A stretch of 64,000 bases of DNA from Thermanaerovibrio velox DSM 12556. Its GTDB lineage: Bacteria; Synergistota; Synergistia; Synergistales; Synergistaceae. The stretch is from assembly GCF_000237825.1 (NCBI RefSeq), contig NZ_CM001377.1, positions 1,178,001 through 1,242,000 of the forward strand, in the 5' to 3' direction. The translations under genes and the position numbers were made by a program. The notes below the pieces were generated by a model. The model was not told where the DNA came from, did no database searches, and saw only the letters and a list, made by a program, of their open reading frames with translations. Positions 1 through 64,000 of the stretch are shown here, in pieces. Every line of letters begins with the position of its first letter. Position 1 is the stretch's first letter.

Positions 1-497
1 AAAACGGACCTCAAGGGCTTAACAGCCACCCCAGAGGCCCCAGTGCCTATCTCAAAGACCAGGCGCTCCGCCTCGTCCAATATATCCTCCTTATCCCGGT
101 CCTCCTGGTAACCGAGCCGGGCAATCTCCCCCCCAACCTGTATGAGGCGCCGGTGAACCGCCTTGTCCTTCACCATGCGAGCATGGTACTCCGCATTGGC
201 AGTGGTGGTCACCGAGTCCGTCAGGGCAAACACAAAGGCTTCCCCGCCGATCCTCTCCAAGAGCCCCTTAGCCTTTACCTCATCCAGAAACGTAAGGACA
301 TCCACCGGCTTGTCCTTGCGAGCCATGTCCTGGATCAGCTCGAATATGAGCCGGTGCCGCTGATCGTAAAAGTCCTGGGGGTTCAGGGTCTCCGTAACCG
401 CCAGCATGGCCTCCCTCTCCAGGAGGCAGGCCCCCAAGGCGGCCCGCTCAGCCTCCAGGTTATGAGGGGGGATCCTATCAAAAGAGGGCTCCGCCAA
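1..497 (-). CDS. dnaB: Replicative DNA helicase DnaB, N-terminal part (cut by window edge)
   Basis: Reading the minus strand from a TTG at 495-497 gives about 165 residues that continue off the left edge. The N-terminus has the DnaB N-domain signature (RIPPHNLEAERAALGA, then a helical region with YDQRHRLIFE). This is the N-terminal domain of the hexameric replication-fork helicase; the RecA-like motor domain lies outside the window. The TTG start is chosen because no ATG or GTG precedes the conserved region and GGAGG, inside the end of rplI, lies about 9 nt upstream. The start is 5 nt after the rplI stop, so the two are probably translated in coupling. The rplI-dnaB order is common in Firmicutes and Synergistota. 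Confidence 0.9.
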   Translation of the reverse strand, partial: MAEPSFDRIPPHNLEAERAALGACLLEREAMLAVTETLNPQDFYDQRHRLIFELIQDMARKDKPVDVLTFLDEVKAKGLLERIGGEAFVFALTDSVTTTANAEYHARMVKDKAVHRRLIQVGGEIARLGYQEDRDKEDILDEAERLVFEIGTGASGVAVKPLRSV

Positions 498-501
498 AAC
501 C

Positions 502-942
502 CTAAGCCTCCACTGAAAGGAGCATCTCCGCCTCTACCCCTGGGTAAAGCCTCACCTTGAAGCGGTACTCCCCAACCTGCTTGACCTGATCCATCTTCAC
601 GTCCCTCTTGTCCACCTTGATCCCGTGCTGGGCCTCTATCGCATCCGCCACCTGCTGAGCGGTCACCGCACCGAACAGCTTTCCAGATTCACCCGCGGAG
701 GCCTTGACCACCACCCTTTTGCCCCCTAAGGCCGCGGCGTTCTCCTTGGCCTGCGCCATAAGCTTCGCCTCCCGGGCGGCACTGTTCCTGCGCTTCTCCT
801 CTATCTCCTTGAGCTTACCGGCAGTGGCCTCCTCCGCCAAACCCCTAGGCAGCAAAAAGTTCCGGAAGTACCCATCGGATACCTCCACCACATCGCCCTT
901 CCGGCCCAGCTTGCTCACATCCTCCTTGAGAACCGCCTTCAA
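502..942 (-). CDS. rplI: 50S ribosomal protein L9
   Basis: A 146-residue protein with the L9 N-domain (MKAVLKEDVSKLGRKGDVVEV, then GYFRNFLLPRGLA), a long connecting helix and the rRNA-binding C-domain. The length is normal for L9. It binds 23S rRNA near the L1 stalk and helps maintain reading frame. The start is TTG, 5 nt after a strong GGAGGTGAT ribosome binding site; no ATG is available. The start overlaps the stop of the upstream membrane-protein gene by 4 nt, and dnaB follows immediately. Confidence 0.97.
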   Translation of the reverse strand: MKAVLKEDVSKLGRKGDVVEVSDGYFRNFLLPRGLAEEATAGKLKEIEEKRRNSAAREAKLMAQAKENAAALGGKRVVVKASAGESGKLFGAVTAQQVADAIEAQHGIKVDKRDVKMDQVKQVGEYRFKVRLYPGVEAEMLLSVEA

Positions 943-1898
943 GACACATCACCTCCGAAACGGGTCCTAAAATCCCACCATATGTCCAAAAGCCCAACCA
1001 TTATGGCACCCCCAGACAGGAGGGGCACCAGCACCAACAGCGCCACCAACAGAAACCTCAACCCCCTGGAGATCCCTCGGCGCCTTAAAAAGTACCATAT
1101 AACCGCCACACCCTGAAGGAAGAAAAGCATCTGAAGTATGATCCGAAGGTTCAGCGCCCCCTGGGCCAACACACCGCCCCCTTCAGACCCTGCCGCCACG
1201 GACAAGACCACGGAAAAGAGAAAGGCCCAGAGAACGCTCCTGGGAAACCGCCACCGGGAAAACTCGGGCAAGGGAGGCAATGCACCCATGGAAACCCTGC
1301 GGGCCACCACGCGGGTCACCGTGTACGAAAGATAGGTATCCAAGGCAGATGCCATGGTTATCAGGGCGGGGAACATGTCCGGCAACATCCGGAAGGTCTG
1401 CATCAACTGGGCCTTAACCTGCTCAAGAGACTTCCGATCCATTCCGTGGCTGGCGTAAAACCGAAACACCCGATCCACTATCTCCTCCATCTGGGCAGGA
1501 TCTCCAAGGGAAAAGGGGTTCACCCCGGTGAGCTTAACCATCACCGCCACAAGGGCCAGCTTGCTGACCAGGGATATCAGGATCCCATAGAAAAGGATCT
1601 CCAGACCCCTCCTGTTACCCTTAGCCAGAGCCCCCAGCCCTATGCCAAGAACCCCAAAACCAAGGAAGAAAAAAAGCCCCCCCTGAACGCCGAGGAAAAG
1701 GACTGAGACCAGTGATGCCACGGACATCCCAAGCACCGCGTTCTTAAGACTGTGCCTCAGCCCAAGGATCACCAAGGGTGCAGGACACAACAGGGTAATA
1801 AAGGCTCCCGCCACGGGGATGAAGTTGCTGGCCAGGAAAAGGGCCGCCCCAAGGGCAGAGAGAAGGGCCGACTCCACCAACGACCTTATGGGTGTCAT
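939..1898 (-). CDS. YybS-like (DUF2232) multi-spanning membrane protein
   Basis: About 319 residues starting at the ATG at 1896-1898 (MTPIRSLVESALLS). The reading frame is open 28 codons further upstream to a TTG, but those residues look unlike a membrane protein N-terminus. It has about eight hydrophobic segments, including runs near residues 10-30, 40-90, 110-150, 220-245 and 265-315. The fold and position (between rpsR and rplI-dnaB) match Bacillus YybS of the DUF2232 family, whose function is not established. The last codons overlap rplI by 4 nt, so it belongs to the ribosomal/replication operon. Confidence 0.75.
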   Translation of the reverse strand: MTPIRSLVESALLSALGAALFLASNFIPVAGAFITLLCPAPLVILGLRHSLKNAVLGMSVASLVSVLFLGVQGGLFFFLGFGVLGIGLGALAKGNRRGLEILFYGILISLVSKLALVAVMVKLTGVNPFSLGDPAQMEEIVDRVFRFYASHGMDRKSLEQVKAQLMQTFRMLPDMFPALITMASALDTYLSYTVTRVVARRVSMGALPPLPEFSRWRFPRSVLWAFLFSVVLSVAAGSEGGGVLAQGALNLRIILQMLFFLQGVAVIWYFLRRRGISRGLRFLLVALLVLVPLLSGGAIMVGLLDIWWDFRTRFGGDVS

Positions 1899-2000
1899 AT
1901 CTGTCCCCCCAAAAGCAAAGAAGAGCTGCGGGCAAAGCCCCAAAAAGACCGATGGGGAGCTTTCGCCCCCCACCTGCCGCAACCTAAGGATCCAAAAGGA

Positions 2001-2261
2001 CTAGTCCGCCGTGAAGGGGAGCAGAGCCAGGATCCTAGCCCTCTTTATGGCCCTGGTTAGCTGCCGCTGATGCTTAGCACAGGTACCAGTAACCCGCCGG
2101 GGGATTATCTTGCCCCTCTCGGTGATGTACTTGCGGAGCTTGTCGAACTCCTTGTAATCCACCTTCTCAACCTTATCCACGCAGAAGTGACATACCTTCG
2201 GACGCCGCTTCCTGCGCTTGCGGTTGTTATTGTTGTTGCTGCTGCTGTAACGATCGTTCAC
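2001..2261 (-). CDS. rpsR: 30S ribosomal protein S18 (zinc-binding form)
   Basis: An 86-residue protein with the S18 core ([17 protein letters not shown], then [14 protein letters not shown]). C24, C27, C61 and H64 form the putative zinc site of C-plus type S18, which suggests a copy that depends on zinc. The N-terminus is an unusual low-complexity Ser/Asn run followed by Arg/Lys. The start is GTG, a few bases after GGGAGGG. S18 pairs with S6 on the 30S platform, and its gene lies in the same operon as rpsF and ssb. Confidence 0.96.
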
Positions 2262-2360
2262 ACCAATTCCCTCCCTTCCCTAGGAAGAGCAGCTTCGCTC
2301 AAGGTAATCGAACAGAACGGGATCTAACCCCCGCTGAAAAATCCCGCGTATTAAACAAGC

Positions 2361-2858
2361 CTAAAAGGGTATATCCGGCTGATCCTCGTCCCCCTCGGAT
2401 AGGGTCGATATGTCCATGGGGAACTCATCGCCAAAGTCCTTGTCGTCCCTGAGACTACCGAAGTCCCCAAAGGATCCCCTGGAAGATCCGGTCGGGTAAG
2501 GAGAAGCATCGTCCTCCCTCCTGCCTCCGGACAACAAGGTAAGCCCGCTGGCCACCACCTCGGTTATCCAACGGTGTTGGCCACTCTTGGGGTCATCAAA
2601 ATCCCGAACCGATATGCGGCCCTCGATCAACACAGGACGCCCCTTCCTAAGGTACCTCTCGCATATGTCAGCAAGAGACCCCCATAGGACGACGGGGACG
2701 AAATCCGTCTGATTTTGAACCTCCCCGTTCGCAGACTTCCACTGACGCCCTATCGCCACGGTTATCCGGGCCACCTTCTGCTTGCTCGGCGTGTACCTGA
2801 CATCCGGATCCCTGGCCAGGTTACCCATGAGTATCACCTTGTTGAAGCCCCGGGACAT
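2361..2858 (-). CDS. ssb: Single-stranded DNA-binding protein
   Basis: 165 residues: an OB-fold of about 110 residues (MSRGFNKVILMGNLARDPDV near the start, then TDFVPVVLWG and RYLRKGRPVLIEGRI), a flexible acidic linker, and the conserved acidic tail ending DIPF that docks replication and repair partners. It coats single-stranded DNA at the fork. It lies 21 nt downstream of rpsF and about 100 nt upstream of rpsR, the standard rpsF-ssb-rpsR arrangement. Confidence 0.97.
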   Translation of the reverse strand: MSRGFNKVILMGNLARDPDVRYTPSKQKVARITVAIGRQWKSANGEVQNQTDFVPVVLWGSLADICERYLRKGRPVLIEGRISVRDFDDPKSGQHRWITEVVASGLTLLSGGRREDDASPYPTGSSRGSFGDFGSLRDDKDFGDEFPMDISTLSEGDEDQPDIPF

Positions 2859-2879
2859 CCAAGAACACCCCCCAGATGA

Positions 2880-3173
2880 CTACTTCTCGTCGCGGCTTAT
2901 GACCAGGTGACGCATCACCTGGGGCTTAAGACGAAGAACCCGCTCCATCTCCTTGATCATGGAGGGCTTCTGCTTGAAAGTGTAAAGGGCGTAAATACCC
3001 TCAGACTTCTTGGCTATGGGATAAGCAAGACGCCTCTTGCCCCAAAGGTCAACCTTCTCCACCTCTGCACCCTGGGACTTAAGGACCTCCGCCAGCTCCT
3101 CCACCGCAGACTTGGGATCCTCCAAATCCGCCGTGAGAATGGTAACCAACTCGTATGGCCTCACGACTTTCAC
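2880..3173 (-). CDS. rpsF: 30S ribosomal protein S6
   Basis: A 97-residue protein of S6 length with VRPYELVTILTADLED at the start, the LWGKRRLAYPI motif in the middle and MRHLVISRDEK at the end. S6 binds S18 on the 30S platform. It is the first gene of rpsF-ssb-rpsR-yybS-rplI-dnaB. A clear ribosome binding site (GGAGGAGGTGA) precedes the ATG, and a sigma-70-like promoter and a hairpin leader lie upstream. Confidence 0.96.
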   Translation of the reverse strand: MKVVRPYELVTILTADLEDPKSAVEELAEVLKSQGAEVEKVDLWGKRRLAYPIAKKSEGIYALYTFKQKPSMIKEMERVLRLKPQVMRHLVISRDEK

Positions 3174-3191
3174 CTCCTCCCTACGGACTTA

Positions 3192-3212
3192 GGCCTTTCG
3201 ACAAACGAAAGG
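3192..3212 (-). promoter_or_regulatory. Hairpin leader of rpsF, possible S6:S18 operator
   Basis: On the minus strand, between the rpsF promoter and its ribosome binding site, an 8-bp hairpin (GCCTTTCG / CGAAAGGC, 5-nt loop) is enclosed by a short CCCT/AGGG pairing. GTCCG lies in the bulged 3' segment. The S6:S18 complex is known to repress its own operon in many bacteria by binding a leader hairpin with an unpaired CCG. The match in layout is seen here; the function is inferred. Confidence 0.45.
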
Positions 3213-3231
3213 CAGGGACATACATCAAGGG

Positions 3232-3260
3232 ATTATATGGCCTTTCTACTTTCTCCGCAA
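3232..3260 (-). promoter_or_regulatory. Sigma-70-type promoter of the rpsF-ssb-rpsR operon
   Basis: The minus strand reads TTGCGG (3255-3260), a 17-nt spacer, then a perfect TATAAT (3232-3237). It sits across the end of the FtsB-like gene, about 60 nt upstream of the rpsF start. Confidence 0.65.
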
Positions 3261-3545
3261 GGGCTTCTCCGGAACCACCTCTATGCGGTACACCACCTCG
3301 TTGGGGAAGAACAAGTTGAACTCCTCCCGGGCAAGCCTGGCCAACCCCTCGTCGGTGGCATAGTAACGGATCTTGTGCTCCATCTCCTGGTTATTACGGC
3401 TTAACGCCACCAGCTCGTCCATGCGTTTATCCACCAGGGCGGCAAGGCGGTCCACCTTCCGGGTCTCCAAGACAAAGGCGGTGGCCAATATGGCCACCAC
3501 CAACGATGCCCCAGACCAAAACAGCACCCACCTAAGCTTCGGCAT
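3246..3545 (-). CDS. FtsB/DivIC-like septum formation initiator
   Basis: 99 residues: one transmembrane helix at about 8-26, a coiled coil from about 27-65, and a small C-terminal domain with YYATDEGLARLAREEFNLFFPNEVVYRI. That layout is typical of the FtsB/DivIC family, bitopic proteins that help assemble the divisome. The ATG directly follows the argS stop codon with no gap, so it is probably translated in coupling with argS. The family is assigned from topology and the C-terminal motif. Confidence 0.8.
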   Translation of the reverse strand: MPKLRWVLFWSGASLVVAILATAFVLETRKVDRLAALVDKRMDELVALSRNNQEMEHKIRYYATDEGLARLAREEFNLFFPNEVVYRIEVVPEKPLRRK

Positions 3546-5222
3546 CTACATCCTCTCCGGAGCCTTGACCCCAAGTATCCCCAATACGTTCCTCAAAGTT
3601 ACCCTGGCAGCCTCCATAAGGAGCGTGCGGTTCCTCCTCAACGGCTCCTCCTCCCCTATTATGCGGGCCACGTTGTAGAAGGAGTGGAAAGCCTCCGACA
3701 GTTCCTGAGCATAGTAAGCCATCCGGTGAGGAGCCAGATCACGAGCGGCCTTGCGGATCTCCTCGGGGAACTTGGCAATCACGGTTGCAAGCCGAACCTC
3801 CTCGGGAAGCTTGAACAACCCAGGATCAAGATCCTTAACGCTGGGCTTCTCAAGCCCCCTGGCCTCGCTCTCCCTCTCTATGCTGCACATCCTGGCATGA
3901 GCATACTGAATGTAGTAAACCGGGTTGTCCGATGAAGCCCTCTTCGCAAGCTCCAGGTCAAAATCCAAATGGCTGTCACACCGCCTCATCACGAAGAAGA
4001 ACCTGGTGGCGTCAACACCAACCTCGTCCATAACGTCCCTAAGGGTTACAAACGCCCCCGCCCGCTTGGACATGGACACCGGCTCCCCATCCCTCAAAAG
4101 GGTCACAAATTGAATCAGGAGCACCTGCAGGTCCTCAGGGTCCCGGCCCATGGCGGCAACCGCGGACTTCATCCTCGGTATGTAACCGTGATGATCCGCC
4201 CCCCAAACGTCTATGACCAGGTCAAAACCCCGGTCATACTTGTTCTTGTGGTACACCACATCGGACATGAAGTAGGTAGGAGCCCCGTTCGACCTTATCA
4301 GCACCCGGTCCTTCTCGTCCCCAAAGGCGGTAGACTTAAACCACACCGCCCCGTCCGCCTCATAGGCGTAACCCCGGGCCTTCAAGGCCTCTATGGTACG
4401 CTCAACCTGGTCTCCTACGTATAAGCTCCTCTCGGAGAACCAAACATCGAACTTGAGGCCAAAGTCCTCAAGATCCCGCTTTATCCAGCGAAGAACCTTC
4501 TCATAGGCAAGATCGGTGAAGATTGGCACCGCTTCCTCCTCAGGCATGTCCGCCAGGGATGTGCCCTTCTCCTCCAGGATCTCGTTGGCTATGTCCATTA
4601 TGTAGTCCCCGTGGTAACCATCCTCGGGGAACGGAGCCTCATCGGGCCTTCCCAAAAGCTCAAAGTAACGGCTCCTGGCAGAACGGCCCAAAAGCTCCAT
4701 CTGGAGCCCCGCATCGTTTATGTAATACTCCCTCTCAACCTGCCAACCCGCATAGGAAAGTATCGATGAGGTTATATCCCCCACCGCAGCTCCCCTCCCA
4801 TGCCCCATGTGCAGAGGACCGGTGGGGTTGGCACTCACGAACTCCACCTGGACCTTCTTGCCCCCACCATCGGACACGCGACCATAGTCAGGCCCCGCCT
4901 CCAAAACCTTCTTTATGAGATCCCCTATCCAGTCCTGGGAAAGGGTCATGTTTATAAACCCAGGTCCTGCCACCTCAACAGAGCTCACCAGGGGATCCCC
5001 GGCAAGCCTATCCGCCACCTGCTGGGCCAAATCCCGGGGAGACAACCCAAAAACCTTGCCAAGCTGCAGGGCCGCGCTGCACGCCCAGTCACCCTGGCCC
5101 TCCCGCTTGGGACGCTCAAGGTATATCTTGGCCTTTTCAGGGATCTCCACACCCTTCGCCTGGGACATCTCGCCGATTATAGACCGTATCTTCTCCTCCA
5201 ACGAAAGCTTTATCTCTTCCAT
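3546..5222 (-). CDS. argS: Arginyl-tRNA synthetase
   Basis: A 558-residue class I synthetase. It has an N-terminal ArgRS domain, PTGPLHMGHGRG with the HIGH-type signature HMGH at 138-141, a Rossmann catalytic core, and SMSKRAGAF as the KMSKS-type loop near residue 370. The C-terminal helical anticodon-binding domain includes the typical DPGLFKLPEE and LLMEAARVTLRNVLGILG segments. It charges tRNA-Arg in the cytoplasm. The ribosome binding site AAGGGGG lies about 9 nt before the ATG. It is co-directional with the FtsB-like gene. Confidence 0.97.
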   Translation of the reverse strand: MEEIKLSLEEKIRSIIGEMSQAKGVEIPEKAKIYLERPKREGQGDWACSAALQLGKVFGLSPRDLAQQVADRLAGDPLVSSVEVAGPGFINMTLSQDWIGDLIKKVLEAGPDYGRVSDGGGKKVQVEFVSANPTGPLHMGHGRGAAVGDITSSILSYAGWQVEREYYINDAGLQMELLGRSARSRYFELLGRPDEAPFPEDGYHGDYIMDIANEILEEKGTSLADMPEEEAVPIFTDLAYEKVLRWIKRDLEDFGLKFDVWFSERSLYVGDQVERTIEALKARGYAYEADGAVWFKSTAFGDEKDRVLIRSNGAPTYFMSDVVYHKNKYDRGFDLVIDVWGADHHGYIPRMKSAVAAMGRDPEDLQVLLIQFVTLLRDGEPVSMSKRAGAFVTLRDVMDEVGVDATRFFFVMRRCDSHLDFDLELAKRASSDNPVYYIQYAHARMCSIERESEARGLEKPSVKDLDPGLFKLPEEVRLATVIAKFPEEIRKAARDLAPHRMAYYAQELSEAFHSFYNVARIIGEEEPLRRNRTLLMEAARVTLRNVLGILGVKAPERM

Positions 5223-5275
5223 GGCAGAACCCCCTTAACCTTCTTTAAGAGAGAAACCCTGAGGGATATTGTATA

Positions 5276-7015
5276 TCACTTACCCCTAAGTAGAACACCC
5301 TCCGAAAGCCCCCTCGCGAAATAGACCAAGTCTTCTGCCGATAACCCGCCGGACTTACCCTTGGGCTTAACGGTGAGTATTGACAGGAAGCTCAGCCTCC
5401 CCTTCCGGGGGGATATGGAAAACCTCTGAGAAACCGCCCCCGAGTTCCTTATAACCGGCGGCAGCACCACGTCCAAGCCCTTGGGTATCCCCAACTCCAC
5501 CCGCTGCTCCACCGTAAAGGGGAAACGCGGGGTCGTGGTCCCCTTGGGATCCACGAGCAAATCCAACCAACGAGGATAGACGGACGGCACCATCAGCAGC
5601 ATTCCACCATTGGAACCCATGCCGATCCGGCCGGAAACGTTGGCCTTCAAGACTACCCCCCCAGAGGTCCTCTTATGGGCCACATCCCTAAAATCCTTCA
5701 ACGCACCGGCCGCCAGCCAGTCTAACCCCGCCTCATGACCCACCATCCCATGCCACATGCCCCACGCCGAAACCTCTAAAGCGCCAGAAAAGGCCCCATC
5801 GGGGTCAACCTCCCCCTTAAGAGAAACCAGGAGCCGGCTTTGAGCGGCGGTGTAAAACGGCACCGGCAAGGACTCAAGCCCCCCTCCGTCCTTCGGGGCC
5901 CATAGGGTGGAACCGCAGAGCTCCGGCGGCAACTGTCCGAACGGTACCGATTGACCAGGGAAGAACAACACATCCCCCTCCCCTGGCCTGGAGGCCCTCA
6001 AAACCGGCCTAAGCCACATCCCCTCCGCAACCGGGGGATCATCGGGAAGATCCACCAAGGGCTGCCAGAACACCCTAACCCTGTACCCTTCGGCCTCCAG
6101 CGCGGCCTTTAAAGCCCCGGTACTTCCGGAATCAAAGGACACATCCCATGGAACACCCCAGATGTAACGCGCAACCCTAGGACCGGATGATAACGCTTCC
6201 AGCTTGCCCTTAAGGGACTTGGGAAGGTAAGCCTGAGGCTTCGCTCCCCAAGACAGCAGGCTTCGCTCCATCTCGGAAAGCCTCAAGGCCACCAAAGCGC
6301 TCCCCTTGGAGGTCCCAAAGATCACGTAAGGGCGCCTGACCTCGGCGATACCAGAGGTGACAACCCCCCCCAGGTTTGAGAGGGACCAGGTATACCGATC
6401 AACCCCTTGGGAAGAGAACTTAACCGGGTCATCCACGCCAAAAGAGCGGAAAGCCAGCTCCTTGCCCGACGGAACCTCCACGGACAAGACCTCCTCCCAG
6501 ACGGGGATGGGAAGCCCAAACTCCACTAAAGCCCCCATAGAAGCCTTGGAAGGGATGCGCTGAACCCACCGGATCGTTGCCACCCTGCCCACCGCATCGG
6601 AAGGGACTTTTATGCTAACCGCCTTGACACCGTCCTCAATGCTCTCTTCCGACTTCCGGCTACCCTCCTCACGCCATGTGAGCGGGTTGTACCAGCGCAC
6701 CGGATCCGCCTCCACAGACCATCCGTCGGGTATTGGAAGCCGGATCTCCTGGAGCACCCCCGGGACCCTCTCCCCCACCATGGCCACCATCGACGTCTCC
6801 GCCTCCACCGATCCGTCAGACCGCATGCGGTAGCTCCGAATTACCCGCCAAACCACACCGTCAAAACCCGGAAAGGCCGAAAGCGACGGCACCCTGCCTC
6901 CCAAGGCCCGCACATCATCCGGCGCATAACCGCCGCTAAAAGCGGGCAAGGGATAAACCCACAGGATCAAGGCCGCACAAAGGACCGCCCCAACCAACCT
7001 AGGCATGCGGCGCAT
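5276..7015 (-). CDS. Secreted DUF3857/transglutaminase-like protein, uncharacterised
   Basis: 579 residues with a clear N-terminal signal peptide (MRRMPRLVGAVLCAALILW, cleavage near FSGG). Residues about 45-260 resemble the beta-rich DUF3857 domain found before transglutaminase-like domains (ALGGRVPSLSAFPG, VRWVQRIPSK-type strands). The middle resembles a transglutaminase-like region, but no Cys-His-Asp triad was recognised, and the C-terminal 200 residues are beta-rich. It lies 6 nt downstream of secA and looks exported. The family is tentative and the role unknown; it could be a periplasmic scaffold or an inactive transglutaminase relative. Confidence 0.55.
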   Translation of the reverse strand: MRRMPRLVGAVLCAALILWVYPLPAFSGGYAPDDVRALGGRVPSLSAFPGFDGVVWRVIRSYRMRSDGSVEAETSMVAMVGERVPGVLQEIRLPIPDGWSVEADPVRWYNPLTWREEGSRKSEESIEDGVKAVSIKVPSDAVGRVATIRWVQRIPSKASMGALVEFGLPIPVWEEVLSVEVPSGKELAFRSFGVDDPVKFSSQGVDRYTWSLSNLGGVVTSGIAEVRRPYVIFGTSKGSALVALRLSEMERSLLSWGAKPQAYLPKSLKGKLEALSSGPRVARYIWGVPWDVSFDSGSTGALKAALEAEGYRVRVFWQPLVDLPDDPPVAEGMWLRPVLRASRPGEGDVLFFPGQSVPFGQLPPELCGSTLWAPKDGGGLESLPVPFYTAAQSRLLVSLKGEVDPDGAFSGALEVSAWGMWHGMVGHEAGLDWLAAGALKDFRDVAHKRTSGGVVLKANVSGRIGMGSNGGMLLMVPSVYPRWLDLLVDPKGTTTPRFPFTVEQRVELGIPKGLDVVLPPVIRNSGAVSQRFSISPRKGRLSFLSILTVKPKGKSGGLSAEDLVYFARGLSEGVLLRGK

Positions 7016-7021
7016 AAGCTT

Positions 7022-9670
7022 CTACTCCCCCTTACCACAGCAGTGCTTATACTTGCGCCCGCTCCCGCAGGGACACGGGTCGTTCCTTCCCACCTTCACA
7101 CCCCGCCTGGCAGGGGCCATCGGGCGCTCTTCCTCACCGCCGGAACCACCTATAAAGAGTGGTCCACGCCCCTCCTCCACCCTGACCGGGCGACGCTCCT
7201 GAACAACCCTTACCCGGAGAGCCAGCTCGCTGAAACCCTCCCTCACCCGGTCGAGCATCTCCTTGAAGAGGTTAAACGACTCAAACTGGTACTCCACCAG
7301 CGGGTCCTTCTGACCTATGGCCCTAAGGCCTATGCCACGCCTGAGCTCGTCCATGGCCAAAAGGTGTTCCTTCCAGTGAGAGTCGAGAACGTTCAAAAGC
7401 AGGAAGCGGAAAAGCTCTCTGGCGTTCTCCTCCCCAAGCTCACTCACCTTCGCAATAAACGCCTGGCGCACCATCTCAAGCACCCGATCCCTGGCCTCCT
7501 GGGGCTCCAAGCCCAGGTCGGCACGGAGTGGCTCGTCCAAACCGGGACCGAATATCGCCCTTAACCTTATGGCACACCGTTCCCTGTCAAAACCGCCATC
7601 ATCCCCAGAGGTAAGATGGGAATCGAAAACCGATGCCACCGTGTCCTCCAGTATAGACCATGCCCTGTCTGTAAGGTTCTGATCCGTCAATATCTCCTGC
7701 CGCTCCTTATAAACCGCCTCACGCTGCTGATTCATAACGTTATCATAGGCCAGGAGCTGCTTCCGTATGTCAAAATGCATCTGTTCAACCTTGCGCTGGG
7801 CGTTCTCTATGGCCTTGGTCAGGAAGGAGTGCTCAACCGACTCCCCCTCCTCCATCCCCAGCTTGGACATGAGCCCCTGGATCCGTTCGGATCCGAAAAG
7901 CCTCAACAGGTCGTCCTCCAGGGAGATGAAGAAGCGGCTCTCGCCGGGATCCCCCTGACGGCCAGCGCGCCCCCTAAGCTGGTTATCTATCCGCCGGGAC
8001 TCGTGGCGTTCGGTGCCGAGTATGCAGAGCCCCCCGGCGTCAAGGACCTTCTTGCGCTCCTCCTCGCATTGAACGGTGAACCTGTCCAATATCACCCGGT
8101 ACTCCTCCGGCGACTGGTCCGGGTCTATCCCCTTGGCCGCTGCCTCCTCCAGGGCGAGGAACTTGGGGTTGCCGCCCAAGAGTATGTCCGTACCACGTCC
8201 CGCCATGTTAGTAGCCACCGTAACAGCCCCAAAACGCCCCGCCTGGGCCACTATAGCGGCCTCCTTGTCATGGAACTTGGCGTTCAGCACATGATGAGGT
8301 ATCTTCCTGGCCTTAAGGAGCTTGCTCACCCGCTCGGAGTTCTCTATCGAGGCGGTTCCAACCAAAACCGGCTGCCCCGCCCGGTGACGCTCCTCCACAA
8401 AGTCCGCCACCGCATTGTACTTCTCCCTCTGGGTCCTGAAGATCACGTCCGGGTGATCCACCCTTATCATGGGCCTGTGGGTTGGGATCACCACCACATC
8501 CATGCCGTATATCTCCTTGAACTCCTCCGCCTCAGTCGCGGCGGTTCCGGTCATGCCCGACAGCTTCCGGTACATACGGAAGTAGTTCTGCAGGGTTATG
8601 GTGGCAAGGGTCTGGCTTTCCTTGCCTATCTGAACCCTCTCCTTGGCCTCTATGGCCTGATGCAAACCATCGGAATAACGGCGACCGAACATGAGCCTAC
8701 CGGTGAACTCGTCAACTATTACGATTTCTCCGTCCTTCACAACGTAGTGCACATCCCGCTGGAAGAGGTGATGAGCCTTGAGGGCCTGGATCACCTTATG
8801 AGCCAGCTCGGACATACCGTAATCGCTGAAAAGGTTGGGAACCTTCAATATCTCCTCGCAACGGGCTATACCCCGCTCCGTAAGGGCCACGTTCCTCTCC
8901 TTCTCATCCACCTCGAAGTCCTCGCCCTTCCTCAATGCCCTGGCACAGGAATCCGCTATCCTGTAGGGCTCCACGCTGTCCTCGGAGGGACCGGATATTA
9001 TAAGCGGCGTCCTGGCCTCGTCTATGAGAATGGAGTCGACCTCGTCAACCAGGCAGTACCAATGCCCCCTCTGAACCTGGGATGCCTTAGACAAAGCCAT
9101 GTTGTCCCTTAGATAATCAAAACCAAACTCGCTGTTGGTCCCGTAGGTAATGTCCGCCCTATAGGCGGCAAAACGGTCCTCCTGGGACATGAAAGGTTCT
9201 ATGACCCCCACGGTGAGCCCAAGTCCACGGTACACCGGCCCCATCCATTCCGCGTCCCTCCGGGCCAGATAGTCGTTGACCGTTATAACGTGAACCCCCT
9301 TGCCCTCCAGCGCATTAAGCGCCACAGAAAGGGTAGCCACCAATGTCTTACCCTCACCGGTCTTCATCTCCGCTATCTTGCCCTCATGAAGGGCCATGCC
9401 CCCCATTAGCTGGACGTCAAAGTGCCTAAGTCCAAGCTTGCGCCGGGAGACCTCCCGGACCCGGGCAAACATCTCCGGAAGAAGCTGATCCAAGGTCTCC
9501 CCTTCGGAGAGCCTTCGTCGGAACTCCACTGCGGTCCCCTCAAGCTCCTGGTCCGACATGGCAGATACCTGACCCTCCAGGGCATTTACGGTCTCCACCA
9601 CGCGGCGGTACCTCGAAAGGGCCCTGTCGTTGGGGTCAAGCCCCAGGACCTTAAGTATGCCTTTTAACAT
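7022..9670 (-). CDS. secA: Preprotein translocase ATPase SecA
   Basis: About 882 residues from the ATG at 9668-9670 (MLKGILKVLGLDPNDRALSR). The frame is open 8 codons further, but AAAGGTGGG lies correctly for this ATG. Visible elements in order are Walker A (KTGEGKTLVATL), the DEVDS motif (CLVDEVDSILIDEART), helicase motifs (GTDILLGG, LRGRAGRQGDPGESRFF), the helical scaffold, and a C-terminal zinc SEC-C tail (DPCPCGSGRKYKHCC). It drives post-translational export through SecYEG. It follows the pse genes by about 50 nt and precedes a gene for a predicted exported protein. Confidence 0.98.
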   Translation of the reverse strand: MLKGILKVLGLDPNDRALSRYRRVVETVNALEGQVSAMSDQELEGTAVEFRRRLSEGETLDQLLPEMFARVREVSRRKLGLRHFDVQLMGGMALHEGKIAEMKTGEGKTLVATLSVALNALEGKGVHVITVNDYLARRDAEWMGPVYRGLGLTVGVIEPFMSQEDRFAAYRADITYGTNSEFGFDYLRDNMALSKASQVQRGHWYCLVDEVDSILIDEARTPLIISGPSEDSVEPYRIADSCARALRKGEDFEVDEKERNVALTERGIARCEEILKVPNLFSDYGMSELAHKVIQALKAHHLFQRDVHYVVKDGEIVIVDEFTGRLMFGRRYSDGLHQAIEAKERVQIGKESQTLATITLQNYFRMYRKLSGMTGTAATEAEEFKEIYGMDVVVIPTHRPMIRVDHPDVIFRTQREKYNAVADFVEERHRAGQPVLVGTASIENSERVSKLLKARKIPHHVLNAKFHDKEAAIVAQAGRFGAVTVATNMAGRGTDILLGGNPKFLALEEAAAKGIDPDQSPEEYRVILDRFTVQCEEERKKVLDAGGLCILGTERHESRRIDNQLRGRAGRQGDPGESRFFISLEDDLLRLFGSERIQGLMSKLGMEEGESVEHSFLTKAIENAQRKVEQMHFDIRKQLLAYDNVMNQQREAVYKERQEILTDQNLTDRAWSILEDTVASVFDSHLTSGDDGGFDRERCAIRLRAIFGPGLDEPLRADLGLEPQEARDRVLEMVRQAFIAKVSELGEENARELFRFLLLNVLDSHWKEHLLAMDELRRGIGLRAIGQKDPLVEYQFESFNLFKEMLDRVREGFSELALRVRVVQERRPVRVEEGRGPLFIGGSGGEEERPMAPARRGVKVGRNDPCPCGSGRKYKHCCGKGE

Positions 9671-9720
9671 CCCGATTCCCACCTTTCGGCCCAAAGGCCA
9701 TAAAAAGCTTAACCGTCAGA

Positions 9721-10743
9721 TTATATCCCATGACAGGGATTGAGCCGAAACGTCTCCAGCAGCTCCGTCGCCGCTCTAAGCGCCCCCCTTGGGTTCACCA
9801 CGTCTGCGGGGGGAACAAACATTGCATCCAAGGCCCTGCGCAGATCCTCAGATCCCCAGGAGCCCCATGGACCCAGGTTTATCCCAAGCCCCATCCTCCC
9901 TATGGCCTCACCGGTTGCAAGCTGGTTGTCCGCCACCTGAAACACCACCACCGGCTTCCGAAGCCCCAAAGCCTCATAGGCGGTTACACTTGACGTGCAG
10001 ATCACTCCCCTGGAACCAGCTATCCTGCTCGGAAGGTCCACGGGGGAGAAGAGAAGCCTCACCGATGGTGCCCCCCGCGCAGCCTCCTCAGCCTCCCTCC
10101 GGGTGCTCATATCCGCCATGGGGCCTATAACCACGTCCACCGCTGGAAGACCAAGGCCATTCCACCAGCGAACCAACTGAGGCGTTACCCCAAGGGGATC
10201 CGCAGCACCAGCCACCACCAGGTATCTTGCTCCACAAGCGCTCTTCAGGCCCCAGAAGGGTTCCCTTAGGAGGGCGTACCCAGGCCCCAACATCAGCCCA
10301 CATCGGTCACTTGAATACCCAAGCCCATCGGCCCCCAGGCTGTAGTTAATGACCCCCCGGCAGTGCAGCTCCACCGAGTAGCTCCTCAGGTCATCGATCA
10401 CAACCACAGGCGAAACGGAGCCAAGCTCATCAAGCAAAGCTTCCCCCGCCTGGTAGCTATCCACCACACATAACAAGGGGGTTGAGGAACGCAAGAAACT
10501 CAGGGCATCCTCAAATCCCCCGCCGAAAGGATCCTCTATCGAAAAAAAGCTCCCCGGGCCCCCAAGGAGCCCCTGGTGGGAGAAGAACTCCACCGCCCCA
10601 GGGTTGCCGACCAGGCCCACGGGAACCCCAAGCCTTAGAAACCCCTGGGCCAGGGCCGCAGATCTAACCACGTGGCCGCCACCTACCCCGCCACCCCCAT
10701 GGGTAAGAAAAACGACTTTCAAGCGACCTAGCAAAGGCGTCAA
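9721..10743 (-). CDS. pseG: PseG-like UDP-sugar hydrolase (pseudaminic acid pathway)
   Basis: 340 residues with a glycosyltransferase-28-like fold: GGGGVGGGHVVRSAALAQGF near residue 16 carries the GxGHxxR motif of PseG, followed by VVIDDLRSY and a C-domain with ICTSSVTAYEALGLRKPVVVF. PseG removes UDP from UDP-2,4-diacetamido-trideoxy-altropyranose. The start is TTG, overlapping the stop of pseH as TTGA, so the two are coupled. The assignment rests on the GxGH motif and on lying next to pseH and pseI. Confidence 0.85.
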   Translation of the reverse strand: MTPLLGRLKVVFLTHGGGGVGGGHVVRSAALAQGFLRLGVPVGLVGNPGAVEFFSHQGLLGGPGSFFSIEDPFGGGFEDALSFLRSSTPLLCVVDSYQAGEALLDELGSVSPVVVIDDLRSYSVELHCRGVINYSLGADGLGYSSDRCGLMLGPGYALLREPFWGLKSACGARYLVVAGAADPLGVTPQLVRWWNGLGLPAVDVVIGPMADMSTRREAEEAARGAPSVRLLFSPVDLPSRIAGSRGVICTSSVTAYEALGLRKPVVVFQVADNQLATGEAIGRMGLGINLGPWGSWGSEDLRRALDAMFVPPADVVNPRGALRAATELLETFRLNPCHGI

Positions 10744-11297
10744 GATAAACCCTCTTCAGCCATGCCCTTGAGATCATCCCTGATCTCAGCCCAACGCTTC
10801 CTGAAGGCCGCGATCCAATAAACGTCCTCCCACCTTTGATCCCTAAAAATGTGCCTCTCAAAACGACCCTCGAGATGAAAGCCAAATCGGAGGTACAACG
10901 ACAAGGCCCCCACGTTGGAAGCCAAAACAGAGGTAAAAAGCCGCTCCAGCCCTTCATCCTCAAAGCCCCACTCCATAAGGCTGTAAAGCATGTGTTTTGA
11001 CAACCCTCTGTTCAAGAAACGCTCGTCACCTATGTACATCCCCCAGTCGCTCCTAAGGGACACCCTGTCAATATCCTTTAGCGTTATGACCCCAAAAGCC
11101 TCCTCCCCCATAAAGGCAACCCGTACCATCTGCCTCTTGAGCGGAGATGCGAGGGAATCCAGCCAACGCAGGTGCTCCTCCTCCGTTATCAGCGCATCAC
11201 TGAGCATGCCCCTCCTTACCCTGTGGCTGTTCCTCCACTCCAGAACCCTCATGGCCACCGGAGGCCTCACTTCCAGGATATCTACGTACCGGATCAT
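10740..11297 (-). CDS. pseH: PseH-like GNAT N-acetyltransferase
   Basis: 185 residues of the RimJ/RimL-type GNAT fold: WRNSHRVRRGMLSD at the N-terminus, LRSDWGMYIGDERFLNRGLS forming the acetyl-CoA-binding region, and the C-terminal LASNVGALSLYLRFGF signature. In the pseudaminic pathway PseH acetylates the 4-amino group of the UDP-sugar made by PseC. It is 1 nt from pseI and overlaps pseG by 4 nt, which supports PseH over a generic acetyltransferase. Confidence 0.85.
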   Translation of the reverse strand: MIRYVDILEVRPPVAMRVLEWRNSHRVRRGMLSDALITEEEHLRWLDSLASPLKRQMVRVAFMGEEAFGVITLKDIDRVSLRSDWGMYIGDERFLNRGLSKHMLYSLMEWGFEDEGLERLFTSVLASNVGALSLYLRFGFHLEGRFERHIFRDQRWEDVYWIAAFRKRWAEIRDDLKGMAEEGLS

Positions 11298-11298
11298 G

Positions 11299-12330
11299 TC
11301 AGATCATCTCCCAGGTTATCCACTGATCCGCCGCTATGTCCACCTTGGCCTCCCGACCCACAACCAGATGCATGAACTTGGGCCTTATGCCGTACCCAGG
11401 CCGCTTTACCGTGAGCATCTCCTGGGTTATAACGCTTCCGGCGGGGATGTCCACCGCCGCATGGATGCTGCGACGGGCCTTCTCGTAAAACTCCATCTCC
11501 TCTTTAGATGGACCAAGCTTGCGCCCGTCCCCCATGGCGGACTCCACATCCCTTATCTGCCGAACCAAATCCTTGAGCTCCCCGGGCTCTATGGCGAAGG
11601 GATGATCCGGCCCCTCCATACCTCGATCCATGGTGAAGTGCTTCTCTATGATCTGGGCCCCCATGGCAACCGCAGCAACGCTTATGTGTATGCCAATGGT
11701 GTGATCCGAAAGCCCCGTTGGGGTGCCAAAGGCCCTTCGGATGGTTTCCATGCTCCGGAGGTTCATTATGGACGGAGATGCGGGGTATGCGGAGGCACAC
11801 TGCAGAAAAGCCACATCACCGTTACCCTTCCCCAGGCACGCCATATATGCGTCCTCTATCTCCTCCATGGTGGCAAGGCCAGTGGATATTATCATGGGCT
11901 TCCCCTTAGAGGCACAGTACTTTATCAGAGGTAGGTCCACTATCTCAAACGAGGCTATCTTGAAGATCGGACTAACCTGATCCAGCTCGTCCACCGCCTC
12001 GAAGTCAAAAGGCGTGGCAAAGAACACAACCCCCCGTTCAGCACATCGCTTGGCCAAATCTGGCAACCAATCCCGCGGGGTCTCTATCTCCTTTATCAGA
12101 CTGAAAAGATCCTTGGAGTACCCCGAGTGCCTGGGTGTCCTTCGGGAGTACAGGCTCTCGGCGCTGTATATCTGAAACTTAACCGCATCCGCCCCCGCCT
12201 CTGCGGCGGCATCTATTAGCTCCATGGCCAGGGGAAGAGACCTGTTGTGATTAGATCCAACCTCGGCTATTATGAAACACCTTTGACCGTCTCCGATCTT
12301 GATCCCATTTTCAAGGTTTATAACCCCCAT
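11299..12330 (-). CDS. pseI: Pseudaminic acid synthase
   Basis: 343 residues. The N-terminal NeuB TIM barrel has IIAEVGSNHN and AGADAVKFQ near the start, FFATPFD and STGLATMEEI in the middle, and GLSDHT. The C-terminal SAF antifreeze-like domain includes SIHAAVDIPAGSVITQEML. It condenses the PseG product with phosphoenolpyruvate to pseudaminic acid, a nonulosonic acid used on flagellins and surface glycans. NeuB and LegI are close relatives; pseH and pseG next door favour PseI. It is first in the operon, with its own promoter about 120 nt upstream. Confidence 0.88.
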   Translation of the reverse strand: MGVINLENGIKIGDGQRCFIIAEVGSNHNRSLPLAMELIDAAAEAGADAVKFQIYSAESLYSRRTPRHSGYSKDLFSLIKEIETPRDWLPDLAKRCAERGVVFFATPFDFEAVDELDQVSPIFKIASFEIVDLPLIKYCASKGKPMIISTGLATMEEIEDAYMACLGKGNGDVAFLQCASAYPASPSIMNLRSMETIRRAFGTPTGLSDHTIGIHISVAAVAMGAQIIEKHFTMDRGMEGPDHPFAIEPGELKDLVRQIRDVESAMGDGRKLGPSKEEMEFYEKARRSIHAAVDIPAGSVITQEMLTVKRPGYGIRPKFMHLVVGREAKVDIAADQWITWEMI

Positions 12331-12449
12331 ATCTCAATCCCCACCCTTCACGCAAGCATCCCAACACCTACAACGCTGTAATCGGTCAAAATAACGGCTG
12401 CTTCTTACACACCAGCGTTACGCCCCCTGTAGAGGTCCACCAGAGCTAA

Positions 12450-12478
12450 ATCATATCCACCCGGTGCTACATGTACAA
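12450..12478 (-). promoter_or_regulatory. Promoter of the pse operon
   Basis: The minus strand reads TTGTAC (12473-12478), a 17-nt spacer, then TATGAT (12450-12455). It lies just past the tryptophanase terminator and leaves a 5' leader of about 110 nt before pseI. The 280-nt gap 12331-12610 holds only this promoter, the leader and the terminator. Confidence 0.6.
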
Positions 12479-12504
12479 GGAGTTATAATGACGGGCTCAA
12501 ACAG

Positions 12505-12535
12505 TAAGAAGAAGGGGCCGGCTCACGCCGGCCCC
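12505..12535 (-). terminator. Rho-independent terminator of the tryptophanase gene
   Basis: A perfect 9-bp GC stem (GGGGCCGGC / GCCGGCCCC, 12514-12535) with a 4-nt loop is followed on the minus strand by TTCTTCTT. It is about 75 nt after the tnaA-like stop codon. Confidence 0.85.
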
Positions 12536-12610
12536 TGGGTCGTTTGGCTTCAAGCTTGCGATCAACGCCTGGATCTAAGACAGCTCCACCTGGAGATCTA
12601 GTCTAACATC

Positions 12611-14005
12611 TTAAAGGCTTACCGGGCTCAGATGGGCAAGGAAATGGTGAAGCCCCTTCGCAGCCGGCGCAAAGTCGACCTTAAGACCGTACCGGATGCT
12701 ATCCCGCCTCTTATAGACGTTGATTATGGTCTCCGCCACGTACTCCATGTGGCTGTTGGTGTAGGTCCTGCGGTTTATGGCAAGCCGGAAGAGCTCCAAC
12801 TTGGGGTATACGATCTCGCCGGTGGCCTCGTCCTCGGTGGCAAAGGCAAGGGCCCCAAGGCCTATTCCCCGAACCGCTCCCTCCCGGTAGACCTCTACCC
12901 CCAGCACGTCGGCAGGATAGTACTTCTGGGGTATGTGGGGGAGGAACGCGGCGGCATCGATGAATATGGCATGTCCGCCGGCGGGCTTAACGAAGGGCAC
13001 ACCCGCCTCGTCCAACAGGTCCCCAAGGTACGCCACCTGGGCCACCCGGTGGGCCAGGTAGTCCTCCTGGACCATCTCCCTGAGGCCCTGGGCCAGACAC
13101 TCCAAGTCCCTGCCCGCAAGGCCGCCGTAGGTGGCAAAGCCCTCGAAGAGGATCACCCGGGGCAATATCTTGTAGTAGAGGTCCTCGGTCCTGGTGCAGA
13201 CAAGACCGCCTATGTTAACAAGCGGGTCCTTCTTGGCGGATACGGTGATGGCATCGGCACAGTCCATGCAGGCCTTAAGTATCTGGGCCACCGTCATGTC
13301 CTTGCAGGCTTCCTCGCGGGTCTTGATGAAGTAGGCGTTCTCCGCCATCCTAGCGGCATCCAGGAAGAGGGGGATACCGTACTTATCCGCCACCTTACGG
13401 ACCTCCCGCAGGTTCTCAAGGCTCACCGGCTGGCCGCCACCGGAGTTGTTGGTTATGGTGACCATGATCAGGGGAATTCGCTCCACCCCGTAGGTCTTTA
13501 TGGCGTTCTCAAGCTTGGCTATGTCCACATTGCCCTTGAAGGGATGGTACTTGGCGGGATCATAGGCCTCGTCGATAACGCAGTCCACCGGCTCGGCACC
13601 AACGTTGAAGATGTGGGCCCTGGTGGTGTCAAAGGGCATGTTGAAGGGAATCCTGTCCCCGGGCTTGACGAGGGAACCAAAGGTCACGTTCTCCGCCGCC
13701 CGACCCTGATGGCACGGTATCACGTAGTCAAAACCCAGCACATCCTTTACGGCCTCCTTCAGGGCATAGAAGCTGGTGGCCCCGGCGTAGGCCTCATCGC
13801 CCCTCATGAGAGCCGCCCACTGCTGCTTGCTCATGGCACCGGTACCCGAGTCGGTAAGAAGGTCGATGTAAACGTCCTCGGACCTCAAACCGAAGAGGTT
13901 GAAGTGCCCCCGCTTAAGCGCCTCCTCCCTCTGGGCCTTGTCCGGAATGGACACGGGCTCCACCATCTTGATGCGAAAAGGTTCCGGCTGAATGCGTCTG
14001 ACCAC
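12611..14005 (-). CDS. tnaA: Tryptophanase (beta-eliminating lyase family)
   Basis: A 464-residue PLP enzyme of the tryptophanase/tyrosine phenol-lyase family. PEPFRIKMVEPV starts the protein, YIDLLTDSGTGAMS follows near 47, RGDEAYAG near 68, and SAKKDPLVN near 256 holds the PLP lysine. The end has RLAINRRTYTNSHM. Tyrosine phenol-lyases carry an Arg in a C-terminal MERG motif that binds the phenol hydroxyl; here the matching place reads GIGLG, like the hydrophobic residue of tryptophanases. That favours indole formation from tryptophan with release of pyruvate and ammonia. GTG start with GGGAGG upstream. It is monocistronic, with its own terminator. No TnaC-like leader peptide was recognised in the 200 nt upstream. 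Confidence 0.88.
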   Translation of the reverse strand: MVRRIQPEPFRIKMVEPVSIPDKAQREEALKRGHFNLFGLRSEDVYIDLLTDSGTGAMSKQQWAALMRGDEAYAGATSFYALKEAVKDVLGFDYVIPCHQGRAAENVTFGSLVKPGDRIPFNMPFDTTRAHIFNVGAEPVDCVIDEAYDPAKYHPFKGNVDIAKLENAIKTYGVERIPLIMVTITNNSGGGQPVSLENLREVRKVADKYGIPLFLDAARMAENAYFIKTREEACKDMTVAQILKACMDCADAITVSAKKDPLVNIGGLVCTRTEDLYYKILPRVILFEGFATYGGLAGRDLECLAQGLREMVQEDYLAHRVAQVAYLGDLLDEAGVPFVKPAGGHAIFIDAAAFLPHIPQKYYPADVLGVEVYREGAVRGIGLGALAFATEDEATGEIVYPKLELFRLAINRRTYTNSHMEYVAETIINVYKRRDSIRYGLKVDFAPAAKGLHHFLAHLSPVSL

Positions 14006-14063
14006 TTTGGGATCCTCCCTTGACTGGTCTTCTGCTCTGCTGGGCTAAGGACTGCTCTCAAGC

Positions 14064-14075
14064 TCAACTGGTTGA
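14064..14075. promoter_or_regulatory. Short inverted repeat upstream of tryptophanase
   Basis: TCAAC-TG-GTTGA lies 60-70 nt upstream of the tryptophanase start. It could be an operator half-site pair. The 200-nt gap 14006-14207 otherwise shows no convincing -35/-10 pair, leader peptide or RNA gene. Confidence 0.25.
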
Positions 14076-14207
14076 CAGAGAAAGGCTAGCACCTAAATTC
14101 ACAAAAATCAAGCCTCAACACACAAAACCCCCGGAAACGTTACAAAAATGGATCTCTCCAATGGGACGAAGTCATTTGGGGTATCCACAGGGCTTCAAGG
14201 GGCAGCC

Positions 14208-15455
14208 CTACAACATCATCCTGGCAAACACCTTGGCCTCGTTTAACATGTGGGAGATCTCCGCATACTCGTCCGGCATGTGAGCGGTATCCGCCTCCTG
14301 GGCCCATACCACCGCAGGCATGCCAGCCTCCCGGAAGAAGGCGGCACAGGTGCCCCCTCCTATCCCCCCAACCCGCGGCTTGACCTTGAGGACATCCTCC
14401 ACCGCATCCTTGAGAAGCACCACCACCGGAGAACCGGGATCCGTAGCCCCCGCCGGCTCACCCCTCTGAAGGAACCGATAGGAGATCTTGGCACCAAAAG
14501 CATCCTGGGCCTTCTTGACCTCGCCGGCAAATACCCTCTCCACATCTTCTACCTTAACGTGGGGAAGCACCCGACAGTCCAGGCAGAAGACCTCCTTACC
14601 AGGAATGGTGTTCACGTTTCCAACGTTCGCCAACCTCCTGGTGGGCTCAAATGTAGAATACGAAGGCTCAAACAAAGGATCCTCCTCCGGGAAAGCCCCC
14701 CTAAGAGCCCGGTCCAACGCCACGGAAAGCTCGTTGGCAACCCGACAGGCGTTAAGCCCCTGATCAGGCCGGCTCGCGTGAACCTGACAACCCTCAACCT
14801 GAAACTCCAACCAAAGGATGGTCTTCTCCGCCACCTCTATGAAGTCACCAGATTCAGTTCCCCCATCGGGAACCACTATCAAGTCCGATGGATCGAACAA
14901 ATCCCGGTGCTCCCTCAGGAGAAAACCTATCCCGTGTTGGCTTCCCACCTCTTCATCAGACACGAAGGCAATACAAACCTCCCTACGGGGCCCTCCGCTT
15001 TCCATCACCGCCTTGAGGGCGAACAGGGACGCCACCAACTCCTGGCCGTTATCGTTGGACCCCCGTCCGTATAACCGCCCCCCCTCCAACACAGGCTCAA
15101 AGGGATCAAACCTCCAAAGAGACCGGTCACCCTCAGGGACCACGTCCATGTGGGTGAAGATCCAAAGCCTGCCGGATGAACGGTCCGCGCCCCCAACCCT
15201 TACCACCAAATTGGGCCTTATACCCCCCTTGGCCCTGGGATCCTTTGAGTCATACCTCTCAACTACCCCCAACCCAAGGGACGATACCAGGGACTCTATG
15301 AAAAGCGCCTTGTCATGCTCCCCCTCTCCTCCATCCTCAGGGGAAACCGCAGGACGCCTCACCAGCTCCGACAAGGCATAAACCATGGCCCCCTCCATGG
15401 AGGCTATCCTAGCGTCCAACGCTTCAAAACCCTTGCCCAACAAAAACACCCCCAT
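14208..15455 (-). CDS. M20 family metallopeptidase/deacylase
   Basis: About 415 residues from the ATG at 15453-15455, chosen because AAGGA lies 8 nt before it; an ATG 11 codons upstream lacks a ribosome binding site. M20 signs in order: TGHMD-type WIFTHMDVVPEGD, a YGRGSNDNGQ second metal segment, FVSDEEVGSQHG with the catalytic and metal acids, VPDGG, and a C-terminal HMPDEYAEI metal His. The active site uses two zinc ions. Members hydrolyse dipeptides, N-acyl amino acids or similar amides; the GTE/SHR-type spacing resembles the dipeptidase/SapEP group, but the substrate cannot be read. It follows pgsA in the same direction. Confidence 0.85.
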   Translation of the reverse strand: MGVFLLGKGFEALDARIASMEGAMVYALSELVRRPAVSPEDGGEGEHDKALFIESLVSSLGLGVVERYDSKDPRAKGGIRPNLVVRVGGADRSSGRLWIFTHMDVVPEGDRSLWRFDPFEPVLEGGRLYGRGSNDNGQELVASLFALKAVMESGGPRREVCIAFVSDEEVGSQHGIGFLLREHRDLFDPSDLIVVPDGGTESGDFIEVAEKTILWLEFQVEGCQVHASRPDQGLNACRVANELSVALDRALRGAFPEEDPLFEPSYSTFEPTRRLANVGNVNTIPGKEVFCLDCRVLPHVKVEDVERVFAGEVKKAQDAFGAKISYRFLQRGEPAGATDPGSPVVVLLKDAVEDVLKVKPRVGGIGGGTCAAFFREAGMPAVVWAQEADTAHMPDEYAEISHMLNEAKVFARMML

Positions 15456-15498
15456 AACAAGCGTCCTTAACGGGAACGGCAACCCCATATAACAGCCA

Positions 15499-16044
15499 TC
15501 AACGGCTCAACAGATCCTTCCCCTTCACAAGATAATCCATGCCGGACCAAACGGTGAGGGCCATCGCAATCCACATTACCCATATGCCCCCAGGAAGGTT
15601 CAATATCATCATGGATATCGCCACTATCTGGCTCACCGTCTTGGCCTTGCCACCCTTGCTGGCGGCTATCACTATGCCCTCCGCTGCAGCAACCATCCTA
15701 AGACCTGTCACTATAAACTCCCTGGAAACTATTACCACCACTATCCAAGCCGGAAGCCGCTGAAGCTCCACCAGGGATACCAACACAGCAGTCACCAGGA
15801 TCTTGTCCGCCAAGGGGTCTATGAACTTCCCAAGGTTCGTAACAATACCCCTTTTCCTCGCTATGTACCCATCCGCCGCATCGGTTATGGAGGCTATGAT
15901 GAACACCAACACCGCCAACAGGTCCCCCAGGGGAAGACCCCAAAAGTTCCCGAACTGGGTCCTCATGGTGAGGATCACCATCACCAAGGGAGCCAAGAAG
16001 ACCCTGGAAAGGCTTAGAAGGTTGGGTAGGTTCATGGAAGACAA
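15499..16044 (-). CDS. pgsA: CDP-diacylglycerol-glycerol-3-phosphate phosphatidyltransferase
   Basis: 181 residues with four to five membrane helices and the complete CDP-alcohol phosphatidyltransferase motif (D-x2-D-G-x2-A-R, x8, G-x3-D-x3-D) at about 55-80, written as DAADGYIARKRG and LGKFIDPLAD. It makes phosphatidylglycerophosphate, the first committed step to phosphatidylglycerol. The TTG at 16042-16044 is preferred because GGAGG lies 8 nt before it; an ATG three codons later has no such site. Confidence 0.92.
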   Translation of the reverse strand: MSSMNLPNLLSLSRVFLAPLVMVILTMRTQFGNFWGLPLGDLLAVLVFIIASITDAADGYIARKRGIVTNLGKFIDPLADKILVTAVLVSLVELQRLPAWIVVVIVSREFIVTGLRMVAAAEGIVIAASKGGKAKTVSQIVAISMMILNLPGGIWVMWIAMALTVWSGMDYLVKGKDLLSR

Positions 16045-16093
16045 GGCTTATCCCTCCGCAGAGATCCGGATTAACCCCAATGGGGCACATGCA

Positions 16094-16102
16094 TTTATAG
16101 CA
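16094..16102 (-). promoter_or_regulatory. Extended -10 promoter of pgsA
   Basis: The minus strand reads TGCTATAAA (TATAAA at 16094-16099). No good -35 is seen, as expected for an extended -10 promoter. It sits just beyond the liv operon terminator. Confidence 0.5.
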
Positions 16103-16130
16103 TATAATCAACACAAAAGGGGATCCCACT

Positions 16131-16151
16131 AAAAAAGGGGCCCAAGGCCCC
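16131..16151 (-). terminator. Rho-independent terminator of the liv operon
   Basis: GGGGCC / GGCCCC stem (16137-16151) with a 3-nt loop, followed on the minus strand by six T residues. It is about 30 nt after the livF stop. Confidence 0.9.
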
Positions 16152-16177
16152 TAAAACTTTGCGATATCCTTGTCCCA

Positions 16178-16882
16178 TCAACCCCCAAGGTAGGCCGCCT
16201 TAACCCTTGGATCGTCCAAAAGCGAAACCCCAGGCCCTTGAAGCACCAACGCCCCCACCTCTAGCACATAGGCGTAGTGGGCTACCTTGAGGGCCGCAAA
16301 GGCGTTCTGCTCCACAAGCAACACGGTCTTGCCCTCCTCGTTTATGGCCCTAATTATCTCGAAGACCTCCTTGACCAACAGCGGAGCAAGCCCCAAGGAG
16401 GGCTCGTCCATCATTATGAGGTCCGGCTTGCTCATAAGAGCCCTGCCAAGAGCCAACATCTGCTGCTCCCCCCCGGAAAGGGTCCCCCCCTTCTGCCAGG
16501 TCCTCTCCTTAAGGCGAGGAAAAAGCTCAAACACCCAGTCCAGGGTCGACTTAACACCGTCCTGATCATCCCTTGTATAGGCACCAAGCATCAGATTCTC
16601 CATCACCGTGAGGTGCGGGAATATCCTCCTGCCCTCCGGGCACAGGGCAACACCGGACTTGAGGATGTTCTCCGGCTGCATGCGGCTTATGTCCTTACCG
16701 TTCCAGCGGATGGTACCCCGCTTGTCCTTAGCGAGCCCCGCTATGGCCCTCAGGGTGCTGGACTTGCCGGCCCCGTTGGCACCTATCAGGGTCACTATCT
16801 TACCCTTGGGGACCTCTATGGATATGCCCTTCAGTGCGTGTATGCCCCCATAGTGGACGTGAAGGGAATCTACCTCAAGCAT
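16178..16882 (-). CDS. livF: Branched-chain amino acid ABC transporter ATP-binding protein LivF
   Basis: About 234 residues from the ATG at 16880-16882 (MLEVDSLHVHYGGIHALKGI), with GGAGG upstream. Walker A is GANGAGKSS, the signature LSGGEQQMLALGRAL, Walker B LIMMDEPSLGLAP and the H-loop VEQN region. The length and the EGRRIFPHLTVMENL segment fit LivF rather than LivG. It energises uptake of leucine, isoleucine and valine, or related amino acids. It overlaps livG by 8 nt and ends the operon. Confidence 0.93.
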   Translation of the reverse strand: MLEVDSLHVHYGGIHALKGISIEVPKGKIVTLIGANGAGKSSTLRAIAGLAKDKRGTIRWNGKDISRMQPENILKSGVALCPEGRRIFPHLTVMENLMLGAYTRDDQDGVKSTLDWVFELFPRLKERTWQKGGTLSGGEQQMLALGRALMSKPDLIMMDEPSLGLAPLLVKEVFEIIRAINEEGKTVLLVEQNAFAALKVAHYAYVLEVGALVLQGPGVSLLDDPRVKAAYLGG

Positions 16883-17657
16883 GCTCCAGCGCCTCCTCCC
16901 CAAGGTAGGCCTCTATAACCCTCTGATTAGAACGGATCTCGCTCGGAACCCCCTGAGCTATTATGGTTCCATAGTCCAAAACCCATATGTACTCCGATAT
17001 ACCCATCACAACCTTCATGTCGTGCTCGATGAGCAGTATGGTCAGGTTGAACCTATCCCTTATGTTCCTTATGAAGTCCATGAGCTCCGTGGACTCCTGG
17101 GGGTTCATCCCCGCCGCAGGCTCGTCCAAAAGCAGGAACGACGGACCGGTGGCCAGGGCCCTTGCTATCTCCAGCCTGCGCTGGGCCCCATAGGGGAGTG
17201 ACGTGGCGTTCTCGCAAGCAAGCTTCTTAAGACCCACCGCATCAAGGAGCTCCATGCCACGCTCCCGAATCTCCCTCTCCTCCCGGAGGAACCCGGGCAG
17301 GGCGAAGGGGGCAGCCCACCAAGGGGACCTCTGGCGCACCCTAAAACCCACCATCACGTTCTCAAGCACCGTACCACCGGAGAAAAGCCTTATGTTCTGA
17401 AACGTCCTGGCAATGCCGATTCTGCAGACCAAGTGAGGGGCAAGACCCGTTATGTCATCACCCTTAAAGAGAACCCTCCCCTCCGTGGGCCTGTAAAAAC
17501 CGGTTATTATGTTGAAGCAGGTGGTCTTGCCGGCACCGTTAGGCCCTATAAGGCTTACGATGGATCCCTCCGGCACCGCTATCTCAAACCCGTTGACCGC
17601 GGTGAGCCCACCGAAGCGCATTACCACCCCTTCGGTCTTGAGTATGTGCTCAGCCAT
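16875..17657 (-). CDS. livG: Branched-chain amino acid ABC transporter ATP-binding protein LivG
   Basis: About 260 residues. It has Walker A GPNGAGKTT, RTFQNIRLF and VMVGF (LivG-type), an insertion after the Q-loop, signature LPYGAQRRLEIARALA and Walker B LLLDEPAAGMNPQE. It pairs with LivF to power LivHM. The ATG at 17655-17657 lies 5 nt after GGTGAT; a TTG one codon earlier is the alternative. Confidence 0.93.
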   Translation of the reverse strand: MAEHILKTEGVVMRFGGLTAVNGFEIAVPEGSIVSLIGPNGAGKTTCFNIITGFYRPTEGRVLFKGDDITGLAPHLVCRIGIARTFQNIRLFSGGTVLENVMVGFRVRQRSPWWAAPFALPGFLREEREIRERGMELLDAVGLKKLACENATSLPYGAQRRLEIARALATGPSFLLLDEPAAGMNPQESTELMDFIRNIRDRFNLTILLIEHDMKVVMGISEYIWVLDYGTIIAQGVPSEIRSNQRVIEAYLGEEALEHA

Positions 17658-17663
17658 CAAGGA

Positions 17664-18707
17664 TCACCCAGCCCTTCTGGAGAAGAATCCGATCACCGCG
17701 TCCCACGACCACTCCCGCTGACCCATCATGCCCTCCCTACGGAACAGGATTATGATGAGCAGCGCCAAGGAGAAGATCACCATCCGCATCCCCGGTATCC
17801 CCGGTATGTGAATGGATCCCAGGTCTATTGGGTTCTCCACAAACCTGAGCCACTCCAGGAGCACCGTTATCACTACGCTGCCAAGCACGCTGCCCGTCAC
17901 GGATCCAAGCCCGCCGGCCACCACTATCATCAACACGTTGAAGGTTAGAAGGAAGGTGAACATCTTGGGGTCTATGGTGGTTATAAGACTGCCCATGAGA
18001 GCACCCCCAACACCGGCGAAGAACGCTCCGATGGTGAAGGATATGACCCTGTAACGGAAGGTGTCTATCCCCATGGCCCTTGAAGCCACCTCGTCGTCCC
18101 TTATGGCCTTAAGGCAGTTCCCGAAGTTGCTCCGCAGCAGGCTCACCACCACGTAAAGGGTGATCAAAAACCAACCCCAGTTCCACCAAAGGTTGGCATA
18201 AGGGGGTATCCCCTTTATGCCTAAAGCCCCGTTGGTAACCGACTTGGCGTTGGTGAAAACCACCCGGATTATCTCCGCAAACCCCAGGGATGCTATGCCC
18301 AGATAGTCCCCCCCAAGGCGGAGAACCGGCACGGCTATCACCAGACCGAAGATGGCCGCCATGATCCCCCCAGCAAGAACAGCCACGAAGAAGGGAGCCT
18401 GAACGACCGAAAGGGGCCATATCAAAGGCTCCAAAATGTAGATCATCTCCTTCTGCATGGGCGGCAGTATCAAAAGGGCACACGTGTAAGCCCCCACCGC
18501 CATGAAACCCGCATGCCCAAGGGAGAACATGCCGGTGAAACCGTATATCAGGTTCAGACTGACCGCCAGGATGGCGTTTATGGCTATGAGGTTTAGAACC
18601 TGGATCTTGTAACCATCCATATTCCCATCGGCCCACCAAAGGAAGGCACCCAGTATGCCAAGACACGCAAAGTTGAGGATTAGGTCTCTCTTCTTCTTGT
18701 CCATCAT
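17664..18707 (-). CDS. livM: Branched-chain amino acid ABC transporter permease LivM
   Basis: A 347-residue permease with about nine hydrophobic helices and LivM features: LNLIYGFTGMFSLGHAGFMAVGAY near 50, GDYLGIASLGFAEIIRVV in the middle, and the coupling-helix region KAIRDDEVASRAMGIDTFRYR. With LivH it forms the membrane channel. The start ATG overlaps the livH stop as ATGA, so translation is coupled. Confidence 0.93.
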   Translation of the reverse strand: MMDKKKRDLILNFACLGILGAFLWWADGNMDGYKIQVLNLIAINAILAVSLNLIYGFTGMFSLGHAGFMAVGAYTCALLILPPMQKEMIYILEPLIWPLSVVQAPFFVAVLAGGIMAAIFGLVIAVPVLRLGGDYLGIASLGFAEIIRVVFTNAKSVTNGALGIKGIPPYANLWWNWGWFLITLYVVVSLLRSNFGNCLKAIRDDEVASRAMGIDTFRYRVISFTIGAFFAGVGGALMGSLITTIDPKMFTFLLTFNVLMIVVAGGLGSVTGSVLGSVVITVLLEWLRFVENPIDLGSIHIPGIPGMRMVIFSLALLIIILFRREGMMGQREWSWDAVIGFFSRRAG

Positions 18708-19597
18708 ACCTTGTCCTCCAGCTTCTCCCCCATGAGACCGGTGGGTTTAAATAGGAGTATCAATATGAGCAACACGAAAGCGAAGGCGTCCCTATAGCCG
18801 GAAAGGGACGGCATGAAGGCCACTATCATTATCTCTATGAACCCCAGCATGAGTCCCCCCAAGAGCGCTCCCTGGATAGAACCTATGCCCCCTATCACAG
18901 CGGCTATGAACGCCTTAAAACCAGGGAATATGCCCATGAGAGGATGTATCTGAGGATAACGAAGGGACCACATGATGCCCGCCGCCGCAGCCAGGGCAGA
19001 CCCAAGACCAAAGGTAAGGGCTATTATGCGGTCAACCCCCACTCCCATGAGACGGGTCGTCTCTATATCCTTGGATATGGCCCTCATGGCAAGCCCAGGC
19101 TTAGTCCTATAAACCACCCAGAACAGAAAGGCCACCAGCAAGAGGGACACCAAGGGAACCAATATCGCCAAGGGCAGGATCCTAACCTTCCCGAGCTCTA
19201 TCACCTCCACCAGCCAATCAGGTGACGGCACAGGCCTGGGTATGCCAGAAAAGACCACTATGCACACGTTCTCTATGAAAAAGGACACACCAATGGCGCT
19301 TATGAGCGCGCTTATCCGGGGTGCATCCCGCAAGGGCCTGTAAGCTATCCGGTCAACCATCACACCTATACCAGCCACCACAACCACCGAGAGCGCCACC
19401 GCAGCAAACCACGGGAGCTTGTAAAGGGTCACGCTCCAAAAAACCCCATAGGCCCCCAGCATGAAGATGTCACCATGCGCAAAGTTGATGAGCCTGAGTA
19501 TACCGTACACCATCGTGTAGCCTATGGCCACCAGGCCGTAAAGGCTTCCAAGCATCAGGGCGTTGAAAAGGTGCTGCACAAACATGTCAAGACTCAA
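18704..19597 (-). CDS. livH: Branched-chain amino acid ABC transporter permease LivH
   Basis: A 297-residue permease with about eight helices. GLVAIGYTMVYGILRLINFAHGD near the N-terminus is the LivH hallmark, and MRAISKDIETTRLMGVGVDRI is the coupling helix. The start is TTG, 8 nt after GGGGGAT. It is second in the operon after the binding protein, separated by 66 nt that contain a strong hairpin. Confidence 0.93.
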   Translation of the reverse strand: MSLDMFVQHLFNALMLGSLYGLVAIGYTMVYGILRLINFAHGDIFMLGAYGVFWSVTLYKLPWFAAVALSVVVVAGIGVMVDRIAYRPLRDAPRISALISAIGVSFFIENVCIVVFSGIPRPVPSPDWLVEVIELGKVRILPLAILVPLVSLLLVAFLFWVVYRTKPGLAMRAISKDIETTRLMGVGVDRIIALTFGLGSALAAAAGIMWSLRYPQIHPLMGIFPGFKAFIAAVIGGIGSIQGALLGGLMLGFIEIMIVAFMPSLSGYRDAFAFVLLILILLFKPTGLMGEKLEDKV

Positions 19598-19618
19598 TGT
19601 CTACCATCCCCCATTAAA

Positions 19619-19650
19619 CGCGGGGGAAGAGGAAACCCCCTCCCCCCGCG
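19619..19650 (-). promoter_or_regulatory. Hairpin between the binding-protein gene and livH
   Basis: CGCGGGGG (19619-19626) pairs with CCCCCGCG (19643-19650); the minus strand continues TTTAATGG. It is a weak terminator or 3' stabiliser of a type common after binding-protein genes, and would allow more binding protein than permease to be made. The role is inferred. Confidence 0.6.
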
Positions 19651-19663
19651 AAGAGTAAGGTCC

Positions 19664-20800
19664 CTACAGCTTGGGCTGGACGGTGGTGAGGAATATCCTC
19701 TTGCCACCCTTGATCTGCATGATGCCAACCGGCTTCTCCGCATCGTGGGTGGCATTTATCGTGGTGGAACCGGTGACCCCAAGGAAGCCCTTGGTGCTGG
19801 CCAAAGCCTTGGTTATTGCCTCGGGGTCCGGCTTGCCGGCCCGCTTGATGGCGTCCATTATGAGCATGTAGGCATCGTAGCCCAGAGCGGCGTTAACGTT
19901 GGGCTCCTTACCAGGGAACTCGCTGCGCCAACGGGCGGTGAACTTCTTAGCCACCGGGTTCATGTCCTTCATGGTGGGGTCGTAAGGGAACGTGGTGTAG
20001 GAGAAACCCTCCACCGCAGCCCCACCTATCTTTACTATGTCGGGGTTATCCATGGCGTCCCCACCCAATATGTGGAACTTCGCCCCAAGGTCCCGAGCCT
20101 GCTTCATTATGATGGCCCCCTCGGCGAAGTAGGAGGGGATAAAGAGCACGTCCGGGTTCTTGCTCTTGATCTCCGTGAGCTGGGCCGTAAAATCCTGGTC
20201 ACCGGAGTTGTAGCTCAGCTTGGCAACGATCTTACCACCACCCTTGACAAAGGCCTTCTCAAAGAAGGACGCAAGGCCCACGCTGTAGTCCTGGGCCACG
20301 TCGATCAGCAAAGCCGCATTCTTGGCCTTCAGGTTGTTAAGGGCAAACGTGGCAGCGCCCGCCCCCTGATAGGGATCGATGAAGCATACCCGGAAGTAAT
20401 ACTTCTTGCCCTGGGTAACCAGAGGGTTAGTGCACGAGGTCCCAACCGCCGGTATCTTGGCCTTCTCGGAGATCTCTCCGCCCGCCATGGCCAAGGAGGA
20501 TCCGTAGGTGCCTATTATGGCCACCACCTTCTCCTTCTCCACCAAGCGCTTCACCGCATTGGCGGCCTCTACCTTGTCGGACTTGTTGTCCACCACCACG
20601 AGCTCAACCTTCTTGCCCAGCACGGTGCCCATCTCACGATGGGCCATCTTGACCCCCTCCAGCTCCAGCTGACCACCGAAGGCGTTCTGCCCGGTCAGGG
20701 GAAGGTAAACCCCTATCCGAATCGTGTCGGCCCCAAAGGCAGCACCGACCAGGAACACCGCCACAAAAAGCGATAAGAACAACGTCCTCCAAACCCTCAT
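19664..20800 (-). CDS. livK: Branched-chain amino acid ABC transporter substrate-binding protein
   Basis: 378 residues with a signal peptide (VWRTLFLSLFVAVFLVGAAFGA) and a type I periplasmic-binding fold: DTIRIGVYLPLTGQNAFGGQ starts the mature domain, then VVAIIGTYGSSLAMAG and GYDAYMLIMDAI. No lipobox Cys is seen after the signal, so it looks soluble in the periplasm, fitting a diderm cell. It captures amino acids for LivHMGF. The strong GGAGGAGGGG site and the perfect -10 box suggest high expression. Confidence 0.92.
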   Translation of the reverse strand: MRVWRTLFLSLFVAVFLVGAAFGADTIRIGVYLPLTGQNAFGGQLELEGVKMAHREMGTVLGKKVELVVVDNKSDKVEAANAVKRLVEKEKVVAIIGTYGSSLAMAGGEISEKAKIPAVGTSCTNPLVTQGKKYYFRVCFIDPYQGAGAATFALNNLKAKNAALLIDVAQDYSVGLASFFEKAFVKGGGKIVAKLSYNSGDQDFTAQLTEIKSKNPDVLFIPSYFAEGAIIMKQARDLGAKFHILGGDAMDNPDIVKIGGAAVEGFSYTTFPYDPTMKDMNPVAKKFTARWRSEFPGKEPNVNAALGYDAYMLIMDAIKRAGKPDPEAITKALASTKGFLGVTGSTTINATHDAEKPVGIMQIKGGKRIFLTTVQPKL

Positions 20801-20844
20801 TCCGTTACCCCTCCTCCGTTTTATAAACTCAAAGCGCGCTTCTA

Positions 20845-20873
20845 ATTATACCCAACAAGGAAAACACAAGAAA
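20845..20873 (-). promoter_or_regulatory. Promoter of the liv operon
   Basis: A perfect TATAAT at 20845-20850 on the minus strand, with a weak -35 (TTTCTT or TTCTTG) 16-17 nt upstream, about 45 nt before the binding-protein start. Confidence 0.6.
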
Positions 20874-20924
20874 GACGGGTAGCGAAAATTTAGCCTATTT
20901 AACCGGCCAAATAATCGCTACCCG
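20860..20924 (-). terminator. Terminator-like inverted repeat after nrdG
   Basis: CGGGTAGCG and CGCTACCCG (20876-20884 and 20916-20924) form a perfect 9-bp stem around a 31-nt loop that itself contains GCC/GGC pairing. The minus strand then runs TCTTTCTTGTGTTTT. It lies 25 nt after the nrdG stop and just upstream of the liv promoter. Confidence 0.6.
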
Positions 20925-20949
20925 CCATAAAATAAACCGTGATTTAGAC

Positions 20950-21625
20950 CTATCCCCTCACCCGCACACCACCCAAAGCATCCATTATCTCATCCGGGGA
21001 TGCAGCAGCGGTCTCGTCCAGCTCGGGCTTGAGGCAACGGCCCGGCCTGAAGGGCTGAACCACCCAATGCTCGTCGTCGTTGAGCATGAACCGGATGGAC
21101 CTCAAGTGATCAACGGACATGAGGGCAGGCACCCAAGTGGTCCTGAGCTCATAATCAACCCCAGAAGACCTTATGATCTCCAGGGAACGCCTTACCATGG
21201 ACGCCACGTCCAAGCCCCCCGTCAACAAGGGATACAGGTCCCAATGGGCTTTAATATCCATGGCCACCATGTCCACAAGCCCCTGCTCCAGCAGATCCCT
21301 CAGAACCTCGGGGTACGTGCCGTTGGTGTCAAGCTTCACCAAAAGCCCCATGGACTTGATCCTGCCCAAAAGCTCCCCGATGCCCCTCTGCATGCATGGC
21401 TCACCGCCACTCACGCACACCCCGTCAAGAAAAAGGCGGCGATCATGAAGCATCTCCAAGAACCCCGAAGGCCCCTCCCCACGACGTCCGAACCGGCACC
21501 AACTCCGGGTTGTGGCAAAAAGGGCACCTCAGATTGCAGCCCGCGGTGAACAACGTGGCACAAACCTTGCCGGGCCAGTCTAAAAGGGAGGCCGGGACAT
21601 GGCCTCCCACTAAGACCTCACACAT
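20950..21625 (-). pseudogene. nrdG: Anaerobic ribonucleotide reductase activating enzyme, split by a +1 frameshift
   Basis: Two frames together make a full-length radical-SAM activase. The N-terminal frame from the ATG at 21625 has LLDWPGKVCATLFTAGCNLRCPFCHNPELV with the CxxxCxxC 4Fe-4S site, and stops at 21443. The C-terminal frame, open from before 21459 to 20950, has LFLDGVCVSGGEPCMQ and DIKAHWDLYPLLTG. They join near 21471-21480, where the coding strand has GGGG-A-GGGG; removing one G gives a single 224-residue protein of normal length. NrdG installs the glycyl radical in NrdD. The ATG overlaps the nrdD stop by 1 nt. It could be a sequencing error, a real mutation, or recoding. All other NrdG features are intact. 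Confidence 0.85.
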
Positions 21626-23754
21626 TAGGACACCGCCACCCGGCTCCTGTCCTTAAGCTCTCCCCTTTTACCGGCGTTCCAACTGGAGGTCCTGGTGAAG
21701 TAACCGGTTATCCTGGTTATGCCGTCCACATCCTCGGAGCCGCAGGAAGGACACGTAGAGAAGAGCCCCCGGTGTACCCGGTTGCAGGAGTTGCATATGG
21801 TGAACTCCGGACTGAAGGCAACCTGGGCGTTCTCGCTGTGTAAGTGGATCTTTTGGATCAGGCTGCTCAACCCCTTGGGATCCGGCTTGTGCTCTCCCAT
21901 CCACACGTGGGTGAGAGCACCGGCCTTTATCATGGGATGGAACATGCCCTCCTCCACCACCCGCTGTATGGGGTCCAAGGCCAAATGGTAGTTCAAGTGG
22001 GTGCTGTTGGTGTAGTATATCTCCCCGGTTCTGAAGTCCCCCTTTATGACCTTGGAGGCCTCCTCTGGAAACGCCTTGAGGTCCAGCTTGGCAAAACGGT
22101 GAGCGGTGCTCTCCGCCGGAGTCTGCTCCAACACCATCTTAACCCCGTAGCGCTCCGCCAGCTGCTCACACTTGATCTCCATGTACTTGACCACCGCCAG
22201 CCCCAAGTCCAACGCCCCCTTGTCCTCATGCAGCTGGTGGCCGGTCATCACCTGGACCATCTCGTTAACCCCCAGGATCCCTATGAGATGGGAGGCCTTA
22301 TCAAACCTAAGGTAACCTTCCCCATCGTGATCCACACAAAGGGCGCTCAAGGGCCCCTTCTTACCCAAGGACAATATCTCCTTTATGAAAGCCCTCTTCT
22401 GCATATGCGCCTTGGCACTGAGCTCCATGTACTGGTCCACCAGGTCGAACAACACGTCCTGGTCCCCTTTCGACCGGTAGGCAAGACGGGGAAGGTTAAT
22501 GGTGACGTTCTGAAGCGCACAGTAACGCATCTTCCAGGGCTGATGAGCCTCCTTCAGGTCCTCCTCGCTCAACTCAAAGGACAACCTGCAGCACTCGGAC
22601 AGCTTGGCAACCCCACCTCGATCAAACACGAAGTAAGTGTTACCCTTCTCCGAAGCCACCCGGCAGGCAAGCTCCAAGAACTCCTCCCAGCCGTGCTCCT
22701 TGAAGAAGTAGTCGGTTATGTGCAGAAGAGGCTTGGGGAAGAAGAACGGCTGACCACGGCTGTCCCCCTCGAGGTAGACCTCGAAGAGGGCCTTTAGGAA
22801 CTTCTTGGACTCCGAATCGTACTCCCCATAGGTCTTGCCGGTGAACTGGCCACCAGGCCCTATGGCAGGAACGTCCCGGAAGTGGTTCGGTATCTCGTAG
22901 TAAAGGTTTATGTCCGTGAACGCCACCTGGCCCCCACGACCACCCGCCAACTGGTTGAACTCGAATATAAGCTGCTGGGCCAGCTGCTTATACTCCCTGT
23001 CGGAAGCACCGACCAAGTAAGGGGCAAAGAACATGTTAACCGCATCCCAACCTATGGCCCCGGCAAAGTTGTTCTGAAGGACAGAGGTCATCTTGAGGAC
23101 GTGGGCCAACAGCACGTCCGCATGCTTGGCAGGGGCGGAGACACTGGTTATAGAAGGGATGTTAAGCCCGTACCTGGCTACGTAAGCTATGCTCTGCCCG
23201 GAACAGTAGGGACGGTTAACCATGCCCAAATCATGAAGGTGAATGTCCCCGTTAAGGTGGGCAGAAGCCACGTCGGGAGTGAACACCTTGCTGAGCGAAT
23301 ACTCCTTAAGCACCCTCTCCGCTATGGAGAGGTTGATCGACTCCGGGTTGTGGGTGGTGTTGCTGTTCTCCTTGTTGGGCTTCAACAACATGGTCTCAAG
23401 ATCCCTAACCGGCAACCCCACCTGGCTGTGGTCCGCCAGCTTAGCATCCAGCCCCCTCTGGAAGAGCTTAACGTTAACCATCTCCCGGATGAGACGGGTG
23501 GTAACCCTGTCCCTGCCATAGCGGATTATGTCGTCCTCCACCTCCGCCGCTATGCTGGACGCCACCTCAGGATCCACCCCCGCCTCCAACACCAAGGCGT
23601 TCTTTATTCGCACGGGATCCCACTCGTACCGCTCCTCATGCCCCAAGGCATCCACCATCAAGGCAAGGTCGGTGGACTCGCCACCCCCGAAGAGGTGTTG
23701 CTGGCGCCCCCCCAAAGACACCTGATCTATTCCGGTGACATCAGTGGTTATCAT
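21625..23754 (-). CDS. nrdD: Anaerobic (class III) ribonucleoside-triphosphate reductase
   Basis: 709 residues. The N-terminal 95 residues look like a shortened ATP-cone (DPVRIKNALVLEAGVDPEVA, then RLIREMVNVKL). The glycyl-radical barrel follows, with NPESINLSIAE, LHDLGMVNRPYC, SVLQNNFAGA and a CCRLSFEL cysteine pair. At the C-terminus a zinc site (CNSCNRVHRG, CPSCG) precedes the radical loop RITGYF with Gly684. It makes dNTPs without oxygen, using formate or thioredoxin as reductant. It lies between nrdR, which it overlaps by 14 nt, and nrdG. Confidence 0.96.
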   Translation of the reverse strand: MITTDVTGIDQVSLGGRQQHLFGGGESTDLALMVDALGHEERYEWDPVRIKNALVLEAGVDPEVASSIAAEVEDDIIRYGRDRVTTRLIREMVNVKLFQRGLDAKLADHSQVGLPVRDLETMLLKPNKENSNTTHNPESINLSIAERVLKEYSLSKVFTPDVASAHLNGDIHLHDLGMVNRPYCSGQSIAYVARYGLNIPSITSVSAPAKHADVLLAHVLKMTSVLQNNFAGAIGWDAVNMFFAPYLVGASDREYKQLAQQLIFEFNQLAGGRGGQVAFTDINLYYEIPNHFRDVPAIGPGGQFTGKTYGEYDSESKKFLKALFEVYLEGDSRGQPFFFPKPLLHITDYFFKEHGWEEFLELACRVASEKGNTYFVFDRGGVAKLSECCRLSFELSEEDLKEAHQPWKMRYCALQNVTINLPRLAYRSKGDQDVLFDLVDQYMELSAKAHMQKRAFIKEILSLGKKGPLSALCVDHDGEGYLRFDKASHLIGILGVNEMVQVMTGHQLHEDKGALDLGLAVVKYMEIKCEQLAERYGVKMVLEQTPAESTAHRFAKLDLKAFPEEASKVIKGDFRTGEIYYTNSTHLNYHLALDPIQRVVEEGMFHPMIKAGALTHVWMGEHKPDPKGLSSLIQKIHLHSENAQVAFSPEFTICNSCNRVHRGLFSTCPSCGSEDVDGITRITGYFTRTSSWNAGKRGELKDRSRVAVS

Positions 23755-24220
23755 GCTTATCCTCCCTTTCCTCTATGAGCCTGGCTATCTCCGCGGCGAA
23801 ATTAGAAAGATCCGTGAACTCCCGGTAAACCGACGCAAACCTCACGTAGGCTACCTTGTTGATCCTCCTAAGCTCATCCATGGCCAGGTCACCAACTTCC
23901 ATGCTCAAAACCTCTCCGGACTCCCGCTCCCTAAGCTTGCCCTCTATCCTGCAAGCCGCGTCCTCCAGGACGTCCAACGGCACCGGCAGCTTCTCACAAG
24001 CCCTCATAAGGCCCCTCAAAAGCTTGCACCGGTCAAAACTCTCCCTCCTGCCATCCTTCTTCACCACCCAAAGCACCTGGCGCTCCTCAACCCTCTCGTA
24101 GGTGGTAAAACGATGGGAACAGGAAGGGCACTCCCGACGGCGACGAACCACCTTGCCGCCATCGGAGGTCCTGGTCTCTATGACCCGGGTCTCACTTAAT
24201 CCACACTGAGGACAGAGCAT
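23741..24220 (-). CDS. nrdR: Transcriptional repressor NrdR
   Basis: 159 residues: an N-terminal zinc ribbon with C3, C6, C31 and C34 (MLCPQCG, ECPSCSHRFTTYE) followed by an ATP-cone domain (VVKKDGRRESFDRCKLLRGLMRAC, VAYVRFASVYREF). NrdR senses dATP/ATP and represses ribonucleotide reductase genes. It is the first gene of nrdR-nrdD-nrdG, and two NrdR boxes lie directly upstream, so the operon is probably autoregulated. The ATG follows AGGGAGGA. Confidence 0.97.
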   Translation of the reverse strand: MLCPQCGLSETRVIETRTSDGGKVVRRRRECPSCSHRFTTYERVEERQVLWVVKKDGRRESFDRCKLLRGLMRACEKLPVPLDVLEDAACRIEGKLRERESGEVLSMEVGDLAMDELRRINKVAYVRFASVYREFTDLSNFAAEIARLIEEREDKHDNH

Positions 24221-24228
24221 CCGCTTCC

Positions 24229-24276
24229 TCCCTACATATTGTGGCTTGCCGGGTTATGATACACCATATTTAGTGG
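24229..24276. promoter_or_regulatory. Two tandem NrdR boxes upstream of nrdR-nrdD-nrdG
   Basis: TCCCTACATATTGTGG (24229-24244) and ACACCATATTTAGTGG (24261-24276) match the known NrdR box ACACwATATATwGTGT at about 12 and 13 of 16 positions. They are 16 bp apart (32 bp start to start, three helical turns), the classic arrangement. A possible -10 (TATCAT, minus strand, 24256-24261) lies between them, and the nearer box overlaps the ribosome binding region of nrdR. Confidence 0.8.
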
Positions 24277-24284
24277 TATTGATA

Positions 24285-24465
24285 GTCTGGAGGGGGTCCA
24301 TCGATAAGGTCTCAGGTCCCATGTTTTTGGGGCCCTGGACTCTTGCAGTCAAAAGAGATTTTTATTTAAGCCCCGAAAATACGAGGGGGCCGGGGCTAGG
24401 GGTATCCCCCAAATGCCCGGCCCTCATCTTAGATCCCGCGATCTCCTACCTTGAAAAACCAGGCC
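24285..24465. other. Intergenic region with strong RNA secondary structure, identity unknown
   Basis: Between yqeY and the NrdR boxes there is no gene. GGGCCGGG / CCCGGCCC (24387-24394 and 24416-24423) encloses a smaller GGGG/CCCC hairpin; on the minus strand the tail CCTCGTATTTTC makes it a plausible terminator of the yqeY operon. A short AGATC/GATCT hairpin (24430-24443) lies next to yqeY. The part at 24290-24350 also has pairing segments (GACT/AGTC, GGTCC/GGACT). No SRP, 6S or RNase P core motif was recognised. Confidence 0.5.
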
Positions 24466-24930
24466 CTAGTTTCCCAGGGAAGCCAGGTAAGCGGAAACCC
24501 TATCCTTAACACGGTTGCCGTCCGCCCTACCCTTAACCTTGGGCATCAGCTGACCCATCAACCGCCCCATATCCTTAGGGCCAAGCGCCCCGATATCGGA
24601 GGCCACACGGGCTATCAGCTCAGCCAAATCCTGGTCAGAAAGCTGCTCTGGGAGGTAGCGCCGCAGGAAATCCGCCTCCCGGATCTCCGAATCGGCCCTC
24701 TCGGAAGCACCGCAGCTACGGTACTGCTCCGCCGCCTCCTCCCTCTGCTTTATCAGCCGCTGGACTATGGCTATAAAGGCATCCTCGGAAATCTCGCCGC
24801 CCCTGCCCTTCTCGGTCTGGGCAACCTGGAGGGCGGACTTCAGCATGCGAAGCACCGATAGGGCCAGCTCATCCCTGTTCTTCATAGCCGACACCAGATC
24901 CGCCTGAACCCTATCAATGAAAGACATCAA
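24466..24930 (-). CDS. GatB/YqeY domain protein
   Basis: 154 residues, mostly helical, with the YqeY pattern: RVQADLVSAMKNRDELALSVLRML, then READFLRRYLPEQLSDQDL and DMGRLMGQLMPKVKGRADGNRV. The family resembles the tail domain of the GatB amidotransferase subunit and is thought to bind tRNA, but the role of free-standing members is unclear. It overlaps rpsU by 4 nt, a very common pairing, and ends the long heat-shock/translation operon. Confidence 0.9.
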   Translation of the reverse strand: MMSFIDRVQADLVSAMKNRDELALSVLRMLKSALQVAQTEKGRGGEISEDAFIAIVQRLIKQREEAAEQYRSCGASERADSEIREADFLRRYLPEQLSDQDLAELIARVASDIGALGPKDMGRLMGQLMPKVKGRADGNRVKDRVSAYLASLGN

Positions 24931-25109
24931 CCGGACCTCCTACGATTCTTGGCCTGAGCGGCCTTCTTGCGCTTCTTGATCTCGCTGGGCTTCTCGTAAT
25001 GCTCGTGCTTCCTTGCCTCCCGCAGCACGCCCACCTTCCGAAGCTCCCGCTTGAAACGCTTTAGGGTGTCCTCCAAAGACTCATTATCCCTGCGAACGAC
25101 AGTGGTCAT
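24927..25109 (-). CDS. rpsU: 30S ribosomal protein S21
   Basis: 60 residues of S21: TTVVRRDNESLEDTLKRFKRE at the N-terminus, REARKHEHYEKPSEIKKRK and a basic tail. S21 helps mRNA selection on the 30S subunit. The ATG follows AAAGGGGGG. It lies between the HIT gene and yqeY. Confidence 0.95.
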   Translation of the reverse strand: MTTVVRRDNESLEDTLKRFKRELRKVGVLREARKHEHYEKPSEIKKRKKAAQAKNRRRSG

Positions 25110-25139
25110 CCCCGTTCCCCCCTTTCTATGCCACCTGCT

Positions 25140-25478
25140 CTACCCGGGCGGCCAATTAAACCGTCGGCCCGCAAGCACGTGAACGTGCAGGTGGGGAATA
25201 GTCTGACCGGCCTGTTCTCCGCTGTTCACGACCAACCGAAACCCCTCTCGGTTGACCCCCAGCAGCTCCGCCACGCGAACCGCACCCTCCATCACAGCCC
25301 CCCATACCTCGCCACCCGGCCCCTCCGCAGCACCACATACATGCACCTTCGGGACCACCAAGACGTGAAAGGGTGCCACAGGGTTTATGTCATGAAAGGC
25401 CAGTACCGCATCATCCTCATAAACCTTCCTGGCGGGGACCTCTCCAGACACTATCTTACAGAAAAGGCACGATTCCAT
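25140..25478 (-). CDS. HIT family nucleotide-binding protein (HinT-like)
   Basis: About 112 residues from the ATG at 25476-25478 (MESCLFCKIVSGEVPARKVYED), preceded by GGAGGA. Earlier codons in frame look like read-back into the spacer. The C-terminal histidine triad reads IPHLHVHVLAGRRFNWPPG. HinT-like proteins hydrolyse purine nucleoside phosphoramidates such as aminoacyl-AMP. It sits between the second J-protein gene and rpsU. Confidence 0.92.
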   Translation of the reverse strand: MESCLFCKIVSGEVPARKVYEDDAVLAFHDINPVAPFHVLVVPKVHVCGAAEGPGGEVWGAVMEGAVRVAELLGVNREGFRLVVNSGEQAGQTIPHLHVHVLAGRRFNWPPG

Positions 25479-25515
25479 CGCAACAGATTCCTCCGAACAG
25501 CCAGTTCCCATCATT

Positions 25516-26604
25516 CTACCCCATTGACCTGTTTCTAACAATAGCGGAAGCCCAAACCCTGACCGCAGGGGAAGGATGCGATGAGGCCAGCTTCTCTATC
25601 CGAGGCATCATCCAAGGCTGAGGCCCCTCCCTCTTTACAAGCCTCAGAGCCGCTCCAAGAACCCCCTCATCCTCGGACTTTAGAAACCTGGACATGTCGG
25701 ATACGTCCGGCAAACCAACCCCGGACGGCCACATATCAAGAAGCGCCGCCAAAACTCCAAGGTCCCGATTGCCACAAAAGGGCTTTAAAAGCCCCCGGTC
25801 CCGAACCCCTCCGTACTTAAGCCACCTAAGCACCCCAACCGCATCGGGCCTTCCATACACACCTCCCCAACGGCAGACGCTCCTGGCCACCTCCGCCGCA
25901 GAGGGTTTGAATATGCTCAAAACCCTAGATAAAACCTCCCCGTCCGGCATGCCCCTGGAAAGAGCCAAGACCGCCAAACGCTCCCGGAGCCCCAAATCCT
26001 CTAACTTCCTCAGTTCCTCCAAGGCCAACACCACTACCCCTGGATGGCGGCTCAAAAGCCTTGACTCCAACCTGGGAGATATGTCATGCCCCTCCGCGGG
26101 CCTAGCCCTCTTTAAGATCCAATCAAGCCGGTTCTCCGCCAGGTCCAAGGCCTCCCACAGAGCCCTGTCACGCTCAAAGCTCCTCTTCGCTTCCTCCTTG
26201 CCCACGCCTTCAGAACGGCCAAACCGCATGGCCCCCTTAGCTAGGACCGACCCTATGGAGCTGAGCCAGCTCAACCCCTTAGCTCCCCATGAAAAACCTC
26301 CGGACCTACGCCTGCGCCTAGACCGCCTGGTCTGCCAAGTCCCACTCGCGGCATCCCTGGCAGTCCCCTGCGCAGAAGCCGCCTTCGCACCCCCCGTCTG
26401 GCCAAGAGCACCGAATGATCCACTTTGAACCGCCTCTCGGATGGACATGTAGGCCCTGTTTATCTCCGCAAACCGACGAGAGTGCTCGGGACCCGCCACA
26501 TCGGGGTGGTAGGTCCTGGCAAGACGCCGAAACGCCGACTTAACGTCATCCCAACTAGCACCGGGGGAAAGCCCTAACGTCTTGAGATCAACCTCAAGGC
26601 TCAC
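25516..26604 (-). CDS. J-domain protein with helical-repeat C-terminus, partner of the second Hsp70
   Basis: 362 residues. The N-terminal J-domain (about 1-65) has LKTLGLSPGASWDDVKSAFR and the HPD motif in RTYHPDVAG. There is no Gly/Phe region and no zinc-finger region. A basic low-complexity linker (about 80-120, RRSRRRRRSGG) leads to about 240 residues of helix pairs resembling HEAT repeats (SRLLSRHPGVVVLALEELRK, VLGAALRLVKREGP). It is thus a class C J-protein, different from the true DnaJ at 31240. GTG start; it overlaps the upstream Hsp70 gene by 11 nt, so the two are probably a dedicated pair. Confidence 0.8.
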   Translation of the reverse strand: MSLEVDLKTLGLSPGASWDDVKSAFRRLARTYHPDVAGPEHSRRFAEINRAYMSIREAVQSGSFGALGQTGGAKAASAQGTARDAASGTWQTRRSRRRRRSGGFSWGAKGLSWLSSIGSVLAKGAMRFGRSEGVGKEEAKRSFERDRALWEALDLAENRLDWILKRARPAEGHDISPRLESRLLSRHPGVVVLALEELRKLEDLGLRERLAVLALSRGMPDGEVLSRVLSIFKPSAAEVARSVCRWGGVYGRPDAVGVLRWLKYGGVRDRGLLKPFCGNRDLGVLAALLDMWPSGVGLPDVSDMSRFLKSEDEGVLGAALRLVKREGPQPWMMPRIEKLASSHPSPAVRVWASAIVRNRSMG

Positions 26605-28219
26605 CGTTAAGCACCCTCTCCATGTCTAAAATCAGCCGGTCCAACACGTCCAGGGCCTCCATAGCAAGCCCCTCCTGTCCAGTCCCGCTAAGACGCCTCA
26701 CCTTGCCAACCATGCTAAGAAGCCTATCCTGCACCTGCCTCGACGCGGACATGCTGATAACCGCCAGACGAGCCTCCCTCTCGCGAAGCTCCCTCTCCAG
26801 GTCAAATGAGGCAGCCCCACCGGACAGGGCAAGATCTACAACCCTGCTGGCAGACCAGTTAGCGGTCATTACCTTTACTCGAAGAAGCCCTCCGGTGTCC
26901 ACCACCAGGGAAAGCCTTACATCCCCGGTCTCCCCAGAAGGGACCGGCACCCGATATATAACCCTGGACCCAGAAGGCCCCCGCAAAACCCCCTCTCCCT
27001 GAACCAGCGTAACCGCCCCATCCAGGTGATCCAACGAAACCGACGACGAAGCCTCCGCAGGAAGGGGTGAACCCCGATGAACCAGCGTCCGCACGGAACC
27101 GTCCTTCAAAACCACCCCCACCGAAGCACTTAAAACGTCTATGAGGAGCCTTTGCCCCCCCTGCCTTATGAAAAGGCTAGCTCCTAAGGCCACCGCTTCA
27201 TCGGGACAGACCTTCATGTGCTCAATAGGGCCCACCCGCTCGCTAAGGCGCCGTCTAAGAAGGGGTATCCTTCCACTACCCCCCACCACAACCAGCCGAT
27301 CCGGACGATGACGACGAAACAGCCTCTCCGTAAGGCGTACCACTTCGTCCACCACCGGGGCTATTATCCCCTCCAGATCCTCCCTGGTCACCCTAAGGGG
27401 CCCTGTATCATCAAAACCCCACGGAGGAACCCAGTCCACCACCCCCACGTCCGAAAGGGCAATCTTAACCTGCTCTGCCTCCCTAAGAACCATGAGCCAA
27501 CGGGGGTCAACCTCGTCAAGAGGCACGCTCCCAAGGTGACGCCAAAGCCACACCGCAAGACGCCGGTCCAAATCATACCCACCTAGGTCCTTGCGCCCTA
27601 AACTGTCCAACACCTGGAACACCCCGTCCTCACCCTCGAGGACCGATATGTCCAGGGTACCTCCACCAAAGTCAAGGATGAGGAACCTGCCGTCCGAAGC
27701 CACCGAAAGAGCGGCGGCGGTGGGCTCGTTTAAAACCCTAACAAACTCGAAGCCCGCCCCCTTCGCGGAACGATATAATGCCCCCCTCTCGGGGAAACCG
27801 AAGTGGGCGGGAACAGTTATCACCGCAGAGGTCACAAAACTCCCAAGCGACGCCTCCGCATCCTCCCTCAGAAGGCAGAGAAGATGCGATAAAAGGTCCT
27901 CCGCCCCATAGGCCCTGCCCCCGCAACGGGCAACCCAGTCCGTACCAAGCTTTCTCTTTATATCCCACCACATGTCACCGGAGGATATGGCGGAGCCCCT
28001 TAAGGCATCATCCCCACAAAGGAAACGCCCATCCCTGTATGCCACGTAAGAGGGAGTCCTGGTCTTGCCCCAACGATTGGGCAATACCCTGGGCACCCCC
28101 CCGGGGGGACAGTATGAAACCAGGGAATAGCGAGTTCCCAGGTCTATTCCTATTACGGGCTCCTTCAACAGAACACCCCCGCGAACTACATATGCGAACC
28201 CAACGGGACCGTGATACAT
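26594..28219 (-). CDS. Second Hsp70-family ATPase, short DnaK-like
   Basis: About 541 residues. Hsp70 motifs are intact: [15 protein letters not shown] (phosphate 1), VITVPAHFGFPERGAL, RVLNEPTAAALSV, LILDFGGGTLDISVLEG (phosphate 2) and VVVGGSGRIPLLRRRL. A beta substrate domain (about 390-480) and a short helical end follow, giving about 70 residues less than DnaK. The ATG at 28217-28219 follows GGTGAT; a TTG 17 codons later is an alternative. Co-translation with a J-protein lacking DnaJ features suggests a specialised chaperone, somewhat like HscC or YegD types. The client is unknown. Confidence 0.85.
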   Translation of the reverse strand: MYHGPVGFAYVVRGGVLLKEPVIGIDLGTRYSLVSYCPPGGVPRVLPNRWGKTRTPSYVAYRDGRFLCGDDALRGSAISSGDMWWDIKRKLGTDWVARCGGRAYGAEDLLSHLLCLLREDAEASLGSFVTSAVITVPAHFGFPERGALYRSAKGAGFEFVRVLNEPTAAALSVASDGRFLILDFGGGTLDISVLEGEDGVFQVLDSLGRKDLGGYDLDRRLAVWLWRHLGSVPLDEVDPRWLMVLREAEQVKIALSDVGVVDWVPPWGFDDTGPLRVTREDLEGIIAPVVDEVVRLTERLFRRHRPDRLVVVGGSGRIPLLRRRLSERVGPIEHMKVCPDEAVALGASLFIRQGGQRLLIDVLSASVGVVLKDGSVRTLVHRGSPLPAEASSSVSLDHLDGAVTLVQGEGVLRGPSGSRVIYRVPVPSGETGDVRLSLVVDTGGLLRVKVMTANWSASRVVDLALSGGAASFDLERELREREARLAVISMSASRQVQDRLLSMVGKVRRLSGTGQEGLAMEALDVLDRLILDMERVLNGEP

Positions 28220-28272
28220 CAAGTATCACCGGGAAACCCTAAGACAACGAACCCAAGGACACCTCACTGGGC

Positions 28273-29602
28273 TTACAAAGGATACAACAAATCATCGGAC
28301 GGGACAAAAGCCCCCTCCCCCACCACAAGGGTCCCTCCCATCGATGCGGTGGGAGTCAGCTCTACCACCACCCCCAAAGGCCCATGATAGGGGAAACGAA
28401 CCCTTACAAACCCCTCGGTAAGACCGTCCGCCAGGCCTTCCGACACCCTCTCCACCAACACCGTAACCCTACGGCCAACAAACCTGGAAGCGAAGCTCTC
28501 CAACCGGGAAGCCCCCAATTCCAAGAGCCTATTAAGCCTCGCCCGAACCACATCCGGCGCCGGCCTCTCCCAATTAAAAGCCGGAGTGCCCGGCCTTGGG
28601 GAGTACGAAAAAGGATGTATACGCCCCACCGAGGCCCGATCAAGGACCGTCAGGGTTTTCTCAAAGGCCTCATCGTCCTCCCCTGGGAACCCAACCATCA
28701 CATCGGAACTCAGATGAAGATCATCGCCCAGGATGCTCCTAGCCCGGTCAGCCAGGGCCACATAATCATCCCCCCGGTAGCCCCTCCCCATCCGCCTAAG
28801 GACGGAGTCATCCCCACTTTGGAGGGGGATGTGCAGGTGCCTCATAAATGCCCCACAGTCCCCTAGGACACGGAGCAACCTCTCCCCAACAGAAAAAGGC
28901 TCGATGGAACCAAAGCGAAGCCTCTTGAGCCCCGCCACCTTCCCCAATGCTTCCACCAGATCCGCCAGGTCAAGGCCCTCCCAGTTGTAATCCCCCAGAT
29001 GAACCCCGGTGAGCACGACCTCTAAAGCCCCGGAATCCAAAACCCTACGCGCCTCATCCAAGACATCCCCAAAGGGTCTCGATATCGAAGGACCTCTGAG
29101 CTTGGGGATTATGCAGTACGTACAACCCCTGGAACACCCGTCTTGGACCTTAATGAACGCCCTGGTGTGCCTGGTGGGTCTTAAAAGCGAAAGGGAATCC
29201 CAGGAGCTTCCTCTCTCCCTGTAGACGGGCTCCAACCTCTCCCCTCGGACGTGACGTTCCACCAGCTGGGGCACCAGATGCTTCATACCGTTAACCAGAC
29301 CCACGTCCACTCCCATGCTCGAGAGGTCCTCATCGGACACCCGGTCAACCCAACATCCGCAAACCACCAAAAGGGCATCGGGGTTCCTGCGCCTCAGACG
29401 CCTTACCTCCTGCCGGGCCTTCCTCTCCGCCTCGGCGGTCACCGCACAGCTGACCAACACCATAACCCCCGCATCCTCTACCCTCTGGGCCTCATCGGGC
29501 CCCCAAGGAGAGCAGCTCGGAAGCTATGGCATCCCCTTCATACTGATTTACCCTGCACCCGTGGGACACCACGAAAAAACCAACCCCCGCTAGACCGCTC
29601 AC
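28273..29602 (-). pseudogene. mtaB: tRNA (t6A37) methylthiotransferase MtaB, interrupted by a +1 frameshift
   Basis: The C-terminal frame (from before 29463 to 28273) has SCAVTAEAERKARQEV, the radical-SAM site GCSRGCTYCIIPKLRG, LRFGSIEPFSV, HLHIPLQSGDDSVLRRMGR and a TRAM end. The first 35 residues lie in another frame from the GTG at 29602: GFFVVSHGCRVNQYEGDAI with the first cluster Cys, stopping at TGA just after a GGGGG run (29500-29504). Removing one G joins the frames into exactly 442 residues, normal for MtaB, which makes ms2t6A37 in tRNA. The GTG overlaps the rsmE stop and follows GGAGGTG, so the start is sound. Error, mutation or recoding are possible. Confidence 0.85.
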
Positions 29603-30324
29603 AGGGAACACACCTCCGGGTGAAGGATCCTTGCCGCCCCTAGGGCAGCGGCGACCGCGGTGGACGCCCTAAGCACCCTGGGACCCAAGGAGACCGCCTT
29701 AAAACCCGCCCCCTTGAGGATCTCCACCTCCCTAGCAGTCCAATCACCTTCCGGCCCCACCGCGATAGCCAGGTCTCCCTCCGGCAAGGCGGATACCAGA
29801 GGCACGGAATCGGGGGACAAAAACGCCCCCAATCGAACCTCCGGCAGCTCCGACAGATCCAGCACATCCAGGGGCTTCAAATCCATGAGCTCCGGGGCCC
29901 TAAGAGCTCCACACTGCCTGGTGGACTCGAAGAGAATCCTCTCGTAACGCTCCTTCTTCCGCCCCCAGTCATCCGGCCTAGGAACGGAACGTTCACAAAG
30001 AACTGGCCAAATCCTGGCAACCCCAAGCTCACAGGCCACCCTTAGAACCTGATCCCATTGATCCGCCTTCAGAAAACCAACCAGGAGATCCACCCTTCGA
30101 AGGTAATCAACCCCAGGGGAACTAGAAACCTCAAGGGCCTCAACTCCGTAAGGGGTGACCTGAATCCTTAAGAGCACCGACCCCTCCTGGCAAAGGCCCT
30201 CCACAAGGGCACCGGTGTAACATCTTAAGACCTTAGTAAGGTGCCTAGCCTGGGCCTGATCCAGCAGGTACCTGCCTTCTCCTGTCTTCGTACAGCTCTC
30301 AAGCCTTAGGCGATGCAAGGACAC
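29599..30324 (-). CDS. rsmE: 16S rRNA (uracil1498-N3)-methyltransferase RsmE
   Basis: 241 residues of the SPOUT class: an N-terminal PUA-like part (HLTKVLRCYTGALVEGL) and the C-terminal knot with ERSVPRP, AVGPEGDWTAREVE and SLGPRVLRASTA. It methylates U1498 of 16S rRNA. A GTG at 30322-30324 is taken as the start; a TTG two codons later has better spacing to GGTGGGG. It overlaps prmA by 26 nt at most and is coupled to mtaB, forming a translation-modification block. Confidence 0.92.
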   Translation of the reverse strand: MSLHRLRLESCTKTGEGRYLLDQAQARHLTKVLRCYTGALVEGLCQEGSVLLRIQVTPYGVEALEVSSSPGVDYLRRVDLLVGFLKADQWDQVLRVACELGVARIWPVLCERSVPRPDDWGRKKERYERILFESTRQCGALRAPELMDLKPLDVLDLSELPEVRLGAFLSPDSVPLVSALPEGDLAIAVGPEGDWTAREVEILKGAGFKAVSLGPRVLRASTAVAAALGAARILHPEVCSL

Positions 30325-31174
30325 CCCACCAGTCCCCCTGGGTCATCTCCGCCAAAACATCCATCCCGTTTTCCCTAAGGGCCTCCATGAACTCATCTCT
30401 CTCGGCGGCTAGAAGCCCGGAGAAAACGCAAAGCCCCCGATCAGTCAGAACCTCACCCACTTGGGGAAGCATAGTCAAAAGGGGATCCTTCAATATGTTT
30501 GCGGTGACCAAGTCAACCTTCTGGGAGAAGCCCTTCAAGAGATCCCCCTCCTCAAAGGACACCTGGCCCTCCAGCTGGTTGAGAGATAGGTTCTCCTCAA
30601 GCTCTGAGGCCACCGTACCATCCAAATCCCTGGCAAAAACCCTTGAAGCCCCGAGCTTCAACGCCCCTATGGCGAGGATCCCGGATCCAGTCCCCACGTC
30701 CAAGGCGCTGAAGCCCCTACCCAGGGAATCGCAGGCCCTCTCCATGAGCTCAAGGGCTATCCTGGTGCTCTCGTGATACCCGGTTCCAAAGGCACTGCCG
30801 GGTTTTATTATTATGGGCACCCGGTCCCCTTCATAGGAATCCGCATGCCACGGAGCGGTTATGACGAAAGACCTTCCAGCCTCAACCGGGGTAAAGCCCT
30901 CCTCGCAAACCTTATACCAAGGCTGGTTTTCAAGCTTCCCAGAGTCCTCCACCACGATCCCAGGGATGTCCCGGAGGGCATCCAAAAGCCTCCCCTGCCA
31001 ATACCCAAGGTCATGGGATGACAGGAAATAGTATCGAATCCTAACCCCTGACGGCAACTCCTGAACCTCAGATCCGCAGCTGCCCGCTATGTCAGCGGCG
31101 GACATGAGCGCATCCTCGTATCCATCCGGCCCCATGAGGGTTATGTACCACCAAAAAGAGCCCAAACGACACAC
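30299..31174 (-). CDS. prmA: Ribosomal protein L11 methyltransferase
   Basis: 291 residues: an N-terminal substrate-recognition domain (about 1-110), the linker IIKPGSAFGTGYHESTRIALELME, and a class I SAM domain with LDVGTGSGILAIGALKLGA and LVTANILKDPLLTMLP (NxxxxP-type). PrmA trimethylates L11 lysines and its N-terminus. The start is GTG at 31174 or, with better spacing to AGAGGGG, the TTG three codons later. It follows dnaJ after a hairpin terminator. Confidence 0.93.
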   Translation of the reverse strand: MCRLGSFWWYITLMGPDGYEDALMSAADIAGSCGSEVQELPSGVRIRYYFLSSHDLGYWQGRLLDALRDIPGIVVEDSGKLENQPWYKVCEEGFTPVEAGRSFVITAPWHADSYEGDRVPIIIKPGSAFGTGYHESTRIALELMERACDSLGRGFSALDVGTGSGILAIGALKLGASRVFARDLDGTVASELEENLSLNQLEGQVSFEEGDLLKGFSQKVDLVTANILKDPLLTMLPQVGEVLTDRGLCVFSGLLAAERDEFMEALRENGMDVLAEMTQGDWWGVLASPKA

Positions 31175-31200
31175 CCCTCTCTAGTACTCTCTGAAACTCC

Positions 31201-31231
31201 AAAAGGGGGAAGCGCCGAAAGCACTTCCCCC
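31201..31231 (-). terminator. Terminator-like hairpin between dnaJ and prmA
   Basis: An 11-bp stem (GGGGGAAGYGC type, 31205-31215 with 31221-31231, one G-U pair) and 5-nt loop, followed on the minus strand by TTTTGG. It probably reduces heat-shock readthrough into the rRNA/tRNA-modification genes downstream. Confidence 0.75.
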
Positions 31232-31239
31232 CACATGGG

Positions 31240-32388
31240 TTAACCTCCGAAAAAGCCCTTCAGCTTGTCTAGTATACCCTCTTCCTGTCGGACTTTTACG
31301 TTCATCTCCTGGGCTAAGGCCTGAAGAAGCGCCCTTTGCCTCTCCGTCAGGTTCTTGGGAACCACGACCCTCACCTGAACCAGAAGATCCCCCCTGCCGC
31401 CGCCCATCCTGGGCATGCCCTTGCCTCTGATCTTCAGCACCGATCCCGGCTGAGTCCCAGGCGGTATCTCTATCCGCTCCACCCCGTCAAAGGTCTCCAG
31501 GGAGATCTCGCTGCCAAGGGCAGCCTGGGGGAATGCGACGTCCACCTTAACCCTGAGATCCGCCCCATGTCTTTCAAAGACCTTATGGGGCATGACCTCC
31601 ACTATGAGGAAGAGATCTCCGGGAGGCCCACCGTTGATCCCCGCCTCGCCCTCGCCGGGAATCCTAAGCCTGGTTCCGGTCTCTACCCCCTTGGGGATCT
31701 TAATCTCAACCCGGTGCGGTACCCTCACCCGGCCCTGCCCCTTGCACTCCTTGCAGGGGCTGTTTATCACCCTACCCTTACCGGAGCACCTGGGACAGGT
31801 GTTGACCTGCACGAACTGGCCAAAAGGGGTCCTCATGGACTGCTCCACCTGACCGCGGCCACCACAGCTAGGACAGGTCTCGGGCTTAGTCCCGGGTTCC
31901 GCCCCAGACCCCCCACACCTCATGCAGGTCTCCCATCGAGGTATGGTGAGCTCCTTCGATGAACCCCTGAAGGCCTCCTCCAAGGTAACCTGCAAAACCG
32001 TCTCCACGTCGGCTCCCCTTCGGGGGCCGGAGGGGCCCCTTCCGGGGCGCCCCCCCACACCGCCGAAGAAGTTCTCGAAAAGATCGCCGAAGAGATCCCC
32101 AAACGGATCACCACCAAACCCGCCGAACCCCTCAAATGGATTACCCCCGGGAGGAACGTCTCCCACATACCCAAACTGGTCGTACTGGGCACGTTTGGCA
32201 GGATCGCTCAAGACCTCGTAAGCCTCGTTGATCTCCTTAAATTTGGCCTCCGCGTCCTTATCGTTCGGGTTCGCGTCCGGATGATACTTACGAGCAAGCT
32301 TGCGGTAGGCCTTCTTTATCTCCTCCGACGTGGCCTCCCGGGATACTCCCAATATGTCATAATAATCCTTCTTTCCCGGAGCAGCCAC
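31240..32388 (-). CDS. dnaJ: Chaperone protein DnaJ
   Basis: 382 residues, class A: J-domain ([23 protein letters not shown] in [10 protein letters not shown]), a Gly/Phe region ([13 protein letters not shown]), four zinc motifs of the CxxCxGxG type ([32 protein letters not shown]), and two beta client domains. It delivers substrates to DnaK. GTG start after GGAGGG. It is last of the classical hrcA-grpE-dnaK-dnaJ group. Confidence 0.97.
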
Positions 32389-32403
32389 CGGCCACCACCC
32401 TCC

Positions 32404-34221
32404 TTAAGCCCTTCCGGCGTCCTTGAAGTCCGCGTCCACGGAACCGGTATCATGCCCCGTTCCGGAGGCGTCCGATGGGCTCTCAGCACCGCCGGAGGCA
32501 GAGTATATCTTATGAGATATGCCGTGAAGCGCCTGGGTGAGCTCCTCAATGCCCCGCCTTATGGCAGCCGCATCGTCCTTGGCGGTGAGCTCCTTAAGAG
32601 CCTTCACCTTATCCTCCACCGGAGCCTTCTCATCGGAGGTAAGCTTGTCCCCAAGATCCCTCAGGGTCTTCTCGGTGTTGTACACCAAGCTCTCCGCCTC
32701 GTTCCTGGCCTCCGCAAGCTCCTTCTTGCGGCGGTCCTCCTCCTCATGCTGCTCCGCCTCCCTGCGGAGACGCTCTATCTCCGCCTCGGAGAGCCTTGAG
32801 GACTGTATCGTTATGTGCTGGGCCTTGCCGGTTCCCTTGTCCTTGGCGGTGACGTTAACTATACCATTGGCATCCACCTCAAAGGTGACCTCTATCTGGG
32901 GCACCCCCCTGGGTGCGGGAGGAATCCCATCGAGGATGAAGCGCCCAAGCTCCACGTTGTCGTTAGCCATGGGACGCTCCCCCTGGAGCACCCGTATCTC
33001 CACCTGGGGCTGGTTGTCCGCCGCGGTGGTAAAAACCTGGCTCTTGGAGCAGGGAATCGCAGTGTTCCTCTCTATTATCTTGGTGAACACCCCTCCCAAG
33101 GTCTCAAGACCAAGGGACAAGGGGGTCACGTCAACCAACACTATCCCGCTCTTCTCCCCACTGAGCACCGCACCCTGTATGGCAGCCCCCACCGCCACAC
33201 ACTCGTCCGGGTTGATGCCCTTGGTGGGCTCCTTGCCCAACAGCTCCTTAACCTTACGCTGCACCATTGGCATCCTGGTAGAACCACCGACCAGAAGGAC
33301 CTTGTCTATCTGAGAGGCACTGAGTCCCGCATCCTCTAGCGCCCTCTTGGTGGGGGCCACGGTCCTCTCAAGAAGGTCCGCGGTCATGTCCTCGAACTTG
33401 GCCCGGGTCAAGGTGAGCTCCAGGTGCTTGGGACCGTTCTGATCCGCAGTTATAAAGGGCAGGGATATGGTGGTCTCCATCATGGAGGAAAGCTCTATCT
33501 TCGCCTTCTCCGCCGCCTCCCGGAGACGCTGGAACGCCATCTTGTCGTTCCTCAGGTCTATGCCCTCGGACTTCCTGAACTCGTCTATCATCCAGTCCAC
33601 TATGCGCATATCCCAGTCGTCACCGCCCAGGTGGTTGTCCCCAGAGGTGGCAAGCACCTCGAAGACCCCATCTCCAACGTCCAGGATGGACACGTCAAAG
33701 GTCCCACCGCCCAGGTCGAACACCAGTATCTTGTGGTCCCCCTCCTTGTCCACCCCGTAGGCAAGGCAAGCAGCGGTGGGCTCGTTTATGACCCGCAAGA
33801 CCTCAAGCCCCGCTATGGTACCCGCATCCTTAGTGGCCTGCCGCTGAGCATCGGTGAAGTAAGCAGGACACGTTATGACCGCCTGAGTAACCGGCTCCCC
33901 AAGGTAGTCCTCCGCGTCCTTCTTGAGCTTCTGGAGTATCATGGCAGATATCTCCTGGGGAGTGTAGGCCTTGCCGTCTATGTTGACCTTGTAATCGGAC
34001 CCCATCTTACGCTTTATGGAGATAATGGTCCTGTCGGCGTTGACTATGGCCTGCCTCTTGGCCAACTGTCCCACAAGCCTCTCCCCGTCCTTGGTGAAGG
34101 CCACCACCGACGGAGTGGTCCTGCTGCCCTCCGCGTTAGGTATTACCGTTATGTTGTCCCCTTCCTTGACCGCCACACAGCTGTTGGTGGTCCCAAGGTC
34201 TATTCCTATCACCTTTCCCAT
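32404..34221 (-). CDS. dnaK: Chaperone protein DnaK
   Basis: About 605 residues from the ATG at 34219-34221 ([17 protein letters not shown]). A spurious upstream extension of 7 codons is rejected because GAGGGTG lies correctly for this ATG. Hsp70 elements: [32 protein letters not shown], the linker [15 protein letters not shown], the beta substrate domain and a helical lid ending in an acidic tail. It works with DnaJ and GrpE. Confidence 0.98.
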
Positions 34222-34281
34222 GAAAAACACCCTCTTTCGCAAGATTTTTCTACTTCTCTATGCTGACTTTATACCTCTGCC

Positions 34282-34905
34282 TCAGCCCTTGAACTTTGCA
34301 ACCTTAACAAGGGCGGGCCTTATCAACTTTCCCCCTAACAGATACCCCCTTTGGAGCTCCGCCACCACCTTGCCGTCCATCTCCGGATCCCCGGTCTCCT
34401 CAAAGTCCACCGCCTCGTGGACCGAAGGATCGAAAGCCCCCTCCGAAGCAACCCGCTCCAGGCCAAGGCTCTCCAGGGCGGAGAGGAACTGGCGGGCCAC
34501 CATCTGAACCCCCTTTATCACCGGGTCATCCACCCTGTCGGTGCAGGACAAAAGGGTCCTCTCCAGGTTGTCCAACACCGGGATCAAAAGGCCCACCGCG
34601 GACTCCGCAGATCTCTTCCTCTCCACCTCCCGATCCCTTTCAACCCGCCTTACATAGTTTGTGAAGTCCGCTTTGTTGCGCAAAGCCTCCTTCATGAGGT
34701 CATCGTAGCTGTCCTTTAACTTGGACAGCTCCTCCTCCATCCTCTTTATATCCCGATCCTTACCCCGAAGCATCTCCACCAGCTCCACCTTGGACATCTC
34801 CGCCACCATAAGATCCTCCTGGCGGGACACCTCCGCAGAAGGGGAAGCCCCCTCCTGGGAAGCAGGACCATCAAAAGCTGCATCAATCAAGCGATTCTCT
34901 TCCAT
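34282..34905 (-). CDS. grpE: Nucleotide exchange factor GrpE
   Basis: 207 residues: an acidic disordered N-terminus, a long coiled coil (about 40-110, DRDIKRMEEELSKLKDSYDD), and the compact beta domain with LIPVLDNLERTL, ALESLGLERV and a final GYLLGGKLIRPALVKV. It releases ADP from DnaK. The ATG follows GGAGGAG, 6 nt after hrcA. Confidence 0.96.
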   Translation of the reverse strand: MEENRLIDAAFDGPASQEGASPSAEVSRQEDLMVAEMSKVELVEMLRGKDRDIKRMEEELSKLKDSYDDLMKEALRNKADFTNYVRRVERDREVERKRSAESAVGLLIPVLDNLERTLLSCTDRVDDPVIKGVQMVARQFLSALESLGLERVASEGAFDPSVHEAVDFEETGDPEMDGKVVAELQRGYLLGGKLIRPALVKVAKFKG

Positions 34906-34911
34906 GGCACG

Positions 34912-35922
34912 TTACTCCTCCAAACCCTCGATGGCAGATGCCACGTCCTCAAGCACCGATATTACCCTCTCATAGTCCATCCTCTTGGGGCCTAATATGC
35001 CCACTATCGCCTTAGCCCCTCCCTTGGGGCTGGAGGCCAGCACCAAAGAACAGTCCTCCAGCTCAGGGCACTGAGACTCCTCGCCTATGACAACGCTCAC
35101 CCCGTTGCCCACCGAGTGCCTAGCCACCAGCTCCGCCAACTCCTCCTCCTGCTCCAGCAGGGAGAAGAACGCCTTGAGGCGGCTTAGATCCTGAAAATCC
35201 GGAAGGCTCAACATCTGACTCACCGGACCGGTAAAGACCCGGACCTGCCTGGACTCCACCATCTCCCCCAGGGTGCTAAGGGCTACTCGACAGGCCTCAG
35301 AGAACTCCGAAAGCTGATGCAAAAGGTACCCCTCCAGAGAAGCCCTGACCTCCGACCAGGGCCTCCCGGACACCGCCATGTTCATCTTCCTTGAGAACTC
35401 GTCAAGGAGATCGCTGGACAGGTCCCAAGGCATGGGGATAACCTTGTGATGCACAAGCCCACCCTCCAGCACGACAACCAAAAGCACGTTCCTACTATCA
35501 ACCTTGAAGAAGCTTACGTTCTTTATGGTTACGTCGTTCAGGGGGGCTATGGCACCTATCCCCACGTAGTGGGTAAGCCTGCCCAAAAGGTCCGTGGCCT
35601 CGTTGAGAAAGCCCTCAAGGTCTTGCCTCTTGCGCTTGAGCGCCTCCGCCAAAGGCAGCCCAACGCCCTTTGAGCGGGATCGCTGGAGCACCGAGTCCAC
35701 GTAGAGCCTGTAAGCCCTCGTGGTAGGGACCCTACCAGCGGAGGTGTAAGGTTGAGAGAGAAAACCCATCCCCTCCAGGTCCGACATCTCGTTCCTTATG
35801 GTGGCGGGACTGTGAGAGCAGAGGTACCGCTTGGACACGGTCCTGGAACCCACGCTCTCCCCGCTCCTTATGTACTCGTATACCACCGATAACACTATCT
35901 CCAACTGACGCTCCGTAAGCAT
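34912..35922 (-). CDS. hrcA: Heat-inducible transcription repressor HrcA
   Basis: About 336 residues from the ATG at 35920-35922 (MLTERQLEIVLSVVYEYI), 6 nt after a strong GGAGGTG. It has a winged-helix N-terminus (VSKRYLCSHSPATIRNEMSDLEGMG), an inserted dimerisation domain and the GAF-like C-domain (SVVIGEESQ, AIVGILGPKRMDYERVISVL). HrcA binds the CIRCE operator found just upstream and controls its own operon with the help of GroEL. Confidence 0.97.
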   Translation of the reverse strand: MLTERQLEIVLSVVYEYIRSGESVGSRTVSKRYLCSHSPATIRNEMSDLEGMGFLSQPYTSAGRVPTTRAYRLYVDSVLQRSRSKGVGLPLAEALKRKRQDLEGFLNEATDLLGRLTHYVGIGAIAPLNDVTIKNVSFFKVDSRNVLLVVVLEGGLVHHKVIPMPWDLSSDLLDEFSRKMNMAVSGRPWSEVRASLEGYLLHQLSEFSEACRVALSTLGEMVESRQVRVFTGPVSQMLSLPDFQDLSRLKAFFSLLEQEEELAELVARHSVGNGVSVVIGEESQCPELEDCSLVLASSPKGGAKAIVGILGPKRMDYERVISVLEDVASAIEGLEE

Positions 35923-35941
35923 GGGGCACACCTCCATGGCC

Positions 35942-35968
35942 TTGGCACTCTATAAGCAAGACTGCTAA
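35942..35968. promoter_or_regulatory. CIRCE operator (HrcA binding site)
   Basis: TTGGCACTC-N9-GACTGCTAA, one mismatch in each arm from the consensus TTAGCACTC-N9-GAGTGCTAA. It lies 20 nt upstream of hrcA and just downstream of the promoter, placed to block transcription. Confidence 0.93.
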
Positions 35969-35987
35969 CACCCAAGCCACGGCAATT

Positions 35988-36016
35988 AAATTACCTCTTC
36001 TTTGGCCAATTGTCAA
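35988..36016 (-). promoter_or_regulatory. Promoter of the hrcA-grpE-dnaK-dnaJ operon
   Basis: The minus strand reads a perfect TTGACA (36011-36016), a 17-nt spacer and TAATTT (35988-35993). Transcription would start near 35981, so the CIRCE lies at about +13 to +39. Confidence 0.75.
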
Positions 36017-36049
36017 TACAGGTCAAAAAAATATGTCCGGGTTCTAATG

Positions 36050-36055
36050 TACAAT
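36050..36055 (+). promoter_or_regulatory. Possible -10 box of folP-folK
   Basis: TACAAT on the plus strand, 59 nt upstream of folP, with no good -35. The 190-nt region between divergent hrcA and folP contains this, the hrcA promoter and CIRCE. Confidence 0.3.
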
Positions 36056-36113
36056 CTACCGGGTCTCAAAACGAAGAAAATCCCATCGGACCCAGCGGGA
36101 TAGGAGGACTGTC

Positions 36114-37328
36114 ATGACTCCATACAGACTGGAACTCACCGACGACACGGAGCTGGCGGAAAGGCTCGCTAGCATTGGGGCGGACATGAGAAGCCTGCCC
36201 TTCTTCTCCAAGAAGAAACAGGTTTTGTGCCTTGGGTTTAAAGACCTGGACTTCAGGGCCGCCAACGCCATAAAACAGGAGATGCTTGCCCGGGGAGGAG
36301 ATGCGGTGGTTCACAGGGGCGCCATATGCGGATCCGTGGACCGCTCCTCGGTGATCATCTTAGGCACCTTGGGACAGCTCCAAAGCCTCGCCGAAAAACT
36401 TAACCTTATGCCCTATTTCGGCCTTCAAGAGGTCCGGGACTCCCTGATTAAGGCCCTTAGAGGGATGGGGATCCGGAGATGGAGCTTGCCCCTTCCCGGG
36501 GGGCGCACGCTGGAAATGGGGGATCACACCAAGGTGATGGGGATAATAAACCTCACACCGGACTCCTTCTTCGAGGCCAGCAGGTCAAACGGAGTTGAAC
36601 GGTGTCTTAAGACCGCTGAAGAGATGCTCTCCCATGGAGCGGATGTGCTGGACCTCGGGGCGGAATCCACAAGACCTGGGTCCGATCCGGTGAGCCCCGA
36701 GGAGGAGCTGGAGCGCCTTATAAACCCCCTCAGGGCCATAAGACATCGGTTCCCTGAGGCCGTGATATCCGTAGATACCTACAAAAGCACCACCGCCGCG
36801 GCCTGTGCGGAGGAAGGGGCGGACATCATAAACGACATATCAGGCCTCACCTTCGACCCCCAAATGGCCGGCACCGTGGCAAAAAGCCAGTGCGCCCTGG
36901 TGCTCATGCACATAAAAGGCAGGCCCAAAGACATGCAGAAGGACCCTTCTTACCAGGACCTCTTCGGCGAGATCATTGACTTCTTCGAGTCTCAGATAGA
37001 CCATGCCAAGAAGGCCGGAATAGAGGAAGACAGGATAATACTGGACCCGGGGATAGGCTTCGGGAAGAAACCCTCCCACAACCTGGAAATCCTAAGGCAC
37101 ACCGAGGCCTTCTCAACCCTAGGCAGACCCCTGCTCATAGGAGCCTCTAGGAAGAGCACCATCGGCCTCGCCACCGGGGCAGAGGACCCAGCGGAGAGAC
37201 TGGAGGGGACCTTGGCAGTAACAGCCCTTTGCGCCATGAAAGGGGTACCACTGGTAAGGGTTCACGACGTCAAGGAGAACGTTAAAACAATAAAAATGAT
37301 CAATTCTATCAGGAGGGGTTCCTTATGA
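36114..37328 (+). CDS. folP: Dihydropteroate synthase
   Basis: 404 residues. The C-terminal 270 form the pterin-binding barrel: KVMGIINLTPDSFFEASRSN near 139, LGAESTRPGSDPVSPEEE, DIINDISGLTFDP, LVLMHIKGRP, ILDPGIGFGKKPSHN and LIGASRKSTIG. It joins p-aminobenzoate to the pterin in folate synthesis. About 135 extra N-terminal residues, of unknown role, are also found in some clostridial enzymes. The ATG follows AGGAGG. It overlaps folK by 4 nt. Confidence 0.96.
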   Translation: MTPYRLELTDDTELAERLASIGADMRSLPFFSKKKQVLCLGFKDLDFRAANAIKQEMLARGGDAVVHRGAICGSVDRSSVIILGTLGQLQSLAEKLNLMPYFGLQEVRDSLIKALRGMGIRRWSLPLPGGRTLEMGDHTKVMGIINLTPDSFFEASRSNGVERCLKTAEEMLSHGADVLDLGAESTRPGSDPVSPEEELERLINPLRAIRHRFPEAVISVDTYKSTTAAACAEEGADIINDISGLTFDPQMAGTVAKSQCALVLMHIKGRPKDMQKDPSYQDLFGEIIDFFESQIDHAKKAGIEEDRIILDPGIGFGKKPSHNLEILRHTEAFSTLGRPLLIGASRKSTIGLATGAEDPAERLEGTLAVTALCAMKGVPLVRVHDVKENVKTIKMINSIRRGSL

Positions 37329-37813
37329 GTAAAGTAGTCCTAGCCCTGGGATCGAACCTGGGAGACCGGCTGGGGGCTCTCCGATCAGCGGTTAACCATC
37401 TCAAGGCCCGAGGGTGGATTCCCCTCAAGTCAAGCCCGGTCTTCGAGACCCCACCCTTCGGTTACGAAGAGCAGCCCAGGTTCCTAAACGCCTGTATCAC
37501 CATGGAATGCCCCCTTGAAGACCCCCTGGAGATGCTGAGAGAGGTAAAAGCAGTTGAGACCCAGATGGGGCGGGTTCAGCGGTTCAAGAACGGGCCGAGG
37601 GAGATCGACGTGGACATACTATTCGTGGACCAAATGGTGTTTAATTCTCCGGACCTGCACATACCCCATCCAGGCATCCAGGAAAGGGCGTTCGTATTGG
37701 CCCCCCTAAACTGCATAGAGCCCGGATGGGTCCACCCAAGCCTAAACCTCTCGGTGTCGGAGATGCTGGACAGGGTTGATAAAAACGGGGTCATAAGGAT
37801 AACCAACCTGTAG
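37325..37813 (+). CDS. folK: 2-amino-4-hydroxy-6-hydroxymethyldihydropteridine diphosphokinase
   Basis: 162 residues with the HPPK pattern: LALGSNLGDRLGALRSAV, SSPVFETPPFGYEEQPRFLNAC, ETQMGRVQRFKNGPREIDVDIL (ATP and pterin site) and IPHPGIQERAFVLAPLN. It activates the pterin for folP, just upstream. The ATG overlaps the folP stop and follows AGGAGGGG. Confidence 0.96.
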   Translation: MSKVVLALGSNLGDRLGALRSAVNHLKARGWIPLKSSPVFETPPFGYEEQPRFLNACITMECPLEDPLEMLREVKAVETQMGRVQRFKNGPREIDVDILFVDQMVFNSPDLHIPHPGIQERAFVLAPLNCIEPGWVHPSLNLSVSEMLDRVDKNGVIRITNL

Positions 37814-37955
37814 AGCAGCCCCGGGGAAGAAGGGCTAAAAACAGGAGCCACCTTATCCGCAAGGTTAAGGGGGACAGCAAGGCCCCGATGGTTAGGCGGT
37901 TGTGAAATTGCCCCAGCTTCAGGACCTTACAGGCCCTGGGCTATCGTCAATGGCC

Positions 37956-37978
37956 GAGGGGCCCCATTGGGGCCCCTC
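37956..37978. terminator. Hairpin between convergent folK and the secreted-protein gene
   Basis: A perfect 10-bp stem (GAGGGGCCCC / GGGGCCCCTC) with a 3-nt loop. No long T-tract follows on either strand, so it may terminate weakly for both converging units. Confidence 0.6.
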
Positions 37979-38012
37979 AAAGCCTGCGGTTTTGGACCAG
38001 CTTGTGGGGACG

Positions 38013-38357
38013 TCACTTTACCACAAGGGTACCGCTGGCGGTCCCCATTATGGAACAGACAGCGACCACCTTCACCTCAGCTCCCTTGGGCAGCCCGCTC
38101 AAGGCTACGGTCTCCATAAGTCCACCCACGCCGCTCTGATCCTTGTACTCCCGCTGCTCTACAAGCTTACCCCCCACGAAAACCGATAGGCGGCTCACAT
38201 AGTGTTTCGTGGGATCCGATACCTCATGGACCACGGTCACGTAAAGGTTGGATCCGTCGTAAGACAGGTCCACCTTGGAGGGCGGATGAGCCAAAGCGGC
38301 CCCACATATGCCCATCAACATCAAGAGAGTTGCCACGGTCCTAGCCAAAAACCTCAA
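38013..38357 (-). CDS. Small secreted protein, uncharacterised
   Basis: About 114 residues from the TTG at 38355-38357, chosen because GGGGGTG lies 6 nt upstream and the protein then starts with a clean signal peptide (LARTVATLLMLMGICGAALA, followed by HPPS). The mature part is beta-rich (VDLSYDGSNLYVTVVHEV, KHYVSRLSVFVGGKLV) and looks like a small Ig-like or desulfoferrodoxin-type sandwich, but no metal-ligand pattern was seen. It is 28 nt downstream of a peroxiredoxin gene, which suggests a link to oxidative stress. The function is unknown. Confidence 0.7.
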   Translation of the reverse strand: MRFLARTVATLLMLMGICGAALAHPPSKVDLSYDGSNLYVTVVHEVSDPTKHYVSRLSVFVGGKLVEQREYKDQSGVGGLMETVALSGLPKGAEVKVVAVCSIMGTASGTLVVK

Positions 38358-38385
38358 GGGAAACACCCCCTTCCTTGGGGGTAGT

Positions 38386-38841
38386 TTACAATATGTTGAG
38401 CACCTCTTCAAAGTCCGGCAGGGTCTTTATCTCGTAAACCTTTACCCACTGCACCTTGCCCTCCTCGTCGATCAGGACGTTGGCCCTCTCGGAGAAACCG
38501 TTCTTCTCCCGGAAAAGACCCAGGGACTCCGCCACCTCCCCGTGGGGCCAGAAGTCCGCCAGGATCTTGAGGTTTTTAAGCCCCATGGAGTCCGCCCAAG
38601 CCTTCTTGCAGAACATGGAGTCGACGCTAAGGCCCAAGGGCTCCACGCCCTTCTCCGCAAACCTATCGTACAGATCGTCCAGGGCCTTCATCTGATCCCT
38701 GCATATCGGGGTCCATGCCAAAGGATGGAACGAAAGCAGCACCTTTTTACCCCTGAACGAAGAAAGGGTTACGTCGTTACCGTCCTGGTCCTTTAGGGTA
38801 AAGTCCTTAACCAAATCCCCAACCTTAACAAGATCTGCCAT
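38386..38841 (-). CDS. Peroxiredoxin (AhpC/TSA family)
   Basis: 151 residues of thioredoxin fold: FTLKDQDGNDVTLSSFRGKKVLLSF, then the peroxidatic motif HPLAWTPICRDQ, which fits PxxxTxxC with the active Cys near 47. Later GLSVDSMFCKKAWAD holds another Cys. A C-terminal ANVLIDEEGKVQWV strand follows. It reduces peroxides, useful to an anaerobe under oxygen stress. It heads a two-gene unit with the small secreted protein. Confidence 0.92.
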   Translation of the reverse strand: MADLVKVGDLVKDFTLKDQDGNDVTLSSFRGKKVLLSFHPLAWTPICRDQMKALDDLYDRFAEKGVEPLGLSVDSMFCKKAWADSMGLKNLKILADFWPHGEVAESLGLFREKNGFSERANVLIDEEGKVQWVKVYEIKTLPDFEEVLNIL

Positions 38842-38906
38842 GCTTATCTCCTCCTCTTTCTTGTTTTTATCTATTTTTCATGCCCATAAGGCGTGAAAAA
38901 ATGCGA

Positions 38907-39770
38907 TCATCTGAAAGAATCCAGCAAAAGGTTCAGCTCCTCCGGATCCCTTCGCCTCTGATAAAGGGGCCTTGGATCACCAGACGCGTAGGGAGCCAAG
39001 GTCCTGTGAAACGGGGTACCCGCATTTTTATAGAACACCCCCACAGGATAGGGGGCTCCTCTCAATGCCAGCTCCATAGCCCTGATCCTATCCGACGGAT
39101 CGTGGTCATCTCCTATAGGCACGGTATTGTCACGAAACCACTGATACGTGTTTATCTTGTTGAAAGATACGCAGGGCTGAAAAACGTCCACCAGGGCATA
39201 GCCCTCCCAGGCCAGGGCCTTTGTCATAACCTCCACCATCATGGCCTTGTGGGCGCAGAAAACCCTGGCCACGAAGGACGCCCCAAGGGATATGGCCACC
39301 GCCAGGGGATTGAAGGGCTCCGAAGAAACCCCCTCCACCTGAACCGGGGTTACCATCCCCCTCGGACTCGTAGGAGACGCCTGCCCTTTGGTAAGGCCGT
39401 ACACCATGTTGTTGTGCACCAGGTGCAAAACGTTCGGGTTTCTCCTTATGGCGTGCAGGAAGTGGTTACCCCCTTCCCCATACATATCACCGTCACCGCC
39501 AACACATATCACCTTGAGGTGGGGGTTGGACGCCTGGATAGCCGTGGCAACCGGCAGGGCCCTTCCGTGAAGGCCGTTGAAGAAGTGGCTTCTGAAGTAA
39601 TGGGGAAGCTTGGCAGCCTGTCCTATGCCCGATACAACCACCACGTCACTTGAGGTCAATCCAGAAAGGGCTACCGCTTCCTTAAGGCAGTCCAATATCG
39701 GGAAGTTGCCGCAGCCGGGACACCAGGAGTTATCCCCGGGAACATCGAATGTCCTTGGATCCACCGCCAT
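38907..39770 (-). CDS. 2-oxoacid:ferredoxin oxidoreductase, beta subunit
   Basis: A 287-residue TPP-binding subunit: SWCPGCGNFPILDCLKEA at the start, then GIGQAAKLPHYF, GLHGRALPVATAI and the TPP/Mg motif VGGDGDMYGEGGNHFLHA with NMVYGLTKGQASPTS. That is the KorB/PorB pattern. With the alpha/gamma subunit next door it oxidatively decarboxylates a 2-oxoacid to acyl-CoA and reduces ferredoxin. The substrate (2-oxoglutarate, pyruvate or branched-chain oxoacids) cannot be read. The ATG follows GGGAGGTGA. Confidence 0.9.
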   Translation of the reverse strand: MAVDPRTFDVPGDNSWCPGCGNFPILDCLKEAVALSGLTSSDVVVVSGIGQAAKLPHYFRSHFFNGLHGRALPVATAIQASNPHLKVICVGGDGDMYGEGGNHFLHAIRRNPNVLHLVHNNMVYGLTKGQASPTSPRGMVTPVQVEGVSSEPFNPLAVAISLGASFVARVFCAHKAMMVEVMTKALAWEGYALVDVFQPCVSFNKINTYQWFRDNTVPIGDDHDPSDRIRAMELALRGAPYPVGVFYKNAGTPFHRTLAPYASGDPRPLYQRRRDPEELNLLLDSFR

Positions 39771-39776
39771 AACACT

Positions 39777-41501
39777 TCACCTCCCAATCGCTTCGCCGAT
39801 GGAAGCCTCCGCCTGCTCCACCGACATCTGGAGCCCGGAGTAGTGACTAATCCTGCGGTGGGTAACGAAACCGTGAAGCTTCAAGATACCATCCAGCTGT
39901 CCCGTAGCGTTACCCTCCAGGACTATTAACCGCTTCCCGCCAAGAAGACCTCTAAGCTCTTCCACCCGCAAGGGCCATACTTGGGGAAGGTGGACCTGCG
40001 TTATCCCACCCCCCAAACGTCTTATAGCCTCCTCCACGATCCACTTAGTGGACCCCCAGCCAATAACCGCCACGTCCGCCTCCAGGTCTCCTGAAACCAC
40101 GGGAGGCATGGCACAGGACTTAAGCCCCTCCGCCTTCTTCAGCCTCTTATCCACCATTCGGACCCTGAGCTTGAAGTCCTCCTTCATGTGGCCGGTTCGG
40201 TCGTGCTCATGGCTGTCAACACATACAAGCCCATCCCCCAAACCGGGTACTCCCCTGGGAGAAACCCCGTCCTCGGTAATCTCGTATCTGGCGTACTCAC
40301 CAGAGGTCACGACCACATGGTTGGACAGCACCGAGTCAACCCTGAAGGGAGTCACAGACCAGGAGCTGTCCAAGAGGTACTGGTCGGTGAGGATGAAAGC
40401 CGGCACCTGGTAGCGGTCTGCCACGTAAAAGGCTTGTTGGGTACAAAGGAAGGCCTCAACCGGATCACCAGGGGTGAATATGGCCCTTGGAAACTCCCCA
40501 TGCCCGGCGTAAAGCGCCAAGTTCAAGTCTCCCTGCTCCGTCCTGGTGGCCATGCCAGTGGCAGGCCCTGGACGCTGTCCTATGTGAACCACCATCGGCA
40601 CCTCGGTCACCCCCGACAGGCTCACCGCCTCACACATGAGGGCAAAGCCCCCGCCGGATGTGGTGGTCATGGCCCTTCCCCCCGCATACCATGCCCCCAA
40701 CACCATGTTGGCGGCACATATCTCGTCCTCCGCCTGCTCCACGATTACCCCGAACTTCCTGCCATGGGCCGCCATGAGCTGAAGAACCCCGGTCCCCGGC
40801 GACATGGGATAGGCGGTAACGAAGTCACATCCACCCGCAAGAGCACCTAGAAAAACCCCGTCGTTCCCGGACAACAAAAGACGCTCCGCCAGCTCTTCGT
40901 GGGGGGTAAGGGAGATAACGATCCCAAGCCTATCCTTAAGGCCAAGCCCCTCCTGGTAACCCGCCAAAGCACCTTTGAGGTTGCCATCCAATATAGCCTG
41001 CCCCTTAGAGCTGAAACGGGACCTCACCTCCCTGACCAGGAGGTCCTCAGGAACCCCCACGATGGCCCCCATGAGGCCAAGGACCACGGAACTTATAAGA
41101 GATGGAGACCCGGCGGATCGGCTTAGGGCTAGGAGGGGAAGGGGGATGAAGGTACCGCCTAGGGATGCCGCCTCATCTGCCATCTCATCCGGATCTGCCA
41201 AAACCAACGTATACTCCCCTATGCGCTCCCGTATGTTATCCCTTATACCCTTGTTCATGCATATGAGCAGATCGATCCGGTCAGCCAAAGCACCAACCGG
41301 AAACTCGGATATCCTAAACTGCGAGGAATTGCTGCCCCCACGGACCCTGGACATAAACTCCTTAGTGGCGAAGACGTGAAGCCCATGGCGCTTGAACATC
41401 TTAGCCCCAATAGCCTCAACGGTCTGAAGCCCTTGTCCGGCGGCTCCGCAAATCACGATGGAAAGTTCCTGAGAACCATCGCGAGGAAGAGAAACCGACA
41501 T
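39777..41501 (-). CDS. 2-oxoacid:acceptor oxidoreductase, fused gamma-alpha subunit
   Basis: About 574 residues from the ATG at 41499-41501. Residues about 14-185 are the gamma domain (IVICGAAGQGLQTVEAIGAKM, EFMSRVRGGSNSSQFR) and about 205-570 the alpha domain (GNDGVFLGALAGGCDFVTAYPMSPGT, EQAEDEICAANMVLGAWYAGGRAMTTTSGGGFALM). Such gamma-alpha fusions are typical KorA proteins. There is no 4Fe-4S ferredoxin-like delta subunit nearby, so electrons would leave directly to ferredoxin. It is first of a two-gene operon with the beta subunit. Confidence 0.9.
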   Translation of the reverse strand: MSVSLPRDGSQELSIVICGAAGQGLQTVEAIGAKMFKRHGLHVFATKEFMSRVRGGSNSSQFRISEFPVGALADRIDLLICMNKGIRDNIRERIGEYTLVLADPDEMADEAASLGGTFIPLPLLALSRSAGSPSLISSVVLGLMGAIVGVPEDLLVREVRSRFSSKGQAILDGNLKGALAGYQEGLGLKDRLGIVISLTPHEELAERLLLSGNDGVFLGALAGGCDFVTAYPMSPGTGVLQLMAAHGRKFGVIVEQAEDEICAANMVLGAWYAGGRAMTTTSGGGFALMCEAVSLSGVTEVPMVVHIGQRPGPATGMATRTEQGDLNLALYAGHGEFPRAIFTPGDPVEAFLCTQQAFYVADRYQVPAFILTDQYLLDSSWSVTPFRVDSVLSNHVVVTSGEYARYEITEDGVSPRGVPGLGDGLVCVDSHEHDRTGHMKEDFKLRVRMVDKRLKKAEGLKSCAMPPVVSGDLEADVAVIGWGSTKWIVEEAIRRLGGGITQVHLPQVWPLRVEELRGLLGGKRLIVLEGNATGQLDGILKLHGFVTHRRISHYSGLQMSVEQAEASIGEAIGR

Positions 41502-41539
41502 CCCCACACCCCCTTCGCATTTATCTGTAACAATTTCAG

Positions 41540-41548
41540 TTTATACCA
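41540..41548 (-). promoter_or_regulatory. Extended -10 promoter of the 2-oxoacid oxidoreductase genes
   Basis: TGGTATAAA on the minus strand (TATAAA at 41540-41545), about 40 nt before the start codon; TTGACT lies slightly too close upstream to be an ideal -35. Confidence 0.5.
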
Positions 41549-41590
41549 TCACACACTAAAGTCAACAGACCTGGCGAACCTGTTTTAAGT

Positions 41591-41620
41591 ACAAACAAAG
41601 CCCCGGGCAAAGCCCGGGGC
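41591..41620 (-). terminator. Rho-independent terminator of the cstA gene
   Basis: GCCCCGGGC / GCCCGGGGC stem (41600-41620) with a 3-nt loop, then TTTGTTTGT on the minus strand; 6 nt after the cstA stop. Confidence 0.9.
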
Positions 41621-41626
41621 ATCGAA

Positions 41627-43249
41627 TCAAAGGGCGTCCTTCTTAAGGGCTCCAAAGGCCTCCTTCACCATGAGGATTGCAAGGATCATCAGGAGAACCG
41701 AGGGAACCACCAAGATGTAGTTAGGAGTGGCCAGCATGAGGTTATCCTTGATCATTATTGCAAGGGCGCCAACGGTTGTGACCAACATAAACCACATGGG
41801 GACCATGAGGAACGAGTTGTCCTTCTTGAGCCCCTTGGCCACCCAAACCGACACGGACAACAGGGCAAGGGCGGCCACCATCTGGTTCGAAGCCCCGAAG
41901 ACCGGCCATATGGCGGCCCAAGCGGGCACCTCCTTGCCGTCCGCCCCATGGATCTTGACCAACAAAAGAACCAGGGCTCCCACAACGGTTATTAGGGTAG
42001 CGCTGTACTTATCAACCTTGTAGTTGGTCAGCTCCTGTATCTGATACCTGGTGAGCCTCGTGGCGGTGTCAAGGGATGTAAGGATGAAGGAGTTTATGGC
42101 CAAAAGCCCAAGGGAGACACCAACCTTTGGGTTGATGCCCAAAAGGCCTGCAAACTTCCCAAAGCCCTTGGCGTAAGTGACCACTGGACCTCCCTGATCC
42201 ACCGAACCGCTTATCATGACCGTACCTATGGCTATCACAGCCACTACGCCTTCAAGGAGCATGGAGCCATAGCCCACTGCAACGGCGTCGGTCTCCTTGC
42301 GGAGCTGCTTGGACGTGGTGCCGCTGCCAACAAGGGAGTGGAAGCCCGATATGGCTCCACAAGCCACCACCACAAAAAGCATGGGCCAAAGGTACTGGTT
42401 CCCAGCGGAGAAACCTTTGAACGCGGGCAGGGTAACCGCGAAGTCGGATCCCCTTCCAAGCAGCATGCCCACACCGCCTATGATCACCGAGAAGTACAGG
42501 AAATAGGACGCTAAGTAGTCCCGGGGCTGCAGGAGAAGCCACACGGGCAAAACCGACGCGGCAAATATGTAAACCGCCAGGATCCAACGCCAGGTCTCAA
42601 CGGGCAGGGAGAACACATCCTGAACCCACTGGGCATCGTTTCCGTACCAACAGGCATATATGACTATTGGCACCATAACCACTGTGGCCCAAAGCAGGGA
42701 AATTCTGTAGCGATATACCATCACCCCAAAAACCATGGCTAGCAATATGTACAGCATGCCAGAGAAGGCCACCGCGGGATCCGCAGCGAAGGAGTTGGCC
42801 GCCAGCTGAAGGAACACCGCCACCACAAGCACCAACGCCAGTATGGTAAAGCATAGGAAAAGAACCTTGCCCTTCCGGCCTATCCATCGGTCCACCACCT
42901 CCCCAACGGACTTTCCCTCGTGCCTCATGGAGGCGACCAGGGAGCCCATGTCGTGGGGGCCACCGACAAAAGCGGATCCGATAAGACACCATATGTAGGC
43001 CGGGAGCCAGCCGAACATGGAGGCCGCAGTTATGGGCCCCACTATGGGACCCGCTCCGGCTATGGAGGAGAAATGATGCCCCAACAACACGGACGGATGG
43101 GCAGGACAAAAGTCCACGCCATCGCAAAGGACCACCGCGGGGGTGTCCTTGTTGGGGTCAAGAGCATAAAGTTCAGCCATCCTATTGCCGTAAAAACGAT
43201 AACACACCGCAAAAACGGCCAAAGCGAATACCAAAAGCCCTAGAAGCAA
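41627..43249 (-). CDS. CstA family peptide or pyruvate transporter (carbon starvation protein)
   Basis: A 540-residue membrane protein with about 14-16 helices. CstA marks are FYGNRMAELYALDPNKDTPA, the HHFSSIAGAGPIVGPITAASM block near 60, GGPHDMGSLVASMRHEGKSVGE and SLDTATRLTRYQIQEL. Family members import peptides or pyruvate. The start is TTG, preceded by GGAGTGAT; no earlier start fits. It is shorter than E. coli CstA and close to the clostridial form. It has its own terminator. Confidence 0.92.
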   Translation of the reverse strand: MLLGLLVFALAVFAVCYRFYGNRMAELYALDPNKDTPAVVLCDGVDFCPAHPSVLLGHHFSSIAGAGPIVGPITAASMFGWLPAYIWCLIGSAFVGGPHDMGSLVASMRHEGKSVGEVVDRWIGRKGKVLFLCFTILALVLVVAVFLQLAANSFAADPAVAFSGMLYILLAMVFGVMVYRYRISLLWATVVMVPIVIYACWYGNDAQWVQDVFSLPVETWRWILAVYIFAASVLPVWLLLQPRDYLASYFLYFSVIIGGVGMLLGRGSDFAVTLPAFKGFSAGNQYLWPMLFVVVACGAISGFHSLVGSGTTSKQLRKETDAVAVGYGSMLLEGVVAVIAIGTVMISGSVDQGGPVVTYAKGFGKFAGLLGINPKVGVSLGLLAINSFILTSLDTATRLTRYQIQELTNYKVDKYSATLITVVGALVLLLVKIHGADGKEVPAWAAIWPVFGASNQMVAALALLSVSVWVAKGLKKDNSFLMVPMWFMLVTTVGALAIMIKDNLMLATPNYILVVPSVLLMILAILMVKEAFGALKKDAL

Positions 43250-43323
43250 AATTAATCACTCCTCTCTACGCCAACCTCTTAAATCACTCTAAACTGCCAT
43301 TCAATAAAACAATGGCCAATCCC

Positions 43324-43752
43324 CTATACCCTTTCACTCCCCCCTCTCACCTCGAAGTTACCCTTCCATGCGGCCTGAGCTATGGCCCCAAGGTCCTCGA
43401 ACCCCCTTGGGGCCTCGATACCAGGCCCCAGAAGGCAAACCTCCGCAAAACCCCTCAAACCGAACAGAAAGGACCGTACCCTCCGCTTCCCATCCCCGTT
43501 TAGGCCTGACCAAAGCAGGAAACGCTGGGTCATTACATTCTCCATGGGACGAACAGACCCAATGAGATCTTCCGCGTGGCCTCCGCTGAACTCACCCCAG
43601 AGTATGTGGTCAAAGGCATAGTAGCGGCACACCTCCCCCAAAAGACCCCCCTTTACGAAGGCCACGCGCCTCCTTACCCCATTAAAGTCCCTCCACCCCC
43701 AGGGCTTGAACCCAAGGGATTCGAAAAGCCTCATCCCACCGCGAAGATCCAA
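43324..43752 (-). CDS. Uncharacterised protein
   Basis: 142 residues, no recognised family and no membrane segment. It has an aromatic-rich N-terminal half (FKPWGWRDFNGVRRRVAFVKGG, YYAFDHILWGEF) and an Arg-rich stretch near 90. Start TTG at 43752, 7 nt after AGGGGTG; an ATG six codons in has its purine-rich site touching the codon. It lies 54 nt after copZ, past copZ's terminator. Codon use looks like the neighbours, so it is probably real. Confidence 0.6.
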   Translation of the reverse strand: MDLRGGMRLFESLGFKPWGWRDFNGVRRRVAFVKGGLLGEVCRYYAFDHILWGEFSGGHAEDLIGSVRPMENVMTQRFLLWSGLNGDGKRRVRSFLFGLRGFAEVCLLGPGIEAPRGFEDLGAIAQAAWKGNFEVRGGSERV

Positions 43753-43790
43753 AAAACCGCACCCCTTCAGCCAAATTTAACACCAAGAAC

Positions 43791-43817
43791 AAAAAAAGAG
43801 GGGGATCACTCCCCCTC
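43791..43817 (-). terminator. Terminator overlapping the end of copZ
   Basis: GAGGGGG / CCCCCTC stem (43798-43804 and 43811-43817), then seven T on the minus strand. The stem begins inside the last codons of copZ, and the stop codon sits in the loop. Confidence 0.8.
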
Positions 43818-44009
43818 CCTGCAATCGTATCCAGCTTCCTCGATGGCCTCAAGCGCAGTCTCAAGGCTGCCCCGGTCATCGGACTGAAGGATCACTTTCT
43901 TCGACGAGAGATCAACGGTGAAATCCTCAACTCCCGCTTCCCTGAGGGCCTTTGATATGCGGTCCACGCAGTGGCCGCAGGACATATCCTCAACCTTTAT
44001 GCTCATCAT
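43806..44009 (-). CDS. copZ: Copper chaperone CopZ-like (HMA domain)
   Basis: A 67-residue single HMA domain with MSCGHCVDRISKALREAGV (the CxxC metal site at about 11-14) and the GYDC end. It ferries Cu(I) to the neighbouring P-type ATPase. The ATG follows GGGGAGGTG. It lies 78 nt downstream of copA. Confidence 0.9.
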   Translation of the reverse strand: MMSIKVEDMSCGHCVDRISKALREAGVEDFTVDLSSKKVILQSDDRGSLETALEAIEEAGYDCREGE

Positions 44010-44087
44010 GTCTCAACACCTCCCCGATTTTAACCATACACATTCGCCATCAAGATGTCCTAGAACCCACAAAAACGAGCCGGCTTT

Positions 44088-46259
44088 TCATTCCCTGGAC
44101 CTTATCCTAAGCGAGTTGATTATAACGGTGATGGAGCTGCAAAGCATGGCAAGTTCCGCCAACATTGGATGCATTACGCCCAACATGGCAAGGGGGATGA
44201 AAACCAGGTTGTACCCGAACGCCCCCGCCAGGTTTTGGGCTATCACCCTCGAAAGACCCCTTGAGATGTCAAAGGCCCTTACCACTCCGGAAAGGCCGGG
44301 CCTCACCAAGACCAAGTCAGCGCTGTCTATGGCCAAATCCAACCCACTTCCCATGGCGATACCCACGTTAGCCCCCTTAAGGGATGCCGCATCATTTATG
44401 CCATCCCCAACCATGGCCACCTTGAGCCCTTTGCTCTGCAGGGAATGTACGAGCGCCAACTTGTCCTCCGGCTTCATCCTGCCTCGCCAGCTGCCGATGC
44501 CCGTCTCCTTCGCAACCCGCATGGCCACCTCTTCGGAGTCACCGGTGGCCATGATCACCTCAACACCCCTTTCCTTAAGGGCCCTGAGGGCCTCCAAACT
44601 GTCCTCCCTCAGGGGATCCCTAAGGCCCAGGGCCCCCAAAACCTCCCCGCCCTTCCGCACTTCCACCACGGTCAATCCATCCTGAGCCCAGCTGGTCCAT
44701 TTTGAATCTGAAGGCCTACCTACAAACCAGTCCTCCCCCGCTATGACCCCGAATATCCCTTCGCCAGGAACCTCCCTTAGATCATCCACCTCAACCCTCT
44801 CAACCGCGAAGCTGGAAGATATATGAGCCACCACGGCCTTGGCTATAGGATGCGAAGACGATGATTCAATGGACAACAGGGAACCCAGCGCCCAATCGGG
44901 CAGATGACATCTAACCACCGCAGGACGTCCCATAGTCAAGGTTCCGGTCTTGTCCAAAACCACCGCCCCTACCGACTTCAACTCTTGGAAAGCCTCCCCG
45001 TCCCTTATCAGAACCCCGCATGAGGACGCCTCCCCCGCCGCCACCGCAAGGGCCATGGGGGTTGCAAGCCCTAACGCACATGGGCATGCAATCACAAGGG
45101 TGGCCATGGAGGCGTATAACCAGGGCCAAGCGGTGCGGGTGATATTAAGCCCTAATGAGGAGAGTACAAACCCCCGAATGAATTCCATCGGGCCTTCCAT
45201 GGCAAGCCAAAGGACCCCTGACAACACCGCAAGGGAGATGACCACCGGGACAAAGTACATGGTGATGCGATCCGCAAGAGCCTGTATGGGCGTCCTTGCC
45301 CCCTGGGACTCCCGGACCATCTGGAGCATCCGGGATACGAATGACTCATCCCCCACCTTGTCCGCCCGTATTATCAGAGGACCGGTGAGGTTCAAGGAAC
45401 CGCTAACCACCGGGTCCCCTGCCCCTCTTGTCGGCAGATCGGACTCCCCGGTTATGAAGGATTCATCCACGCTGGAAACGCCATCTATGATGAGCCCGTC
45501 CACTGGTATCCGCTCCCCGGGTAGAACCCTTACCACCTGACCCACCTTAAGAAACTCCTCCGGGACTAGCTCCTCCCGGCCTTCCTCAAGCACCCTGGCC
45601 ATCCGGGGTTTCATGTCCATGAGGCTCCTCACCTTCTTAAGGGCCCTGTCCCTAAGCCTGGACTCGATGAACCTCCCGGTCAGGTGAAGCACCACCATCA
45701 TGGTCCCCACGGCCGCAAAGGACGGCACCTCCGGGGAGACCACGTTAAGAAAACCGGTAAAGGAACCCGCCGCAGCACCAATGCCTATCAGGACATCCAT
45801 GTTGGCATGCCGGTGTGACAAAGCTATCCATGCGCTGCGGAAGATGCTCCTTCCTCCGGCGAATACGGCTAAAAAGGCAAGGACCGCCTCCACAAGGGGA
45901 CCAAGGGGAGCATGGCGATGCAGAAACATGTGGTAAGCCATGTTGAACCATACCGGTGTGGAAAGGACAGCCGCAATAGCCAGATTCATCACCGATGCCC
46001 TGTATCGCTGGTTCTCTCTAGAATCCGGGGCCTCAGAGAACGGAACCATCGGGTATCCCGCCCTCTCCGCGGCGGCTAACAACGCCTCTTCCGACACCTC
46101 CTTGCCACATATCACCAAGGCAGTCTCGGTTGCAAGGTCCACGGACACAAAACTTACCCCCTGTACCTTCGAAAGCCCCTTCTGCAACATCCTGGCGCAG
46201 GTGGCGCAGGTCATCCCGGATACCCGGTACGTCCTCTTTGTTAATTCTAAGTCAGACAA
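44088..46259 (-). CDS. copA: Copper-translocating P-type ATPase
   Basis: About 723 residues. An N-terminal HMA domain (GMTCATCARMLQKGLSKV) precedes eight membrane helices and the IB-type hallmarks: TGES in ESFITGESDLPTR, CPC in VIACPCALGLATPMALAVA, the phosphorylation site LDKTGTLTMGRPAV, the HP motif SSSHPIAKAVV, and GDGINDAASL. The final helices carry YN and MxxSS. It exports Cu(I) from the cytoplasm. The TTG at 46259 is favoured because GTGGGGG lies 7 nt upstream; a TTG ten codons earlier is possible. It is followed by copZ. Confidence 0.93.
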   Translation of the reverse strand: MSDLELTKRTYRVSGMTCATCARMLQKGLSKVQGVSFVSVDLATETALVICGKEVSEEALLAAAERAGYPMVPFSEAPDSRENQRYRASVMNLAIAAVLSTPVWFNMAYHMFLHRHAPLGPLVEAVLAFLAVFAGGRSIFRSAWIALSHRHANMDVLIGIGAAAGSFTGFLNVVSPEVPSFAAVGTMMVVLHLTGRFIESRLRDRALKKVRSLMDMKPRMARVLEEGREELVPEEFLKVGQVVRVLPGERIPVDGLIIDGVSSVDESFITGESDLPTRGAGDPVVSGSLNLTGPLIIRADKVGDESFVSRMLQMVRESQGARTPIQALADRITMYFVPVVISLAVLSGVLWLAMEGPMEFIRGFVLSSLGLNITRTAWPWLYASMATLVIACPCALGLATPMALAVAAGEASSCGVLIRDGEAFQELKSVGAVVLDKTGTLTMGRPAVVRCHLPDWALGSLLSIESSSSHPIAKAVVAHISSSFAVERVEVDDLREVPGEGIFGVIAGEDWFVGRPSDSKWTSWAQDGLTVVEVRKGGEVLGALGLRDPLREDSLEALRALKERGVEVIMATGDSEEVAMRVAKETGIGSWRGRMKPEDKLALVHSLQSKGLKVAMVGDGINDAASLKGANVGIAMGSGLDLAIDSADLVLVRPGLSGVVRAFDISRGLSRVIAQNLAGAFGYNLVFIPLAMLGVMHPMLAELAMLCSSITVIINSLRIRSRE

Positions 46260-46314
46260 TTTTAAACCCCCACTTATGCAACTAGACAAATCTTAATCCC
46301 AATACCTCCAAGAA

Positions 46315-46758
46315 TTAACGCCACAGGTCTAGGCGCACCGCCCCCAACGGGGTAATCACCAGGTTACCCACAAGACGCCCGCCCTTCAAAGAGCTGTAGA
46401 TCCCAAGGGATACACCGGGGGAGAAGGTATGCCAATTGGGATAATAGGTTATGAGATCCGCGTAACCAGAACCTATGAAGAACGCCCTTCCTCCGGCATC
46501 AAAGGTCTCCCACCGGTTTGTCTTGAACCAAACGACCCTGAGAGTCTGGCTCCTTGAGGACAGCGTAACCTTGAGGGAAAAGGGCTCCCTGCCCTCCTTA
46601 GCCCTAATCAGAACGCCCCTAAACCAATCGCAGGCCTCTAACGCGGCCTCTTTACATCGGGCATCCTCCGGATCTGCGGTGAAACCACCATACATCCTAA
46701 GGACGAAAACCCCCAGGAAAAACGAGGCCAACAGGAGCGATATAAGGAGTTCCACCAA
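46315..46758 (-). CDS. Type IV prepilin-like protein (start unclear)
   Basis: 147 residues from a TTG at 46758. The N-terminus VELLISLLLASFFLGVFVL is the pilin helix, and the codons just upstream, in frame, read GGFSL, so the true prepilin leader G|FSLVELL extends to about 46800. No ATG, GTG or TTG exists in that upstream frame before a stop, so either translation begins at a rare codon, at the internal TTG, or an indel hides the start. The C-terminal domain is a small beta-rich globule (RAFFIGSGYADLITYYPNW). It may be a minor pilin or pseudopilin; no pilin assembly genes are nearby. Confidence 0.6.
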   Translation of the reverse strand: MVELLISLLLASFFLGVFVLRMYGGFTADPEDARCKEAALEACDWFRGVLIRAKEGREPFSLKVTLSSRSQTLRVVWFKTNRWETFDAGGRAFFIGSGYADLITYYPNWHTFSPGVSLGIYSSLKGGRLVGNLVITPLGAVRLDLWR

Positions 46759-46820
46759 GCTGAACCCGCCGCGGCGCCAAAAGATCCGCTTGCCCTTGTT
46801 AACACAAGACGGGGAAGACC

Positions 46821-47240
46821 CTACCCCCCTGACACGTTTATCCTCTCCTTAAGCCAGAGATAAAAAGGGTTGTCTCCAGTCATCAAACGTCCGGCCCTGT
46901 CGCATATGCCGTGCTTTGTGGTCCCCTCCGCAAGTAACACTTGGTCTAGCAAAACGCGGTATGAAAAGGTCACGCTGTGAGGGGACAGGTCCTTCAGACG
47001 GCACTCCACGGTTATTACATCATCGTAGCGGGCGGGTCTTTTATACCTGCAGCGGGCCTCCACCGCAGGAAGGAGTATCCCCCTCCCCTCCCACTCCCTG
47101 TACGAGATCCCTAAGGCCTCACAAAAGGCCCCCCTTGCAACCTCGAACCACACCAGATAATTGGCGTGATACGCTATCCCCATCTGGTCGGTCTCGCTGT
47201 AGCGGACCCGGACCTGCACAGCCTGAAACGGCAGGGACAT
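46821..47240 (-). CDS. Acyl-CoA thioesterase, YbgC/4HBT family
   Basis: About 139 residues from the ATG at 47238-47240 (MSLPFQAVQVRVRYSETDQMG), after GGAGGT. Hot-dog fold with the active Asp in SETDQMGIAYHANYLVWFEVARG, then REWEGRGILLPAVEARCRYKRPARYDD. It hydrolyses acyl-CoA thioesters. The ATG overlaps the upstream CoA-binding protein stop (TGATG). Confidence 0.92.
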   Translation of the reverse strand: MSLPFQAVQVRVRYSETDQMGIAYHANYLVWFEVARGAFCEALGISYREWEGRGILLPAVEARCRYKRPARYDDVITVECRLKDLSPHSVTFSYRVLLDQVLLAEGTTKHGICDRAGRLMTGDNPFYLWLKERINVSGG

Positions 47241-47653
47241 CAAAGGGTACCTCCGGATAAGGACCTGTGGACCGCCATAACGCACCCCTCAAACACCTCG
47301 AACCCCAGGGTTCTAAGCGCTTCCTCCCCCTCCGGGTTCTCCGCTCCGGGCTGGAAGAAGACCGCAGGCCTGCCCTTCGTTCGCCCCAACGATTCGATCA
47401 CTTCCCGCTGATTAGCGGGGGACAGGAACAAGGCCACCACATCCACGTCCTCCGGCAGCGCCGATACATCGCCGAGGCATACGTCCCCGTTTACCTTTTC
47501 ACCCTTTATGGATGGGTTCACTGGGTATACCTCAAACCCTTTGGACTTTAGATACTTATGCACCCGATTTGACATCCTGTCTTCCTTCGCGGAGGCACCA
47601 ACTATAGCCACCCTTCGGGCGGACGAGATCACCGATTCCATTTTTGAAGACAT
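47240..47653 (-). CDS. CoA-binding domain protein
   Basis: About 137 residues from the ATG at 47651-47653, after AGGAGG. Rossmann fold of the CoA_binding_2 family: RRVAIVGASAKEDRMSNRVHKYLKSKG, EVYPVNPSIKG, LFLSPANQREVIES and AVFFQPGAENPE. The family resembles the N-domain of succinyl-CoA synthetase; its physiological role is unknown. It is coupled to a thioesterase, so a role in CoA-ester balance is plausible. Confidence 0.9.
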   Translation of the reverse strand: MSSKMESVISSARRVAIVGASAKEDRMSNRVHKYLKSKGFEVYPVNPSIKGEKVNGDVCLGDVSALPEDVDVVALFLSPANQREVIESLGRTKGRPAVFFQPGAENPEGEEALRTLGFEVFEGCVMAVHRSLSGGTL

Positions 47654-47755
47654 TAAGCATAACCTCCTTAACGACATCATCCACCTATTCTCCGCCAAAC
47701 CCCATCACAAAACCGCCAAGACCCCTTTGAACTCAAGCTTATTGTTCTTGTTGTT

Positions 47756-48124
47756 TTATTTTCCACAGGCTCCACAGCTCTCGTCCAACAGCATAACCCT
47801 TACCCCCGAGGGTATCAAGCGGGATTTTAAGGTTAGGACGACCTCTCCTACGGATCGGGCGGGCAGATATGCCCCCTCGGGCCTGCCCCAGGCGCTTGAT
47901 AGCTGGTTACCCAATGAGTCAAGCAACACCACCGCCACTCGAGGGGACGGGACCCTCTGCCCCCCTAGGTTCTGCACGCGAACAACGGCCCTCCCGAGCC
48001 TTAAGACCGCGTCGTAGGACCACTCAAGGCTTCTTACGGTCAGCGAGACCTTCTGCCCCCTCGTCATACCCCAAGAAGGGGCGGAGAAACCAAGGAGAAG
48101 GAGGGAAACACATAGCACCGCCAT
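47756..48124 (-). CDS. Small secreted protein, uncharacterised
   Basis: 122 residues from the ATG at 48122-48124. A signal peptide (MAVLCVSLLLLGFSAPSWG) is followed by a beta-sandwich-like domain resembling FxLYD/CARDB-type assemblies (GRAVVRVQNLGGQRVPSPRVAV, SVGEVVLTLKS). The protein ends with DESCGACGK, two Cys in the final residues that could form a disulfide. The frame is open upstream through the tRNA gene, but that part is not protein-like. No clear ribosome binding site, so the start is less certain. Confidence 0.6.
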   Translation of the reverse strand: MAVLCVSLLLLGFSAPSWGMTRGQKVSLTVRSLEWSYDAVLRLGRAVVRVQNLGGQRVPSPRVAVVLLDSLGNQLSSAWGRPEGAYLPARSVGEVVLTLKSRLIPSGVRVMLLDESCGACGK

Positions 48125-48170
48125 CGGCGTTCTAAGGCTGCATACGCCGATGCGAACAAGCCCTTTTTGT

Positions 48171-48178
48171 GATAAAAT
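48171..48178 (+). promoter_or_regulatory. Probable -10 region of tRNA-Ser
   Basis: GATAAAAT lies about 14 nt before the tRNA, with an upstream TG (TGTGATAAAAT). The -35 is poor. Confidence 0.35.
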
Positions 48179-48191
48179 CGTCTCCGCATGC

Positions 48192-48278
48192 GGAGGGCTG
48201 GCCGAGCGGTCTAAGGCGGCTGACTTGAAATCAGTTGTGGCACTGCCACCGCGGGTTCGAATCCTGCGCCCTCCGCCA
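48192..48278 (+). tRNA. tRNA-Ser (anticodon UGA)
   Basis: An 87-nt class II tRNA: acceptor GGAGGGC pairs with GCCCTCC, discriminator G and encoded CCA (48276-48278). The D-arm holds GGCCGAGCGGTC, the anticodon stem-loop TGA-CTTGAAA-TCA shows TGA in the loop, a variable arm TTGTGGCACTGCCACC follows, then the T-loop GGTTCGAATCC. It reads UCA and other UCN serine codons. Flanking genes run on the opposite strand. Confidence 0.96.
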
Positions 48279-48297
48279 AACATGCTCAATCCTACTG

Positions 48298-48597
48298 TCA
48301 AGCCAACCACTGTCTGAACTGTCCCTTCCCGTAAGGATAGTCCTTGAACAGCATTTCTACCTCCTCGTAGCTTCTGCGAGCCACCAGATAGGTCATGGAG
48401 ACCGGGATATCTCCCTGCCAACCCTCCAAAACCCTATACTGATATACCACGTCCATGTCCTTGTTCCCCGGCACGGGCACCCTGTTAGGCCATGCGGGAG
48501 GCACGCTGGGTTCTCCAACCCTGCTAACGCCATAAAGGTACGATACCTCCCCGGGCACCCGGTAACCGGACCTCTCCACCACCCCGGATATCCTCAT
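48298..48597 (-). CDS. Uncharacterised protein
   Basis: 99 residues from the ATG at 48595-48597, with AAAGGGGG upstream. No signal peptide, no membrane helix and no family recognised. It has a conserved-looking C-terminal half (QGDIPVSMTYLVARRSYEEV, then LFKDYPYGKGQF). It sits just past tRNA-Ser on the other strand. The ribosome site and normal codon use support it as a real gene. Confidence 0.55.
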   Translation of the reverse strand: MRISGVVERSGYRVPGEVSYLYGVSRVGEPSVPPAWPNRVPVPGNKDMDVVYQYRVLEGWQGDIPVSMTYLVARRSYEEVEMLFKDYPYGKGQFRQWLA

Positions 48598-48718
48598 GAA
48601 GGCCGCCCCCTTTCTTCTGCATTTCTACATCGTTTCCTGCTCTACTCAATCCCATTCGTTAAAGTATCATAGCAAAAAGAAGGGCAATTAAGGAGTACCC
48701 TAAAGCCACCCCCATCCC

Positions 48719-48747
48719 TTGACTTTTTGTTTAACTAGCTGTAGTTT
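48719..48747 (+). promoter_or_regulatory. Possible promoter of the small-protein cluster
   Basis: TTGACT (48719-48724), a 17-nt spacer, then TAGTTT (48742-48747), about 40 nt before the first of three plus-strand small genes. The 188-nt gap 48598-48785 holds nothing else recognised. Confidence 0.4.
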
Positions 48748-48785
48748 TTGCCTGATACCATAACACCTAGGGGGGTGCAGGGGGG

Positions 48786-49181
48786 ATGAAGAGACATTTC
48801 TTGCCTTGGTTAACGATTTTGCTGATTCTGACCTCAACCGCCATGGCGTCCGCCAGGGAGTTAAACATCGCTGGACCTTGGATCCTAGAATATCCGCATG
48901 GGAAGGGAACGCTGATCCTCACAAGGATGGGGGACACATACGTAGGGGATCTCACAATACCGCGTCCCCAGTCGGGAGGTTCTTTCGTTTGGAAGGTTAG
49001 GATGCTGACTCACCCATCTCACGTTACGCCGGGGTTCACCGTAAGCTTTGACACCGGATCAAACGTTTTCCTTTTCTTAAACCTCAGCAGCGAGGTCAGC
49101 GGCGTAGGCTGGATAAACCCAGGAACGGAGAACGCGGAGCTGCAATCCCTCTTCGGAGTCAAGGTACCAGCTCACCGGTAG
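48786..49181 (+). CDS. Small secreted protein, uncharacterised
   Basis: 131 residues: a signal peptide (WLTILLILTSTAMASA) and a small beta-rich mature domain (LEYPHGKGTLILTRMGDTYVGDLT, VTPGFTVSFDTGSNVFLFLNL). A glycine-rich purine run (GGGGGG) precedes the ATG. No family recognised. First of three small co-directional genes. Confidence 0.65.
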   Translation: MKRHFLPWLTILLILTSTAMASARELNIAGPWILEYPHGKGTLILTRMGDTYVGDLTIPRPQSGGSFVWKVRMLTHPSHVTPGFTVSFDTGSNVFLFLNLSSEVSGVGWINPGTENAELQSLFGVKVPAHR

Positions 49182-49236
49182 CACGTAATGCACAAAGCTT
49201 CTCCGCCTCTCCAAAAATTAGCTAGGGGGTGACCAC

Positions 49237-49680
49237 ATGTCGGAACAGACCATACTCCAGGCCGCACAGGAAGCCGCCAAGGAGCTGAACGGTAAGTTCG
49301 AGAAGAAGGGGGACGTGTTCTGTCTTAATGCCCTGATAGCGGAGAGAAAGGCTTTTCTATCGAAACAGAGCCTATGGTACACCGCCCGTTTTAAGGTAGA
49401 TGAGGCCTCCCGGCAGGTCACCTTCACCGAGATGCTGGAGGAGCGCAAGTCCGGCCTTGGGTCAGGGGATCTTGAGGACTCCCCATCGGGCTTCAGCTTC
49501 AAGAAGACCGTTACAAAATCTGGGACCGAGGGGCTGGAGGGAATAATTGATGAACAGTCCGTGCTTTTTGGCAAGAAGTATTCCTACTCCCTGGATCTCA
49601 AGAAGGTGCGGGAGGGGATAAAAAGGGCGGCGGAGGTGGAGGGATACTCGTTTAAGTACAGCATATGGGGCAAGCTCTAG
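49237..49680 (+). CDS. Uncharacterised cytoplasmic protein
   Basis: 147 residues, no signal peptide or helix. The N-terminus is helical (ILQAAQEAAKELNGKF), followed by a strand-rich part (SLWYTARFKVDEASRQVTFTEM) and a helical end (VREGIKRAAEVEGYSFKYS). The ATG follows AGGGGGTGA. No family recognised. It lies between two genes for secreted proteins. Confidence 0.65.
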   Translation: MSEQTILQAAQEAAKELNGKFEKKGDVFCLNALIAERKAFLSKQSLWYTARFKVDEASRQVTFTEMLEERKSGLGSGDLEDSPSGFSFKKTVTKSGTEGLEGIIDEQSVLFGKKYSYSLDLKKVREGIKRAAEVEGYSFKYSIWGKL

Positions 49681-49711
49681 CTAGAATCCTTGCCCGTAGG
49701 GGGGATGGGAC

Positions 49712-50095
49712 ATGAGGAAGAACTTGATTTCATGGATGGTCACAGGAGCCCTTCTGCTTTTACTCGCTTCATCCGCCAATGCGGTATCGGGGCCATACTC
49801 GGTTTACGCATCGGTCACCACCGGGAGCGGGTCTATCCAAGCGGTTCTTGTACCCGGGGAGTTCACGGTACCAGAGGGTAAAAATGCGGTCATAGTGAGC
49901 TTTAAGCACGACGACCCCAACACGGGCTACCACTCCGAGAAACTGGGACAGAACATCTACTCCATCACCATGGGCAAGTACATGGTGGACGGGAGCGGCA
50001 ACCCCCTTTTCCGCCTGCCGCCGGGCAAATATCGGTTCTTCGTGGGAGGTTATCCCGGTGCCACGGGGGTTCTCACCTACAACCTAGAACCATAG
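49712..50095 (+). CDS. Small secreted protein, uncharacterised
   Basis: 127 residues: a signal peptide (WMVTGALLLLLASSANA) and a beta-sandwich-like domain (QAVLVPGEFTVPEGKNAVIVSF, PPGKYRFFVGGYPGATGVLTYNL) resembling C2/pre-peptidase-type binding modules; that is only a resemblance. GGGGGG precedes the ATG. It is the last of the three genes and is followed by a strong terminator. Confidence 0.65.
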   Translation: MRKNLISWMVTGALLLLLASSANAVSGPYSVYASVTTGSGSIQAVLVPGEFTVPEGKNAVIVSFKHDDPNTGYHSEKLGQNIYSITMGKYMVDGSGNPLFRLPPGKYRFFVGGYPGATGVLTYNLEP

Positions 50096-50097
50096 CA

Positions 50098-50134
50098 AGA
50101 AGAGGGGGACGGGCTTAAAGCCCGTCCCCCTCTT
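50098..50134. terminator. Bidirectional terminator
   Basis: A long GC stem (AAGAGGGGGACGGGCT pairing with its complement, 50099-50134) around a 3-5 nt loop, followed by TTCCCTCTCTTCTCC on the plus strand. It ends the small-protein cluster and the convergent hutU. Confidence 0.88.
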
Positions 50135-50195
50135 CCCTCTCTTCTCCCCAGGCTCTTCAGCCCAGACGGGCATTTATGGGGGCTATCAGCAAATG

Positions 50196-52226
50196 TCACT
50201 TGCCGGAGAATGCCCTGCTCACCAGCTCCTCCACAAGGCCATCTCTTGGGACGTAGGGCAAGGTTATGTGATCCCTGCCGTCGGACTTCAGGTTATACTC
50301 CATGGACACCTCAATGGCGTTCCTGTTCCTGGCCCACGCCCTCCTGGCCACGCCACCCATAACGTCCCAGGACAGCGCGGACTTTATTATCTCGTCCACC
50401 CGATGGGATCCATCCAACACTAGACCAAAGCCACCGTTTATGGACTTCCCTATGCCAACCCCTCCGCCGTTGTGAAGGGCTATCAAGCTCATGCCCCTCG
50501 CGGCATTGCCGGCGAAGCAGTGGGTGGCCATCTCCGCCATCATGTTGCTGCCGTCCTTTATGTTGGCGGTCTCCCGGAAGGGGCTGTCAGTGCCGGAAAC
50601 GTCATGGTGATCCCGGCCAAGCATTATGGGCCCCACCTCACCCTTGCGGACCATCTCGTTGAACCGCAAAGCTATCCTCACCCGGCCCTCTGCGTCCTGA
50701 TAGAGGATCCTGGCCTGGGTACCAACCACCAGCTTGTTCTTCTCCGCATCCCTTATCCAAACCCAGTTATCCCTGTCCTGGCCCCGACGGTTCGGGTCTA
50801 TGCACTCCATTGCGGCCTGGTCGGTCTTCCGGAGATCCTCCGGGCGCCCGGATAGGCACACCCAACGGAACGGACCGTAGCCATAGTCAAAGAGCATGGG
50901 GCCCATTATGTCCTCCACGTAGGATGGGAAGATGAACCCATCCTTGTCATCCACCCCGTTCTTAGAGACCTCCTTGACCCCCGCATCGAAGACCGCCTTG
51001 AGGAAGGAGTTGCCGTAATCAAAGAAGTAGGCTCCCCGCTGGGTGAGTATCTTTATGAGCTCAAAGTGCTTCCTGAGGCTCTGATCAACCAGCTCGCAGA
51101 AACGGGTTCTGTCCTCCTTTAGAAGCTTCGTCCTCTCCTCAAAGGTCAGCCCCTGGGGACAGTAACCGCCGTCGTACACCGCATGGCAGGAAGTCTGATC
51201 GGACAGCAGCTCAACCTTGACGTCGTTGTCTACGCAGTACTGGAGGAGATCCACGATGTTGCCGTGATATGCGATGGACAAGGGCTCCCGCTTGGACAAC
51301 GCCTCCTTGGCCCAGGCGAAGACCTCGTCCAGGTTGGAGGAACACTTGCTCACCCAGCCCTGATCCAACCGGGTCTTTATCCTGCTGTAGTCCACCTCCG
51401 CTATTATGCCCACCGCTCCAGCTATCTCCGCCGCCTTTGGCTGGGCCCCGCTCATGCCGCCAAGCCCCGAGGATATGAAGAGATGGCCCCTCAGGTCCTC
51501 ATCATCCCTTATACCCAGCTTGAGCCTCCCGGCGTTGAGGATGGTGTTGAAGGTGCCGTGCACTATCCCCTGGGGCCCTATGTACATCCACCCCCCTGCG
51601 GTCATTTGGCCGTAGTTGGCCACCCCCAGCTGGGTCGCCAGGTGCCAGTCTCTGGGGTTGTCATATATCCCCACCATCAGGCCGTTGGTGATTATCACCC
51701 TCGGGGCCTCCGGATGGGACTTAAAGAGACCAAGTGGATGCCCAGACTGAATGACCAGGGTCTGATCCTGGGTCATCACCTGCAGGTACTTCATTATAAG
51801 GCGGTACTGCATCCAGTTCTGGCAAACCTGGCCGGTCTCGCCGTAGGTCACAAGCTCGTAGGGATACAGGGCCACCTCAAAATCCAGGTTGTTATCTATC
51901 ATCACCTGGAACGCCTTGCCCTCTATGCAGCGCCCCTCGTACTGATCTATGGGCTTACCCCATATCCTCCCCTTAGGACGGAACCTGTAGCCATATATGC
52001 GTCCCCGGGTCATGAGCTCGTTTAGGAACTCCGGGGCCAGCTTCTCATGGTACTCCTCGGGGATGTAGCGGAGGGCGTTCTTCAAAGCCACCACCGTCTG
52101 AGCCTCCGTTAGGGTGAACCCCCTGTCCGGGGCCCTCCTTATACCGGGCTCAAAGGGGGGTATCTCGTCCGGGATCTCGTCCAACCTGACCGTCATGGCC
52201 TGCCTTATGTCCTGATTCGACAGCAT
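50196..52226 (-). CDS. hutU: Urocanate hydratase (long form)
   Basis: About 676 residues from the ATG at 52224-52226 (MLSNQDIRQAMTVRLDEIP), 8 nt after AGGAGG. Urocanase features: VIQSGHPLGLFKSHPEAPRV, GVANYGQMTAGGWMYIGPQGI, SSGLGGMSGAQPKAAEIAG (NAD-binding), SDQTSCHAVYDGGYCPQGL with the conserved Cys, and ISLIALHNGGGVGIG-type C-terminus. It converts urocanate to imidazolone propionate in histidine breakdown. It is longer than the 550-residue enterobacterial form. No hutH, hutI or hutG is present in the window. Confidence 0.94.
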   Translation of the reverse strand: MLSNQDIRQAMTVRLDEIPDEIPPFEPGIRRAPDRGFTLTEAQTVVALKNALRYIPEEYHEKLAPEFLNELMTRGRIYGYRFRPKGRIWGKPIDQYEGRCIEGKAFQVMIDNNLDFEVALYPYELVTYGETGQVCQNWMQYRLIMKYLQVMTQDQTLVIQSGHPLGLFKSHPEAPRVIITNGLMVGIYDNPRDWHLATQLGVANYGQMTAGGWMYIGPQGIVHGTFNTILNAGRLKLGIRDDEDLRGHLFISSGLGGMSGAQPKAAEIAGAVGIIAEVDYSRIKTRLDQGWVSKCSSNLDEVFAWAKEALSKREPLSIAYHGNIVDLLQYCVDNDVKVELLSDQTSCHAVYDGGYCPQGLTFEERTKLLKEDRTRFCELVDQSLRKHFELIKILTQRGAYFFDYGNSFLKAVFDAGVKEVSKNGVDDKDGFIFPSYVEDIMGPMLFDYGYGPFRWVCLSGRPEDLRKTDQAAMECIDPNRRGQDRDNWVWIRDAEKNKLVVGTQARILYQDAEGRVRIALRFNEMVRKGEVGPIMLGRDHHDVSGTDSPFRETANIKDGSNMMAEMATHCFAGNAARGMSLIALHNGGGVGIGKSINGGFGLVLDGSHRVDEIIKSALSWDVMGGVARRAWARNRNAIEVSMEYNLKSDGRDHITLPYVPRDGLVEELVSRAFSGK

Positions 52227-52267
52227 GCGGATCTCCTCCTTGCTGGAAGGTCTTGGATCTTTAGTAA

Positions 52268-52296
52268 ATTCTAAACCATCCCCCAAGCAACGTCAA
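52268..52296 (-). promoter_or_regulatory. Promoter of hutU
   Basis: The minus strand reads TTGACG (52291-52296), a 17-nt spacer, TAGAAT (52268-52273). Transcription would start near 52261, about 35 nt before hutU. Confidence 0.7.
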
Positions 52297-52423
52297 ATAT
52301 ACGTCTATAGATCATCAAAAAAATATTGCCCCATCCACCGCCACTTTTAGGTGCTTTTGTGGTATCCTCAACAATCGCGCCCCAAGGGGCACCATCAAAT
52401 ATGAAAAGAAGGTATGCCATAGC

Positions 52424-54280
52424 ATGAAGTCCCACGAAAGAATAAGAAACGTGGCCATAATAGCCCATATAGACCACGGTAAGACCACGTTGATAGACTC
52501 CATCTTCAAGGCCGCAAGGACCTTCAGGGAAAACGCCAGGCTTTCAGAGAGGATAATGGACAGCAACGACCTGGAGAGGGAACGGGGCATAACCATAAAG
52601 GCGAAGCACTGCACCGTGACCTGGGGAGACTACACCATAAACATCGTGGACACCCCGGGACACGCGGACTTCTCCGGCGAGGTAGAGCGGGTGCTATCCC
52701 TCGTGGACTCCGCGCTGCTGCTGGTGGATGCCGTTGAAGGCCCCATGCCCCAGACCAGGTACGTGCTCTCCCGAGCCCTGAAGATGGGGCTTCGTCCCAT
52801 CGTAATAGTCAACAAAGTGGACCGCCCCCACGGAGACCCTTCTGGAGCCCTCAACAAGACCTTCGACCTCTTCGTAGAACTGGGGGCATCGGACGAACAG
52901 TGCGACTTCCCAATACTCTACGGGTCCGGCCTGAACGGATGGGTGGTTAAGGACCTGGACTCCCCAAGGGAGGGCATGGATGACCTCTTCGATACCGTAA
53001 TCCGCTTCGTCCCACCCCCCAAAGTGGACCCCGACGGCGATTTCCTAATGCAGGTATGCACCCTCGCCTGGAGCGATTACCTTGGACAGATAGGATGCGG
53101 CAAGATACTAAGCGGCACCCTAAAACGCTCCAAGAAGCTAAACCAGGTTAGGGTGGCCTGGACAGATCGGCAGAACGGTAGTTTCCACACCATATGGTCC
53201 GGGGAGACCTCCTGCGAGCATCTGTTCGTCACCCAGGGACTTGAACGAGTGGAGGTGGAAGAGGCCCACGCAGGAGACATCGTGTGGTTCTCCGGCCCGG
53301 ACGAGATAGCCCTGGGGGACACCTTCATGGACCCCACATCCCAGCTGTCACCCCTGCCGCCCCTTGACGTGGAGGAACCCACCGTATCCATGTTCTTCCT
53401 GGTGAACAACGGCCCCTTCGCCGGCAAGGAAGGACAGGCGGTAACCCTGAGGCAGCTCAAGGCAAGGCTTGAACGGGAGAGCAAGACCGACGTGGCCCTA
53501 AAGGTGGAGGACGTGGGACGCCACGACGGCCTTAAAGTATCAGGCAGAGGAGAGCTTCATCTGGCCATCCTGATAGAGGAGATGCGCAGGGAGGGGATGG
53601 AGTTCTGCGTATCAAGGCCCGAAGTCATAACCTCCAGGGATGAGAACGGGGACGTACAGGAGCCGGTTGAAGAGCTCACCATAGACGTGCCGGAGGAGTT
53701 CCAAGGAACGGTGATCCAGAAGCTGGCGCTTCGCAAAGGTGAGTTGGTCTCAATGGAAAACCATGGGACCGGTACCATAAGGCTCAACTATGTGATCCCC
53801 ACAAGGGGCCTCATCGGCTACAGGGGGGAGTTCCTCACCGACACCAAAGGCCTTGGCACCATGTCCAGCCGGGTCATCGGGCACGCCCCATGGGCGGGCG
53901 AGATATCCGGCCGTTCCAGGGGATCCATGGTAAGCGTGGACGACGGCCAGGCCACATCCTACGCCCTGGAAAACCTTCAGGTCCGAGGCACCCTCTTCAT
54001 ATCCCCAGGTGAAGAGGTCTACTGCGGCATGGTGGTGGGCGAACACTCCAGGGGTAACGACCTGCCCTGCAACCCTGCCAAGAGGAAGCAGCTAACCAAC
54101 CACCGATCCGCCACAAAGGACGCCACGGTAATACTCGACGCCCCCAAACGCCTCACTGTGGAAGGGGCGCTGGAATGGATCGCCGACGACGAGCTGGTGG
54201 AGATAACCCCCTCATCAATAAGGATAAGAAAGGCCATACTGGACCCCAACGAGAGGAAGAAGGCCGCTAAGGGGGCATGA
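52424..54280 (+). CDS. typA: Ribosome-associated GTPase TypA/BipA
   Basis: 618 residues: G1 [10 protein letters not shown], switch and G3 [17 protein letters not shown]4 NKVDRPHG, then EF-G-like domains II and III, and a TypA C-domain with [17 protein letters not shown]. It is a translational GTPase that helps 50S assembly under cold or stress. A modest AAGGT lies about 10 nt before the ATG. It is divergent from hutU; the 197 nt between hold the hutU promoter and a GCCCC/GGGGC hairpin. Confidence 0.97.
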
Positions 54281-54320
54281 AACACCCATAGCTTACGGGT
54301 GAACCAAATACGCAAAAACC

Positions 54321-54347
54321 AAGCCCGGGGAAACTACCCCCGGGCTT
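54321..54347. terminator. Bidirectional terminator between typA and the GH26-like gene
   Basis: AAGCCCGGGG / CCCCGGGCTT stem with a 7-nt loop; TTTGC follows on the plus strand and TTGGTTTTTGC on the minus strand. Confidence 0.88.
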
Positions 54348-54359
54348 TGCTCACCTTAC

Positions 54360-55418
54360 TCACTGGCCCATTTGGACGGGGATCTCCACGGACGGGCCAA
54401 ACCTAGGAACGGTAACGAAGTCATCCAACCGGGCCCACCGGCGGTAAACCTCCAGAGAAGGAGGAGACGAACCAAGGTCCAGTCCAGAAGGGGATCCGTC
54501 GGGCTTGAAACCCTTGTCCCACCAAGCCACCGCTCTCAACCCCTGTTCCCTCGCCGCCATGAAAGCCCTGAACGCCTCCTCCATCCAGCGGGGCTTATTA
54601 ATATCCGGCCCATCCGCCACGGACCACTCCAAAACCGCCAGGGGCTTCGACCGGGATACATCCCGGAGCCTGCGGAGGGCGTAGGCTAGAAGACCGCTCA
54701 TGTCCCTAAGGGGTCTTGTGCCCAACCTTCCGTAGAGGCTAACCCCCATCCAGTCAACCACGTCATCCCCGGGGTAGTAAAAAATCCCACGGTTCCACGG
54801 TGCATCCGGCCCAGGGCGCTCCGCCAGGTGAAAGACCCATGTGACGTTAAACGCCCCCTGGGCTTCAAATATCTTGACGAAACGCCTGAAGGCGTCTTTA
54901 AACCGCTCGGGCCCGTCGGGCACCCTGGGATCCCCATACCGATCGGTCACGGAACCGCCGTTGAACCGGCCAGACCATGGGAACCAACCACCATCCGCCT
55001 CGGGACCAAAGGTTATCATCACCGGGAACCCCAAGGACCGGACGCTGTTGGCCGCCTCGGCTATCTGGGCATCATAAACCCCCGCGAGGATCCTGCCGAG
55101 GGTCATCCTCCTCTCCGGCCTGTTCTGCACCCTCTCAGACCAGGGCATTACCCCAACCATGGGAACTATTCCCCTTTCCCAAAGGGCCTTGCACTGCTCA
55201 GAAGGGAACTTAGACCTCCCGTCCCAGTTCCAGCTCAGGTACATCCACACGATGCCCCTGCCGGTCATAGATATGAACCGGTCCAGCTCATCCTCCATAA
55301 GGATGTCATCATAAGGGCCGGAATAGGGGTGGCCAGATAGGTAAATCCCCCTCTCCGGGGGAAGAACCTTGAGCGCTTCCAGAGCGATGGACCCAGTGGA
55401 CAGAAGGGTAAGGAGCAT
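54360..55418 (-). CDS. GH26-like glycoside hydrolase, secreted
   Basis: 352 residues from an ATG at 55416-55418 (GGGGGT upstream). The frame stays open upstream with a more complete signal-peptide-like stretch, so a CTG start cannot be excluded. The barrel shows GH26-type segments: ITFGPEADGGWFPW lines up with the HEMNG-W-PW acid/base motif (Glu kept, the preceding His replaced by Pro), NVTWVFHLAE, YYPGDDVVDWMGVSLYG and LAVLEWSVADG with the second Glu. It might cut beta-mannan-like or other glycans; the substrate is unknown. It lies after the DedA gene. Confidence 0.7.
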   Translation of the reverse strand: MLLTLLSTGSIALEALKVLPPERGIYLSGHPYSGPYDDILMEDELDRFISMTGRGIVWMYLSWNWDGRSKFPSEQCKALWERGIVPMVGVMPWSERVQNRPERRMTLGRILAGVYDAQIAEAANSVRSLGFPVMITFGPEADGGWFPWSGRFNGGSVTDRYGDPRVPDGPERFKDAFRRFVKIFEAQGAFNVTWVFHLAERPGPDAPWNRGIFYYPGDDVVDWMGVSLYGRLGTRPLRDMSGLLAYALRRLRDVSRSKPLAVLEWSVADGPDINKPRWMEEAFRAFMAAREQGLRAVAWWDKGFKPDGSPSGLDLGSSPPSLEVYRRWARLDDFVTVPRFGPSVEIPVQMGQ

Positions 55419-55453
55419 GACAACCCCCGCAGCAAAGGACCACAGAAAGCCCT

Positions 55454-56080
55454 TCAGGATATCCTCTCCCCATTCCTCTTCTTAAGCATGAACACCACGT
55501 AACCCACCACTATGAGGGTCACGAAGGCGATGAGCCCAAAGGATGCCTTGGTCACCACCCGGTGCACCATGTCCTGGTTGCTGCCGAACCAGTACCCCGC
55601 CAACGCAAGGACCACCACCCATATGCCGGAACCCAGTGCGGTATACAAAGAAAAGGACCAGAGGGACATCCTGGATACACCGGCAGGCAGGGATACATAC
55701 TGCCTTATCACTGGCAAAAGCCTGCCGGTAAAGGTGCTCACGTGACCGTGTCGGGCGAAGAACCTCTCCGCCTTGTCCAAGGACGAAGGAGTAACCCCAA
55801 AGTAGCGCCCGTACTTCTCAAAGAAGGGACGCCCGAACTTGACCGCCACCCAATAGTTAAACCAAGCCCCCAAGAGACTGCCCAATATCCCAGAGGCTAT
55901 AACCGCCCACAGGTTCATCCTTCCAAGGCTCGCCAGATACCCCGCCGGGGGAACCACCACCTCGCTCGGGAAGGGGAAAAACGAGGACTCCAAAAACATC
56001 AGCGCCACCACGCCGGGGTAGCCCATCTTACCTATGGTGCTTACGAGGAAATCCACCAGATAGTGAAGAACACCGGTCAA
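55454..56080 (-). CDS. DedA family membrane protein
   Basis: 208 residues with about five membrane segments and the DedA/SNARE-assoc pattern: [56 protein letters not shown] and [18 protein letters not shown]. Some members flip lipid carriers such as undecaprenyl phosphate. TTG start after GGGAGAG, directly following the AlaX-type gene with no gap. Confidence 0.9.
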
Positions 56081-57268
56081 CTAAAGCTCTCCCTTCATCC
56101 TGTCAATCCAAAGCTCCAAGTTAAAATCTCCGAACACCCCGCTAACCCAATCAGGGGAACCGCCGCCCTTGAGTCCAAGATCCCTGTTATCCCTAAGCCA
56201 CTTGCAAAGATCCAAAGCCACATCCCCGCCGCGGCAAATCGCAAAGCGATTCGCCCCACCGCTCACACATACCCCAATGGATATGGACCTCGGATCCTCT
56301 TCCCCCTTGGCCCGGAGTTGATGGGTCATGATCTCCGACGGGAGATCTCCTAAGGACATGAGATCCATGACGAAGACGCTTAAACCCTTAAGGCAGACCT
56401 TGGTCATAGGGAATACGAGGAAGGGCCTCAGCCTCTCCAACAGCTTCGCCTTGGACTTGGCATCCTCCTTGGCCGCCCCGTAAACCTTCTCCAGCTCCTC
56501 GGGCTGACAGCCCACGTCCCTGGAGAAACGCCGAACCACCCTGCTCCAACGGTCCAAAAGGGCGGACCTCACGGGCTCCACGGTGTACCTCACCTCCCAA
56601 CGGGAAGGAGATCCCTTGAAACCGGTCACCAATACCCCACCGATCTGGGACGTGCTTTCCACGTGCAATCCACAGCAGGCCACCCGGTCGTAGTCCCCCA
56701 GGCTCACAACCCTTATGGAATCCGGCATGTCCAGCTGAAGCCTCTCCCAATTGGCCTTCAGTGCCTCGTCTTGTAGGGCCTGATCCCCGGTAAGCTCCTC
56801 TATGCGAACCGCAAGATCCATGTTCACGACCCGGTTGGCCTCCTCCTCGGCGATCCAAAGCTTATCCCACGTGAGATCCTCGGGATAGTCCAAGGTTATG
56901 AGCCCCTCGTCCTCGCCTATGTTGACCTTGAAGACCCTTAGCCCCTGAAAGTTCCTCTCCAAGGCCCTGGAAAGGGCATGCTCCCCGGAATGCATGCGGG
57001 CAACCCACGCCTGCCAATCAAGATCCACCTGAACCTCTACCCTGGCCCCTGGGATGACATCATCTACAGCACCCTTGATCAGCTTAGCGGTTATGACCGA
57101 CACATCCCCCTTGCCACGGCAGTCCTCCACCCGAAGCTCAAAGTTGTCCCCGGATATTCTGCCCCTACCACCTGGCTGCCCACCCCCAGATTGGTGAAAG
57201 GGGTTGTCCCTCAACACGATTAGGAACGATCCCCCCTTAACCTCCACAGAATCTATGACCGTCTCCAT
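56081..57268 (-). CDS. Free-standing alanyl-tRNA editing protein with DHHA1 domain
   Basis: 395 residues. The N-terminal part has the AlaRS/AlaX editing fold: NPFHQSGGGQPGGRG, the HxxxH zinc pair in RMHSGEHALSRAL, and CCGLHVESTSQIG with the CxxxH pair. A helical region follows (about 230-280), then a DHHA1-like end (CVSGGANRFAICRGGDVALDLCKWL). It deacylates mischarged tRNA-Ala (Ser or Gly). It is longer than AlaX-M and resembles the AlaX-L class. ATG just upstream of DedA and 3 nt after acylphosphatase. Confidence 0.82.
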   Translation of the reverse strand: METVIDSVEVKGGSFLIVLRDNPFHQSGGGQPGGRGRISGDNFELRVEDCRGKGDVSVITAKLIKGAVDDVIPGARVEVQVDLDWQAWVARMHSGEHALSRALERNFQGLRVFKVNIGEDEGLITLDYPEDLTWDKLWIAEEEANRVVNMDLAVRIEELTGDQALQDEALKANWERLQLDMPDSIRVVSLGDYDRVACCGLHVESTSQIGGVLVTGFKGSPSRWEVRYTVEPVRSALLDRWSRVVRRFSRDVGCQPEELEKVYGAAKEDAKSKAKLLERLRPFLVFPMTKVCLKGLSVFVMDLMSLGDLPSEIMTHQLRAKGEEDPRSISIGVCVSGGANRFAICRGGDVALDLCKWLRDNRDLGLKGGGSPDWVSGVFGDFNLELWIDRMKGEL

Positions 57269-57271
57269 CCC

Positions 57272-57604
57272 TTAATCTACCTCCTCAACGGTAGGGAGGA
57301 CCCTAAAGCCCTCCCAAGGTCCCGCCTGCTCGGCCGGTACGTCCCAACACTCAAACCGATCCACCCGAGCCCACGGGTGACCATGGGCTATCACCTGGCA
57401 CATCTCTTCTACCGCCCTAGGCTCCCCCACCAAAAGGGCCTCAACGGATTGAAGCCCCACGTTTCTAACAAAACCCCTTAAGCCCATCCCCATCGCCTTC
57501 ATCTGGACGAAACGCCTAAAACCAACCCCCTGGACGTGACCGCTCACCATAACCCTGCGGGCCACGACTCTGCCGATAGAACTCGAAGCACCCTGGGAGC
57601 CCAT
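57272..57604 (-). CDS. Acylphosphatase
   Basis: About 110 residues from the ATG at 57602-57604, with GGAGGTG upstream. The motif RVMVSGHVQGVGFRRFV holds the phosphate-binding loop Arg; GLRGFVRNVGLQSVEALLVG carries the Asn. It hydrolyses acyl phosphates such as acetyl phosphate. First of acylphosphatase-AlaX-DedA-GH26. Confidence 0.92.
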   Translation of the reverse strand: MGSQGASSSIGRVVARRVMVSGHVQGVGFRRFVQMKAMGMGLRGFVRNVGLQSVEALLVGEPRAVEEMCQVIAHGHPWARVDRFECWDVPAEQAGPWEGFRVLPTVEEVD

Positions 57605-57684
57605 GAAGAGCAACACCTCCCGGACACGGCATAGGAACATATCCCATACCATAACCATCAGTCGCCACTGCCGACTAATTGGAC

Positions 57685-57714
57685 ATCATACGCAAGACAA
57701 TCCACCAAGCGCAA
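57685..57714 (-). promoter_or_regulatory. Promoter of the acylphosphatase operon
   Basis: TTGCGC (57709-57714), an 18-nt spacer and TATGAT (57685-57690) on the minus strand, about 80 nt upstream of the start. Confidence 0.5.
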
Positions 57715-57983
57715 GGGGAACGGCAATTCCATTGAGGTGCCTGCATGTAACATACCAAGGGTTTATAATATTTCGGAGGTTAACAGGGTTCCAGGAGATA
57801 TCGCTGTGCTTCACAACATACCCTCCCCTAGCAGCTTCCTGGGACTAAGGTTTTCATGCCGGCAGAGGGGGACAAGAGACCGGCAAGGGGGGCGGATAGG
57901 AAGATGCTTTCACGGGCATCAGGATATTTCCCCCAAGATCCCCAAGGATGGCGAAAGATGCGCTGGGAGGTGAAGGTAGACAG
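57715..57983. other. Intergenic region before the LUD gene
   Basis: With 57605-57714 this makes a 379-nt gap between divergent genes. It holds a plus-strand TATAAT (57764-57769) without a good -35, a GGAGG near 57775, and a 43-codon open frame from an ATG at 57858 that ends by overlapping the LUD start. The frame has no recognisable protein character, so I do not call it a gene. Confidence 0.4.
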
Positions 57984-58628
57984 ATGACTGATCTAACCGA
58001 CCATAAAGAGCGTGCCCAGGAGGCTCTGGCGGAGTGGGTGGCCCAAAAGCTGAGGGGAAGGGGTTACGCAGCATCCGTGGCCAAGGACTCCGGGGATGCT
58101 CTCTCTAAGGTGCTGGAACTGATACCGGAGGGGGCTTCGGTTGGCATCCCCGGCAGCGTTACCCTCCGGGAGATTGGCCTCATCGAGGCGCTGAAAAAAA
58201 GAGGGAACAGGGTAATTCAACACTGGGGGGATATGACACCGGAGGATCGCAAAAGGGCGCTGGTAGAAGAGATATGCGCCGATGTGTTCGTGTCCAGCGT
58301 CAACGCCATATCCCAGGAGGGGCACATAGTGAACATAGACGGCACCGGCAACCGGGTTGCGGGCATATCCTTCGGCCCCGGAAGGCTTATCCTGGTGGCG
58401 GGCATTAACAAGATAACCTGGGACCTGGAATCCGCCATCAAGCGCGCCAGAAGCTCCGCATCCCCCAACGGCATAAGGCTCAACTCTCCAGTGCCATGTT
58501 CAAGAACCGGGGTATGCGTGGACTGCCAAATACCGGAGAGGATGTGCCGGGTCGTATCAATCCTCGAGAGGTGTCCCGCTGGGAGGGATGCCCACGTTAT
58601 AATCGTCCTCCAGGATCTGGGCTATTGA
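57984..58628 (+). CDS. LUD domain protein (LutC/YkgG-like)
   Basis: About 214 residues from the ATG at 57984 (MTDLTDHKERAQEALAEW), with GGAGGTGAAGGT upstream. The LUD signature is seen in ASVGIPGSVTLREIGLIEAL, DVFVSSVNAISQEGHIVNIDGTGNRV and GPGRLILVAGINKI. The C-terminus has several Cys (PCSRTGVCVDCQIPERMC) that could bind a cluster. Relatives take part in lactate use (LutC), but the LutA and LutB partners are absent here, so the role is open. Confidence 0.85.
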   Translation: MTDLTDHKERAQEALAEWVAQKLRGRGYAASVAKDSGDALSKVLELIPEGASVGIPGSVTLREIGLIEALKKRGNRVIQHWGDMTPEDRKRALVEEICADVFVSSVNAISQEGHIVNIDGTGNRVAGISFGPGRLILVAGINKITWDLESAIKRARSSASPNGIRLNSPVPCSRTGVCVDCQIPERMCRVVSILERCPAGRDAHVIIVLQDLGY

Positions 58629-58704
58629 GCAATCGCTTCGGATCCCCTACCACGGGCTCAGCTGTACGGGCTCGCATGGATCATCAGACTCAAGGAGGCA
58701 AGCG

Positions 58705-59661
58705 ATGAGATCGAAAAAGATGGCACTGGTCTTCGCCGGAAGCCCATCCTTGGCGGACCTCGCGTCAGCATCGGATTCCATGAAGACAATGATAGGGCTG
58801 CCTACGGAGATGGGGGATCTGGAGGTAGTGGAGTGGAGCCGGCAACCCAGCAGCCACTACACCATACGAGTAACCACCGACCTTTTGGAGCTCTTAAGGT
58901 CTTTAGTAAACGACGGCTTCGACGGCATCGCCGTGGCAAGCGGCACCGACGTCATGGAGGAGATGGCGTACCTGGTTGACCTCCTTTGGCCCTACCCGCA
59001 ACCGGTTGTTTTCGCCGGTCTCGGGTCCCCCGCAAGACATGGCAGCAACGAGGGGATCATAAACCTCCGTCAGGCGGTTTTATCCGCCTCATCCGAGGAG
59101 TGCTGGGGCATGGGGGTCACCATATTCTCCAGGGGAGAACTCTTCGCCGCATCCGAGGCATGCAAATACTACAGTCACCGGGGACACGACTTCGCATCCC
59201 CGGGGCTGGGACCTGTGGGTGAGGTGGTTCAGAACCGGGTTTACGTCAACCGGATCCCCAAAAGGCCGCGGGTCATAGACAGGCCGGTGGTGCCAGCCAA
59301 AGACGTGGAGGTCCTTTACGCCTCGCTTGGGGGCGGAGAGCTGATCCTTGGGCACCTCTCCAGGGACGAGTCCCTAAAGGGACTGGTGCTGGGAGGGTTC
59401 GGAACCGGCAACGTCCCTCCCCCTTGGATACCGCACCTCAAAAACATAATCCGCCGCAGGGTCCCGGTGGTCATAACCTCTCGCTGCCAGCTGGGCAGGG
59501 TGCTGTCCCTTTATGACTTCGAAGGGTCCGCCAAGCGGCTTATAGACATGGGGGCCATCGACGGTGGGACCTTAAGACCCATCCAGGCAAGGCTCCGCCT
59601 GTCCGTGGCGGTGGGGGCCGGCATGGAGGAACAGGAGATAAGAGAATACATGTTAAGCTAG
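58705..59661 (+). CDS. Asparaginase-family protein with altered first motif
   Basis: 318 residues of type I/II asparaginase fold. The second motif GIAVASGTDVMEEMAYLVDLL keeps the Thr-Asp pair, and KYYSHRGHDFASPGLGPVGEV matches the central Lys region. The N-terminal TGGTI motif with the nucleophilic Thr is replaced by VFAGSPSLAD. It might hydrolyse another amide or have lost activity. ATG after AAGGAGG, 76 nt after the LUD gene. Confidence 0.75.
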   Translation: MRSKKMALVFAGSPSLADLASASDSMKTMIGLPTEMGDLEVVEWSRQPSSHYTIRVTTDLLELLRSLVNDGFDGIAVASGTDVMEEMAYLVDLLWPYPQPVVFAGLGSPARHGSNEGIINLRQAVLSASSEECWGMGVTIFSRGELFAASEACKYYSHRGHDFASPGLGPVGEVVQNRVYVNRIPKRPRVIDRPVVPAKDVEVLYASLGGGELILGHLSRDESLKGLVLGGFGTGNVPPPWIPHLKNIIRRRVPVVITSRCQLGRVLSLYDFEGSAKRLIDMGAIDGGTLRPIQARLRLSVAVGAGMEEQEIREYMLS

Positions 59662-59676
59662 ATTGTTAGGACACCA

Positions 59677-59762
59677 AGAACCGCTGGTATCAGGTCCCAA
59701 GGCCCAAGGATAAAAGGACCCCAGGCCTTGGGACCGGCCTCTTCCGAAGCATCAGCGGTTCT
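59677..59762. repeat. Nested inverted repeat between convergent genes
   Basis: Outer arms AGAACCGCTG / CAGCGGTTCT (59677-59686, 59753-59762) and inner arms GGTCCCAAGGCC / GGCCTTGGGACC (59693-59704, 59724-59735), all perfect, give an 86-nt cruciform or long stem. No T-tract follows directly. It may be a terminator/3' processing structure or a palindromic element. Confidence 0.75.
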
Positions 59763-59829
59763 CAACCATCCTCCCCTTCTCCCCAGGGACTACCGACGGG
59801 CAACCCCGGCAATCCTTTTCGTTTCCCTT

Positions 59830-60327
59830 TTATTTCTTTATTTCCCCTACCACTGCCCCGGTGTAACCCTTAAGATCCTCCGGGGAGACGGGGAAGAAGG
59901 AGTGGTCATCCCCCGCCGCAGCCCAAACGACATCGTACAAGAACAAGTCTTCGTCCATGACCGACCTTATCGGGAACTGATATCCCACCGGCGGCACGCC
60001 GCCGGGCTTGAAGGGGGTAAGGGTGATCACCTCGTCATAAGTGGCCATCCTAAGCCTTTTAAGCCCAAGAAGCCCCGCAGCCCTCTTAAGGTCCAACCGA
60101 TTAGGACCGCTCATGAGGGCCAAAACCAGATCACCCCGGTCCATGAGGAGGATGCTTTTGAGTATCCTACCCTCCTCCACTCCCACGGCCCTCGATGCGT
60201 CCTGCACAGTATGAATCGTTTCGACGGACTTCAAAATACTTCCGCGATACCCAAGTTCTTGCAGTTTCGACTCCACAAGCCCCACCGGATCCGAGGAACA
60301 AAGCATCTTTAATACCCCCTTGACCAT
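59830..60327 (-). CDS. YbaK/EbsC family aminoacyl-tRNA deacylase
   Basis: About 165 residues from the ATG at 60325-60327 (MVKGVLKMLCSSDPVGLVESKL), with GGAG upstream. The family pattern: HTVQDASRAVGVEEGRILKSILL (the conserved Lys), LRMATYDEVITLTPFKPGGVPPVG and the final IRSVMDEDLFLYDVVWAAAGDD. Members hydrolyse Cys- or Pro-mischarged tRNA. It converges on the asparaginase-like gene. Confidence 0.88.
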   Translation of the reverse strand: MVKGVLKMLCSSDPVGLVESKLQELGYRGSILKSVETIHTVQDASRAVGVEEGRILKSILLMDRGDLVLALMSGPNRLDLKRAAGLLGLKRLRMATYDEVITLTPFKPGGVPPVGYQFPIRSVMDEDLFLYDVVWAAAGDDHSFFPVSPEDLKGYTGAVVGEIKK

Positions 60328-60472
60328 AAGTACAAGCTCCAAACCTGGTATACTCTTCCGGGTCAAAGTTTAACACCCGAAGCAAGCAAACCTTCAAGTC
60401 CACGGACCACGCCACCTGATAATCTCTAATCGCAGGGCGTGCCCCAACTTTTTATGAAGGGGAAGTGATCCA

Positions 60473-61393
60473 TTGGAGGTACGGACCGATCACCTGGCGA
60501 CCGTTATAGGCTGCGCTGCAACCTGGGCATCCGCCGCGGAGGTGCTGGTGTGTCCTAAGCCCGGCCTTGTGGACCCCCTTGACAGGGGCTGTCATGATGA
60601 TATGGATTGGACCCATTTCCTCTTGAGCTGTTCCGCCCTGGCGGGCTTTTGGAGCGAGCAGGCCAAGGTTGGGCTTTCAGGCATAGCCCACGGAGAAGCG
60701 CTGGAAGCCCTAAGGCGGAACGGGCTTGCGATGGAACGGGTCATGTTCGAAGCCACCGGGGGGGTTAACACTCACAAGGGGTTGATATTCGCCCTGTCCC
60801 TTTGGGTCTACGGGGCGGGCAGGTGTGCGACCAAGGGATTGCCGATGGACGTATCCACAATGGGCTCCGTCGCGGCGGGACCGGCAACAGGACTTGTAGA
60901 CCGGGAACTAAGACCCCTGAAGGACGGCACGGACAGGAGATCCAAGCTCACCCATGGGGAGAGGCTCTACCTGGAACATTCGGTGACCGGCATACGGGGG
61001 GAGGCGGAGGCGGGATTCCCCACAGTGGTCAACCGGGTATACCCGGCGGTCAAGGAGTGGATCGCCAAGGGGGCATCCCTTAACGACGCGGCCCTCATGG
61101 GGCTTCTCTCCGCCATGGAGAGCTGCGAAGACAGCAACGTGATCCACCGGGGAGGATACGAGTTCTGGGCTGGGACCTACAAGCGGGCGGTGAGAAACGC
61201 CATCCAGGAGTTCAACCCACTCTCAGGGGATCACTCCCCCCTCTTTACGCTTGACGCCAAGTTAAAGGAAGCCGGTGTAAGCCCAGGAGGGGCTGCGGAT
61301 CTCCTCGCCTGCGGGCTCTTTGCCCTCATGATGATAGACAAGGAGTTGATAACTAAAGCAAATGGAAATATACTAACAGATAACATTAAATAA
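60473..61393 (+). CDS. Triphosphoribosyl-dephospho-CoA synthase (CitG/MdcB-like)
   Basis: 306 residues with the CitG pattern: EVLVCPKPGLVDPLDRGCHDDMD, FEATGGVNTHKGLIFALSLW (the key motif), and GAEAGFPTVVNRVYPAV-type IRGEAEAGFPTVVN. CitG makes the precursor of the prosthetic group of citrate lyase and malonate decarboxylase. Neither enzyme is encoded here. TTG start at 60473, after GGGGAAG. Confidence 0.88.
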   Translation: MEVRTDHLATVIGCAATWASAAEVLVCPKPGLVDPLDRGCHDDMDWTHFLLSCSALAGFWSEQAKVGLSGIAHGEALEALRRNGLAMERVMFEATGGVNTHKGLIFALSLWVYGAGRCATKGLPMDVSTMGSVAAGPATGLVDRELRPLKDGTDRRSKLTHGERLYLEHSVTGIRGEAEAGFPTVVNRVYPAVKEWIAKGASLNDAALMGLLSAMESCEDSNVIHRGGYEFWAGTYKRAVRNAIQEFNPLSGDHSPLFTLDAKLKEAGVSPGGAADLLACGLFALMMIDKELITKANGNILTDNIK

Positions 61394-61408
61394 AGAGGAG
61401 GTGATTAT

Positions 61409-61771
61409 ATGAGCCTTGGCATGAGGGTAAAGACCCTTAGGCTGGCCAAGGGACTCACCCAGCAGAAGCTGGCGGACATGATAAACGTCAGCCGTATATA
61501 CGTGCAGGCGATAGAGAGCAACCGCAGGAAGCCCTCCATGGATCTTCTCGAGCGGTTGGCGGAGGCGTTGGACGCCACGCCGGCGGATCTGATGAGGGCT
61601 CCGTGCGACGGGGGCGGGAGGATGCAGCTGGAAGAGGTCCTATCATCCGGAGAGGTGGAGGTATGGTACAGGAGCAGGAAGCTCTCCCCCAAGGATATGA
61701 AGCGCATCCATCGGCTGGTGGAAACCGTGTTAGAGGAATGGGATGAGGAAGAGGAAGGAGACCGAGCTTAA
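61409..61771 (+). CDS. XRE-family HTH regulator
   Basis: 120 residues. The helix-turn-helix spans about 4-62 (VKTLRLAKGLTQQKLADMINVS, then IYVQAIESNRRKPSMDLLERLA), followed by an acidic tail (EVEVWYRSRKLSPKDMKRIHR). Perfect ribosome site AGGAGGTGAT before the ATG. It overlaps the next gene, an ImmA/IrrE-like protein, by 29 nt, the usual layout of repressor plus anti-repressor protease. Confidence 0.92.
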   Translation: MSLGMRVKTLRLAKGLTQQKLADMINVSRIYVQAIESNRRKPSMDLLERLAEALDATPADLMRAPCDGGGRMQLEEVLSSGEVEVWYRSRKLSPKDMKRIHRLVETVLEEWDEEEEGDRA

Positions 61772-62189
61772 AGGGCATTCCAGTGGATGTCGGATGGACT
61801 TCCCGTCTCCCCCGGAGGAGCTGCCCCGGTGGGCGCTTGAGGAGGCCAAGAGGTGGCAGAGGAAGGACGAGTTCGACGTGCTGGTCATGGCGGAGGAGAT
61901 CAGCGGCAGATCACTTGAGGTGAGGTATGCTCCGCTGCCCGACGGCATGTGGGGCTTTCACGTGTGCAGAACCTCCAGGGGGGCCATATTCATCAACTCG
62001 TCCCTGCCTCCCCTCTGGAGGCATTTTACCCTCTTTTACGAGGTGTACCACATAATTAATCACCCCAAGGGGCAGGCCTTCTTCGAGAGGACCCTTCAGC
62101 CGCTCAGCCGATTCGAACAGGAGGCGGACAGCTTCGCGTGGGCTGCGGTCTGGCCCGAGTGGATTGACGGGGACTACCGGGATTGGTGA
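61743..62189 (+). CDS. ImmA/IrrE-like protein with degenerate metal site
   Basis: 148 residues. The size, the paired XRE gene, FHVCRTSRGAIFINSSLPPLW and the FEQEADSFAWAAV glutamate segment match ImmA/IrrE metallopeptidases (DUF955). The expected HExxH reads YEVYH (LFYEVYHIINHPKG), lacking the first His. If so it cannot bind zinc in the normal way and may act only as a binding partner of the regulator. ATG start inside the XRE gene; the first 20 residues are basic. Confidence 0.7.
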   Translation: MRKRKETELKGHSSGCRMDFPSPPEELPRWALEEAKRWQRKDEFDVLVMAEEISGRSLEVRYAPLPDGMWGFHVCRTSRGAIFINSSLPPLWRHFTLFYEVYHIINHPKGQAFFERTLQPLSRFEQEADSFAWAAVWPEWIDGDYRDW

Positions 62190-62229
62190 TGAGGCTTGCC
62201 CTACCCAAGGAGGCGGGAGGTGCTATCCA

Positions 62230-63306
62230 TTGGTATCATTGAAAACCGTAAGGGAACTTTTTGAGCCGGCCAACCTGGGAGGTATTCCCCTGACCTGCCG
62301 TTTCGTGGCCTCCGCGATAACACCTGAGGTCTTTGGCCGATGGCCCTCGGAGAGGGCCCTTAGATTCTACCGATCCCTTGGAGCGGGAGGAGCCGGGGCC
62401 GTCATAACCGGCTCATTCTATGTGGACAGGCTGGGGGCTGACGAGTCACACGGGGACCAATTCGTGGGGTTTGTGGAGAGGCTGAGCGGGCTTCTTAAGG
62501 ATTTCGACTGCCCCCTCGTCGTCCAGCTTGGACATTCAAGCCACAGGCTCCACAACGTGCCTCAACTAATGGGGCCCAGGGGCCCTTATCCCCATGAAAC
62601 GGATCCATACGAGGTGACTCAGGCTTTTGGCAGGTTCTCCAAAAAGGCCTTCGAGGCGGGAGCATCGGCGGTTCAGATCCGCTGCTGCCACGGGAGTCTC
62701 CTGGACTCATTCTTGACAATGAGCGAAGGCCTGCCCCCGGGACTCGAGAACCCCTGGGACCCGGCTGTCATGGCCCTTGACGCTTGCCTTGCCCACGGGC
62801 CCGTATGGGTCAAGGTGGGGCTCGGGGAAGATATGCCCCATGGATACGGGGTTGACGATGGGATCCGACTGGGTATCGAACTTGCCAAGGGGGGAGCATC
62901 CCTCATAGAGGTCACCTCCGGGACCTTTGAATCAAGGCCTCCGGTTGGGGTCTTAAGGATTGGGGTTTCATCTGGGGAAAGCGAAGCCCATCTGGCGTCC
63001 CCTTGTCGGCGCCTTTCGGAGACCCTTAGAGAGCTTGGCCTAAGCAGCCACATCATGCTGTCCGGCAGCATAAGGAGCATCGAGCGTTCCGCAGAGCTCT
63101 TGGAGGAGGGCATCTGCTCGGCGGTATCGATGGGCAGGCCGTTTATAGCGGAGCCAGACCTGGTGAACCGGTGGCGGGAAGACGACCGCCGTCCATCCGC
63201 CTGCTTCTCATGCAACGCATGTCTGGCCGAGGGCGTTGAATTTGTAACCTGCCCCGTGATGAGGGAGAAGGAAGAAAATTTTTGGAACTTGCGAAGCCCC
63301 GATTGA
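62230..63306 (+). CDS. NADH:flavin oxidoreductase/old yellow enzyme family protein
   Basis: About 358 residues from the TTG at 62230-62232, with GGGAGG upstream. TIM barrel: LFEPANLGGIPLTCRFVASAI, GAGAVITGSFYVDR, CPLVVQLGHSS, FSKKAFEAGASAVQIRCCHGSLLDSFL (the OYE catalytic and binding region), and AVSMGRPFIAEPDLVNRW. The C-terminus has CFSCNACLAEGVEFVTC, reminiscent of the 4Fe-4S cluster of 2,4-dienoyl-CoA reductases, but the barrel ends there and no FAD domain follows. The substrate is unknown. Confidence 0.85.
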   Translation: MVSLKTVRELFEPANLGGIPLTCRFVASAITPEVFGRWPSERALRFYRSLGAGGAGAVITGSFYVDRLGADESHGDQFVGFVERLSGLLKDFDCPLVVQLGHSSHRLHNVPQLMGPRGPYPHETDPYEVTQAFGRFSKKAFEAGASAVQIRCCHGSLLDSFLTMSEGLPPGLENPWDPAVMALDACLAHGPVWVKVGLGEDMPHGYGVDDGIRLGIELAKGGASLIEVTSGTFESRPPVGVLRIGVSSGESEAHLASPCRRLSETLRELGLSSHIMLSGSIRSIERSAELLEEGICSAVSMGRPFIAEPDLVNRWREDDRRPSACFSCNACLAEGVEFVTCPVMREKEENFWNLRSPD

Positions 63307-63346
63307 CCTAAAAACCGCAAAATTTAGAAACTTCAAACCCATTGGA

Positions 63347-63375
63347 TTGACAGGCGCAACCCACAAGTTTAAACT
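63347..63375 (+). promoter_or_regulatory. Promoter of the aminotransferase gene
   Basis: A perfect TTGACA (63347-63352), a 17-nt spacer and TAAACT (63370-63375). The gap 63307-63552 holds this, a palindrome over the -10, a second possible promoter and short palindromes. Confidence 0.7.
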
Positions 63376-63378
63376 TGT
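63363..63378. promoter_or_regulatory. Perfect palindrome over the -10 box, likely operator
   Basis: ACAAGTTTAAACTTGT is a perfect 16-bp palindrome overlapping the -10 of the promoter above. Such placement is typical of a dimeric repressor site. Confidence 0.6.
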
Positions 63379-63431
63379 CGGCAAAGGTAAGCGTGATACC
63401 TAAAGCTCGATGCAAAAATCACATAAAAACC

Positions 63432-63460
63432 TTGGCTATTCTTGATCTTTGCGCTACTAT
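63432..63460 (+). promoter_or_regulatory. Second possible promoter upstream of the aminotransferase
   Basis: TTGGCT (63432-63437), a 17-nt spacer, TACTAT (63455-63460). A further GGCGTACGCC palindrome lies at 63503-63512, 40 nt before the gene. Confidence 0.45.
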
Positions 63461-63552
63461 GAAGAAGTGTCAAAGTAAAAGGTTCTCCAGAAACCCTTTT
63501 ACGGCGTACGCCGGGACCCAAGGGGCATAAAAGAGACGAAGGAGTGGGTATC

Positions 63553-64000
63553 ATGTCATTGGAAGACAAGCTGTCGGAAGTGGGACGGAACTTAAGGTCC
63601 TCCATCATAAGGGAGCTTTTGAAGTTCGCCGCCTCCCCGGAGGCCATATCCTTCGGCGGTGGAGTCCCGGATCCTAATACCTTTCCCCGTCACGAGCTGG
63701 CCGAGATAGCCAAGGAGGTAATCGAGCAGGATTACTCCTACACCCTGCAGTACAACACCACCGAGGGAGACGACCTCCTGGCCCAGGAGATGTCCAAGCT
63801 GCTCACCAGGATCTACGGCATAGAAGGCATCCAGAGGGACCAGATGCTCTTCACCACCGGCTCCCAGCAGGCCCTGGACCTCATGGCCCGTATATTCCTC
63901 GACAAGGACAGCATATGCTTCATGGAGTTCCCCGCGTACCTTGGGGCGGTGAGCGCCTTCAGGATGTCGTTCCCGAGGTTCGAGACGGTCCCGGTCGAGG
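63553..64000 (+). CDS. PLP-dependent aminotransferase, class I/II, N-terminal part (cut by window edge)
   Basis: 149 codons from an ATG at 63553 (GAAGGAG upstream), running off the right edge. The sequence ISFGGGVPDPNTFPRHELAEI, then YTLQYNTTEGDDLLAQEMSKLL and MLFTTGSQQALDLMARIFLD, fits the MocR/LysN-like or 2-aminoadipate type of aminotransferases. The PLP lysine is beyond the window. It has a long 5' region with strong promoter and operator signals. The substrate is uncertain. Confidence 0.88.
   Translation, partial: MSLEDKLSEVGRNLRSSIIRELLKFAASPEAISFGGGVPDPNTFPRHELAEIAKEVIEQDYSYTLQYNTTEGDDLLAQEMSKLLTRIYGIEGIQRDQMLFTTGSQQALDLMARIFLDKDSICFMEFPAYLGAVSAFRMSFPRFETVPVE

Follow-up and report, generated by a model that had tools for sequence, protein, structure and literature searches.

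The second Hsp70 gene of Thermanaerovibrio velox DSM 12556 and the genes that surround it are listed in Table 1, with positions counted from the first letter of the window, i.e., the whole stretch of 64,000 nucleotides that was analysed (contig NZ_CM001377.1, positions 1,178,001 to 1,242,000). The genome, 1.88 Mb in one contig, codes for only two Hsp70s, DnaK and the protein termed here H70b, and for exactly two J-domain proteins, DnaJ and J2. Of its six Pfam HSP70 matches, two are the halves of H70b, one is DnaK, and the other three each cover only a short part of a protein of 295-388 aa. As an earlier note on this DNA had it, H70b and J2, both intact genes, are encoded downstream of hrcA-grpE-dnaK-dnaJ, in the same direction, and overlap by 11 nt, H70b ending at 26594 and J2 beginning at 26604. 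The genes prmA, rsmE and mtaB separate dnaJ from the pair, which is followed by a HIT-family gene.

Table 1. Features of the H70b-J2 locus and of the neighbouring chaperone genes (positions in the window)
Feature	Position	Strand	Basis
H70b, second Hsp70, 524 aa	26594..28168	-	Pfam HSP70, E 7e-59; start from congeneric homologues
H70b nucleotide-binding domain (NBD), residues 1-340	27149..28168	-	Alignment with E. coli DnaK, 38 homologues, model
H70b interdomain linker LLIDVL, including the DnaK D393 equivalent	27131..27148	-	Alignments
H70b SBDbeta, residues 350-445, eight strands	26834..27121	-	Model and alignment
H70b short three-helix lid, residues 457-520, without disordered C-terminal tail	26609..26800	-	Alignment and model
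Overlap of H70b and J2, 11 nt	26594..26604	-	ORF coordinates; also in two congeners
J2, class C J-protein, 362 aa, GTG start	25516..26604	-	Pfam DnaJ, E 2e-10; 42-member alignment
J2 J-domain, residues 3-61	26422..26598	-	Pfam, model
HPD motif of J2, residues 33-35	26500..26508	-	Sequence and alignment
J2 linker, residues 62-131, basic and variable, largely disordered in the model	26212..26421	-	
J2 HEAT-like alpha-solenoid tail, residues 132-359, with conserved VRxW motif at its end	25528..26211	-	Alignment, model, outgroup Pfam
HIT-family protein ORF, usual downstream neighbour of the pair	25140..25541	-	
mtaB ORF, tRNA methylthiotransferase family, most constant upstream neighbour of the pair	28273..29463	-	
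dnaJ, general system	31240-32388	-	
dnaK, general system	32404-34242	-	
grpE	34282-34905	-	
hrcA	34912-35937	-	
CIRCE-like palindrome, two mismatches, directly upstream of hrcA	35942..35968	.	

The CIRCE-like site before hrcA makes heat-shock control of the T. velox cluster plausible, and no strong internal promoter stands out. The placement of the pair in a heat-shock operon, as the earlier note had proposed, thus holds for this genome without being a conserved trait: many genomes have the block prmA-mtaB-H70b-J2 but no dnaK or dnaJ in the fetched flank (e.g., L075, L078, L082, L083, L086 and L087), and linkage to the dnaKJ cluster was therefore rejected as a defining trait. The stable neighbours of the pair are mtaB and, more loosely, the HIT gene. 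In T. velox the N-terminal part of mtaB (HGCRVNQYEGDAIA..., window 29464-29600) lies in a different reading frame from the remainder, while the gene is intact in congeners; the break is a frameshift of this strain or of the assembly.

H70b probably starts at the TTG codon at 28168, where its homologues of the same genus begin, which gives a protein of 524 aa instead of the 541 residues assigned previously. The longer start (28219/28222; the ATG at 28219 would yield 541 aa) appears less likely, and its additional N-terminal codons are not conserved. The protein displays the features of the Hsp70 superfamily, namely an actin-like NBD with phosphate, adenosine and catalytic motifs, a hydrophobic linker with the D393 equivalent (DnaK numbering), SBDbeta and a lid; in the AlphaFold2 model (pLDDT 88) the NBD is followed by an SBDbeta of eight strands and a lid of three helices. 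The description of a short Hsp70 with intact ATPase motifs was borne out by Pfam, by alignment with E. coli DnaK, in which the equivalents of K70, E171, D194, T199 and D201 are retained, and by the 38 homologues. Among the latter, K70, E171, D194, D201 and D393 are present in 37 and T199 in 34, the main outlier being a decayed protein of family f7. H70b has Q at the position of E217, a J-contact residue of DnaK, which is a point against the proposed dedicated pair. The equivalents of DnaK positions 404/429 (the SBDbeta arch) and 433 are not retained. In the same 32 genomes, sequence identity of H70b is 51% for the NBD vs 39% for SBDbeta, compared to 82% and 83% in DnaK; in H70b it is thus the peptide clamp that is loosely constrained, although it is still folded.

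In alignments with E. coli DnaK, HscA and HscC, the GrpE loop of H70b is 2-6 residues shorter than that of DnaK, as it is likewise shortened in HscA and HscC. Both cleft salt bridges, K55-E267 and R56-E264, are absent, the equivalents of K55 and E264 having been lost. In HscA, such losses accompany an ADP release that is 700-fold faster, and similar behaviour is expected of HscC (PMC8215388). By analogy, nucleotide exchange without GrpE is expected for H70b, which would make it independent of this factor.

Like HscC with DjlC and DjlB in E. coli, H70b is a short Hsp70 (524 aa, compared to 556 in HscC) that adjoins a class C J-protein without the DnaJ client domains, and like HscC it lacks the GrpE signature and the cleft salt bridges and shows NBD deletions at the same places (PMC8215388). 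H70b is slightly shorter than the 550-580 aa range of HscC proteins (PMC8215388). Membership in HscC was nevertheless rejected: H70b lacks the 4-8 extra residues in loop L1,2 of SBDbeta (found in EcHscC only) and shares only 29% identity with HscC. In the tree, a 100/100 branch appears to set H70b apart from EcHscC, which falls with DnaK and HscA, although the branches are long. Neither J2 nor its tail is related in sequence to DjlB or DjlC. HscA/HscB is likewise a dedicated Hsp70/J pair in one operon in which the GrpE loop and salt bridges have been lost; here membership was rejected on a score of 194 bits vs a cut-off of 708 and on the lack of the HscB C-terminal domain in J2 (Pfam), which carries a HEAT tail and no IscU-binding domain, and no isc genes occur at the locus. 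In sequence H70b is closest to DnaK, which together with its paralogues (e.g., Myxococcus DnaK2, PMC11019930) is another of the nearest known counterparts, but H70b scores far below the DnaK cut-offs of TIGR02350 and NF001413 (198/822 bits and 196/648 bits). Unlike DnaK, with which it shares 31-32% identity, it has a short lid, no C-terminal disordered tail, and a J-protein of its own. The best reading is that the pair works like HscC/DjlC yet belongs to neither HscC, HscA nor DnaK.

The description of J2 as a J-protein with an HPD motif and without the DnaJ zinc and client domains proved correct. The Pfam DnaJ match covers residues 8-53, the HPD motif is invariant across the 42 relatives aligned, and Pfam finds neither DnaJ_C nor a zinc domain, which places J2 in class C. 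The basic linker noted earlier is present in T. velox, but it is disordered and not conserved among the relatives. AlphaFold2 models the tail as an alpha-solenoid, with pLDDT above 90 for most of it. The resemblance of the tail to ARM, HEAT and alphaRep folds, with Z of about 13, is no closer than any helical repeat would give and shows the fold class alone, and Foldseek returned no significant single relative. Pfam HEAT matches are weak in Synergistales J2 proteins; in the orthologues of the outgroup family f11, HEAT_2 exceeds its cut-off (E 1e-24 to 1e-26). Together with the solenoid model, these matches uphold the earlier description of a HEAT-like helical tail, a solenoid of the client-binding type, and assignment of the tail to the HEAT-repeat type is supported.

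The distribution of the pair was assessed in 151 Synergistota genomes, in which the profiles give a clear-cut separation. Of these genomes, 58 have a full-length H70b and 95 a tailed J2, 37 of the latter belonging to genus g17. Among the 113 genomes outside g17, both genes are found in 52, H70b alone in six, J2 alone in six and neither in 49 (phi 0.79). Among the six H70b-only cases, the contig ends at the site in G112 and G140, J2 is present but lacks its tail in G042 and G086, and G027 and perhaps G124 are genuine; of the six with J2 only, three g41 genomes have a mini-Hsp70 (see below), G041 is at a contig edge, and two incomplete g47 genomes have no H70b that we could find. In g47, J2 follows a gene for a TtcA-like PP-loop tRNA-thiolation protein and precedes the HIT gene (L114:6034-7832, L117:5390-7230). 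Where H70b and J2 are paired on the same strand (54 cases), the genes overlap in 33 pairs, are at most 60 nt apart in 14 more and at most 135 nt apart in the other 7; the 11-nt overlap is shared by the two congeners, and many other genomes have an overlap of 4 nt (ATGA). In genomes that lack the pair, the site reads mtaB-HIT or mtaB-polyamine synthase-HIT, the intervening gene coding, as judged by eye, for a BpsA-like branched-chain polyamine synthase (L099:8353-9474, L108:9163-10305, L112:8945-10042).

On the DnaK tree, J2 mirrors 5-6 of the 7 independent gains and losses of H70b, with none opposed (p about 0.03). With DnaK, DnaJ, MtaB, PrmA and HrcA as controls, the distances of H70b remain correlated with those of J2 (r 0.57, p 0.001), although with DnaK as the only control H70b distances correlate equally with PrmA and with J2 (0.69 each). 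Since the two genes lie side by side through much of the phylum, the pair is probably a specialised chaperone, and phylum-wide co-occurrence, adjacency and repeated joint loss support the earlier suggestion of an Hsp70 with its own J-protein. That note had also named separate occurrence of the two genes as evidence against this suggestion, and such occurrence is found in part, with J2 lacking an active H70b in g17 and g41 and any H70b in the incomplete genomes of g47, and with H70b lacking J2 in one or possibly two genomes. The pairing, though strong, is thus not obligatory, and DnaK may be served by J2 as well.

Carried further, this last possibility would make J2 mainly a HEAT-repeat client adaptor for DnaK, with H70b as an accessory or competitor. 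An HPD-intact J2 accompanied by a mini-Hsp70 alone (g17, g41) or by DnaK as the only Hsp70 found (g47) would fit such a role, as would the J-domain of J2, whose closest counterpart in the set compared is DnaJ of the same genome. We consider it unlikely, however, given that J2 is also absent from many complete genomes that have DnaK but no H70b, and that it tightly overlaps H70b and is lost jointly with it.

The constancy of mtaB as a neighbour, even beside the mini-Hsp70s from which J2 has departed, and the position of the g47 J2 after a TtcA-like gene raise the further idea that the pair serves iron-sulphur or tRNA-modifying enzymes, analogous to HscA/HscB. This appears very doubtful: J2 has no C-terminal domain of the HscB type, mtaB is present and unremarkable in genomes without the pair, and the linkage may simply reflect inertia of the operon. 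As a pointer to a client, the position beside mtaB offers a lead but no evidence.

The origin of the pair can be approached through family f11, in which J2 aligns over its full length, VRxW motif included, and is encoded between the second Hsp70 and the HIT gene. The second Hsp70 of f11 is still DnaK-like. A J2 with clear HEAT_2 repeats beside a second Hsp70 in the outgroup indicates that the pair is old. In the first tree the f11 protein grouped with DnaK, whereas after removal of long branches and some rows it grouped with H70b at 98/96, and its placement therefore rests on taxon choice. With moderate confidence, these comparisons suggest that the pairing of a DnaK-type duplicate with a HEAT J-protein predates the main order.

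At the other end of the series, genera g17 (39 of 43 genomes) and g41 (three genomes) encode, directly after mtaB and tightly coupled to it, a mini-Hsp70 of 320-390 aa (L111:1127-2095, L219-L230, L241-L243). These proteins derive from H70b. They lack NBD subdomain IB (with K70), the linker, SBDbeta and D201, and their phosphate-2 motif is altered, while the lid helices are kept; the frame is open and conserved within the genus. E. coli YegD and human HSPA13 are Hsp70 relatives without an SBD. The mini-Hsp70s resemble them in lacking SBDbeta and differ in having also lost subdomain IB and the linker and in keeping the lid helices. J2 is encoded elsewhere in these genomes, with the HPD motif and the tail intact. 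In family f7 (G042, G086; L097:8741-10715, L098:2664-4638) the phosphate-2 motif of H70b has been lost and the adjacent J2, reduced to some 140 aa, has lost most of its tail; the two genes appear to have decayed together. The series of degeneration supports the tail as the more durable functional part and shows that J2 can outlive an active H70b, probably with DnaK as its partner. It is conceivable, though rather doubtful, that client binding has shifted altogether from the Hsp70 to the J-protein, in which case the solenoid would hold the client and H70b would act mainly as an ATP-driven actuator with a degenerating clamp, the Hsp70 having been reduced in two genera to an NBD core and lid helices while the J-protein persists.

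Decay in f7, many lineage losses and an evolution much faster than that of DnaK and DnaJ might also be read as signs that H70b and J2 are a second Hsp70/J system of the usual kind, redundant in part, with relaxed constraint and no special client. This seems quite improbable, since the genes are under purifying selection (dN/dS 0.03-0.22; against a congener, 0.12 for H70b and 0.22 for J2, with 0.07 for DnaK) and the non-DnaJ tail of J2 is conserved across the order together with its invariant C-terminal VRxW motif.

We favour, as somewhat the likelier account but far from a certain one, a dedicated, GrpE-independent Hsp70/J machine whose HEAT tail selects a limited set of clients. Physical pairing of the two proteins, stimulation of the ATPase by J2 and choice of the client by the tail are here postulated by analogy with known systems. 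The origin of the pair would lie early in the history of Synergistota, in a DnaK-type Hsp70 encoded next to a HEAT-repeat J-protein. In the proposed cycle, the solenoid of J2 would bind one of a limited set of client proteins and recruit H70b, the HPD-bearing J-domain would dock at the NBD and linker and trigger ATP hydrolysis, and H70b might then clamp the client or pull on it locally. ADP would leave rapidly without GrpE, owing to the shortened loop and the missing salt bridges.

Dedicated Hsp70/J pairs are few (HscA/HscB, HscC/DjlC). A single phylum here presents a series from an outgroup DnaK-like Hsp70 with a HEAT J-protein, through a divergent form of the main order that looks independent of GrpE, to the mini-Hsp70s of two genera, which have no SBD; the series bears on how a generalist DnaK becomes a specialist, and it makes directly testable which of the two partners, J-protein or Hsp70, confers client specificity.

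No description of the pair was found in the literature searched, which excluded the main review of bacterial J-protein domains. Nor was such a pair found beyond the phylum: a scan of contigs gave J-domain matches, nearly all without the tail, and the J2 profile gave J-domain matches or nothing in 20 genomes of other groups and in samples of 198, 299 and 251 from three other groups; these searches used strict thresholds and no positive control, so that distant pairs may have been missed. Within Synergistota, family f5 has another second pair (L213:2794-5712), in which a DnaK paralogue of 632 aa is encoded beside a class B-like J-protein of 327 aa.
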